DNA of 37,601 bases from Acidimicrobiales bacterium (GTDB lineage: Bacteria; Actinomycetota; Acidimicrobiia; Acidimicrobiales; Iamiaceae). Where the stretch lies: contig JAGQSO010000172.1 in NCBI GenBank assembly GCA_020439505.1, forward strand, positions 1 to 37,601, in the 5' to 3' direction. The notes beneath the pieces were generated by a model. The model was not told where the DNA came from and did no database searches. It saw only the letters and a list, made by a program, of their open reading frames with translations. Both the position numbers and the translations under genes were made by a program. Positions within the stretch are counted from its first letter, which is position 1, and each line of letters opens with the position of its first letter. Below are positions 1-37,601 of this stretch, one piece after another.

Positions 1-529
1 CCGGCAGCAGGTCGACGGTGAGGGCGCGGGCCGCCGCCATCTGGATGGCGGTCGGGAACACGTCGTTGGAGGACTGGGAGGCGTTGACGTGGTCGTTGGG
101 ATGAACGGCCCCCGGGGTACCCAGCGTCTCGGAAGCCAGCCGGGCGATCACCTCGTTGGTGTTCATGTTCGACGAGGTCCCCGACCCGGTCTGGAACACA
201 TCGACAGGGAAATGCTGGTCCAACTCCCCCGCCGCCACCCGCTCCGCCGCCGCCACCACCGCGGTTGCCACCTTCTCGTCAACCGTCGGGACCATCAGGG
301 ACTCGGCATTGACCTCGGCCGCCGCTGCTTTGATCGTGGCCAGAGCCCAGATGAGCCGATGCGAGATCCTCTGACCCGAGATGGGGAAGTTGTCGACCGC
401 CCGCTGGGTCTGAGCTCCCCACAGGGCCCAGGCCGGCACCGTCACCTCCCCCATGGTGTCGTGTTCGATCCGGGTGGCCGCCGCGCTACTACCTACGTCG
501 GCGGGCACGGAGGGCGGGGAGGTCTTCAT
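1..529 (-). CDS. fumC: Class II fumarate hydratase, N-terminal part (cut by window edge)
   Basis: Catalyses reversible hydration of fumarate to malate in the TCA cycle, as an oxygen-stable, iron-free cytosolic tetramer. Only the first 176 residues lie in the window; the rest runs off the left edge. Residues 115-123 read GSGTSSNMN, the substrate-site loop of the fumarase/aspartase family, and residues 143-156 read [14 protein letters not shown]. The His at 143 and the DHVN run fit fumarase rather than aspartase, which usually has NPNDDVN. The catalytic His and the mobile-loop Ser lie beyond the edge. The start is the ATG at 529, which gives an N-terminus about 15-20 residues longer than is common; the Met at residue 26 is too close to conserved sequence to be the start. 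It faces the class I fumarase gene with about 77 bases between the two starts. Confidence 0.93.
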
Positions 530-592
530 GGTTCCGGTCTATCGCCTCAGCGGAGCGTCGGGGCCGGATGGCCCCTCACCCACGCTCGGACC

Positions 593-598
593 TACCCT
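593..598 (+). promoter_or_regulatory. Leaderless -10 hexamer of class I fumarase
   Basis: TACCCT lies 8 bases before the ATG at 607, so transcription would begin at or next to the start codon. No Shine-Dalgarno sequence is visible, which supports leaderless expression and the choice of 607 over the in-frame ATG at 568, which would sit upstream of this element. Confidence 0.55.
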
Positions 599-606
599 CG
601 ACGTCG

Positions 607-2247
<1,641 letters not shown>

Positions 2248-2253
2248 CCGCCG

Positions 2254-2787
2254 GTGACCCCCAACACCCGGTCCCCGGGTGTGATCGCCCTGGTGATGGC
2301 CATCGTCGGCTTGGGGGCTGCCATGTGGGCAGTGGGTTTTGCCATGCCCAGCGGTCTGGGCTGGGCGGTGGGGGCGGTCCTGGTGTTGCTCGGTGGGTGC
2401 GTGGCCACCAGCCTGGCCAGCCCCAACCTGGCGGCGGTGGGTGTCACCCCCGACGACCGGCTGTTGGTTCGCCCGGTCGGGTTCATGAGGTTCTGGGCTC
2501 TCAGCCGGGGGATCGACGTTCCCGTATCGTCGGTGAGCGCGGTGGGGGTGGCCGAGCGCAACGCGGTCAGGATCGGTTTCCGGATGCCCGGCACCTACCT
2601 GCCCGGGGTGATGACGGCCGGCACCTACCGCTCCCACGGGGAGAAGGATCTGTGGCTGGTCGGGCGGGCCCCGAGGGTGGTGGTGATCTCGCTCCACGAC
2701 GAGGCCTTCACCAACGTGGTGGTCCAGGTCGAGGACCCCGAGGCCGCGGTGGAAGCCCTGCGGGCCGCCATGCACCGCGAACGCTGA
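2254..2787 (+). CDS. Small membrane protein of unknown function (two N-terminal helices)
   Basis: I do not recognise a named family. The 177-residue product starts with GTG. It has two hydrophobic segments at about residues 9-29 and 33-55, followed by a soluble part of about 120 residues rich in beta-type sequence (RLLVRPVGFMRFWALSRGI, then DLWLVGRAPRVVVISLHDE). Two short helices followed by a beta-rich domain resembles small proteins with bacterial PH-like domains, but no motif proves this. It begins 6 bases after the class I fumarase stop and is probably translated from the same message. No catalytic motif is visible. Confidence 0.75.
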   Translation: MTPNTRSPGVIALVMAIVGLGAAMWAVGFAMPSGLGWAVGAVLVLLGGCVATSLASPNLAAVGVTPDDRLLVRPVGFMRFWALSRGIDVPVSSVSAVGVAERNAVRIGFRMPGTYLPGVMTAGTYRSHGEKDLWLVGRAPRVVVISLHDEAFTNVVVQVEDPEAAVEALRAAMHRER

Positions 2788-2857
2788 CCGGCACCGCCCA
2801 TCATCCTGACGGATCGTAGGCATCTATAGGCGGAGAGTGAATTCGGCCACGTTTGCG

Positions 2858-2863
2858 TACTAT
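2858..2863 (+). promoter_or_regulatory. Possible -10 element for the cyclic-nucleotide-fold gene
   Basis: TACTAT matches the sigma-70 -10 consensus TATAAT at four of six positions and sits in a relatively AT-rich patch. It would leave a 5' leader of about 50 bases carrying the GGAGG Shine-Dalgarno at 2909-2913. No convincing -35 is seen at 16-18 bases upstream. Confidence 0.35.
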
Positions 2864-2919
2864 TGCAAGCGCCATGGGGCATGATTGCTAGCAAGAAGTA
2901 TCCCCCGTGGAGGTTCTCC

Positions 2920-3342
2920 ATGTCCGACGTGTACGACCTGAAGGCGCTGGACCTTTTCTCCGAGTGCGACGATCCGGAGCTGGACCTGATCGCCCGCCTG
3001 CTGACCCCGATCGATGCCTCACCTGGGCGTGTCCTGATGGTGCAGGACGGCCTGCCCCGCCAGTTCGTGATCGTGGAAGCAGGCGAGGTGGAGGTGGTCC
3101 ACCACCAGCCCGACGGAACCGACCACATCGTCACCCTCGGACCCGATGACTGGGTGGGCGAGGTCGGTCTGCTCAACCACGTCCCGTGCTCGGCCACCGT
3201 CCGCACCCGCGACGGCGCCCGGGTTCACGTGGCGGGAGCCAACGAGTTCCGCCGACTGGTCGAGATTCCCTCGGTGGCCCGTCGCCTCCGGGCTTCCTCG
3301 GCCACCCGCCAAGCCGAGAACCAGTTGGTCGACGCCGGGTAG
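2920..3342 (+). CDS. Stand-alone cyclic-nucleotide-binding-fold protein (Crp sensor domain without DNA-binding domain)
   Basis: The 140-residue product is one cNMP-binding beta-roll, with no helix-turn-helix or other output domain. The opening LKALDLFSECDDPELDLIA is the usual N-terminal helical bundle. The phosphate-binding cassette is at residues 80-94, GEVGLLNHVPCSATV. Gly80, Glu81 and the Leu pair fit the family, but the Arg that pairs with the cyclic phosphate in Crp (usually PRSA or PRTA) is Cys90 here. It may therefore bind no cAMP, or a different ligand. The start at 2920 is set by GGAGG at 2909-2913, 6 bases upstream. The cytochrome gene follows after 40 bases. Confidence 0.88.
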   Translation: MSDVYDLKALDLFSECDDPELDLIARLLTPIDASPGRVLMVQDGLPRQFVIVEAGEVEVVHHQPDGTDHIVTLGPDDWVGEVGLLNHVPCSATVRTRDGARVHVAGANEFRRLVEIPSVARRLRASSATRQAENQLVDAG

Positions 3343-3370
3343 TTCCGACCTCCACCCCGTCGGCGGGCGC

Positions 3371-3376
3371 TACGTT
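3371..3376 (+). promoter_or_regulatory. Leaderless -10 hexamer of the cytochrome c gene
   Basis: TACGTT lies 6 bases before the GTG at 3383, in the short gap after the cyclic-nucleotide-fold gene. No Shine-Dalgarno sequence is visible. It supports GTG 3383 as the start and suggests the cytochrome and downstream gene can be transcribed independently. Confidence 0.5.
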
Positions 3377-3382
3377 CAGGCG

Positions 3383-3796
3383 GTGCGCGCACGTTCACCC
3401 CGACCGCAGATGGCAGCGGGCCTCCTCCTCACCGTCTTGGTGCTCCTGACCGGGGCCTGCTCCAAGGACTCAGACCCGCCATCCACATCGGCCTCCGAGT
3501 CCCCCGCCGACTCCGAGGGCCGAGCCCTGTACGAGCAGCACTGCGCGTCCTGCCATGGAACCGACCTGCGGGGCACCGACCAGGGTCCGTCACACCTGTC
3601 CCAGGTCTATGAGGCCGGGCACCATCCCGACGACTCCTTCCGGGCCGCCGTCACCCAGGGCGCCCGCGCCCACCACTGGGACTTCGGCGACATGGCACCG
3701 GTCCCCGGACTGAGCGCCGAGCAGATCGACGCCGTCATCGCCTTCATCCGCCACCAACAGGAGACCGAGGGCCTCGAGCCCTACCCACCGACATGA
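3383..3796 (+). CDS. Lipoprotein c-type cytochrome, one haem
   Basis: A 137-residue exported electron carrier anchored by lipid. The signal peptide spans residues 1-25, with arginines (RARSPRPQ), a Leu-rich core and the lipobox LTGAC, so Cys26 would be the acylated residue. A Ser/Thr/Pro linker follows. The haem site is C54-A-S-C57-H58, and Met104 in GDMAPVPG is the likely sixth iron ligand. The end, LSAEQIDAVIAFIRHQQ, is the usual closing helix of class I cytochromes c. The start is GTG 3383; ATG 3410 would cut off the charged n-region. Its last four bases (ATGA) overlap the start of the ADP-ribosylglycohydrolase gene. The redox partner is not encoded nearby. Confidence 0.9.
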   Translation: MRARSPRPQMAAGLLLTVLVLLTGACSKDSDPPSTSASESPADSEGRALYEQHCASCHGTDLRGTDQGPSHLSQVYEAGHHPDDSFRAAVTQGARAHHWDFGDMAPVPGLSAEQIDAVIAFIRHQQETEGLEPYPPT

Positions 3797-5268
3797 CCAC
3801 GACCGACCAGCCCGTCCCCGTTCCCGTCCGAGCCGACCGAGCAGCCGGTGTGGTGCTGGCCTCGGCCTGCGGCGACGCCCTCGGCGCCGGCTACGAGTTC
3901 GGACCGCCCCTGGGCGCCGACACCCCGGTACTGATGAAGGGGGGCGGTAGCTTCGGTTGGAAGCCGGGCGAATGGACCGACGACACCCAGATGGCCTTGG
4001 CCATCCTCACCCCGCTGGCCGAAGGCGGCCCGCGGTTGGAGAGCATCGAGGCCGGGTTCCGAGCGTGGTACGCCAGCGATCCCGCCGACGTCGGCAACCA
4101 GACCCGGGCGGTACTGGGGCAATCCGGTCCCCTGGCCGAGGTCGCCGCCGCTCACCTGACTTCCAAGCCCGGATCAGCGGGCAACGGCAGCCTGATGCGC
4201 ACCGGCCCGGTGGCGCTGGCCCACCCCGGCGACCCCGAAGCCATCGCCGAGTTGGCCCGGGCGATATCGGCCCTCACCCACCCCGGTGACGACTGCGAGG
4301 ACGCCTGCGTGCTGTGGTCGGTGGCGATCGACCACACCATCCACCACGCCCCGGACTCCCGCCACCACTGGGACTGGGCCGACGCGGTTCGGGCCGGCCT
4401 GGTCCACCTCCCTGACGACCGGCGGTCCCGGTGGGAGGCCCTCATCGACGAGGCCGCCACCGCGGAGCCGGTCGACTTCCACCGGAACAACGGATGGGTG
4501 GTCAACGCCTTCCAGGCCGCGTTGGCCGCGGCCTGCGCGACCCCGGTACCCCACGGAGACCGACCGGGAGACCACCTTCGCCTGGCACTGGAACGAGCCG
4601 TGCGAGGCGGGTCCGACACCGACACCGTGGCGGCCATCGCCGGGGCGCTGCTGGGCGCCCGGTGGGGAGCGACCGCGGTGCCCTTCTCATGGCGTCGCCT
4701 GCTGCGGGGCCACCGGGTGTACGGGGAACCCACCCTCGACGCCGCCGACCTGGAGCGCATGGCCCGCCGGGCATTCAACGGAGGCCGACCGGGAGCCCAG
4801 GATTGGCCCGGCGTGGCCAAGTTGGTCGACTACTACCAGACGCACTTCGCCGACCGGCCCCGGCGCACCACCATCGGCGGGGTCGATTTCGGCAACGTGC
4901 ACGCCCTGGCCGAAGCGTTCGACGACGGCGTCGACACGGTGATCTCGCTGTGCCGCATGGGCACCGACGACGTGCCCACCGGGGTCGAGCACCACGTGAT
5001 CGGGCTGTTGGACACCACCGAGGCCGAGAACCCCAACCTGGTCCTGCTGCTGGCCGAAGTGGTCGACGGCATCGCCGCGCTCAAGGCCGAGGGACGCCAC
5101 GTCTTCGTCCACTGCGTCCAGGCCCAGAACCGCACCCCCACCGTGGCGGCCGCCTGGCTGGTCCACGAGGGCGCAACCCCCGACGACGCCGTTTCCGAGG
5201 CCGCCCGCCTCCTCAACCGCCCCAAGCCCTTCCTGATCTCGGCCGTCCACAAGAGCGTTAGCGGATAG
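3793..5268 (+). CDS. ADP-ribosylglycohydrolase fused to a CX5R phosphatase-like domain
   Basis: A 491-residue two-domain protein. Residues 14 to about 335 are a DraG/ARH-type ADP-ribosylglycohydrolase, which removes ADP-ribose from proteins or small molecules using two divalent metals. The metal motifs are intact: EWTDDTQMA (Thr62, Asp63, Asp64), GNGSLMR, and SDTDT at residues 274-278 followed by VAAIAGALLGAR. Residues from about 355 to the end resemble a dual-specificity phosphatase: DTVISLCRMGTDDVP, then HCVQAQNRT with Cys441 and Arg447 forming the CX5R signature, then a helix. The C-terminal domain keeps Cys and Arg, so it may be active or may bind a phosphorylated or ADP-ribosyl ligand. 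The ATGA overlap with the cytochrome gene implies coupled translation. Confidence 0.92.
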   Translation: MTTTDQPVPVPVRADRAAGVVLASACGDALGAGYEFGPPLGADTPVLMKGGGSFGWKPGEWTDDTQMALAILTPLAEGGPRLESIEAGFRAWYASDPADVGNQTRAVLGQSGPLAEVAAAHLTSKPGSAGNGSLMRTGPVALAHPGDPEAIAELARAISALTHPGDDCEDACVLWSVAIDHTIHHAPDSRHHWDWADAVRAGLVHLPDDRRSRWEALIDEAATAEPVDFHRNNGWVVNAFQAALAAACATPVPHGDRPGDHLRLALERAVRGGSDTDTVAAIAGALLGARWGATAVPFSWRRLLRGHRVYGEPTLDAADLERMARRAFNGGRPGAQDWPGVAKLVDYYQTHFADRPRRTTIGGVDFGNVHALAEAFDDGVDTVISLCRMGTDDVPTGVEHHVIGLLDTTEAENPNLVLLLAEVVDGIAALKAEGRHVFVHCVQAQNRTPTVAAAWLVHEGATPDDAVSEAARLLNRPKPFLISAVHKSVSG

Positions 5269-5391
5269 GTCCAGTCGCAGTCGCGGCCAGGGTGGGTCAG
5301 ACCAAATGTCGACCAGTGGCATGACGGTTATGGCTGTCACGGCTGGTTGATACCGGTAGTTGGAACACCCCAACGCGACCGGAGGGCCGCC

Positions 5392-6054
5392 ATGTCGTCT
5401 CCACAGTCCACCTCGACCGATCTGCTCGTGGCCGGCGGTCGCCACCTGAAGTTGTCACCGGCCCGACTGGCCGAGATCGACCGCCAGATCGGGTGCACCG
5501 TGGCCGCGGCCGAGCGCGCCCGGTCGCCCATCACCTGTCTGGGACCGACCATCGTGTCGCCCCGGCCCCGTCTCTACGCCGGGCCACGGACCGACTGGGT
5601 GCTGACCCCACTCGAGCATGATCCCCTTCACCGCAATGGTCGCTTCCCGATCCCTCGGGAGGCTCGCCGTCACCTGACCCGCCTGAACCGGGCGCCGATC
5701 CACTTCGACGACGTGCTGGTCGCCCACGAGATTCCCAAGGATCTCGCCCCCTCGCATCTGCCGGTACCGGTCGCCGAGGCGCCGGTTGCCCTGGCCCCCA
5801 CCGATCTCGAGGACCTGATCCTGCATCCCGGCGCCGCCCACACCACCCGTGCCGCGTCCGAGCGAGCCGGAGCGCTGGCCGGTTCACTGGCCGGTTCACT
5901 AGGACGTTTCGCCGCCGGCACGGCCCGCGCCGCGGTCATGTCAGCTGGTGGGGTGGCCGCCGTCCTGTTGGACCCCGTGATCTTCGGGATCCAACGGCTG
6001 CCCGACCAGGCCGACGCCGGCATCGTCTACGAGCTCGTCCGCTGGGACTGGTGA
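5392..6054 (+). CDS. Unknown soluble protein with an Ala/Gly-rich C-terminal segment
   Basis: I do not recognise the family. The 220-residue product starts at ATG 5392, with GGAGG at 5381-5385 spaced 6 bases; an in-frame TTG at 5347 is less likely. The middle contains TDWVLTPLEHDPLHRNGRFP and IPREARRHLTRLNR. Residues about 160-205 are Ala/Gly-rich and partly hydrophobic (GSLAGSLGRFAAG, then GGVAAVLLDPVIFGIQRLP) and may pack against the membrane. The end, ADAGIVYELVRWDW, is aromatic. The 12-base unit CTGGCCGGTTCA occurs twice near 5876-5899. It lies 13 bases before a membrane-protein gene and probably forms a two-gene operon with it. Confidence 0.75.
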   Translation: MSSPQSTSTDLLVAGGRHLKLSPARLAEIDRQIGCTVAAAERARSPITCLGPTIVSPRPRLYAGPRTDWVLTPLEHDPLHRNGRFPIPREARRHLTRLNRAPIHFDDVLVAHEIPKDLAPSHLPVPVAEAPVALAPTDLEDLILHPGAAHTTRAASERAGALAGSLAGSLGRFAAGTARAAVMSAGGVAAVLLDPVIFGIQRLPDQADAGIVYELVRWDW

Positions 6055-6067
6055 GGAACCAGACCCG

Positions 6068-6718
6068 GTGAGCCTCGGCGCGCTACTCGACAACTCCGTC
6101 ACCCACGAGAGGGTCGCCGTCGACGTCGACCGACGACTCACCCGCGGTGCCTGGGTTGGGGTCGGGGTCCTGGTGGCCCAGCTGGTGATGCTCCACATCG
6201 GCCGTGTGGTCACCACTGGCTATCCGACGTGGAGCATCACCAGCTGGGCCTTCACCGGCTTTGGTCACCCCGATGCGGCCCACCGGATCGTTGTCGGGGC
6301 CCTCGCCTTGGCGGTGATCGGGGCCGTCCTCACCCGCGGTTTCACCTGGGCGACCACCCGCGGGATCTACGGCCAGACGGGCCTGATGGCCATGGGCGTG
6401 GCGCTGGCCGTGCCCGTCGCGTGGGTGGTGGCCCTGACGGTGGCCCTGGTGCTCGCCATCGGGTTCGCGGTGTTCGTGGGCCTGGTCCTGGCCGTCGTGG
6501 CGCTGGTCGTCTTCGTGGTGCTGGCCCCGCTCTTGTGGCGTTTGACGGTGGCCGCGGCCCCCGTCCTCTTCAAGATCGGGGTGACCTTCTTCAAGATCGG
6601 GGTGGCCTTCATCATGACGACGGTGGCCGTCGTGGCGTTCCTCGCCCCCATCGTGGGGGCGGTGACGGTCGGCGTGTTCCGGTTGGTCGGGTTCTTGCTC
6701 AGGCCCCTGGCCCGCTGA
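6068..6718 (+). CDS. Polytopic membrane protein of unknown function
   Basis: A 216-residue protein starting with GTG at 6068, 13 bases after the preceding gene. About five or six hydrophobic segments can be seen: near residues 28-48, 75-95, 105-130, 130-158, 160-185 and 190-212. The Val/Ala/Leu-rich run from 112 to 160 is nearly continuous. A 21-base tandem duplication at 6569-6609 encodes FKIGVTF followed by FKIGVAF, a seven-residue repeat in the second-last membrane region. No transporter or enzyme motif is visible. It likely works with the product of the gene just upstream. Confidence 0.75.
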   Translation: MSLGALLDNSVTHERVAVDVDRRLTRGAWVGVGVLVAQLVMLHIGRVVTTGYPTWSITSWAFTGFGHPDAAHRIVVGALALAVIGAVLTRGFTWATTRGIYGQTGLMAMGVALAVPVAWVVALTVALVLAIGFAVFVGLVLAVVALVVFVVLAPLLWRLTVAAAPVLFKIGVTFFKIGVAFIMTTVAVVAFLAPIVGAVTVGVFRLVGFLLRPLAR

Positions 6719-6749
6719 CCGGCTCGCCCCTCGGACCAGGCATGGCCGA

Positions 6750-7496
6750 TCAGCGGTGATCGCCCCGCTTGCGGCGCCGGTCGGCCTCGGCCGGCTTGGC
6801 CCCCTCGAACATGTCGTGGGAATCGATCGGGGCGGCGCAACGCAGCTTCTGGCGGTGCCCGGAGACGGCCATCTCCAGAGAGGAGAAGGCCAGCAGGGCA
6901 CCTTCGGCATCGGGGGCCCAGGCCTGAACCGACCCGGCGGCGTAGCCGAACGACGTTGCCTCGTCGTAGGCGTCGAGCCCGGCCGACAGGTAAACGAAGG
7001 TCCAGCCGGCGGCCTCGCGCTCGCCCACCATCTCGCGGATGTCGGAGCGGGTGAACTCGCGGCTGGCGTTCTCGAGCCCGTCGGTGATGGTCACCACCAC
7101 CACCTGGCCTTCGGCGGTGTCCTCGCCGACCGCGGCCCGGGCCCGGGCGATCAGGTGGGCGGTGGCGTCCATCAGGGGGGTGCCGCCCCGGGGCTGGAAC
7201 CGGGCCCGGGTGAGGGGCTTGACCTTGCGGATCGGCAGATCATCGATCACCGTCTCGGCCAGGTCCTCGGTGTCGAACTGGACCAGGGTGAGTCGGGCGT
7301 CGGCGCCGTTGATCTGCTGGCCGGCCACGAAGGCGTTGAAGCCGCCGATCACCTCGGCTCGAATGGCCTCCATCGACCCCGACCGGTCCAACAGCACGTA
7401 GAGGTGCAGCGGACCAACTGGGGTTTCGGGGGTATCGGCCGAGACGGTGTCGGAGTCGGGCAGGGGACGGGGGTTGGTTTTGGATTTGTTTGTCAT
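6750..7496 (-). CDS. von Willebrand factor A domain protein with complete MIDAS site
   Basis: A 248-residue cytosolic protein that is mostly one VWA domain, a fold used for metal-dependent protein binding. The metal-ion-dependent adhesion site is complete: Asp37, Ser39 and Ser41 in LLDRSGSM, Thr106 in RGGTPLMDA, and Asp139 in TITDGLENAS. No signal peptide or membrane helix is present. The end (EGAKPAEADRRRKRGDHR) is a basic tail. ATG 7496 is chosen because the upstream in-frame extension has no family similarity and would overlap the divergent sigma-like gene. It resembles the tellurite-resistance/TerY-type stand-alone VWA proteins in length and composition, but no other ter gene is present. 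Confidence 0.88.
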   Translation of the reverse strand: MTNKSKTNPRPLPDSDTVSADTPETPVGPLHLYVLLDRSGSMEAIRAEVIGGFNAFVAGQQINGADARLTLVQFDTEDLAETVIDDLPIRKVKPLTRARFQPRGGTPLMDATAHLIARARAAVGEDTAEGQVVVVTITDGLENASREFTRSDIREMVGEREAAGWTFVYLSAGLDAYDEATSFGYAAGSVQAWAPDAEGALLAFSSLEMAVSGHRQKLRCAAPIDSHDMFEGAKPAEADRRRKRGDHR

Positions 7497-7534
7497 GGCC
7501 CATCGACGGCGGCCGGGCCCGGTTGTCAGGGGTC

Positions 7535-7565
7535 CATTCATCAGATTCCTGAAAATTGTTTCGTG
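7535..7565. promoter_or_regulatory. AT-rich patch in the divergent control region
   Basis: This roughly 30-base stretch stands out in a GC-rich window and lies between the leftward VWA gene (start 7496) and the rightward sigma-like gene (start 7637). It probably holds promoter elements for the VWA gene, which has no TANNNT hexamer next to its start. I could not settle on a -10/-35 pair. Confidence 0.3.
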
Positions 7566-7623
7566 ACGGGCGCACACCCGATCCGGGGTGTCGATTCGAC
7601 CGGCAACTGTCACCGCGGCGTCG

Positions 7624-7629
7624 TACCGT
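7624..7629 (+). promoter_or_regulatory. Leaderless -10 hexamer of the sigma-like gene
   Basis: TACCGT lies 7 bases before ATG 7637 (4 before an alternative GTG at 7634). No Shine-Dalgarno sequence is visible. This supports a leaderless transcript and argues against the upstream in-frame start at 7556. Confidence 0.5.
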
Positions 7630-7636
7630 GCTGGTG

Positions 7637-8482
7637 ATGCCCGACGTCACCTCCGACCCCCTCCGGCGATCCGGCCGGTCCCGCCGAGAACGGTCCGAGA
7701 TGCACCGGGGGAACAGTGACCCTGACCAGGACCGGGCGGTGGCTGTCGACGCTCTCCAGGGATTCTGCCTGGGGCCCGACGGGAGGGCCGCCGCGGCATC
7801 CGAGCTACGAGGTCTGGGCCTACCGGCTGGGCCCGACCAGGTCGACGACCTCTGCCAGCAGGTCCTGGTCAAGGTGTGGTCCCAGATCCAGGGTCGATCC
7901 CCCGATGACGAGCGAGGACCTGTCGACAACGTGGTCGGCTACGCCCGTCGTTGCCTGCGCACATCGGCCGTCGACCTGCTCCGCTCGGGCCGCCGGGAGC
8001 GCCTCGACAGCCTGGTGAGCGGAGGCGTGGACGGGGAGGACGCCACCGACCACTTCGACCCCTCGAACGACCTGGACGACCGCACCCCGGTTCCTTGGAT
8101 CGACTCCACCGGTGATGACGCCATCGCACCGCTCGTCCGCTGGGTGCTCCAGCTCCACCTTGTCGACCGGCCGACCCGCGATGCGTGGGTCACCTCGGCC
8201 GGGCTGGTGCTGTCCCACCTGTCCGACCACCCCGAACTGGCTCTGGCCCCCGAAATCCCGGTTCCCGCCCCCCGCTCTCGGGCCGCCCACCACGGCCCAA
8301 GGTGGGCGGCGCTGGCCTACGCCGGGAGGCTCGACTGCTTCGAGGACCCCGAGACCGGCGCGGTTCGACAACGCCGTTCGGTGGCGCTGCGACGGATCGA
8401 GCGAACCTTTGCCGACGCCGTGCACCAGGCTGCCCACGCCACCGACCAGGACATGGTCAAGGCCCGGGAGGTGGAGCGGTGA
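7637..8482 (+). CDS. Sigma-70 region 2-like protein lacking a recognisable region 4
   Basis: A 281-residue protein whose first half resembles region 2 of ECF sigma factors. Residues about 66-84 read PDQVDDLCQQVLVKVWSQI, matching the DDLxQExFLKVW core-binding helix. Residues about 96-122 (VDNVVGYARRCLRTSAVDLLRSGRRER) match the helix that reads the -10 element. The rest, from about residue 150, has no clear region 4 helix-turn-helix and contains acidic and Pro-rich linkers. It could be a divergent sigma factor or a regulator that binds RNA polymerase core. Its last four bases (GTGA) overlap the start of the next gene, so the two products are probably made in step. Confidence 0.7.
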   Translation: MPDVTSDPLRRSGRSRRERSEMHRGNSDPDQDRAVAVDALQGFCLGPDGRAAAASELRGLGLPAGPDQVDDLCQQVLVKVWSQIQGRSPDDERGPVDNVVGYARRCLRTSAVDLLRSGRRERLDSLVSGGVDGEDATDHFDPSNDLDDRTPVPWIDSTGDDAIAPLVRWVLQLHLVDRPTRDAWVTSAGLVLSHLSDHPELALAPEIPVPAPRSRAAHHGPRWAALAYAGRLDCFEDPETGAVRQRRSVALRRIERTFADAVHQAAHATDQDMVKAREVER

Positions 8483-9876
8483 TCGACCCCGCCGAAGCGG
8501 TAGCCAACCTCAGCGACCAACTGCTGGTGGTGACCGGCGAGCGACCCGACGGCCCCGCCGGTCTGGTGGTGGTGGAGCTGCTCGACGGATCGGCCGAGCT
8601 GGCGGTGGACACCGCCGAGCCCGACACGGTCCTGTCCCTCACCTTGGCCCGCCCCCTCGACGATCCCGCTCATCGATTGGCTCGGCTGATCCTCGGACCG
8701 GTGATCGCCGATGCCCTCCTCCCCTGGCTGGACCGCGCCGGCGGACCCGGTTCCGGCAGCGGCCCTCGAGGTCCGTCGCCGGTGGGGCAGACGTCGGTAC
8801 GACTCGGCGACCGTGACACCGATCGCCACTCCGACTCCGAGCCCTCCGCGCAGCGGGTACGGCCCGGCGCCTTCGGTCCCGGCCCACTCCTCGGCCGTCT
8901 GGCCCTGGGCCTGGCCGAGTTGACCCGCCCCGACCTCACCGACCTCGAGGTGGCCGCCTCCCTGGTCGAGATGGGGACGCTGGCGGGTGACCTCGGTCCC
9001 GGCCTGGACCCGAGCCCCTCGGGCCTCGCCCTGGCCACCGCGGGGATCGAGCGGTGGGAATTGCTCGGACCCGACGACTGGGACACGAACCCTGTGGTCT
9101 TGGAGGTCGTCGGAATCCGACAGGCCCGCTGGGCCAAGTCCCTCCACCAGCTCGACCCCACGCTGGCCGACCGGCTGAGACGCCTGCGGACCGCCAGGTT
9201 CAACCGGATGGATGCGGCAGCCAGATCGGGACGGGCCCGAGGCGCGGTGTCGGGTCCACTTCCACCCGCTGCTGCCGCCGCCGGCCCGCTGGACCTGGTC
9301 ACGTATCGGAATGAGATGGTGGCGGCGGCCGAACAGGCCGCTCCGCCGACGTTGGAGGTGCTTTTCGATCCCGATGTCGACGGCTGGCTCATCTCGGCCG
9401 ACCATGACGGTCATCACCTGGTGGTACACCTCGGGGGCCTGGGTGACCGCCCCTGTTGGTTGAGGGTCCACCGACGCGGCACCCCACTCCGGCTCCTGGC
9501 CTTGGCCCCGGTCGAGCCCGGCAACCGACGGTGGCGCCAGGCGGTGGCGCTCATCGGACCCGAGGTGGGATCCGATGACCTGATCGTGGACGTCACCGCC
9601 GATCCGACTCAGCCGTGGCAGTCCGACAGCACCCGACGGGTTCGCCGGGCCTCCCGCCTGGGGGTCGAGGCCGCCCGCCTCAGCCGCCAGCAGGTCGCCG
9701 CTGGTGCGGCGAGGCCCCGACGCCAGAACCCGGTCGCGGCCGCGTGGATGGAATGCTCCCAGGCCTGGGATGAGGCGGGCGACCAGCAACGGGCGGCCAG
9801 GGCCAGCCAGCATTCCCTCGACCCGCCGGTACCGTCGTGGGCCCGACGGGACCCACTGTTGACCGACCTGACCTGA
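8479..9876 (+). CDS. Unknown soluble protein translationally coupled to the sigma-like gene
   Basis: I do not recognise the family. The 465-residue product has no signal peptide or membrane helix. It starts at GTG 8479 inside the stop of the sigma-like gene. The first 90 residues are acidic and hydrophobic. Residues about 90-125 are a Gly/Ser/Arg-rich low-complexity linker. The middle contains LLGRLALGLAELTRPDLTDLEVA. The C-terminal third holds a beta-type segment (TLEVLFDPDVDGWLISADHD, then DRPCWLRVHRRGTPLRLL) and ends in Arg-rich helices. Pairing with a sigma-like protein suggests a regulatory partner such as an anti-sigma or co-sigma, but that is context only. Confidence 0.7.
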   Translation: MIDPAEAVANLSDQLLVVTGERPDGPAGLVVVELLDGSAELAVDTAEPDTVLSLTLARPLDDPAHRLARLILGPVIADALLPWLDRAGGPGSGSGPRGPSPVGQTSVRLGDRDTDRHSDSEPSAQRVRPGAFGPGPLLGRLALGLAELTRPDLTDLEVAASLVEMGTLAGDLGPGLDPSPSGLALATAGIERWELLGPDDWDTNPVVLEVVGIRQARWAKSLHQLDPTLADRLRRLRTARFNRMDAAARSGRARGAVSGPLPPAAAAAGPLDLVTYRNEMVAAAEQAAPPTLEVLFDPDVDGWLISADHDGHHLVVHLGGLGDRPCWLRVHRRGTPLRLLALAPVEPGNRRWRQAVALIGPEVGSDDLIVDVTADPTQPWQSDSTRRVRRASRLGVEAARLSRQQVAAGAARPRRQNPVAAAWMECSQAWDEAGDQQRAARASQHSLDPPVPSWARRDPLLTDLT

Positions 9877-9892
9877 CGCCCGGAGCCACTTC

Positions 9893-11500
9893 TCAGGCCA
9901 GGGTGACCAGTTCCAGGAAGTCGTCGTGCCAGTGGTCGATGGTTCCGTCGGGCATCAGCAGGGCCCGGTCGGGTTGGAGGGCCTCCACGAACTCGGCGTC
10001 GTGGCTGACCACGATCAGGGTTCCACCCCAACTCGACAACGAATCGGCCACCGCGGTCCGCGACCCGGGATCGAGGTTGTTGGTGGGTTCGTCCAGCAAC
10101 AACACGTTGTGCTTGCCACCCACCAACTGGGCCAGGGCCAGCTTGGTCTTCTCGCCCCCCGACAGCGTCGACGCGTCCTGGAACACCTTGTCGCCGACCA
10201 GCCCGAACATACCCAGCAGGCCGCGCAGCTCACCGTCACCTAGGTCCGGGGCGGCCTCGCGCATGTGGTCGACCAGAGACGCTCCGGCCCGGATGCCTTC
10301 GTGCTCCTGGGCGTAGTAGCCCACCGAGACACCCATGCCCCACCGGTGCGATCCGATCACCGGCTCGGTGATCCCGGCCAGGACCCGCAGCAGGCTGGTC
10401 TTGCCCGCCCCGTTCAGACCCATGATCAACATCCGGTCCCCCCGGCCGACGTCGAAGGTGACGTCCTCGAACACGTCGAGACCGGGGTAGCTGACCGCCA
10501 GATCGGTCGCCTCCAGCACCGTGCGGGCACAATGGGGCGGCTCGGGCAAACGCAGCTTGAGGGTCTTGCGAGCCACCGTCGATTCCGGGCCGCTGGCCTT
10601 GAGCCGCTCGATGCGCTTCTCGAGGCTGTGGGCCATCGACGCCTTGGTGGCCTTGGCCCCGAAGCGGTCGATGATGTTCTGCATCCGGTCGATCTCTTTG
10701 GCCTGCATGGCGATCTGTTTGGCCAGGCGGACCTCGTCGGCCTCGCGGGCCGTCACGTACTGGGTGTAGGTGCCCTTGTACTCGTGCATGGTGCCCGTCG
10801 CGGTGTCGCCGCCCCGGTCCAGGTGGATGACCCGGGTTATCGCCTCGTCGAGCAGGTCCAGGTCGTGGCTGATCACGATCAGAGCCCCCCGGTAGGAGGC
10901 CAGGAAGTCGAGCATCCACAGCTTGGCGTCGGCATCAAGGTGGTTCGTCGGTTCGTCGAGGAGGAGCACATCGGATCCGGCGAAGAGGATCCGCACCACC
11001 TCCACCCGGCGGCGCTGCCCACCCGACAAGGCCCCCAAGGGCAGGTCGAGCTTGTCGTCGGCCAAGCCGATTCCCGCCGCCAGTCGACGCACCTCGGACT
11101 CCGCCGCGTAGCCGCCGTCCATCCGGAACCGCTCGATGGCCTTGGTGTAACGGTCGATGGCCCGAGGGGTCGGGTCGTTCTCCATGGCCTGTTGGAGCTT
11201 GGCCATCCGCTCCAACGCCTCGGCGAACCCTCGACCCGACAACACATGGTTCAGCCCCGTCACCTCGGGCGGGACCATGTCGAGGCGGGGATCCTGGGGG
11301 AGATAGCCCAGGCCCCCCTGGAAGGACACCGATCCTCCCGCCGCCTCGTTGGCGCCGCCGATCACCTTGAGCATCGAGGTCTTTCCGGCACCGTTGCGGC
11401 CCACCAGGCCGACCTTCTCTCCGGCGCGCACGGTGAACGACACGCCGTCGATGAGGGTGACCCCACCCACCTCGACCTTGAGACCATTCACCTGCAACAC
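9893..11500 (-). CDS. ABC-F family ATPase (ribosome-associated type)
   Basis: A 535-residue soluble protein with two ABC domains and no membrane segments, as in EttA/Uup/Vga-type factors that act on the ribosome or confer antibiotic protection. Domain 1 has Walker A GRNGAGKT (residues 34-41), signature LSGGQRRR and Walker B LLLDEPTNHLD. A charged helical linker rich in Lys/Glu/Arg follows, where the tRNA-contacting motif of the family lies. Domain 2 has GLNGAGKT, LSGGEKTK and LLLDEPTNNLD. Both ATP sites look intact. GTG 11500 is chosen to match usual N-termini (LQVNGLKVEV); a TTG at 11509 would add three residues. Substrate and resistance profile cannot be read from the sequence. The PilZ gene lies 58 bases upstream on the same strand. 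Confidence 0.92.
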   Translation of the reverse strand: MLQVNGLKVEVGGVTLIDGVSFTVRAGEKVGLVGRNGAGKTSMLKVIGGANEAAGGSVSFQGGLGYLPQDPRLDMVPPEVTGLNHVLSGRGFAEALERMAKLQQAMENDPTPRAIDRYTKAIERFRMDGGYAAESEVRRLAAGIGLADDKLDLPLGALSGGQRRRVEVVRILFAGSDVLLLDEPTNHLDADAKLWMLDFLASYRGALIVISHDLDLLDEAITRVIHLDRGGDTATGTMHEYKGTYTQYVTAREADEVRLAKQIAMQAKEIDRMQNIIDRFGAKATKASMAHSLEKRIERLKASGPESTVARKTLKLRLPEPPHCARTVLEATDLAVSYPGLDVFEDVTFDVGRGDRMLIMGLNGAGKTSLLRVLAGITEPVIGSHRWGMGVSVGYYAQEHEGIRAGASLVDHMREAAPDLGDGELRGLLGMFGLVGDKVFQDASTLSGGEKTKLALAQLVGGKHNVLLLDEPTNNLDPGSRTAVADSLSSWGGTLIVVSHDAEFVEALQPDRALLMPDGTIDHWHDDFLELVTLA

Positions 11501-11557
11501 GGCGATCAAGGGTGCCAGACCGCCGCCGGCTTCCCACCATCAGCCCGGTCGAGGACC

Positions 11558-11920
11558 TCAGTACGGGGGCAGGTCGCTCTGGAGGAAGTTGTGGAGGATC
11601 GCCCGGGCCAGTTCGGAGTCGGTCGATTCCCACTCGACGCCGTACACGGCCCTCACCCCGTCGGGGTGCGGTTCGACCCGCATCACCCTGACCGAACCCT
11701 GAACCCAACCGAAGGCCACCGCCACCTTGGAGCCTCGTTGGATCTGGTCGCTGATCGGAGCCACGACCCCGGCCCCGGTGACCGAGACGTCCTGGAGTAG
11801 GCCGACCTCAGGCTGTTGCTTCTTGAAACGGGACAGCGCGGTTTGCTTGGGCACGTTCCACTGAAGCTCACTGGACTGAACGGGCCGTCGTTCGCCGAGG
11901 CGACGATTGGGACGGGGCAT
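11558..11920 (-). CDS. Single-domain PilZ protein (cyclic-di-GMP receptor)
   Basis: A 120-residue protein consisting of one PilZ domain, which binds cyclic-di-GMP. The two binding motifs are present: RxxxR at residues 7-11 (RLGER) and D/NxSxxG at residues 44-49 (DVSVTG). A beta-barrel pattern follows (GSKVAVAFGW, then GSVRVMRVEPHPDGVRAVYGVEW) and a short C-terminal helix. With no output domain it must act through a partner protein. The start codon is ATG 11920, 6 bases from a -10-like hexamer. No cyclic-di-GMP-making or -degrading enzyme is encoded in the window. Confidence 0.85.
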   Translation of the reverse strand: MPRPNRRLGERRPVQSSELQWNVPKQTALSRFKKQQPEVGLLQDVSVTGAGVVAPISDQIQRGSKVAVAFGWVQGSVRVMRVEPHPDGVRAVYGVEWESTDSELARAILHNFLQSDLPPY

Positions 11921-11926
11921 GGGTCA

Positions 11927-11955
11927 ATGATCGGCCGCGTCGGGGGCGATATCAA
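11927..11955 (-). promoter_or_regulatory. Complete promoter of the PilZ gene, likely leaderless
   Basis: On the minus strand TTGATA (11950-11955) is followed by exactly 17 bases and then GATCAT (11927-11932), with 6 bases to the ATG at 11920. The -35 matches TTGACA at five of six positions. The -10 matches TATAAT at four of six, including the key A and last T. This is the only promoter here with a good -35 combined with a leaderless -10. Confidence 0.55.
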
Positions 11956-12032
11956 GGATTTGCCCTACCCCTGACCTGCACGATCCCTTGGGGCACCCTT
12001 CGGTTCGGGCGCCCTCGGGTCGGGCGGCGCGT

Positions 12033-12038
12033 TAGTTT
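12033..12038 (+). promoter_or_regulatory. Leaderless -10 hexamer of the EEP hydrolase gene
   Basis: TAGTTT lies 8 bases before GTG 12047 in otherwise very GC-rich sequence. No Shine-Dalgarno sequence is visible. It supports GTG 12047 as the start. Confidence 0.5.
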
Positions 12039-12046
12039 CGGCGCCC

Positions 12047-13057
12047 GTGGCTCCCTCCAGCGGCTCGATCCGGGTGGTGTTCTGGAACACCTGGCTGCTG
12101 CGACCCCGTCTGTGGCCCGACGGACCTTCCCTGCCCCTCTCCGATCAGATCTTCGCCCCCGATGTCTCCCGACGCGCTCCACTGGTGGGACAGGCCCTGG
12201 CCGGCCGTTTCGACGTCTGTGCCTTGGCCGAGGTGTTCGACCGTCGCGAACAGGAGGCGGTGACCGAACAGTGGGACGACCTGGAGGTCGCGCTCGGGCC
12301 CGACGACTCGGGCATGTTGCGGCGAGTGGGTAGCGGCCTGATGACGTTGGTCGACCCCCTGGCCCTCGAACTGGTGGACACGGCGACGCTGGCGTTCTCG
12401 GCCGGCGGCGACTTCCGAGACTCCGACAGCTACGCCACCAAGGGTGTGCTCTTCGTGCGGGTCCGGCTCCCCGGGGGGATCGAGGTCGACCTGGCCTCCA
12501 CCCACCTGCTGGCGGGAGGGGAGTTCCTGCCCATCCCCGGCTCGGGTGACCACCAGCGCCACCACCGGGCCCGGATGGCTCAGGTCGACGAGTTGGTGGA
12601 GTTCGTGGGTCGGCACCGCAACCAGGAGAACCCGTTGTTGGTAGTCGGTGACTTCAACGTCGCCCGCCACGACCGTCGGCTGCGGGGAGACACCGAGGCC
12701 TACCACCGGGACCTTCTCGACCACCTGTCGCCCCTCGACGTGTCCGACGTGTGGTCCACCCACGGGATCGGCACCGGACCGACGGCCAGCTTCCGTGACG
12801 CGGTCGAACTACCCCGGGACCCGGTGCTCGCCGACTGCGTCGTCGACGACCCCGATGAGAGCACCGACCGGCCCGGCCCCGGTGACCGGATCGACTACCT
12901 CTGGTACAGCCCGCCGTGGCGTCGGGCCCGCACTCGAGCCGAACTGGACCGGCCGCGGCGGTGGGCCTTCCCGGGGCGGGCCGCCCGCGGCGGCCCCGGC
13001 GGAAGCCTCTCGGACCACCTGGCCCTGTCGGTGACCCTTCACCTCAACCGCCGATGA
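12047..13057 (+). CDS. Endonuclease/exonuclease/phosphatase (EEP) fold hydrolase
   Basis: A 336-residue metal-dependent phosphodiesterase of the superfamily that includes DNase I, ExoIII and neutral sphingomyelinase. Family motifs appear in order: Asn14 in WNTW, Glu62 in LAEVFD, STHLLAGGEF, Asp202 and Asn204 in GDFNV, DRIDYLWY, and SDHLAL with His324 as the likely catalytic base. The active site looks complete. No signal peptide is seen, so it is probably cytosolic. The spacing and the STHL motif resemble sphingomyelinase-like members more than ExoIII, but the substrate cannot be assigned. The stop overlaps the next gene's ATG by four bases (ATGA). Confidence 0.88.
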   Translation: MAPSSGSIRVVFWNTWLLRPRLWPDGPSLPLSDQIFAPDVSRRAPLVGQALAGRFDVCALAEVFDRREQEAVTEQWDDLEVALGPDDSGMLRRVGSGLMTLVDPLALELVDTATLAFSAGGDFRDSDSYATKGVLFVRVRLPGGIEVDLASTHLLAGGEFLPIPGSGDHQRHHRARMAQVDELVEFVGRHRNQENPLLVVGDFNVARHDRRLRGDTEAYHRDLLDHLSPLDVSDVWSTHGIGTGPTASFRDAVELPRDPVLADCVVDDPDESTDRPGPGDRIDYLWYSPPWRRARTRAELDRPRRWAFPGRAARGGPGGSLSDHLALSVTLHLNRR

Positions 13058-14190
13058 ACGACGACATGACAACCGACCTCCCGCCCCTCCGCCCGCTACC
13101 CGACCAGCCCGCCGGGGTGCCGTGGCCGACCCACGCCTGGGCGAGCGCCGCACCCGAAACCCTCGGGGCCGATTCCGGCGGCCTCGCCCGACTGCTCGAC
13201 GAACTGGTCGGCGACGAGCCGCACCCGGTGCTGGGCCAGACCTTCGCCGCCGCCGTGGTCCACCGGGGTCGTCTTGTGGCCGAGCGCTACGGCCTCCGAC
13301 CGGTGAGAGACCTCCGGGCGCTGGAGCCGAACCCGCCGCTGGAACGGCTCGATGCCACCAGTGAGCTGCTGAGCTGGTCCATGGCCAAGAGCCTCACCCA
13401 CCTGGCCGTCGGGGTGGCCGTGGGCGACGGGCGGTTCACGCTGAGCGACCCGGTGCCCGAGCCGGCCTGGTCGGACCCCGACGACCCCCGCAGAGCCATC
13501 ACCTGGGACGACCTGTTGACGATGCGGCCCGGGCTGAGGTGGCGGGAGGAGTACGTGATCGACACCGACCAGCTCCCCGATGTGGTCGAGATGCTGTTCG
13601 GGCGGGGGGCGGGCGACACCGCCGGGTTCGCGGCCGAGGCGCCATGGTCCGAAGCGGCGGGTCAACCCGACGCCTACCGGTACTCCTCGGGTTCCACGAA
13701 CATCGTGGCCGCCAACCTCCAACGAACCCTCGGGCTGGACGGCGATGCCGAGGGCTTCGATCGCTGGGTCCACGATCGGATCCTCGATCCGATCGGGATG
13801 TCCGACACCCGCCTGGAGTTCGACGCCGCCGGCACCTTCGTCGGATCGTCCTACGTTCACACCACGTTGCAGAACTGGTGCCGGTTCGGCCTCCTGGCCC
13901 TGCGCGACGGCAGATGGGACGGGATGCGAATCGTCCCCGAGGGCTGGATGGAACACGGACGCCGGCCACGCTCGGCCGACAAGGGCATCTTCCACGGGGC
14001 CCACTGGTGGGCGTGGGACCAGGACCAGGGCCCGTTCGGGGCCCACGGGTTCGAGGGCCAGAGGGTCATCTGCTTCCCCACCCGCGACGTGGTGGTGGTG
14101 CGCCTCGGCAAGGCACCCGACAGCGACGACGCCAGCGAGCGGCTCAACGCCCACATCACCTCGATCGCCGACTGCTTCCCGGAACTGTGA
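13054..14190 (+). CDS. Serine hydrolase of the beta-lactamase/penicillin-binding-protein class C fold
   Basis: A 378-residue protein of the AmpC-like esterase/peptidase group. The catalytic SxxK is S109-M-A-K112 in LSWSMAKSLTH. The second motif is Y210-S-S in YRYSSGSTN, in place of the YAN of true AmpC. Typical flanking features are present: DLLTMRPGLRW, DPIGMSDTRLEFD, and the late GAHWWAWDQ. There is no signal peptide, which is unlike a secreted antibiotic-degrading lactamase. It is more likely a cytosolic esterase or amidase. ATG 13054 overlaps the upstream EEP stop. It converges with the SDR gene 34 bases further on; no clear terminator lies between them. Confidence 0.9.
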   Translation: MNDDMTTDLPPLRPLPDQPAGVPWPTHAWASAAPETLGADSGGLARLLDELVGDEPHPVLGQTFAAAVVHRGRLVAERYGLRPVRDLRALEPNPPLERLDATSELLSWSMAKSLTHLAVGVAVGDGRFTLSDPVPEPAWSDPDDPRRAITWDDLLTMRPGLRWREEYVIDTDQLPDVVEMLFGRGAGDTAGFAAEAPWSEAAGQPDAYRYSSGSTNIVAANLQRTLGLDGDAEGFDRWVHDRILDPIGMSDTRLEFDAAGTFVGSSYVHTTLQNWCRFGLLALRDGRWDGMRIVPEGWMEHGRRPRSADKGIFHGAHWWAWDQDQGPFGAHGFEGQRVICFPTRDVVVVRLGKAPDSDDASERLNAHITSIADCFPEL

Positions 14191-14224
14191 TGTCCCGGAC
14201 CGACTCACCCCTCGGCCGGTCGTC

Positions 14225-15022
14225 TCAGCGGATGGTCCACCCGCCGTCGACAACCAGAGTCTGGCCGATCACGTAGGTCGAGGCGTCCGAGGCCAGGAAC
14301 AACAGGGCACCGTCCAGCTCATGGGTTGCTCCGGCCCGACCCACCGCGGTGTTGGTCGCCACGAAGCGCTCTGAGCTCTCGTCCCCCCACATGACCTCGG
14401 TCATCTCGCTGGGAAACCACCCCGGAGCGATGGAGTTGACCCTCACGCCCCGCCGCGCCCACTGGGCGCCGAGCTCACGGGTCAGGTTCACGACACCGGC
14501 CTTGGCCGCGCAGTAGCCGGCCTGCTTGACCGGCGTGCCCGCCACCAGACCGAGGATCGACGAGACGTTGACGATGCTGCCTCCGCCGCCGGCGACCATC
14601 GGCCCGTAGGCGAGCTGGCAGAGCCGAAAGACGGCGTTGAGGTTCACGTCGACCACCCGGGTGAAATCCTCATACGTCTCGGTCTCGGCGGGACCGATCA
14701 CCGAGATGCCGGCGTTGTTGACCAGCACGTCGAGATGTCCATCACCGGCCCGGGCCGCGGTCTCGACCAGCGCCTCGCAGTCGTCGCCCGAGGTGACGTC
14801 GCAGGCCACCGGAATGCACCGGTCACCCAGCTCGTCGGCCAGCACCTCGAGCCGGTCCATGCGTCGCGCTCCCACCACCACCGTCGCCCCGGCGGCGTGG
14901 AGGACCCGGGCCATCCGGTTGCCCAGACCTACCGACGCGCCGGTCACCACCGCCACCCGGCCGGCAAGATCGAACAACCCGGTTGGATCGGGAGTCGGAC
15001 TGTCGGGTGTGGGGTCGTCCAT
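14225..15022 (-). CDS. Short-chain dehydrogenase/reductase
   Basis: A 265-residue NAD(P)-dependent oxidoreductase of the classical SDR family. The cofactor motif TGASVGLG is at residues 27-34, and NNAG follows at the end of strand 4. The catalytic residues are Ser155 (in NVSSILG), Tyr170 and Lys174 (YCAAKAG). The Ser-Tyr spacing is two residues longer than the usual 13. The NSIAPGWFPSEM and VDGG segments near the end are normal for the family. The alcohol or ketone substrate is unknown. ATG 15022 has GAGG a few bases upstream; a longer in-frame opening upstream is not needed. The gene is divergent from the membrane-tethered sigma factor and shares a control region with an inverted repeat. Confidence 0.93.
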   Translation of the reverse strand: MDDPTPDSPTPDPTGLFDLAGRVAVVTGASVGLGNRMARVLHAAGATVVVGARRMDRLEVLADELGDRCIPVACDVTSGDDCEALVETAARAGDGHLDVLVNNAGISVIGPAETETYEDFTRVVDVNLNAVFRLCQLAYGPMVAGGGGSIVNVSSILGLVAGTPVKQAGYCAAKAGVVNLTRELGAQWARRGVRVNSIAPGWFPSEMTEVMWGDESSERFVATNTAVGRAGATHELDGALLFLASDASTYVIGQTLVVDGGWTIR

Positions 15023-15059
15023 GAGGTCCTCGGTCGGGGGCGGGAACTGGGCCGAACGC

Positions 15060-15119
15060 GGAACCGCCCGATCGCGGCGCCCTCCCCCTTCGGGGGCTGC
15101 CTGCTGATCGGGCGGTTCC
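15060..15119. repeat. 14-bp inverted repeat with an inner hairpin, in a divergent control region
   Basis: GGAACCGCCCGATC (15060-15073) and its exact reverse complement GATCGGGCGGTTCC (15106-15119) flank 32 bases that contain a second small hairpin, CCCCCTTCGGGGG (around 15084-15096). It lies 38-97 bases upstream of the SDR start on one strand and about 180-240 bases upstream of the sigma factor start on the other. It could be a two-site operator or a structured leader of the SDR message. No T-run follows, so it is not an ordinary terminator. Confidence 0.7.
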
Positions 15120-15283
15120 ATCTGACCAGCAAGAAGCGGGTCGTGACGACCGTCACGGTAGTGGTTGACGGACGACGCGGTCCAGTGTCGAGTACCGATT
15201 TTTGCGCGGTGCGGTTGCGACTCGACCAGCGGCCCTTCTCCCCCGCCGGAGCGGGGGTACCAGGCCATCGCAGGTCGGACCGT

Positions 15284-15289
15284 TACCCT
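15284..15289 (+). promoter_or_regulatory. Leaderless -10 hexamer of the membrane-tethered sigma gene
   Basis: TACCCT lies 9 bases before GTG 15299 with no Shine-Dalgarno sequence between. It helps fix the start at 15299 within an open frame that extends far upstream. Confidence 0.45.
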
Positions 15290-15298
15290 GGGTTTCCG

Positions 15299-17521
15299 GT
15301 GACGGCAGCCAGCGACTCCCCCGCTACCCCTCCGCCGCCTTCCGGGCCCCTCCCCACCGAAGGACCGCAAGGCGCGCGCCTGGCCGTTTCGGCGCGCCCC
15401 GCCGCGATGGCCGCAGCGACCCGGACCCCACCGCCCGAGGTGGAGATCAAGCTGGTCATGGCGGCCCGCCGAGGCGATCCGGCTGCCTTCGCCCGGATGA
15501 TCGAGCACTGGGACGCCCACCTCCGCCCCTTCGTGCACCATGTGCTCGGCGGAGAGGGATCCACCGACCGCGCCTTGTCGGCGGCCTACGTCCGGGCCTA
15601 CCGGGCCCTCCCCCGCTATGACGCTTCCCAGCGGCCGGGTCTGTGGCTCCACCGGATCGCCTACCTGGCCGCCACCGACGAGCTCCGCCGGGTGGCGCGC
15701 GACCCGGCCCGCCGCCGTGCCCTGGCCGACGCTGGGCCGTCTCGGACCCACGCCGACGACATCTTCACCCCGACATCGGACATCGACCCGACGGCCGACG
15801 ATGAGGTCGAGAGCGCGATCATCGAGGCGCGGGCCCTCATGGGGCACGCCGAGGAAACGGGGACCACGGGTCTACCAGCGGGTTGGAAAGCCCTGGCTCC
15901 AGATCAGCGGGCGCTGGCCGTCCTCGTGGACCTGGAGGGGCACACCATCAAGGACGCCGCCCGGACCCTCGACGCCACCACCGAGCGAGCGGCGGACCGG
16001 CTGGAGGCCACCCGGCGGCTGCTGGCCCGGGTGGGTGGTGTGAGCCGCGACGGAGCGGACTCCACCGAGGACGTCGTCGAGGCGTCGGAGGTAGGCGATC
16101 TGATCGGGCGTCTTCCGGTTCCACCGGCGCCGGCTGGCTTCTGGCCGATGCTGGGCCGCCGTCTACTGGCTGAACGGGCTGCGCCCGCGGCGGCCGCCAT
16201 CGACCCCCGTGAGCTCCTGGCCCGGACCCACCCGTCCGAACCCGGGTTCCACCCCGACCCCGACGCGCCGACAAACGGCGTTGGAACATCGGTGCGGGAC
16301 CTGGCTGTTCACGCCGGTCGGGTTCGGCCCCGTCGGGATCTGCGCCGGGCCGGGGTGATCGTCATCGTGTTGGTGGTGGTTGCCGCCCTCGTTGCGGTGG
16401 CCGTCAAGGTGGGTACAAGCTCCCGGGTACCCGACGGCACGGTGGCCGCGGCCGAATTGGCACCCAAGGTCTCCAACGCCATGGCCGACGGTTCGTTCCG
16501 TCGGGTTCGCACCGCCGTCACCGAGACCGACGCCACCGGACGACGGACCGAACGGCGCTACCAACTCGTCCTCGCCGACGACGGCTCTTGGGCGGTCTCC
16601 ACCGAGGGGACCATCGACCAGACCACCTACGACGTCACCGACGGCCTGCTTCGACGGGTGGCGGTGATCGGCCAGGGAGAAAACGCCGAGGTGTTCGCCA
16701 CCGACGCCACGGGACTGGCGGCGGGATCGCCCGACCCCGGTCCCACCGAGCCGGTACCCCTCGACGACCTGGGCGCGCTTCCCTCACTCCTCCGCTCCGC
16801 CGGCCAGACCCGGATGAACCGGGCCACCCTGGGAGAATCAGCCGTGTACACCCTCGAGGCCGATCGCCCCACCGGCCCCCGTGACGACGTCGAGCACTGG
16901 ACGGTGAGCGTGGCGGCGTCGACGTCGCTACCGGTGGAGATCGTGCGCCGGGAGGGAGACCGTGAGGTCCGACGCATCCGGGTGTTGTCGTGGACGACTA
17001 CGCCGGAGGTTCCCGCCGCCAGCTTCCGCCAGCCGATCCCCGACGGCGCCCGTTCCACGTCGGCGACGAGCGGTTTCACCGCGACCGACCTGACCGCGGT
17101 GCCCCTGCTCGGCAGGGGCGACGCCGTGAACCCCGGCTGGTTGCCCGGTGGTTTTGAGATGACGGTGGTGGCCGTCAGGGCCGAAGCACCCAGCGGGATC
17201 CCCTCCACGGGGGCAGGACGGAACCCAGCCGACGTGGCGGTGCTGTCGCTCGGATATCAGCGGGGACCCGAACGCATCGTGGTGACCACCCGCGCCGCTG
17301 GCACCGACCCCACGGCATGGGTCTCTCCGTTCACCCCCGGGCCGGGAACGCCCAAGGCCCGCAGCCTCGGGGACGGCATGTTCAACGGTGCCCGGGTGGA
17401 GGTTTCCACCGACGCCCGGGGCCGCTCCCACCTGTGGGGGGTCAGCGGCGACACCGTGTTCACGGTGGCCGGCGACGTGACCCCCGATCAGGCAGTTCGG
17501 ATCGCCGCGTCGCTCCGCTAG
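15299..17521 (+). CDS. ECF-type sigma factor fused through one membrane helix to an RseB-like extracytoplasmic domain
   Basis: A 740-residue protein with an unusual layout. Residues 1-45 are Pro/Ala-rich. Residues about 48-140 resemble sigma region 2 (LVMAARRGDPAAFARMIEHW, later LHRIAYLAATDELRRVARD). Residues about 193-245 resemble region 4, with LAPDQRALAVLVDLEGHTIK and a helix-turn-helix-like ARTLDATTERAADRL. A linker leads to a single hydrophobic helix at about 345-365 (VIVIVLVVVAALVAVAVKVG), preceded by arginines, so the sigma part faces the cytosol. Residues about 375-740 lie outside. Part of this region (VEHWTVSVAASTSLPVEIVR, then VLSWTTTPEVPAASFRQPIP, then PGWLPGGFEMTVV) resembles the LolA/RseB-type sensor fold and its C-terminal domain. 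No separate anti-sigma gene follows. Sigma activity is inferred. Confidence 0.8.
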   Translation: MTAASDSPATPPPPSGPLPTEGPQGARLAVSARPAAMAAATRTPPPEVEIKLVMAARRGDPAAFARMIEHWDAHLRPFVHHVLGGEGSTDRALSAAYVRAYRALPRYDASQRPGLWLHRIAYLAATDELRRVARDPARRRALADAGPSRTHADDIFTPTSDIDPTADDEVESAIIEARALMGHAEETGTTGLPAGWKALAPDQRALAVLVDLEGHTIKDAARTLDATTERAADRLEATRRLLARVGGVSRDGADSTEDVVEASEVGDLIGRLPVPPAPAGFWPMLGRRLLAERAAPAAAAIDPRELLARTHPSEPGFHPDPDAPTNGVGTSVRDLAVHAGRVRPRRDLRRAGVIVIVLVVVAALVAVAVKVGTSSRVPDGTVAAAELAPKVSNAMADGSFRRVRTAVTETDATGRRTERRYQLVLADDGSWAVSTEGTIDQTTYDVTDGLLRRVAVIGQGENAEVFATDATGLAAGSPDPGPTEPVPLDDLGALPSLLRSAGQTRMNRATLGESAVYTLEADRPTGPRDDVEHWTVSVAASTSLPVEIVRREGDREVRRIRVLSWTTTPEVPAASFRQPIPDGARSTSATSGFTATDLTAVPLLGRGDAVNPGWLPGGFEMTVVAVRAEAPSGIPSTGAGRNPADVAVLSLGYQRGPERIVVTTRAAGTDPTAWVSPFTPGPGTPKARSLGDGMFNGARVEVSTDARGRSHLWGVSGDTVFTVAGDVTPDQAVRIAASLR

Positions 17522-17556
17522 GTGCCGTTCCGGCATCCTGTTGCGGGGTTCGGAGT

Positions 17557-18204
17557 TCAACTGCGCTCTACGCGGTTCGGTTCTCTTGGCCCGCCTTCGC
17601 GGAGGGGTGAGGTCACTGCTGGTACTGCCAGGGTGTGGAAGAAGCGGGTCAGGTCTGAGTGGGTCGCCGCCAACGACGGTACGACCAGGACCAGTAGCGC
17701 CTGGGCGAGCAGCCAGGCCACCGCCTCGTCGGTGGTGAGGTCAGCCCGCAGCCGTCCGTCTTCGGCCAGGGCGGTCACGTGGGGACGGAAGAAGTCATGT
17801 ACCGCACCCACCACGCGCTGATCGGGATCTAGGTCCGCCCAGGGACCGGCAACGTCGCCTCCGGTGAACAACCTGGCCAGCGACGGCGTAGCGCGGATGA
17901 TCTCGACCGTGTCGATCAGCCCCTCGCCCAGTCGTTGGACCGGGTCTCCGGGGCGACTCAAGGTGGCGTCGATCTGCGCGGCCAGGCGGGCCGATGCCCT
18001 CAGCACCACCTGGGTGACCATCTGTTCGCGCCCACCGGTGTGACGGTGGACGGTCATCCGGGTGACCCCGGCGACCTCCGCCACCTGTTCGAGGGTCATG
18101 TCGAGTCCGTGCGTCTCGAAGCAGCGGTCACCGGCCTCGAGGATCCGGACCCTCGTGGCCCGGCCTCGCTCGTTGCCCGGTCGGGGCACCCGTTCAGGGG
18201 GCAC
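17557..18204 (-). CDS. TetR-family transcriptional regulator
   Basis: A 215-residue dimeric repressor-type protein. The N-terminal helix-turn-helix covers residues about 17-60: RVRILEAGDRCFETHGLDMT, then LEQVAEVAGVTRMTVHRHTG. The Tyr usual in the recognition helix (VYRHF or YYHF) is His53 here (TVHRHT), a tolerated change. The C-terminal ligand domain is helical and ends in LLVLVVPSLAATHSDLTRFF. GTG 18204 is chosen because GAGGAGG lies about 12 bases upstream, inside the end of the hydrolase gene. GTG 18189 is the alternative. The start overlaps the hydrolase stop (18194-18196), so the two are co-translated; it may regulate that operon. The ligand is unknown. Confidence 0.87.
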   Translation of the reverse strand: MPPERVPRPGNERGRATRVRILEAGDRCFETHGLDMTLEQVAEVAGVTRMTVHRHTGGREQMVTQVVLRASARLAAQIDATLSRPGDPVQRLGEGLIDTVEIIRATPSLARLFTGGDVAGPWADLDPDQRVVGAVHDFFRPHVTALAEDGRLRADLTTDEAVAWLLAQALLVLVVPSLAATHSDLTRFFHTLAVPAVTSPLREGGPREPNRVERS

Positions 18205-20602
18205 CGGTGTTGGTGACCTCCTCGTAGGGCCGGCAGGCCTGACCCCGAAGCGAAGGACAGGTCCACGTCGCCTCGGGTACCGACATCCGGGGAAGGACCC
18301 CGACCACCAGACGGGAGGCCCGGGCTCCGCCCCAGGCCACGTCACGGGGGACGCCGTCCTTTCCGGTGTCGGTGAAGGTCCAGGCCCCGAAGTTCCGGCC
18401 CGGGCTGGAGATCGACACCATCAGGCGGTCACCCCGGCGGAAGGCCTGGGCGAAGGAGGGGATGGCCACCTTCACGGACTCGAACTTGCCGTCGGGCATC
18501 GGCTTGGAGGACTCGGCGCTGAAGGTGCGGTCGACCCTCAGGCCCTTGGAGCTCTCGGCCACCGCCCGGTCGCTCAGGCGCAACAGCCCGGAGGTGACCA
18601 GCCACTCGGTCCCGTCGGGGCGGACCATGGTCAAGGTGACCTGGACGTCGGCGTCGCCGTCGGGGACCCTCATGAACAGTTCGGCGTAGGCCGGTCCCCC
18701 CAGCACGGTGGCGGCGTCGAACGGCTCGGTGATGTAGGCGAGCGAGTCGCCCTTGGCGAACCGGGTCCAGTCCAGATCCCAGGTCGGGGCGAGCAGTTCG
18801 TAGCCCGCCTCACCGAAGAAGTCCTCGGAGGCGGAATCGGGGTCGTTGGCGAAGCGGTCCACTCCTTCGGATCCCGACTCCTCCCCCGACAGGACACCGT
18901 CGCCCGAAAGGTAGAAGGAGCGTTCATCGAGTCCGGGTGGGGGCCACGAGGCATAGGTGGTGCGGAACACCGACTCGGGGGCCCCGGGCACCTCTCCGCC
19001 ACCTCCGGACTCGAACAGGACCTCGACGTCGGGTTCGGCCTGGAATGCCGCCAGCGCTTCATCGAAGCCGCCCTCTCCGTATTGTTCGAACCGGTTGGGC
19101 CCGAACTCCAGGCCCGGGGTACCGAAGGCATCTTCGAAGTAGGGCGGCGCCGCGGCGCGGATGCCGTCGTCGATGTGGGGCACCTTCCCGGCCACGTAGA
19201 ACTGGAGGAACTCCAGCCAACGGGTCAACACCTGGGGCGCGTACCCGTCGGGGTGTCGGCCGTTGTAGAGGGTGAAGTGGGTGTCGGGGCTGGAGGTGAA
19301 GCTGCCCAGCATGTCGGTGAACTGGGGCCCGGTCTGCTCGTCCTGCCATGCCCCGGCCAGGAACACCGGCACCTCGATGCGCGAGACCAGCTTGGACAGG
19401 TCGCGGGCGTTGGCGTGAGAGGGCCGATGGGTCAGTGACTTGCCGAAGTACTCGAAGTCGATGTTCTGCTCGCGCAGCTGCTGGTGGGCCTTGCAGGCGG
19501 TGTCGCCCTCTTGGATCAGCTTCTCGGTCCAGGACATGCCCCCCGAGGAGGACTGACGGTCCCGTTCGGACAGCCACTGGCGGGTGAAGCCGCCGTTGTA
19601 GACGCCTCCGGGCCACTGTTGGAGCCAGGGGTCCTTGATCACCGACAGCGGGGTGACGGCGGCCAGGCTGGGCGGCTGGGTAGCCGCGGTGTAGAGCTGG
19701 CTGATCCCCGAGTAGGACAGGCCGACCATCCCCACCTTGTTCCCCTGCACCCAGGGCTGCCGGGACACCGCCTCGATCACGTCGTAACCGTCGACCTGCT
19801 GGGCCCGGTTGAACACATCGAAGACCCCGCCCGAACAACCCGTTCCCCGCATGTTCACGCCCACGGTGGCGAAGCCCAGCAGGCCCGCGATCATCGAGCC
19901 CGGTTCGGTTTCCTCCGGGTTGGAGATGGCGTAACCGGAGTACTCGACCACGGTCGGATAGGGGCCGTCCTCCACCGGACCGGGCAGGCGGATGTTCACG
20001 CTGAGCTGAACGCCGTCACGCATGGTGATGTAACCGAACCACTCCTTGTCGTCTCCCGAAGGTCCGATCTTGCCCACCTGGTCGTCGTACCAGTCGGGAT
20101 CGGGATGGTCCTCGTAGCCGAGCACCTCGAAGGGTTCTGTCACCTGGACCGGGTCGGTGTCCTCGAGGCGGATCGTGTAGCCCTTGCCCGCCGGGAGGAC
20201 GTAGCCCTGGTTGGTGGGCAGCTTGGCCTTCAGACCGGTCTGGAACTCGGCCAGTTCGTTGGGCAGGTAGGAGAAGTGGGCCTGCCCGAACTTGTCGGCC
20301 TTCAGCACCACCAGCCGCTTGCCGTCCTCGTCCACCAACGAGAGGCGCTGGCGGGGCTTCACTCCGGTGACCGTCACCTCCTCGGTGCCGGGGGAGGTTT
20401 CGAAGCTGGCCTTCGCCGTCTCCTGGTCCGGGTCGACCTGCAGCGGGAGGTCGGTCCCGGTCAGGCCCCCTGGCTTGTCGGCCGACGCCGCGTTGTCGTC
20501 CTTGCTGCAACCCGAGAACGCCCCCGCCATGAGGGCTGCGGCGGCAACCAGGGCGGCCACGTGGCGGCCTGCCCGGCGAGAGTCGGTGGAAACCCAGCCC
20601 AT
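18194..20602 (-). CDS. CocE/NonD-family alpha/beta hydrolase, lipoprotein
   Basis: An 802-residue exported serine hydrolase related to X-Pro dipeptidyl-peptidases and cocaine esterase. The signal peptide has RRAGRH, a hydrophobic stretch and the lipobox FSGC, so the mature protein is lipid-anchored. A beta-rich domain of about 170 residues precedes the hydrolase domain, which opens with YITMRDGVQLSVNIRLPGP. The nucleophile is Ser296 in GLSYSG; Asp421 (GAWQDEQTG) and His450 (GRHPDGYAP) are the likely triad partners. The C-terminal jelly-roll domain of the family (GDSLAYITEPFDAATVLGGP onwards) is complete. The start ATG 20602 has AGGGGA 6 bases upstream. It could be a peptidase, acylase or ester hydrolase; the family does not settle this. 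Confidence 0.92.
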   Translation of the reverse strand: MGWVSTDSRRAGRHVAALVAAAALMAGAFSGCSKDDNAASADKPGGLTGTDLPLQVDPDQETAKASFETSPGTEEVTVTGVKPRQRLSLVDEDGKRLVVLKADKFGQAHFSYLPNELAEFQTGLKAKLPTNQGYVLPAGKGYTIRLEDTDPVQVTEPFEVLGYEDHPDPDWYDDQVGKIGPSGDDKEWFGYITMRDGVQLSVNIRLPGPVEDGPYPTVVEYSGYAISNPEETEPGSMIAGLLGFATVGVNMRGTGCSGGVFDVFNRAQQVDGYDVIEAVSRQPWVQGNKVGMVGLSYSGISQLYTAATQPPSLAAVTPLSVIKDPWLQQWPGGVYNGGFTRQWLSERDRQSSSGGMSWTEKLIQEGDTACKAHQQLREQNIDFEYFGKSLTHRPSHANARDLSKLVSRIEVPVFLAGAWQDEQTGPQFTDMLGSFTSSPDTHFTLYNGRHPDGYAPQVLTRWLEFLQFYVAGKVPHIDDGIRAAAPPYFEDAFGTPGLEFGPNRFEQYGEGGFDEALAAFQAEPDVEVLFESGGGGEVPGAPESVFRTTYASWPPPGLDERSFYLSGDGVLSGEESGSEGVDRFANDPDSASEDFFGEAGYELLAPTWDLDWTRFAKGDSLAYITEPFDAATVLGGPAYAELFMRVPDGDADVQVTLTMVRPDGTEWLVTSGLLRLSDRAVAESSKGLRVDRTFSAESSKPMPDGKFESVKVAIPSFAQAFRRGDRLMVSISSPGRNFGAWTFTDTGKDGVPRDVAWGGARASRLVVGVLPRMSVPEATWTCPSLRGQACRPYEEVTNTGAP

Positions 20603-20603
20603 T

Positions 20604-20618
20604 GATCATCCCCTGATC
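20604..20618. repeat. Small palindrome at the hydrolase ribosome-binding site
   Basis: GATCA-TCCCC-TGATC, with 5-base arms, starts 2 bases from the hydrolase ATG. The Shine-Dalgarno sequence AGGGGA (minus strand, 20609-20614) lies in the loop. CCTGATCG at 20612-20619 is repeated in inverted orientation as CGATCAGG at 20691-20698, just ahead of the divergent oxidoreductase. This may be an operator pair for the TetR protein, or chance. Confidence 0.35.
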
Positions 20619-20650
20619 GTGTCTGTGGCCCCCCACATTTGTGACACCGA

Positions 20651-20679
20651 ACCTTCTCACGTCACATAACAGTGGTCAA
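20651..20679 (-). promoter_or_regulatory. Candidate promoter of the hydrolase-tetR pair
   Basis: On the minus strand TTGACC (20674-20679) is followed by 17 bases and GAAGGT (20651-20656). The -35 is good; the -10 is weak, matching mainly at the A and final T. It would give a leader of about 45 bases, in keeping with the clear Shine-Dalgarno sequence of this gene. Confidence 0.35.
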
Positions 20680-20705
20680 GTAACCCATTTCGATCAGGAG
20701 GCCGA

Positions 20706-20711
20706 TACCGT
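20706..20711 (+). promoter_or_regulatory. Leaderless -10 hexamer of the F420-type oxidoreductase gene
   Basis: TACCGT lies 8 bases before ATG 20720. The purine-rich AGGAGG at 20696-20701 is too far (18 bases) to act as a Shine-Dalgarno sequence for this start. Confidence 0.5.
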
Positions 20712-20719
20712 CGACGCCC

Positions 20720-21592
20720 ATGCGCTTCGGAATCGCCTTCGCCAACACCGGACCCCTCAGCGACGGGCCTACCGCCGCCGGAGTGGCCCGAGCAGCCGAG
20801 GCCGCCGGGTTCGAGTCGATGTGGACGGTCGAACACGTGCTGGTACCGGTCGACTACCGCTCCACCTACCCCTACGCAAAGGGTGGTCGGATGCCGGGAG
20901 GCGAGAGCGTCGACATACCCGACCCCCTGGTGTGGCTGGCATATGTGGCCGCCTCCACCACCACCTTGCGCCTCGGGACCGGAATCCTGATCCTCCCCCA
21001 GCGCAACCCCGCCATCGTGGCCAAGGAGATCGCCTCCCTCGACCGGCTCAGCGGGGGCCGGGTCGAACTCGGCGTCGGCGTCGGATGGCTGGAAGAGGAG
21101 TTCGACGCCCTCGGGGTCCCCTTCGCCGGCCGAGGGGCGCGAACCGACGCCTACATCGAAGCCATGAGGGCGCTGTGGACGGGCGAGGAGGTGAGCATCG
21201 ACGACGGCTACCACCGCTGGGAGCGCGCCGTCAGCCTGCCCCGGCCCTCCGCCGAACGCATCCCCGTGGTCATCGGTGGTCACAGCGAAGCCGCGGCGCG
21301 CCGGGCCGGTCGGCTCGGCGACGGGTTCTTCCCCGGCAAGGGCTCCCCCGCCGAGCTGGCCCACCTGTTCGGAGTGGCCCGTCGTGCCGCCGAGGACGCC
21401 GGGCGTGATCCCGACCTTCTCGAGCTCACCGCCGGCCACCCCGGGGTATTGGGCGACGACCCGCTCGGGGCGGTGGAGGAACTGGCCTCCCTCGGCGTGA
21501 CCCGCGCCATCGTCCCCCCGATGGCCTGGGACCCCCACGGCGCCGAAGAGGCCTACTCCGCCTTCGCCGAACGGGTGATCAACAAGGTCTGA
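20720..21592 (+). CDS. Luciferase-like (LLM class) F420-dependent oxidoreductase
   Basis: A 290-residue TIM-barrel flavin- or F420-using enzyme. The family pattern is clear: FGIAFANTG at the first strand, AEAAGFESMWTVEHV, LRLGTGILILPQRNPAIVAK, then LDRLSGGRVELGVGVGW followed by EEEFDALGVPFAGRG. The IPVVIGGHSEAAARRAGRLG and ADGFF-like GDGFFPGKG segments follow. Overall it matches the actinobacterial F420 group (TIGR03619-like) rather than bacterial luciferase. The organic substrate is unknown. No F420 biosynthesis gene lies in the window. It is divergent from the CocE-type hydrolase. Confidence 0.92.
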   Translation: MRFGIAFANTGPLSDGPTAAGVARAAEAAGFESMWTVEHVLVPVDYRSTYPYAKGGRMPGGESVDIPDPLVWLAYVAASTTTLRLGTGILILPQRNPAIVAKEIASLDRLSGGRVELGVGVGWLEEEFDALGVPFAGRGARTDAYIEAMRALWTGEEVSIDDGYHRWERAVSLPRPSAERIPVVIGGHSEAAARRAGRLGDGFFPGKGSPAELAHLFGVARRAAEDAGRDPDLLELTAGHPGVLGDDPLGAVEELASLGVTRAIVPPMAWDPHGAEEAYSAFAERVINKV

Positions 21593-21604
21593 TCCAAGAG
21601 GAGC

Positions 21605-22384
21605 TCAGCCCTCGGGCGGAAGCCAGTCCGAGAGCGACGCCTCGTCCCAGTCGTCGGGTCCGTAGACCGTGCCCGGCATCGGGGTCATCAGATGGGTGTC
21701 CCCGCCGGTGACCCACTCCGCCGACATCCGTTCCCACGCCACGAGCCGATCATCGGCGGCGGCCCGCTCAGCCCCGTTGCCCGCCAGGCCCCGGGCCGCG
21801 TCGCGGGCCGACCGCAGGCGCGTGTGGGCGGCGATCGAGGTCGCCCAGACCACCACCACCTCGTGCTGGTTGGTCAACACCTCATAGATGCCGGTCGGCT
21901 CGTGCCCGTACTCCCGCCACAGCGGTGCCTGGGTCTCCACCACCGCCGCCAGGTAGTCGAGCGGAGCTCCCGGCGCAACGGTCAGCAACTGGTGCACGAA
22001 CAATGTTCCCCGCACCCCCAGCGCCGCGATCTCGGGAGTGGAGGGGCTGCCGGGCACCCCGCCGCAGAGCCGGTCGAACCCACCCGTGCGCCACTGGGCC
22101 GCCTCGTCCCACCATTCTCCGTAGAACGCCTTGCGACGCTTCAGGTTGAGACGATCGACGTTGGCCGCCCACCCATCCCAGCCTCCGGGCCCCACGTCCC
22201 AGATGTTGACCACCTGGGGCCAGCGACCACCCCCGACCGCGCAGACGAAGAAGGTTCCCTGGAGGGTCAACATGTCGGGCATGGCGTTGGTGGGCTCGCG
22301 GGTGACGCAGCCCATGTAGTCGTACTGACCCTGCCCCACGATGTCGACGGTCTCGTGGAGGTACAGGTCTCGTTGATCACCCAT
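21605..22384 (-). CDS. Unknown protein, possibly of the NIPSNAP/dimeric ferredoxin-like fold
   Basis: A 259-residue soluble protein without a recognised catalytic motif. It opens with DLYLHETVDIVGQGQYDYMG and TLQGTFFVCAVGGGRWPQVV, then NIWDVGPGGWDGWAAN. A second part contains LFVHQLLTVAPGAPLDYLAA and YEVLTNQHEVVVVWATS. Two halves, each with a beta strand, a Tyr- or Leu-rich helix and a strand carrying Trp, are reminiscent of tandem ferredoxin-like (NIPSNAP or EthD-like) domains. This is a weak resemblance only. ATG 22384 is chosen because a TANNNT hexamer lies 7 bases upstream. It converges with the oxidoreductase gene and is divergent from meaB. Confidence 0.78.
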   Translation of the reverse strand: MGDQRDLYLHETVDIVGQGQYDYMGCVTREPTNAMPDMLTLQGTFFVCAVGGGRWPQVVNIWDVGPGGWDGWAANVDRLNLKRRKAFYGEWWDEAAQWRTGGFDRLCGGVPGSPSTPEIAALGVRGTLFVHQLLTVAPGAPLDYLAAVVETQAPLWREYGHEPTGIYEVLTNQHEVVVVWATSIAAHTRLRSARDAARGLAGNGAERAAADDRLVAWERMSAEWVTGGDTHLMTPMPGTVYGPDDWDEASLSDWLPPEG

Positions 22385-22391
22385 CCGCCGA

Positions 22392-22397
22392 ACCGTA
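22392..22397 (-). promoter_or_regulatory. Leaderless -10 hexamer of the unknown gene at 21605-22384
   Basis: On the minus strand TACGGT lies 7 bases before ATG 22384. No Shine-Dalgarno sequence is seen. It argues against the in-frame ATG at 22402, which lies upstream of the element. Confidence 0.5.
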
Positions 22398-22442
22398 GCC
22401 ACCGGACCCTCCCGGCCGTCGTCCCCGTGAGGCGGCGTGGCC

Positions 22443-22448
22443 TACCGT
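22443..22448 (+). promoter_or_regulatory. Leaderless -10 hexamer of meaB
   Basis: TACCGT lies 6 bases before GTG 22455 and inside the alternative frame start at GTG 22437. It is the main reason to prefer 22455. Confidence 0.5.
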
Positions 22449-22454
22449 GACCTC

Positions 22455-23459
22455 GTGTCCGTCCCGTCCTCCCGCCCCCTGTCGCCCGAGATCGAGGTCC
22501 TGGTCGGCGGGGTCGTGCGCGGTGACCGTCGGGCGCTGGCCCGGGCCATCACCCTGGTCGAGTCCACCCGCGCCGACCACCGGGCGCAGGCCGCCGAACT
22601 GCTCGACGCCGTCCTCGACCGAACCGGCAGCGCGGTCAGGATCGGGATCAGCGGCCCCCCCGGCGTCGGCAAGTCGACCTTCATCGAGGCGCTGGGAACC
22701 CACCTCACCACCGGGGGACGGCGCGTGGCGGTGCTGGCCGTCGACCCCACCAGCTCACGTACCGGGGGGTCGATCCTGGGCGACAAGACCCGGATGGAGG
22801 CCCTGGCCCGCCACCCCGACGCCTTCATCCGACCCTCGCCTTCGGGAGGCGAACTGGGAGGCGTGGCCCGACGCACCCGGGAGGCCGGACTGCTGTGCGA
22901 GGCCGCCGGCTACGACGTCGTCATCGTCGAGACCGTGGGGGTCGGTCAGTCCGAACTGGCGGTGGCCGACCTCGTCGACCTGTTCGTGCTCCTGGCGTCA
23001 CCGGGAGGCGGGGACGATCTCCAGGGCATCAAGCGAGGGATCATGGAGCTTGCCGATCTGGTGGTGGTGACCAAAGCCGACGGTGACCTGCTGACCGCCG
23101 CCAACCACGCCGCCGCCGACCTGCGCCGGGCCCTCCAACTCATGAGGCCCAAGCACGAGGGCCTCACCCCCGCCACCCTCCTGGTGTCTTCACCCACCGG
23201 TCAAGGGATCGCCGAGGTCTGGGACGTTATTGAGGCTGCCCACACCCACCTCCGAGACACCGGACAGATCGAGCGGCTGCGCGCCCATCAGGCCACGGCG
23301 TGGATGTGGGACGAGGTCCGCTCGGAGCTGAACCGCAGGTTCAACCGGTCTCCCGCCGTTCAGGCCGTCCTGGTCGACCTGGAACGGGCGGTGGAAGCTG
23401 GTGAGACCGCGCCCACCGCCGCCGCCCAGATCCTCCTCGAGCGCTTCACCAACAAGTGA
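22455..23459 (+). CDS. meaB: Methylmalonyl-CoA mutase-associated GTPase MeaB
   Basis: A 334-residue G3E P-loop GTPase that loads and protects the adenosylcobalamin cofactor of methylmalonyl-CoA mutase. The E. coli homologue has 331 residues. Walker A is GPPGVGKST (residues 67-75, Lys73). VDPTSSRTGGSILGDKTRM is the family's switch region, IVETVGVGQSE carries the catalytic Glu-Thr-Val-Gly segment, and VVTKADGD is the base-recognition motif. The C-terminal helical dimerisation arm (QIERLRAHQATAWMWDEVRS) is present. GTG 22455 is preferred to GTG 22437 because of the -10 hexamer. The mutase itself is not in the window. Confidence 0.95.
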   Translation: MSVPSSRPLSPEIEVLVGGVVRGDRRALARAITLVESTRADHRAQAAELLDAVLDRTGSAVRIGISGPPGVGKSTFIEALGTHLTTGGRRVAVLAVDPTSSRTGGSILGDKTRMEALARHPDAFIRPSPSGGELGGVARRTREAGLLCEAAGYDVVIVETVGVGQSELAVADLVDLFVLLASPGGGDDLQGIKRGIMELADLVVVTKADGDLLTAANHAAADLRRALQLMRPKHEGLTPATLLVSSPTGQGIAEVWDVIEAAHTHLRDTGQIERLRAHQATAWMWDEVRSELNRRFNRSPAVQAVLVDLERAVEAGETAPTAAAQILLERFTNK

Positions 23460-23500
23460 GCGACGTTCCGGTCACGACATCAGATGTCGGTACCGGGCGA

Positions 23501-24259
23501 TCAGCCGGTTCGGGCCGCCGCCACCCTCTCCAAGAACAGCTCCGGTCCTCCGTCCAGCGGAACGCCGGCCACCTTGGGCAGCAACTGGAAGGCGAGCGTC
23601 TGGGCCAGGTTGGCCCGATGACCAGGATCGAGGTCCGACCGCCGGACCAGGAAGGTACGGATCGCCGCCACCTCCTCGGCCGTGACCGCCGACAGGTCCC
23701 AGCCCGCCACCTCGGGCGACAGCACCGGTACCATCGTCGAGCCGGGGACCCCCACGCCGCCAAGGGCGACCGCCCGGCCGGCCAGGGCGCCGTGGGCGCC
23801 GTGGCGGGGCTTCTGTACCACCAGGGTCCCGGCGGCAACGTCGCCGATCCGTTGGTTGCGCGGGGTGGCGAAGATGGCGATCGAACCCACCAGGTAGGTG
23901 CCGGGTAGGGCGTCGACCACCCGGAGCAGGTTCCGAACCACCGAGGACAGGAACGTGACCGGAGCACCATCCAGTCTCACCACCCTGATCCCCAGCATCT
24001 TCTTGCCCAGGGTCTGCCCCCCGGCGAACGCCTCGGCCAGGATCGGGTAGCCCAGCATCGCCATGAACCCTCCGACGGCCACCACGACCACCCCGGCGTC
24101 GCCGAACAACGCCCCCACGAAGGCCGATGCGGTGACGGCCAGAACCTGAACCACCAGGTCGGCCAGGCCGGCCGCGACCCGAGACCCCAATCCGGCCAGG
24201 ACCACCTCCACATCGAGGCCCTCGGCCCCGGCGACGGTCAGGCGGTCCTCGAGTTCCAC
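23501..24259 (-). CDS. RDD-family membrane protein
   Basis: A 252-residue integral membrane protein, the last gene of a leftward seven-gene run. The RDD domain appears at residues about 28-150: GSRVAAGLADLVVQVLAV, hydrophobic segments through about 85, then GGQTLGKKMLGIRVV and PRNQRIGDVAAGTLVV. The first Arg of the RDD signature is Arg27, with Asp34 following. About three or four membrane helices are seen. The C-terminal 100 residues are soluble. Function in the family is largely unknown; pairing with SpoIIM and DUF58/MoxR is common in Actinobacteria. GTG 24259 lies 10 bases after the SpoIIM stop. Confidence 0.88.
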   Translation of the reverse strand: MELEDRLTVAGAEGLDVEVVLAGLGSRVAAGLADLVVQVLAVTASAFVGALFGDAGVVVVAVGGFMAMLGYPILAEAFAGGQTLGKKMLGIRVVRLDGAPVTFLSSVVRNLLRVVDALPGTYLVGSIAIFATPRNQRIGDVAAGTLVVQKPRHGAHGALAGRAVALGGVGVPGSTMVPVLSPEVAGWDLSAVTAEEVAAIRTFLVRRSDLDPGHRANLAQTLAFQLLPKVAGVPLDGGPELFLERVAAARTG

Positions 24260-24266
24260 CCCCCGA

Positions 24267-24272
24267 ACGCTA
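24267..24272 (-). promoter_or_regulatory. Internal leaderless -10 hexamer before the RDD gene
   Basis: On the minus strand TAGCGT lies 7 bases before GTG 24259. Its first three bases are the TAG stop codon of the SpoIIM gene. It may give the RDD gene a promoter of its own inside the run, or be a chance match around the stop codon. Confidence 0.35.
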
Positions 24273-25250
24273 CCGGCCCCCAGCGGCCCGACGCCCCCGC
24301 CAGATCACGGCGGCCCAGAACAGCGCCGCCAGGCCCACGCCGACCGCCACCGCCGGACCGAGGGTTAGGCCTCGAGGGGTCACGAAACCCTCCACCACTC
24401 CGGTCGGCACCAGGAGCAGCGCGGCGCCGAGCGCCATCTCGACCCCGGCCCGACCCTCCACCGCCAGAGCCTCGGTACGGGTTCGGTGCCCGGGGTTGAC
24501 CAACGCCCACCCCGTCCTCAACCCGGCGGCACCGGCCACCACGATCAGGGACAACTCGAGCACCCCGTGAGGCACGACCAGGCGCCAGAAGCTGTCACCG
24601 CCACCGCTGTGGACCGCCAGGCCGCCGATCAGACCGACCAGCAAACCGTTGAACATCAAGCTCACCACCGTGATGGCCCCGGCGGTCAGGCCACCGGCGT
24701 AGGCCACCAGCGCCACCCGAACGTTGTTGGTGAAGATGGCGGCCGAGAACCCGGCGTTGGTACCTGTCGCGGTGACCTTGTCGGAATCCGCGTCGCGCCA
24801 GCCACCCTCGGCGGTACCGGCCGACAGGTCGCTCACCCCGGCCACCGCCCGAGCCTGGGTCGGGTGACCGTGGGCCCACAGCCCCATCGCACCCATCGGC
24901 ACGAACATCAACAAGGCCGACACCACCAGGAACACCGGGCGTTCAGCGACCCGACGCCAAAAGCCGGTGGTCACGAATCCCACGAGTGAATCCCGCTCGA
25001 CCACGCTGCCGTAGACCAGCGGGCGCATGTCGCGCACCAACGTCTCCAGCCAGGCCGTCACCGGGTCGGCCCGGTAGCTCCGCCGGGCGTAGGCCAGGTC
25101 GGCCACCACCTCGCGGTACCCGGCACCGAGCTCGCGCACCTCCGCGGCGGTGAGTCGCGACACCCGACCTCGGGCCCGGCCCACCAACGCCTCCATACGG
25201 TCCCACCGGGGCCGACGGGCGGCCACGAACTCCGACAGCGGTTCGGTCAC
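24270..25250 (-). CDS. Stage II sporulation protein M (SpoIIM)-like membrane protein
   Basis: A 326-residue polytopic membrane protein of the SpoIIM/DUF95 family. The cytosolic N-terminus (residues 1-100) contains RPRWDRMEALVGRARGRVSR and the characteristic LGAGYREVVADLAYARR and LVYG. Hydrophobic segments follow near residues 105-130, 190-215, 220-245, 250-270 and 290-315. The family's FxxNNxxVA motif is present as FTNNVRVALVAYAGG, and PHGVLELSLIVVAGAAG is the conserved PHGxxE motif. In Bacillus SpoIIM acts in septal peptidoglycan hydrolysis, but homologues are widespread in non-spore-formers. GTG 25250 is 5 bases after the DUF58 stop. No other sporulation gene is present. Confidence 0.9.
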   Translation of the reverse strand: MTEPLSEFVAARRPRWDRMEALVGRARGRVSRLTAAEVRELGAGYREVVADLAYARRSYRADPVTAWLETLVRDMRPLVYGSVVERDSLVGFVTTGFWRRVAERPVFLVVSALLMFVPMGAMGLWAHGHPTQARAVAGVSDLSAGTAEGGWRDADSDKVTATGTNAGFSAAIFTNNVRVALVAYAGGLTAGAITVVSLMFNGLLVGLIGGLAVHSGGGDSFWRLVVPHGVLELSLIVVAGAAGLRTGWALVNPGHRTRTEALAVEGRAGVEMALGAALLLVPTGVVEGFVTPRGLTLGPAVAVGVGLAALFWAAVIWRGRRAAGGR

Positions 25251-25255
25251 GGCCC

Positions 25256-26500
25256 TCAGAGCCTCGCCGTCGACTTCAACTGGAGATAGGCCGACACGCA
25301 CCGGCTGGCGAGGTGCTCCACCGGTGCGTCCACCACCACCGCTCCGGCGCCTGACAACCGAACCCGAGCCTGTTCCCGTTCGTCGAGCAGGTCCGAGGCC
25401 ACCCCAGCTTCCAACAGATCTCGGCGCGAGACCGGCGGCCGGGAGACGGCGGCCACCAGCTCGGGGTCCTCCACCCCCGCCACCAACACCGCGTGACGGC
25501 GGACGAGCACCGGCACCGCGGCGATCAGAGGTCGGGCGGCGGTGGCGTCGAGCAGATCGGTGAACACGACCACCAGCGAACGTTTGGCCGACCCCACCCG
25601 GGAGAACGCCGAGTGGTAGTCGCTGTCGACCATCTGAGGTTGCAGGTCGTCCAGTGCCCGGGTGAGGGCGGCCGCGTTGGCCCGCCGAGGCTGGATCACC
25701 CGACGAACCGACCCGTCGAACACCACCGCACCGACCCTGTCGCCCACGGCGTCGGCCACCGCGGCGACGGCGGCCAAGGCGTCGAGCGCGGCGTCCAGTC
25801 GGGTGCGGTCCCCGACCGGGGACGCCAGGAGGCGTCCGCAGTCGACGAGACACCACAGGTCCCGTTCGGTGTCCTCCCGGTACTGGTTCACCATCGGTCG
25901 CCCGGTTCGTTCACTGGCCCGCCAGTTGAGGTGGCGGATGTCGTCGTCGGGCGTGTAGTCCCGCACCGACTCGAAGTCGGTGCCCAGGCCCAACGGCCCC
26001 CGCCGGAGACCAGGATCCCGGAAGGTCCCCTGGCGAACGGCGGCGGCCAGGCGCCGCGCTCCGGGAAGGTCGGCGTGGCTGGTGGTCGTCACCGGCCCGA
26101 CCACCCGGTGCAACCAACGGCCGAGCCCGAGCGGTCCGGTGCTGCGAACCACCGCGCCCTCGACCTCGTGCACCCCCCGCGCCGTCACCACCATCTCCCC
26201 CGCCAGGCCGTCGGGGCCTTCGGAGGGGGTGAACCGCACGTGGCCGGTCTGGGGTTGGCGGACCATCACCGACACCGCGGGTCGGGCGGTGACCGTCACC
26301 TCGAAGGGAACCGGAACACCCCGGACCACCTCGGTGGGAACCTTGCGCTGCACCTCCGGTGCCTGCCTCACCCACCAGGCGTCCACGCCGACGGCGACCA
26401 GGACCATCCCGACCGCCCCGGCCGCCGCCCACACGGGAACCACCAGCGCACTCAGCGCGGCGAGGGCCACCAGAGCCACGCTCCGACCGGTGGGGCTCAC
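25256..26500 (-). CDS. DUF58 family protein
   Basis: A 414-residue membrane-anchored protein with two N-terminal hydrophobic segments (about residues 7-38). A beta-rich region follows, then the DUF58 signature FESVRDYTPDDDIRHLNWRA with SERTGRPMVNQYRED. The C-terminal half is VWA-like, but the metal site is degenerate: CLVDCGRLLA replaces DxSxS. DUF58 proteins are almost always coupled to MoxR ATPases, as here, and are thought to be their client or adaptor. GTG 26500 is 15 bases after the MoxR stop. It is the fifth gene in the leftward run. Confidence 0.92.
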   Translation of the reverse strand: MSPTGRSVALVALAALSALVVPVWAAAGAVGMVLVAVGVDAWWVRQAPEVQRKVPTEVVRGVPVPFEVTVTARPAVSVMVRQPQTGHVRFTPSEGPDGLAGEMVVTARGVHEVEGAVVRSTGPLGLGRWLHRVVGPVTTTSHADLPGARRLAAAVRQGTFRDPGLRRGPLGLGTDFESVRDYTPDDDIRHLNWRASERTGRPMVNQYREDTERDLWCLVDCGRLLASPVGDRTRLDAALDALAAVAAVADAVGDRVGAVVFDGSVRRVIQPRRANAAALTRALDDLQPQMVDSDYHSAFSRVGSAKRSLVVVFTDLLDATAARPLIAAVPVLVRRHAVLVAGVEDPELVAAVSRPPVSRRDLLEAGVASDLLDEREQARVRLSGAGAVVVDAPVEHLASRCVSAYLQLKSTARL

Positions 26501-26515
26501 GGGGACCGTCCGACC

Positions 26516-27493
26516 TCAGCGGGGGACCGCGACGGCGGCGACGGCGTTGGCCACCGCGGCGTCGGCCGTCAACCGGTCCAACTCGGCTTCGGGCCGCAGC
26601 ACGAGACGATGGCGCAACACCACCGGGGCCACCCGGATCACATCGTCGGGAATCACGAAGTGCCTACCCCACAGCCGGGCGGATGCCTTGGCCGCGACCA
26701 ACAGGTGCACGGCCGCACGGGGACTCGCCCCCACCGCCACCGAGGGCAACGACCGGGTCTGTCGGATCAGCGACGTCACATAAGCCGCCACCTCGTCGGT
26801 CACCGCGGTCGAGTCGACCTCGGCCCGCGCTGCCATCACATCGGTGCCGTCCACCACCCGCTGCACCTCCGCGGTGGCAGTGGGGGTCAGGCCCCGCCGA
26901 CCCAGGCCCAAGATGGCGCGCTCTTGGGCCTCGTCGGGATAGCCGACCAGCACCTTTACCAGGAACCGGTCGAGCTGGGCTTCGGGCAGGGGGTAGGTGC
27001 CCTCGTACTCCAGGGGGTTCTGGGTGGCGATCACCAGGAACGGCTGGGGCAGGGGATGGGCGGTCCCGTCGATCGACACCTGCCCCTCCTGCATCGCCTC
27101 CAACAGTGCGGCCTGGGTCTTGGGCGGGGTCCGGTTGATCTCATCGGCGAGCAGCACGTTCGTGAACACCGGACCGGGCCTGAACACCAACTCACGGTCG
27201 CGAAGGGTCAGGTTGCCGGTGAGATCGGAAGGCAGCAGGTCAGGGGTGAACTGGGCGCGACGGAACTCGAGGCCCAGCGCCCGCGAGAACGTGGACGCCA
27301 GCAGCGTCTTGGCCGTTCCCGGCACGCCCTCCAACAGCACATGCCCACCGACCGCCAGGGCCACCAGCAAGGAGTCGAGGGCCTCCTCCTGGCCGACCAC
27401 CACCTTGCCCACCTCGTCGTGGAGCCGACCCCGCAGGGTGCGCAGCACACCCTCGGAGGGGGCCGGGGCGGACGGAGGTGTGGGATCAGACAA
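26516..27493 (-). CDS. MoxR-type AAA+ ATPase
   Basis: A 325-residue cytosolic ATPase of the MoxR subfamily, chaperone-like machines that mature or insert cofactors into partner proteins. Walker A is GVPGTAKT (residues 56-63), Walker B is LLADEINR (Asp117, Glu118), and sensor 1 lies in [20 protein letters not shown]. The C-terminal lid contains [18 protein letters not shown], typical of MoxR. The start is a TTG at 27493, strongly supported by AAGGAG 6 bases upstream, and it sits 4 bases upstream of the stop of the previous gene. Upstream in-frame codons have no family similarity. Likely partner: the DUF58 protein next in the run. Confidence 0.93.
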
Positions 27494-28781
27494 CGGGGCT
27501 CCTTGGATCGAGGTCCGGTGACGGTATCGGGGTCGGTGTCCCCATGGTGACCTGACGCTGCCGGGCCGCCACCTCACCCACCGCCAGGGCGGCGGCGAGG
27601 TCGGCGGGAGGATCGACCATGAGGTCGACGACCTCGGGGGCAACGCCGACGTGTCGGGCCGCCGAGGCGATGACCACCGGCGAGGAGTCCGGCGCGAGGT
27701 TCAACGTCTCGGTCAGTCGGCGTCGGCCGGCGCGCTGGAGCGGCTCGACCACCTCGGTCAGGTCGGCACCGGCCCGTTCGACGCCCGCGGCGACGGCCCG
27801 GACGTGGTCCATGCGGGCCGGGCGTTGCGTCACCCCCTCGGGTTCGGGCGGCCCGAAACGGCTTCCTGTCCACCACAGTCCCAGCAGGAAGGCCAGGGCG
27901 AGGCCGGCCGCCGTCCAACGCCACGCCGCCGGCACCGCCGCCATGCCCTTGCCGTCGAAGCCGTGCACCGACTCGACGAAGACCACGGTTCGCCCCTCCC
28001 CTCCGGCCAGCGCCAGGGCCAACGCCGCGTTGTCGGCCCGGGCCAAGTTCTGGTTCTGGAGCACCGCGGACTCGGCCAGGGCGACCACCTCGCCCGAGCC
28101 CAGCGGCGCCGACACCAGGACCGCCCGGTCATCTCCGTCGACGGCGTGGACGCGGACCGGCGCCCCTCCCCCGCCTGCGCCCTGGGCCGCCTCACTCGCC
28201 GGGTGCCACCGCCAGCCGGTGTCGCCGGCCAGCTCCCGAGCCGATCCGGCCACCATCGCTACCCCATCGGCGTCGGGAGAGACCGACAGGAGTTCTTGGG
28301 GCTCTCGCCGGCTCGGCTCGAGACCGGCGCCCGAGGCCGCTTCCAGGAGCGGAGCGGTACCGGGGCCGGCGAGAACCAACCTCCCTCCCCTCGATGTGGT
28401 CTCGATGATCGCCATGGCCTCGGCCTCGGACATCTGCTCGGGGTCAGCCACCACCACCGTCGCTCCGGCGGGAAGGTCCTCGGGATCGACGGTCTCGGTG
28501 AGCGATCGGACCGGGTGACCGAAGGACTCCACCAGATCGGCGAAGGCCTCCATCCCGTCGGCTCCGGTGCTCAGCGACGACGAGACCGGCCCCCCAGGGT
28601 CACCCCCACCGACGGCGTACTCGACACCCATCATGGAGACGTTGAGGGCCACCACGGCGGCGACGACGACGGCCACCAGCCTCTGGCCACGCCCCAGACC
28701 CGACCACCACCGTCGAAAGGGTGACTCGGGGGGTGAGGCGGGTGACGCGGGTCCCGGCGCCACCGGTGATGGAGTGGTCAT
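27486..28781 (-). CDS. DUF4350-type membrane protein
   Basis: A 431-residue protein with an N-terminal helix at about residues 33-52 ([18 protein letters not shown]). An outer domain of roughly 250 residues follows, then a second helix near residues 305-325 ([16 protein letters not shown]) and a soluble C-terminus. The outer part reads like a degraded glutamine-amidotransferase/Rossmann domain: [50 protein letters not shown]. This is the pattern of DUF4350 proteins found beside MoxR and DUF58 in Actinobacteria. The C-terminal tail is helical and Arg-rich. ATG 28781 overlaps the previous stop (ATGA). Its role is unknown. Confidence 0.85.
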
Positions 28782-29434
28782 GACCGTCGCCCTGATGCGA
28801 GGACCTCGCGCCAACCCGAACGGGCCCGCTCCAGATCGTCGGCTCGAGCCGGTCGACCACCGTAGGTGACCTCCTCGAAATCGATGGTCAGACGGTCCAT
28901 AGTCGGGTCCGCCACCTGTCGGGCCGCCGCCTCGGCGGTGGTGTCGATCCTGAGGTCCAGTCGGTCCGACCGAACCAGGCGGATCAGGCCGGCCTCGAAC
29001 CTGAGGCGCACCGCGGTCGCCATGTCTCCGTCGCGCTCCGCGAGGTCGGCCCGTCTCTCCAGCTCGGCCGGGTCCGCCGACGCGTCGACGAGGTGGTGCC
29101 CGGTCCCGGACGCCACCGCCGAGCGGCTGCGCCTCGAGGCCAGCCACCAGATCAAACCCGACGATGCGGCGAGAACCAGGAACAACAAGATGAAGCGGCC
29201 ACCAGGCAGGTCCAGGATCGGCCCGAAGACCCGGCTCAACCAGCGTCCAACCGCATCGGTGACCGGCCGGACCAGATCGGCGAGCCACTCCAGCAGGCCC
29301 TTGAACGGACGGGGCAGTCGCTGCTCTTGAAACTTGTCGCCGCCGAGGATCTCCTCGGCCCGCTGCCGGGCCGCTCCCGGGTCGGCCACCGCCATCGACG
29401 GTTCACGACCGAGAGCGGAAGGCGGCCGGTTCAC
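28778..29434 (-). CDS. DUF4129 domain membrane protein
   Basis: A 218-residue protein with one clear membrane helix at about residues 80-100 (FILLFLVLAASSGLIWWLAS). A helical N-terminal part precedes it, and the C-terminal DUF4129 domain follows. That domain has the family-typical LRFEAGLIRLVRSDRLDLR and the Tyr/Glu-rich FEEVTYGGRPARADDLERAR. DUF4129 proteins often accompany transglutaminase, DUF58 and MoxR genes. The GTG start at 29434 overlaps the stop of the preceding gene (GTGA), and its own stop overlaps the next ATG. The three genes must be translationally coupled. Confidence 0.85.
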   Translation of the reverse strand: MNRPPSALGREPSMAVADPGAARQRAEEILGGDKFQEQRLPRPFKGLLEWLADLVRPVTDAVGRWLSRVFGPILDLPGGRFILLFLVLAASSGLIWWLASRRSRSAVASGTGHHLVDASADPAELERRADLAERDGDMATAVRLRFEAGLIRLVRSDRLDLRIDTTAEAAARQVADPTMDRLTIDFEEVTYGGRPARADDLERARSGWREVLASGRRS

Positions 29435-30573
29435 GGTCCCCCGTCGAGGTCGGGAGGCGCCCAGCGGGTGGGGTCGTCGGGCCCTCCCCCCGAACTCCCG
29501 GGCGGCGCCCACGACGTCGTCGCCGCGGGGCCGGACCCAGGAGGGGGCGGAGGCGGTGGAGGTGGCGGAGGCGCGGGTGGCATCGGCGGAGCGGCCGGGT
29601 ACGGCCCATACCCCGGATAGGGCTGGCCGGGATAGGGCTGACCGGGATAGGGCTGGCCCGGATATTGCGGTGGCGGAGGGGCGAAGCCACCCGGCACCCC
29701 GGGCGGGGCGGCGGCCCAACCGACGGGTAGCTGGCGGGCACCGGGCTGTGCGGGGAAGGCGCCCGAGGTATCGGTGCCGAGCCGCTGAGCCCACAGGTAC
29801 AGGTCGAAGCCCTCCTTGCGGACCCTCAGGTCGACGTAGAGCGCCATCGTCAACGCCGCGGTGAACGGGGTGACCAGGACGATGCTGATCGCTGATGTGA
29901 CACCGTTGAGAATGGCTACCACCACCACCCCACCTCCGGCGAAGGTCACCAAGATCATCGGTGCAGCCACCATGCCCTGGAACACGCTGGCCAGGATCGT
30001 GCCCAACAGGACCACCCCGAGCGTTCGCCACCCATAGCCCCGGACCAGGTCGCGAGACCGCCCCATCGCCCGCCCGGCCGAGGTTCCCTCCAACAACAGC
30101 ACCGGCATCGCCACCGCGAACACCGCCATCGGCCACAAGGCTCCCACCAGGCACACGACCAGACCGACCAGGGTGGCAAGGGTCGTCAAGATGGTTACCC
30201 CGAGAACCGACCAGAACCGGCTGAAGCCGTAACGGATGCTCTCCTTCCAATCCGGGTCGTCCCCCACGTAGGCGCCGCTTATCGACCGGAAGCAGGCGGC
30301 GGTGGCAATGGTCGAGGCCACGATGATGGCCAGCGATCCGACGAGCGATCCGAGGATGTAGACGAGCAGGTCGCCCCCGTCGCTCGACAACTCCCCGGTG
30401 ACGGGATCCACGCTGGGCGGCTGTCCCGCCGATGCCGAGACCAGGGTGCTGAACAACACCACCGGCAGAACCGGTACCGCCACTGCGGCCAGAAGGGTAC
30501 GGGCCCGGCCCCGGTAGATCTTTATGGAAGCGTCGAGCAGCTCGCCGACCGCCAACGGGCGAAGGTCGTACAC
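29431..30573 (-). CDS. Membrane protein of the glycerophosphodiesterase-membrane-domain type, Pro/Tyr-rich tail
   Basis: A 380-residue protein with about six hydrophobic segments between residues 25 and 245. It opens with LRPLAVGELLDASIKIYR, the hallmark start of membrane proteins related to the N-terminal domain of glycerophosphoryl diester phosphodiesterases. No phosphodiesterase domain is present. A motif PVLLLEGTSAGRAMGRS (a conserved loop of the group) is visible near residue 160. The C-terminal 100 residues are Pro/Gly/Tyr-rich with YPGQP repeats and a poly-Pro run of eleven. GTG 30573 has a TANNNT hexamer 6 bases upstream, so the leftward seven-gene run starts here. Function is unknown. 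Confidence 0.83.
   Translation of the reverse strand: MYDLRPLAVGELLDASIKIYRGRARTLLAAVAVPVLPVVLFSTLVSASAGQPPSVDPVTGELSSDGGDLLVYILGSLVGSLAIIVASTIATAACFRSISGAYVGDDPDWKESIRYGFSRFWSVLGVTILTTLATLVGLVVCLVGALWPMAVFAVAMPVLLLEGTSAGRAMGRSRDLVRGYGWRTLGVVLLGTILASVFQGMVAAPMILVTFAGGGVVVVAILNGVTSAISIVLVTPFTAALTMALYVDLRVRKEGFDLYLWAQRLGTDTSGAFPAQPGARQLPVGWAAAPPGVPGGFAPPPPQYPGQPYPGQPYPGQPYPGYGPYPAAPPMPPAPPPPPPPPPPPGSGPAATTSWAPPGSSGGGPDDPTRWAPPDLDGGP
29615..29659 (-). repeat. Three tandem 15-bp repeats encoding YPGQP
   Basis: Three consecutive 15-base units (29615-29629, 29630-29644, 29645-29659) read GGATAGGGCTGGCCG on the plus strand with one or two changes. They encode YPGQP three times on the minus strand, in the low-complexity tail of the membrane protein. 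Copy number may vary between strains. Confidence 0.8.
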
Positions 30574-30579
30574 ACCCGG

Positions 30580-30585
30580 ACCCTA
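30580..30585 (-). promoter_or_regulatory. Leaderless -10 hexamer at the head of the seven-gene run
   Basis: On the minus strand TAGGGT lies 6 bases before GTG 30573, in the 57-base gap after the upstream LPG-synthase-type gene. It marks the likely first gene of the MoxR/DUF58 operon. Confidence 0.5.
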
Positions 30586-30630
30586 CCCAAGGAGGATCGA
30601 TCCCTCCGGTCAGGAGCGGTCCTCCGCGAC

Positions 30631-31704
30631 CTACCGACCGGACGGCTCGTCCCCCGGTACCGGTCCGCCCTCGCGATGGTCGATCGACCCCGGCATGGGA
30701 CCGACCCGCACGCCACCGCGCCTACGGGTCGCCACCGGGAGCCCGACAAAGGCCCCCAGGCAATCCACCCCGACGAAGATCAGCCGGGCCACGATCGCGG
30801 TGGCCACCGCGACCCCGCCCCCCAGTCCCGAGGTCGCCAACAGCACCGCCTCGCGGATCCCCGCCCCGGCGGGGACCGGAACGGCCAAGAACCCCGCCAC
30901 CCAGCTCAACACCGCGGCGAACACCACCCGCACGAAGGGGGCCTCGGGGGTCAGGGCCCGGGCCACCGCCCACGTCGAGACGCCGATGAAGGCCCAGGTG
31001 GGCAGGTAGGCGGCGACCAGGGTCAACGACTGACGCCAGCGGGGGACATCGAGGTGGACCACCCGACCGGTGAGACGCCTGACCACCGACACGATCCGTT
31101 CCAGCACATCGTGGTGAAGCACCACCACCCCGATTGGCAGGGCCAGCAGGAACAGCATCCAGGGGGAGTACCCACCCTCGGACAGGGCGAAGGGAATCAG
31201 AGCCGCAACCGTGAACAACGCGGCCAGATAGAGCATGCCCAGCGACAGGGCCACGCTGGTGTAGGCCCGGCTTCGGGGTACCCCGCCCCGACGGGCCAGC
31301 TCGCCCCGGCCCACCACCGGCCACACCCCGCCGGGCAGGTATTTGCCCAGCTCACCCACGAAGTACCAAGCGACCACCCGGGCTGCCCCGACCGCCACGC
31401 CCAGCTGGTCGAGGACCCGTCCCCACACCAGCCCGATCGATGACATGCCGGCCGCGGCCAGGATGACCGCCAGCAACAACCATCCGGGACGGGCGTTGCG
31501 GAGGTGATGCTCGGCCTGCTCCCACTCCCGCCCCAGGGTTCGCAACACGAGGACCAGCGCCGCGCCGCCCAGCACCAGACCGATCAACGATCCCAGCCGC
31601 GCCCCTCGCCCGGTGGTTGGGGGACCCGCTCCGGGATCGTCGCCGACGTCGGACGGAACGTCACGCCCAGCCCCGGGCTCCATCCGATCGGGCTCGGCGG
31701 TCAC
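30631..31704 (-). CDS. Lysylphosphatidylglycerol synthase-type membrane protein (UPF0104/LPG_synthase_TM)
   Basis: A 357-residue protein with about eight membrane helices and no soluble catalytic domain. Family marks include the short N-terminal charged region, GSLIGLVLGGAALVLVLRTL and WYFVGELGKYLPGGVWPVVG, which is the hallmark of the flippase-like domain (GxxxKYxPG). PVPAGAGIREAVLLA near the end matches its second conserved motif. Members move or flip lipids or lipid-linked sugars. GTG 31704 is chosen because TACGCT lies 8 bases upstream; in-frame sequence beyond it has no similarity. It is divergent from the glycosyltransferase gene with only 34 bases between starts, suggesting a shared role in envelope glycolipid export. 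Confidence 0.85.
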   Translation of the reverse strand: MTAEPDRMEPGAGRDVPSDVGDDPGAGPPTTGRGARLGSLIGLVLGGAALVLVLRTLGREWEQAEHHLRNARPGWLLLAVILAAAGMSSIGLVWGRVLDQLGVAVGAARVVAWYFVGELGKYLPGGVWPVVGRGELARRGGVPRSRAYTSVALSLGMLYLAALFTVAALIPFALSEGGYSPWMLFLLALPIGVVVLHHDVLERIVSVVRRLTGRVVHLDVPRWRQSLTLVAAYLPTWAFIGVSTWAVARALTPEAPFVRVVFAAVLSWVAGFLAVPVPAGAGIREAVLLATSGLGGGVAVATAIVARLIFVGVDCLGAFVGLPVATRRRGGVRVGPMPGSIDHREGGPVPGDEPSGR

Positions 31705-31712
31705 GGGCAAGC

Positions 31713-31718
31713 AGCGTA
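31713..31718 (-). promoter_or_regulatory. Leaderless -10 hexamer of the LPG-synthase-type gene
   Basis: On the minus strand TACGCT lies 8 bases before GTG 31704. With the plus-strand element at 31726-31731 it makes a compact back-to-back pair, with the two hexamers only 7 bases apart. Confidence 0.5.
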
Positions 31719-31725
31719 GGACAGG

Positions 31726-31731
31726 TACCCT
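31726..31731 (+). promoter_or_regulatory. Leaderless -10 hexamer of the glycosyltransferase operon
   Basis: TACCCT lies 7 bases before ATG 31739. Each of the two divergent -10 elements falls in the other promoter's upstream zone, so the two genes are probably expressed in competition. Confidence 0.5.
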
Positions 31732-31738
31732 CGCGGCC

Positions 31739-32743
31739 ATGTCCTCACCCCGGCCCGAGCCCGCGGACCCGAGTGCCGTCGAGGGTGCCGACGACATCGA
31801 CGTCAGCATCGTGCTACCCGTCTACAACGAGAAGGGCCACCTCCGAGCCGAGATCGACCGGATCCGCGCCGCCATGGACGCGTCGGAGTTCTCCTACGAA
31901 CTGGTGGTGATCGACGACGGCTCCAACGACGGCTCGGGTGAAGCCCTGCGAGAAATCGAAGGCATCCGGCTGATCCAGTTCCTCACCAACCGCGGGTCGG
32001 GGTCGGCCCGCAAGTTCGGGACCCGGGCGGCCCGAGGCCGGGTGGTGGTGTGGACCGACGTCGACATGTCCTACCCCAACGACTTGATCCCCGAGTTGAT
32101 CCGGGAGATGGAGGGCTACGACCAGGTGGTCGGCGCCCGCACGTCGGAGGAGGGAACCCACAAGGTCTTCCGGGTGCCGGCCAAATGGTTCATCCGCAAA
32201 CTGGCCTCGCACCTCGTCCAGACCCCGATCCCCGACCTCAACTCGGGGATGCGGGCCTTCCGGCGCGACGTCGCTCTCCAGTACGTCAGCCAACTCCCCG
32301 CCGGCTTCAGCTGTGTCACCACCATCACCCTGACGTTCCTCGCCCACGGCTACACGGTGAAGTACTGGCCCATCACCTACTCCGAACGTGCCGGCCGCTC
32401 GAAGTTCCACTGGTGGAACGACACCCGCCGGTACCTGCTGCAGGTGATCCGCATGACGCTCAGCTACGACCCGTTCAGGGTGTTCCTTCCGATCGGATTC
32501 CTGCTCAGCGCGATCGGCCTGATCAAGCTGGGCTATGACACCACCGCCCACGATTTCAAGGTGGCGATCAACACCTTGTTGATTCTCCTGGCCGCCTTCC
32601 AAGTCTTCGTGGTGGGAATGTTGGCCGACCTGGTGGGTCGGGCCACCCGGGCGGTGTCGGAGGTGCAGCCCGCCGCCGGCTACACCCGCGACGCGCCACC
32701 CACGTTCCCGCCCCGGCGACGGGCCCGGGACGAAACACCGTGA
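31739..32743 (+). CDS. Family 2 glycosyltransferase, polyprenyl-phosphate-sugar type
   Basis: A 334-residue GT-A enzyme like dolichol-phosphate-mannose synthase or GtrB, which moves a sugar from a nucleotide donor to a polyprenyl phosphate. The N-terminus has SIVLPVYNEKGHL and VIDDGSNDGS; the metal-binding DxD is DVDMSYPNDL, and the GxRxxE-like VVGARTSEEGTH and DLNSGMRAFRRD segments follow. Two C-terminal helices, near residues 248-268 (FLPIGFLLSAIGLIKLGY) and 280-305 (TLLILLAAFQVFVVGMLADL), anchor it in the membrane. The donor sugar is unknown. ATG 31739 follows the TACCCT element. The methyltransferase start overlaps its stop (GTGA). Confidence 0.93.
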   Translation: MSSPRPEPADPSAVEGADDIDVSIVLPVYNEKGHLRAEIDRIRAAMDASEFSYELVVIDDGSNDGSGEALREIEGIRLIQFLTNRGSGSARKFGTRAARGRVVVWTDVDMSYPNDLIPELIREMEGYDQVVGARTSEEGTHKVFRVPAKWFIRKLASHLVQTPIPDLNSGMRAFRRDVALQYVSQLPAGFSCVTTITLTFLAHGYTVKYWPITYSERAGRSKFHWWNDTRRYLLQVIRMTLSYDPFRVFLPIGFLLSAIGLIKLGYDTTAHDFKVAINTLLILLAAFQVFVVGMLADLVGRATRAVSEVQPAAGYTRDAPPTFPPRRRARDETP

Positions 32744-33357
32744 GCCACCCCGCCGCCGAGGCCGTTCCCACCGGCAACACCTACGACAAGTACGCGTCGT
32801 CCAACCCGGTGGAACGCCGTCTCATGGCCGGGTTCTTCTCCGCCCTGGACCGTGCCCTTCCCGACACCCACCCCCGTCGGATCCTCGAGGTCGGCGTCGG
32901 CGAGGGCGAGGTCACGGCCCGCATCGCGCAACGGTGGCCCACCGCCACCCTGGTCGGCTTGGACCTGCCCGACGACGAGTTGGCCTCCCATTGGGAAGGT
33001 AGGTCGTTCGCTCCTCTCTTCGGCGATATCGGCCGCCTACCCTTCCGCGACCGGGAGTTCGACCTAGTGCTGGCCATCGAGGTCCTCGAGCACGTCCCCT
33101 TCCCGGAACTGGCCCTGGCCGAACTGGCCCGGGTGACCACCGGCGACGTGGTCGTCTCGGTGCCACGCGAACCCATCTGGCGGGCGGCGAACCTGGCTCG
33201 AGGCAAGTACCTGACCGACCTGGGCAACACCCCGGGCCACATCAACCACTGGGGCAGCCGGGCCTTCACCACGCTGGTGGGACGGCGCCTGGAGATCCGC
33301 TCGGTGCAACGACCGTTTCCCTGGACGGTGATCGCGGCCCGGGTCCCGATGACGTGA
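32740..33357 (+). CDS. Class I SAM-dependent methyltransferase
   Basis: A 205-residue Rossmann-fold methyltransferase. The SAM-binding motif I is LEVGVGEGEV (residues about 49-58), motif II carries the acidic LDLPDD, and LVLAIEVLEHVPFPELALAE is the usual post-motif helix. The N-terminal DKYASSNPVERRLMAGFF is typical of sugar/lipid methyltransferases beside family 2 glycosyltransferases. The acceptor cannot be assigned, though a glycan or polyprenyl-linked lipid is likely from context. GTG 32740 overlaps the glycosyltransferase stop, and its own stop overlaps the next GTG (33354), so the three genes form a tightly coupled unit. Confidence 0.88.
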   Translation: MSHPAAEAVPTGNTYDKYASSNPVERRLMAGFFSALDRALPDTHPRRILEVGVGEGEVTARIAQRWPTATLVGLDLPDDELASHWEGRSFAPLFGDIGRLPFRDREFDLVLAIEVLEHVPFPELALAELARVTTGDVVVSVPREPIWRAANLARGKYLTDLGNTPGHINHWGSRAFTTLVGRRLEIRSVQRPFPWTVIAARVPMT

Positions 33358-35147
33358 CCCTGTCCTCGGCCGACCTCGGCGACGTCGACGAAGGACGGCG
33401 CGACCGCTGGGCAGGATGGATGCCGACCCGGTCTCCCCGGACGACCATCACAGTGGTGGCGGCGGCAGTGGTGGTGGCGGCCGCCGCCGGAGCGCCCCTG
33501 CTGTACGACGGAGCGTTTTTCTTCTACCAGGCGGTCAACCGCCAGCAGATCGTCATCCCTCAGGCCCGGATCACCTTCGGCCTGCTGCTGTGGCCGGTGG
33601 TGGTGGCCAGCCACCTCACCGACAACGTCGCCCTGCTCCGCCTGGCCTTCGGTCTACCGCTGGCCGTCACACCGGTGATCTCCCTGGCCGCCTCGTGGTG
33701 GATCGTGCGACGGGACCGCCCCGAGCTGTTCGTCTGGGCCGCCTTCGGGGTCCTGCTGGTCAACCTTCCGGGGCAGACCCACTGGGTGGCGACGTCGCTA
33801 CGAACCAACCAGCTCCTCTGGCCCGTACTGTTGGCGGTGCTCATCGGCCTGCCCGACCGGGTCCTGCCGGTGGTGGCGGTGCTGGCGTTGGCCGCGGTGA
33901 ACCTCCACCCCCAGGCCACCGTCTACTTCTTCTTCATCGCCGGCACCTGCGTCATCCTCGCCAGTCGCCAGCCCGATGGCCGCGACCGCTACCTGGCGGC
34001 GGCCGGGGTGTTCGCGGTGGCGGGCATGTACCGGGCGGGGGTGGTGGCTCCGGGCTACGAGGTGGACGAGGCTTCGGCCAGCAATCAGGCGGCGCAGTGG
34101 AAGGAGTCGGTCCTGGGGTGGCCGCTCGCCATGTTGGTGGGGGTTTTCGCCACCTCTGCCCTGTTGGTGGTGGCCCGCCTCCGTCCCACCCGACGCCGCC
34201 CGTTGATCCTCCTGGCCGCCGCGCTGAGCGTCGCGGGGGGACTGGCCATGCTCGGTTGGTCGGCTGACCCCTCACTGTGGCGCAGCGCGATCCAGTATCG
34301 GGGCCCGTCGATGTTTCATGGCCTGGCCATGATGACGGTGGCCGTGGTCGACCGCCTGGCCGGTGACCGCTACCGAAGCGGGCCACCAGCGGACGTACTC
34401 GGCGCCCGGATGGGATTTGCCACCGGCGCCGCGGTGGTGTTCGCGGCGGTGATCGTGACCCAGGCCGCGGGGGTGCGCTCCGAACGCCAGGCGATCCTGG
34501 CCGAGATGAGATCCGCTCCGACGGGATGCGTCCCCTACTCCGCCGTGTCGTCATTGGCCGGGAGCCCACTGGACTTCTGGAGCACCCCGGCGATGTCGCT
34601 GCTCATCGACGGCACCAGACCGTCACGAATCCTGCTGCCCGATTCCGCCTGTACCGAGGCCGTCGCCTCGGGACGGATCCCGGTGACGACGCTCGACAAC
34701 GACGACATCGTCAAGGACCGCCACATCGACCACGGCGCGCTGCGCTCCGGCATGGACGAGCAACACCCCTGCCGGGTGCGGTTCTCATCGGGGTGGAGCG
34801 GAGTAGAGGAACTACCCAGCGGAACGCTTCGCCGAATGACCGCATCCCGGTCCCGACTGGAGGTCGATCTGACCGAACCCGAGACCATCGCCCTCCGGGG
34901 GACCGCCTGGCGACCAACCGGGGTCGAAGACCTCGAGATCGTCGTCGACGGTCAGATGGCCGACCGCGTGGACTTCGCCAGCGGCCCCTTCACCGCCCTC
35001 ACCGGCCGGGCCCTAGCCCTCGAAGCCGGCCACCACGTGATCGAGCTACGCGACGCCGCCCACCGCACCGGCCCTGACGGCGCGACCCTGTTGGACTTGG
35101 GCCTGTCGATCGATGACGGTCAGACCGCCTGCCGAGTCATCAGCTGA
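33354..35147 (+). CDS. Large polytopic membrane protein of unknown function, third gene of glycosyltransferase operon
   Basis: A 597-residue protein with about nine or ten membrane helices in the first 400 residues (for example TITVVAAAVVVAAAAGAP, VAVLALAAVNLHPQATVYFF and PLILLAAALSVAGGLAMLGW). A C-terminal soluble domain of about 200 residues follows. No GT-C catalytic motif (an acidic pair in the first outer loop) is obvious; the first loop after helix 1 begins LLYDGAFFFYQAV. The soluble part has PTGCVPYSAVSSLAGSPLDF and several Cys residues. A glycan-export or glycosyltransferase role is suggested only by the operon. GTG 33354 overlaps the methyltransferase stop. It converges with the rhodanese-ThiF gene. 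Confidence 0.78.
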   Translation: MTLSSADLGDVDEGRRDRWAGWMPTRSPRTTITVVAAAVVVAAAAGAPLLYDGAFFFYQAVNRQQIVIPQARITFGLLLWPVVVASHLTDNVALLRLAFGLPLAVTPVISLAASWWIVRRDRPELFVWAAFGVLLVNLPGQTHWVATSLRTNQLLWPVLLAVLIGLPDRVLPVVAVLALAAVNLHPQATVYFFFIAGTCVILASRQPDGRDRYLAAAGVFAVAGMYRAGVVAPGYEVDEASASNQAAQWKESVLGWPLAMLVGVFATSALLVVARLRPTRRRPLILLAAALSVAGGLAMLGWSADPSLWRSAIQYRGPSMFHGLAMMTVAVVDRLAGDRYRSGPPADVLGARMGFATGAAVVFAAVIVTQAAGVRSERQAILAEMRSAPTGCVPYSAVSSLAGSPLDFWSTPAMSLLIDGTRPSRILLPDSACTEAVASGRIPVTTLDNDDIVKDRHIDHGALRSGMDEQHPCRVRFSSGWSGVEELPSGTLRRMTASRSRLEVDLTEPETIALRGTAWRPTGVEDLEIVVDGQMADRVDFASGPFTALTGRALALEAGHHVIELRDAAHRTGPDGATLLDLGLSIDDGQTACRVIS

Positions 35148-35160
35148 CCGACTCGTGCGA

Positions 35161-35179
35161 CTGAGGAGGCAAGCCTCAG
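35161..35179. terminator. Weak hairpin between convergent genes
   Basis: CTGAGG (35161-35166) and CCTCAG (35174-35179) can pair around a 7-base loop between the convergent membrane-protein and rhodanese-ThiF genes. There is no T-run on either side, so it is at best a weak or factor-dependent terminator. Confidence 0.35.
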
Positions 35180-35188
35180 GGCGAGCCG

Positions 35189-36367
35189 TCAGGTGGGGGG
35201 CGCCTGGAGGGGTAGCGGGGCGCACATCCCGTCCAGCTCGGCCACCACGATGCGGTCGCGGTTGGCCCAGGTGATCTCGTTGCTGGGATCGACGCGCACC
35301 TTGAACTCCCTGAACGTTTGCTCGAGGGAGTCATAGGCCATCAGGCGGCCGACCAGCGGGTCGCCCAGCCCCAGGATCAACTTGATGGTCTCGATGGCCT
35401 GGATGGAACCGACGATTCCGGGCAGAACGCCCAGCACCCCGGCCTCGGCGCAGCTCGGCGCCAGCTCGGCCGGAGGGGGTTCGGGCACCATGTCGCGGTA
35501 GGTGGGGCCCGACTTCGGGTCGAAGACGGTGACCATCCCCTCGAACCGGAAGATCGAGCCGTGCACGACGGGGATGCCGAGCTTCACCGAAGCGTCGTTG
35601 ACGAGGAACCGGGTCGGGAAGTTGTCGGTGCCGTCGACCACGATGTCGTAGCCCGACAGGATGTCCATCACGTTGTCGGCACCGAGGCGGACATCGTGGG
35701 TCACGACGTTCACGTCGGGGTTGAGAAGGGTCAGGGTCTTCTTGGCCGAGTCGACCTTGCGGTCACCGATCCGATCCATGTTGTGCAGGATCTGACGCTG
35801 GAGGTTGGAGGCGTCGACCACATCCATGTCGATGATGCCCAAGGTCCCCACGCCCGCCGCCGCCAGGTAGAGGGCGGCGGGGGAACCGAGGCCGCCGGCA
35901 CCGAGCAGCAGGACCTTGGCCTGGAGCAGCTCCTGCTGGCCGGTCTCACCCACCTCGGGCAGCAGGAGGTGGCGCTTGTAGCGGTTGCGCTGTTCGGCGT
36001 TGAGGGTGGCCGGGGTGACCCACTCGCGGTCCTCGTCCTTCCAGCGGTTGAACCCACCGATCACCGACACCACATCGGAGTAGCCGAGCTCGTGGAGGGT
36101 CTTGGCGGCAAAGGCCGAGCGGGTCCCTCCGGCGCAGTAGACGACCAGGGGCGTGGTCTTGTCCGGTACCTTCATCTCTATCGAGGTCTCGAGCGTGCCC
36201 CGGGCGATGTGGACGGCGCGGGGCAGGGCTCCCTGCTCGTACTCGTCGGGTTCGCGGACGTCGAGGGTGACGGCGCCGGGGGCGCGGCGCAGCTCGTCGG
36301 CCTCGGCCGTCGTGACCTCGCGAATCTGAGACTTGGTCGACTCGAGCAGTTCTCGAAGGCTGGCCAT
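35189..36367 (-). CDS. moeB: Rhodanese-ThiF fusion, MoeB/MoeZ-type sulfur-carrier adenylyltransferase
   Basis: A 392-residue enzyme that adenylates the C-terminal Gly of a ubiquitin-like sulfur carrier (MoaD- or ThiS-like) and passes sulfur to it. Residues about 16-118 are a rhodanese domain with active-site Cys78 and Arg83 (CAGGTR). Residues about 126-380 are the E1-like ThiF domain: LLLGAGGLGSPAALYLAAAG for ATP, NLQRQILH with the Arg finger, and Cys306 in APSCAEAGVLG. The Zn-binding CxxC pairs of E. coli MoeB are absent (GPTYRDMVPEPP, and only one Cys near the end), as in mycobacterial MoeZ. The domain order is reversed relative to MoeZ and MOCS3, where ThiF comes first. ATG 36367 has GAGGA 8 bases upstream. 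Confidence 0.92.
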   Translation of the reverse strand: MASLRELLESTKSQIREVTTAEADELRRAPGAVTLDVREPDEYEQGALPRAVHIARGTLETSIEMKVPDKTTPLVVYCAGGTRSAFAAKTLHELGYSDVVSVIGGFNRWKDEDREWVTPATLNAEQRNRYKRHLLLPEVGETGQQELLQAKVLLLGAGGLGSPAALYLAAAGVGTLGIIDMDVVDASNLQRQILHNMDRIGDRKVDSAKKTLTLLNPDVNVVTHDVRLGADNVMDILSGYDIVVDGTDNFPTRFLVNDASVKLGIPVVHGSIFRFEGMVTVFDPKSGPTYRDMVPEPPPAELAPSCAEAGVLGVLPGIVGSIQAIETIKLILGLGDPLVGRLMAYDSLEQTFREFKVRVDPSNEITWANRDRIVVAELDGMCAPLPLQAPPT

Positions 36368-36462
36368 GGTGGAGTCCTCGTTGGGGTGGTTCGAAGAGGG
36401 GGAGCGGTTCGCGCTGGCAGGGCAAAAGGCTACCGGGGAGGTCAACAATCGTTCCAGACCGC

Positions 36463-36500
36463 TCATTCCCCTGTTTACGTGATGGACGGAAAGGGAATGA
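36463..36500. repeat. 8-bp inverted repeat upstream of the rhodanese-ThiF gene
   Basis: TCATTCCC (36463-36470) and GGGAATGA (36493-36500) are exact reverse complements 22 bases apart. They lie in the 200-base gap between the rhodanese-ThiF start and the rightward unknown gene at 36568. It is a possible operator shared by the two. I see no clear promoter hexamers here. Confidence 0.4.
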
Positions 36501-36567
36501 AAGAGCATGAAACCTTCCTCACCCCCCATCCCTGCCGGTTCGTACCGGCCACCGTTCGGAGACCCCC

Positions 36568-37206
36568 GTGTCACTTCCCCCAGCCATCTGCGCCCTGCCC
36601 ACCGACCACATCCGGATCACCTCGTGGGACGATCCCCTCCTCGACCAGCACGGTCACGACGCCCGCTCAACCTACGTGGAGCAGTTCTGGCTCCCGATCC
36701 TCGGTCCCACCACCACGCTCTTCCTCCGCCACGTCGCCCACCGCCTCGAACAGTCACCCGACGGCTTCGATCTGCCGGTGGCGAACACGGCCGGTGCCCT
36801 CGGCCTGGGGGTGGCGGGCGGTCGAAACACCCCGTTCCTGCGAGCCATCTCGCGGGCCGCCAAGTTCAAGCTGGTTCGCCACCTCGGCCACGACGCCCTC
36901 GCCGCCCACCCCCGGCTCCCTCCCCTGACGAGGGTGCAGCTGGAACGACTCCCCGATCACCTGAGGACCCAGCACCACCGTTGGCTCCAAGAGTCACGGC
37001 CGCACCCCGATGTCGAACAACTCCGGCGGCGGGCGCGTCGCCTGGCGTTGAGCCTGCTGGAGATCGGCGAGAGCGACCAGCAGGTGGAGGCCCAACTCCA
37101 CCGCTGGCAGTTCCATCCCGCCCTAGCCCACGAAGCTCTCCGCTGGGCTCACGAGCGCCAGACCCGACCCCAGACCCCCGCCCCGTTGACCAACTCCCAC
37201 CCGTAG
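36568..37206 (+). CDS. Unknown Actinobacteria-type protein
   Basis: I do not recognise a named function. The 212-residue soluble product starts at GTG 36568. Visible features are RITSWDDPLLDQHGHDARST with YVEQFWLPILGPTTTLFLRH at the N-terminus, and FDLPVANTAGALGLGVAGGR before NTPFLRAISRAAKFKLVRHL. The latter resembles a helix-turn-helix-like segment. The C-terminal half is helical and rich in Arg, Leu and His (EQLRRRARRLALSLLEIG). A DNA- or RNA-binding role is possible but unproven. It converges with the aminopeptidase gene, the stops being 6 bases apart. Confidence 0.78.
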   Translation: MSLPPAICALPTDHIRITSWDDPLLDQHGHDARSTYVEQFWLPILGPTTTLFLRHVAHRLEQSPDGFDLPVANTAGALGLGVAGGRNTPFLRAISRAAKFKLVRHLGHDALAAHPRLPPLTRVQLERLPDHLRTQHHRWLQESRPHPDVEQLRRRARRLALSLLEIGESDQQVEAQLHRWQFHPALAHEALRWAHERQTRPQTPAPLTNSHP

Positions 37207-37212
37207 GGACCG

Positions 37213-37601
37213 TCAGGAGGCGAGCGATGGGGGAAGCTTGGTCCAACCGGCCAGCACCGCGGCCAGGGTCCTCACGCCGAAGCCTGTCCCCCCGCGGGTG
37301 ACGTCGTCGTATGAGGTGGTGCTCGAGGACGGTCCGGCGATGTCGAGGTGCACCCAAGGGATGTCACCCACGAACTCCCGCAGGAACAAGGCGGCGACCA
37401 GGGCCCCTCCGTAGGGGCCGGTTCCGATGTTGCGGAGGTCGGCCACCTCGGAGTCGAGGGTCGGCCGTAGGTGATCGGGCATCGGCAGTCTCCAGACCGC
37501 CTCCCCCACCCCCGACGCTGCGTCGGCAACCCGTCGGGCGAACTCGTCGTGGTTCGACATGAGGCCGGCGGTCCTGTCACCCAGCGCCACCATGCAGGCG
37601 C
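37213..37601 (-). CDS. pepA: Leucyl aminopeptidase (M17 family), C-terminal part, cut by window edge
   Basis: The last 128 codons of an M17 zinc-aminopeptidase; the gene enters from beyond the right edge. The frame continues upstream of the ATG at 37593 (codons for Ala and Cys), giving the family's ACMVALGDRTAGLMSN. Also diagnostic are WRLPMPDHLRPTLDSEVADL, then GGALVAALFLREFVGDIPWV, HLDIAG and GGTGFGVRTL. The metal- and bicarbonate-binding residues lie in the missing part. The fragment is normal to its end, so the gene is probably intact. M17 enzymes remove N-terminal residues from peptides in the cytosol. Confidence 0.92.
   Translation of the reverse strand, partial: ACMVALGDRTAGLMSNHDEFARRVADAASGVGEAVWRLPMPDHLRPTLDSEVADLRNIGTGPYGGALVAALFLREFVGDIPWVHLDIAGPSSSTTSYDDVTRGGTGFGVRTLAAVLAGWTKLPPSLAS

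Follow-up and report, generated by a model that had tools for sequence, protein, structure and literature searches.

A single chain joining a sigma-like module, an anti-sigma-like box, a membrane helix and a predicted RseB-like ectodomain in Iamiaceae

RseB (MucB), RseA (MucA) and RpoE (AlgU) act as three separate proteins, of which RseB is soluble and periplasmic. The window, that is, the whole stretch of 37,601 nucleotides analysed here (Acidimicrobiales bacterium, family Iamiaceae; assembly GCA_020439505.1, contig JAGQSO010000172.1), holds a gene whose product departs from this arrangement: in an actinobacterium, an RseB-like part follows a membrane helix within the chain of a sigma-like module, so that one protein would unite signal sensing, membrane crossing, inhibition and the sigma fold. 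Is such a chain a tethered sigma factor that awaits release, or has its sigma-like module taken up another task?

Parts of the chain and its reading frame

From the N- to the C-terminus the chain is composed of sigma2, sigma4, a short FW box, one predicted membrane helix and the RseB-like ectodomain, located as follows.

15299..17521, plus strand: single-chain sigma / anti-sigma-box / membrane helix / RseB-like protein (740 residues from a GTG start; the coordinates include the stop)
15284..15289, plus strand: TACCCT, a TANNNT box 15 nt before the GTG, putative promoter element
15431..15730, plus strand: sigma2-like domain, residues 45-144 (Pfam, profile, model, structural matches)
15560..15583, plus strand: residues 88-95, where the core-contact motif DxxDxxQE would stand (S88, R91, S94 and A95; none of the four positions kept)
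15884..16036, plus strand: sigma4-like domain with altered recognition helix, residues 196-246 (profile and model; Pfam below cut-off)
16082..16228, plus strand: residues 262-310, an anti-sigma-like segment on the cytosolic side that contains the box VPPAPAGFW, 274-282 (alignment, model, operon partners)
16343..16417, plus strand: membrane helix, residues 349-373 (hydropathy and model)
16436..17068, plus strand: LolA-like first part of the ectodomain, residues 380-590 (profile, model, Foldseek)
17087..17518, plus strand: second part of the ectodomain, residues 597-740 (limit drawn by eye on the model and the alignment)

A chance reading frame or an annotation error was excluded, as both modules were found in one translated open frame in 16 of the 24 genomes of the host family; the reverse strand of 15299-17521, read in the same register, contains stops. 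The frame is not a product of chance also because it has 41 database matches (including P0002, the window's own protein), 38 aligned rows and a sigma2 dN/dS of 0.11-0.27. These 38 rows, referred to as A1, are P0001 and 37 of the 41 matches, with P0002, P0004, P0011 and P0017 left out. The GTG start agrees with the homologues P0003 and P0005, which begin with MTA. In all seven Aquihabitans-type genes inspected, a TANNNT box, mostly GGTACNNT, precedes the GTG by 14 or 15 nt; it is absent in the more distant L057, L059 and L060, and no site could be placed in L005 and L061. The box suggests a housekeeping-type promoter and would fit a leaderless transcript.

The sequence-only reading had placed sigma regions 2 and 4 in the N-terminus, and both were recovered. 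Pfam Sigma70_r2 matched the window protein with 24.2 bits, barely above the cut-off of 24, and Sigma70_r4_2 reached 12.3 bits, under its cut-off of 25.7; at E<=0.01 the two families matched 36 and 13 of the 38 A1 members, respectively. The A1 profile covered both sigma regions of the AlgU and RpoE structures (E 1.5e-15 and 1.5e-14), and the ECF trait of sigma2 and sigma4 folds without sigma3 is present in the chain. Among the Foldseek matches listed, the predicted arrangement of sigma2 and sigma4 appeared nearest to that of ECFs solved with an anti-sigma, and PhyR/NepR was also found among the structural matches of the module. No polymerase-bound ECF occurred among the best 50 Foldseek rows, which carries no weight in either direction, since the list holds only Foldseek's choices. 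Both the residues before position 45 and the linker between sigma2 and sigma4 were modelled with low confidence, and the start of the chain is probably disordered.

While the union of sigma factor and sensor in one chain was borne out, the earlier reading had overlooked what lies between sigma4 and the helix, namely the anti-sigma-like box at residues 274-282. It belongs to a segment (262-310) that is short and helical in the model, and has the consensus VPxxxxxFW, with F281 and W282 invariant in all 38 A1 rows. From the operon partners of free sigmas (see below) we infer an anti-sigma role for this FW box, which likely holds the sigma module off in cis. The sigma2 surface that touches anti-sigmas showed no special conservation (0.813 vs 0.818), a comparison that carries no weight. 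A zinc anti-sigma domain was excluded, the 740 residues containing no cysteine; 25 of the 38 A1 rows, the window's included, are cysteine-free.

The single membrane helix and the outer domain of about 370 residues proposed earlier were likewise recovered. The model places the helix at residues 349-373, and hydropathy detected it in 38 of 38 A1 rows (with additional weaker peaks in P0024 and P0028), no homologue without the helix being aligned. The Arg-rich flank on its N-terminal side predicts, by the positive-inside rule, an N-in orientation. The ectodomain comprises 366 residues (about 375 to 740) in the model. Its profile hit MucB alone in the PDB (3 of 3 hits), and with the model (pLDDT 93) Foldseek ranks 1-13 were all RseB/MucB, pointing to a predicted two-domain fold of the RseB/MucB type, LolA-like with a small C-terminal domain. 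Pfam gave no match on the window's ectodomain at E<=0.1; DUF4367 matched six of 19 ectodomains, that of the window not among them, and six other families matched one member each.

Altered contacts in a constrained sigma2

The motif DxxDxxQE is the core-polymerase contact of region 2.2 (PMC13147305), and regions 2.1-2.2 are bound by class I anti-sigmas as well as by the beta' clamp (PMC7406223). Its four positions were scored with Asp and Glu treated alike, in 52 free and 51 fused unique sigma rows that remained after the misaligned L039, L044 and L091 and a neighbouring ORF in L063 were removed and identical cores merged. At least three positions were retained in 43 free sigmas, two in eight and one in a single row; of the fused rows none retained three or more, three retained two, 11 retained one and 37 none. 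The mean net charge of residues 88-95 was -2.58 in free and -0.45 in fused sigmas. Changes extended to the promoter side: the region 4.2 Arg at 237 was found in 49/52 free vs 8/51 fused rows, and the Asn at 123, which we take to be the residue that reads the -10 element in RpoE, in 39/52 vs 0/51. Other positions were kept by the fused rows, W116 and R119 in 47/51 each and Asp or Glu at position 90 in 49/51, and region 2.3-2.4 is near-invariant across A1. Four members of genus g2 (L006, L057, L058, L059) possess a far more changed sigma2 and have lost W116 and R119 of region 2.3.

Because the sigma part lacks the residues that usually grip the polymerase, it probably works in an unusual manner, and these alignments suggest that the fused module is probably no longer a classical sigma. 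The divergent sigma regions remarked on earlier correspond to family-wide changes at polymerase and promoter contacts of a sigma2 that is otherwise strongly conserved. As a consequence of these changes, the chain can be read otherwise than as a tethered sigma that stress sets free, and this reading may be a wrong one.

In terms of mean pairwise identity (38 A1 rows), sigma2 ranked first (0.715), followed by the FW segment (0.667), the second ectodomain part (0.579), sigma4 (0.527), the membrane helix (0.434) and the LolA-like domain (0.406). The NG86 dN/dS of sigma2 was 0.11-0.27 in all six Aquihabitans-type pairs, 0.35-0.50 in all four genus g2 pairs and 0.56 in one other pair, and it was exceeded by that of the LolA-like domain in 11/11 pairs; these values are rough, as dS was often near or above 1. 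Sigma2 is thus constrained rather than decaying despite its changed classical contacts. With sigma2 so well conserved, a decaying sigma remnant is excluded in the Aquihabitans type; genus g2 (0.35-0.50) is a less clear case.

Two-gene relatives, distribution and origin

The fused chain was present in 17 of the 24 host-family genomes, in 16 of them as the translated open frame mentioned above and in one (G413) by the search table alone; a further genome, G396, has both modules in two frames, and six of the 24 gave no match to the fused chain. Five loci in named records bear parts of the fusion, including that of Aquihabitans sp. G128 (family Iamiaceae; complete genome NZ_CP077604.1), with which G396 is probably identical. 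This identity, and a near relationship of the window's own genome, are suggested by matches that are equal and by genus labels in common. In Aquihabitans sp. G128 (L038:7001-9282) the sigma part and the part with FW box, membrane helix and RseB-like domain lie in two frames, the switch falling inside the linker; the gene may be truly split there, or the change of frame may be a sequencing error. G403 and G404, two genomes of the window's genus that are 96-98% complete, gave no match, an apparent loss of the fused chain.

The same order of parts was met over two overlapping or adjoining genes in the operons L007, L009 and L100. In L007 (G197) and L009 (G221), both from another family of the class, the gene of an intact-motif sigma overlaps by 4 nt a partner gene encoding FW box, membrane helix and RseB-like ectodomain; L100 combines an intact sigma with a partner bearing the variant box ADFYPLL. 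The two-gene sigmas retain an intact motif of the DxxQ(D/E) type and the Arg residues of region 4.2. Scanning of the genes next to 60 free sigma entries, of which five had no usable next ORF, revealed a box ahead of a helix in 11 of the 55 scored products (ten FW, one YW). Duplicates (L002/L078, L003/L089) and some partners whose helix is not clear are counted among the 55.

RseB-like matches at E<=0.001 occurred in 25 of 396 genomes of the phylum. A sigma match lies directly upstream at L100, L101, L106 and L110; at most of the other RseB-like loci the fetched stretch showed no such match. In L106:2-2475 the sigma gene is followed by a gene with a cysteine-containing anti-sigma-like start, a helix and an RseB-like ectodomain; the start looks zinc-type by eye, so that here an ectodomain of this kind would be joined to another type of anti-sigma. 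The RseB-like proteins encoded at L102:1138-2424 and L103:1240-2394 have about 400 residues each, and the stretch fetched around them gave no sigma match; they may be sensors that stand alone or carriers of lipid.

In the sigma tree (55 fused and 47 free rows, after 13 rows had been removed), the fused sigmas fell on one side of a single branch (98/93; 97% of 200 bootstrap trees), which is consistent with one origin of the fused form. The nearest-branching free sigmas adjoin a gene whose product starts with an FW box, and the sigmas with box-bearing partners fall outside a group of 35 rows to which the other free sigmas belong. Since the midpoint root falls within the fused rows, the tree alone cannot tell which form came first; the two-gene form is more widely spread and has the intact motif, so that the fusion is the likelier derived state. 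The chain thus appears to be a sigma fused to an anti-sigma/RseB protein. The position of the FW box between sigma4 and the helix makes a two-gene operon the likely ancestor, one that likely encoded a sigma and a membrane anti-sigma already bearing the RseB-like part. As the two-gene form is still present in the phylum, the course of the fusion can be followed step by step.

Possible output of the chain and related systems

The membrane-spanning C-terminal extensions of ECFs in Actinobacteria, to which the sequence-only reading had pointed, agree with the description of ECF48, ECF52 and ECF53, whose extension is thought to be an anti-sigma, with proteolysis proposed (PMC8999054, section 3.5.3). 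The extension there has one or two helices and the window chain has one (349-373); those extensions carry a zinc finger, and SCO4117 of ECF52 a carbohydrate-binding domain (PMC8999054), whereas the window chain has no cysteine and an RseB-like part instead. IutY (ECF243) of Pseudomonas putida likewise unites an ECF sigma and an extracytoplasmic anti-sigma region, together with a membrane helix, in a single polypeptide, which is cut by Prc and RseP with the sigma set free (PMC5411451). IutY is a shown sigma of aerobactin cell-surface signalling, in contrast to the window chain with its RseB-like ectodomain and missing polymerase-contact motif. As to the pairing that the sequence-only reading could not place, membrane fusions of sigma and anti-sigma are known (IutY, ECF52; PMC8999054, PMC5411451), but the RseB-like ectodomain is not in the fusions described there. 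No fusion of a sigma with an RseB-like part occurred among the literature titles and abstract starts listed, though the NAR 2021 ECF re-classification may hold such a group, and "RseB" and "Acidimicrob" have no occurrences in the main text of PMC8999054. RseB/MucB itself shares the ectodomain fold and profile, just as the sigma part matches AlgU and RpoE.

Considering these data, we tentatively prefer, at somewhat below an even chance, to view the chain as a self-inhibited membrane switch whose sigma-like module probably binds a regulator and is not a classical sigma. The FW box would keep the module off in cis until an outside signal reached the RseB-like part. By analogy with RseB, MucB and LprG, the ligand might be a lipid or a lipoprotein; MucB binds the periplasmic part of the anti-sigma MucA, and lipid signals antagonise this binding (PMC7400510). 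The signal would then trigger release of the module by proteolysis or a change of shape, by analogy with IutY probably the former (M50 protease matches are present in the host genome), and the freed module would bind another regulator rather than transcribe. Its output could be that of an altered sigma or of a sigma mimic like PhyR; a mimic or another non-classical role is favoured because the chain survives in members in which more sigma residues are lost.

A working tethered ECF sigma with a changed polymerase interface, freed by stepwise proteolysis upon an envelope signal to act on its own promoters like IutY, is a possible but rather doubtful alternative. It has precedent in IutY and the ECF48/52/53 fusions, and finds support in the near-invariant region 2.3-2.4, in the acidic residue at 90, in the M50 proteases and in sigma2 having the lowest dN/dS in the six Aquihabitans-type pairs, bar the tie-like W-L053 (0.27 vs 0.24 for the FW segment). 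These points are opposed by the fused rows themselves, none of which holds three or more motif positions, with Asn 123 lost in 51/51 and Arg 237 in 43/51, and by the genus g2 members, where W116 is lost as well. ECF sigmas often autoregulate, and the box upstream of the gene resembles an ordinary TANNNT element, which also speaks against a sigma with promoters of its own.

It is less probable, though conceivable, that the chain is a transmembrane pseudo-sigma that binds neither polymerase nor promoter and is freed by the RseB-type sensor to capture an anti-sigma or another regulator. It would be a one-chain counterpart of PhyR that, with no kinase, turns an envelope signal into a partner switch. 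The sigma-like domain of PhyR from Alphaproteobacteria, degenerate in its core and promoter contacts, titrates NepR (PMC8103513), and a sigma-like fold with such degenerate contacts is found in the window chain too. PhyR differs in its receiver domain and release by phosphorylation (PMC8103513), while the window chain has an outer sensor and a membrane helix; Pfam matched no receiver domain in it, the C-terminal part being RseB-like instead. No NepR-like partner for the chain is known, and no trans partner of the sigma module was found, 8 of the 15 other Sigma70_r2 matches of the host being scored. A true pseudo-sigma would represent a second route, beside PhyR, from the ECF fold to a non-transcribing regulator, and would caution against counting each ECF-like gene as a sigma factor.

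We consider it improbable that the sigma module never leaves the FW box and serves only as a structural cap, or for dimerisation, in a membrane sensor that acts outside the cell, for instance in lipid or lipoprotein handling. The strongly changed sigma of genus g2, the predicted arrangement resembling that of anti-sigma-bound ECFs, and the existence of RseB-like proteins for which the fetched stretch gave no sigma match (L102, L103 and others) would accord with such a role; but conservation is highest in sigma2 rather than in the ectodomain, and in the free relatives an ectodomain of this kind goes with intact-motif sigmas. A search of the same genome for a second RseB-like protein as a possible target gave none at E<=10.

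Very improbable is control by a kinase, in which phosphorylated S88/T89 would restore the negative charge for polymerase binding with the ectodomain as a mere tether, since, even though Ser or Thr stands at 88 or 89 in 42/51 fused vs 4/52 free rows and ECF43 uses a phospho-Thr in the same motif (PMC13147305), the EcfK phosphosite (third residue of QATE) aligns to position 90, occupied by Asp or Glu in 49/51, positions 94 and 95 are changed as well, and no kinase was met among the seven neighbouring genes scanned.

The gene stands alone between an upstream short-chain dehydrogenase gene and a downstream TetR gene, both on the minus strand, and its neighbourhood holds no evident partner gene. 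A gene of an S15-type peptidase follows that of TetR. Matches to dehydrogenase, TetR and peptidase occur in the same order at L034 and L035, and part of the neighbours is found at L036-L038. Elsewhere in the window, a gene of a beta-lactamase-family (PF00144) serine hydrolase (12916-14190) adjoins a gene of the endonuclease/exonuclease/phosphatase family (12047-13057), both being ordinary neighbours.
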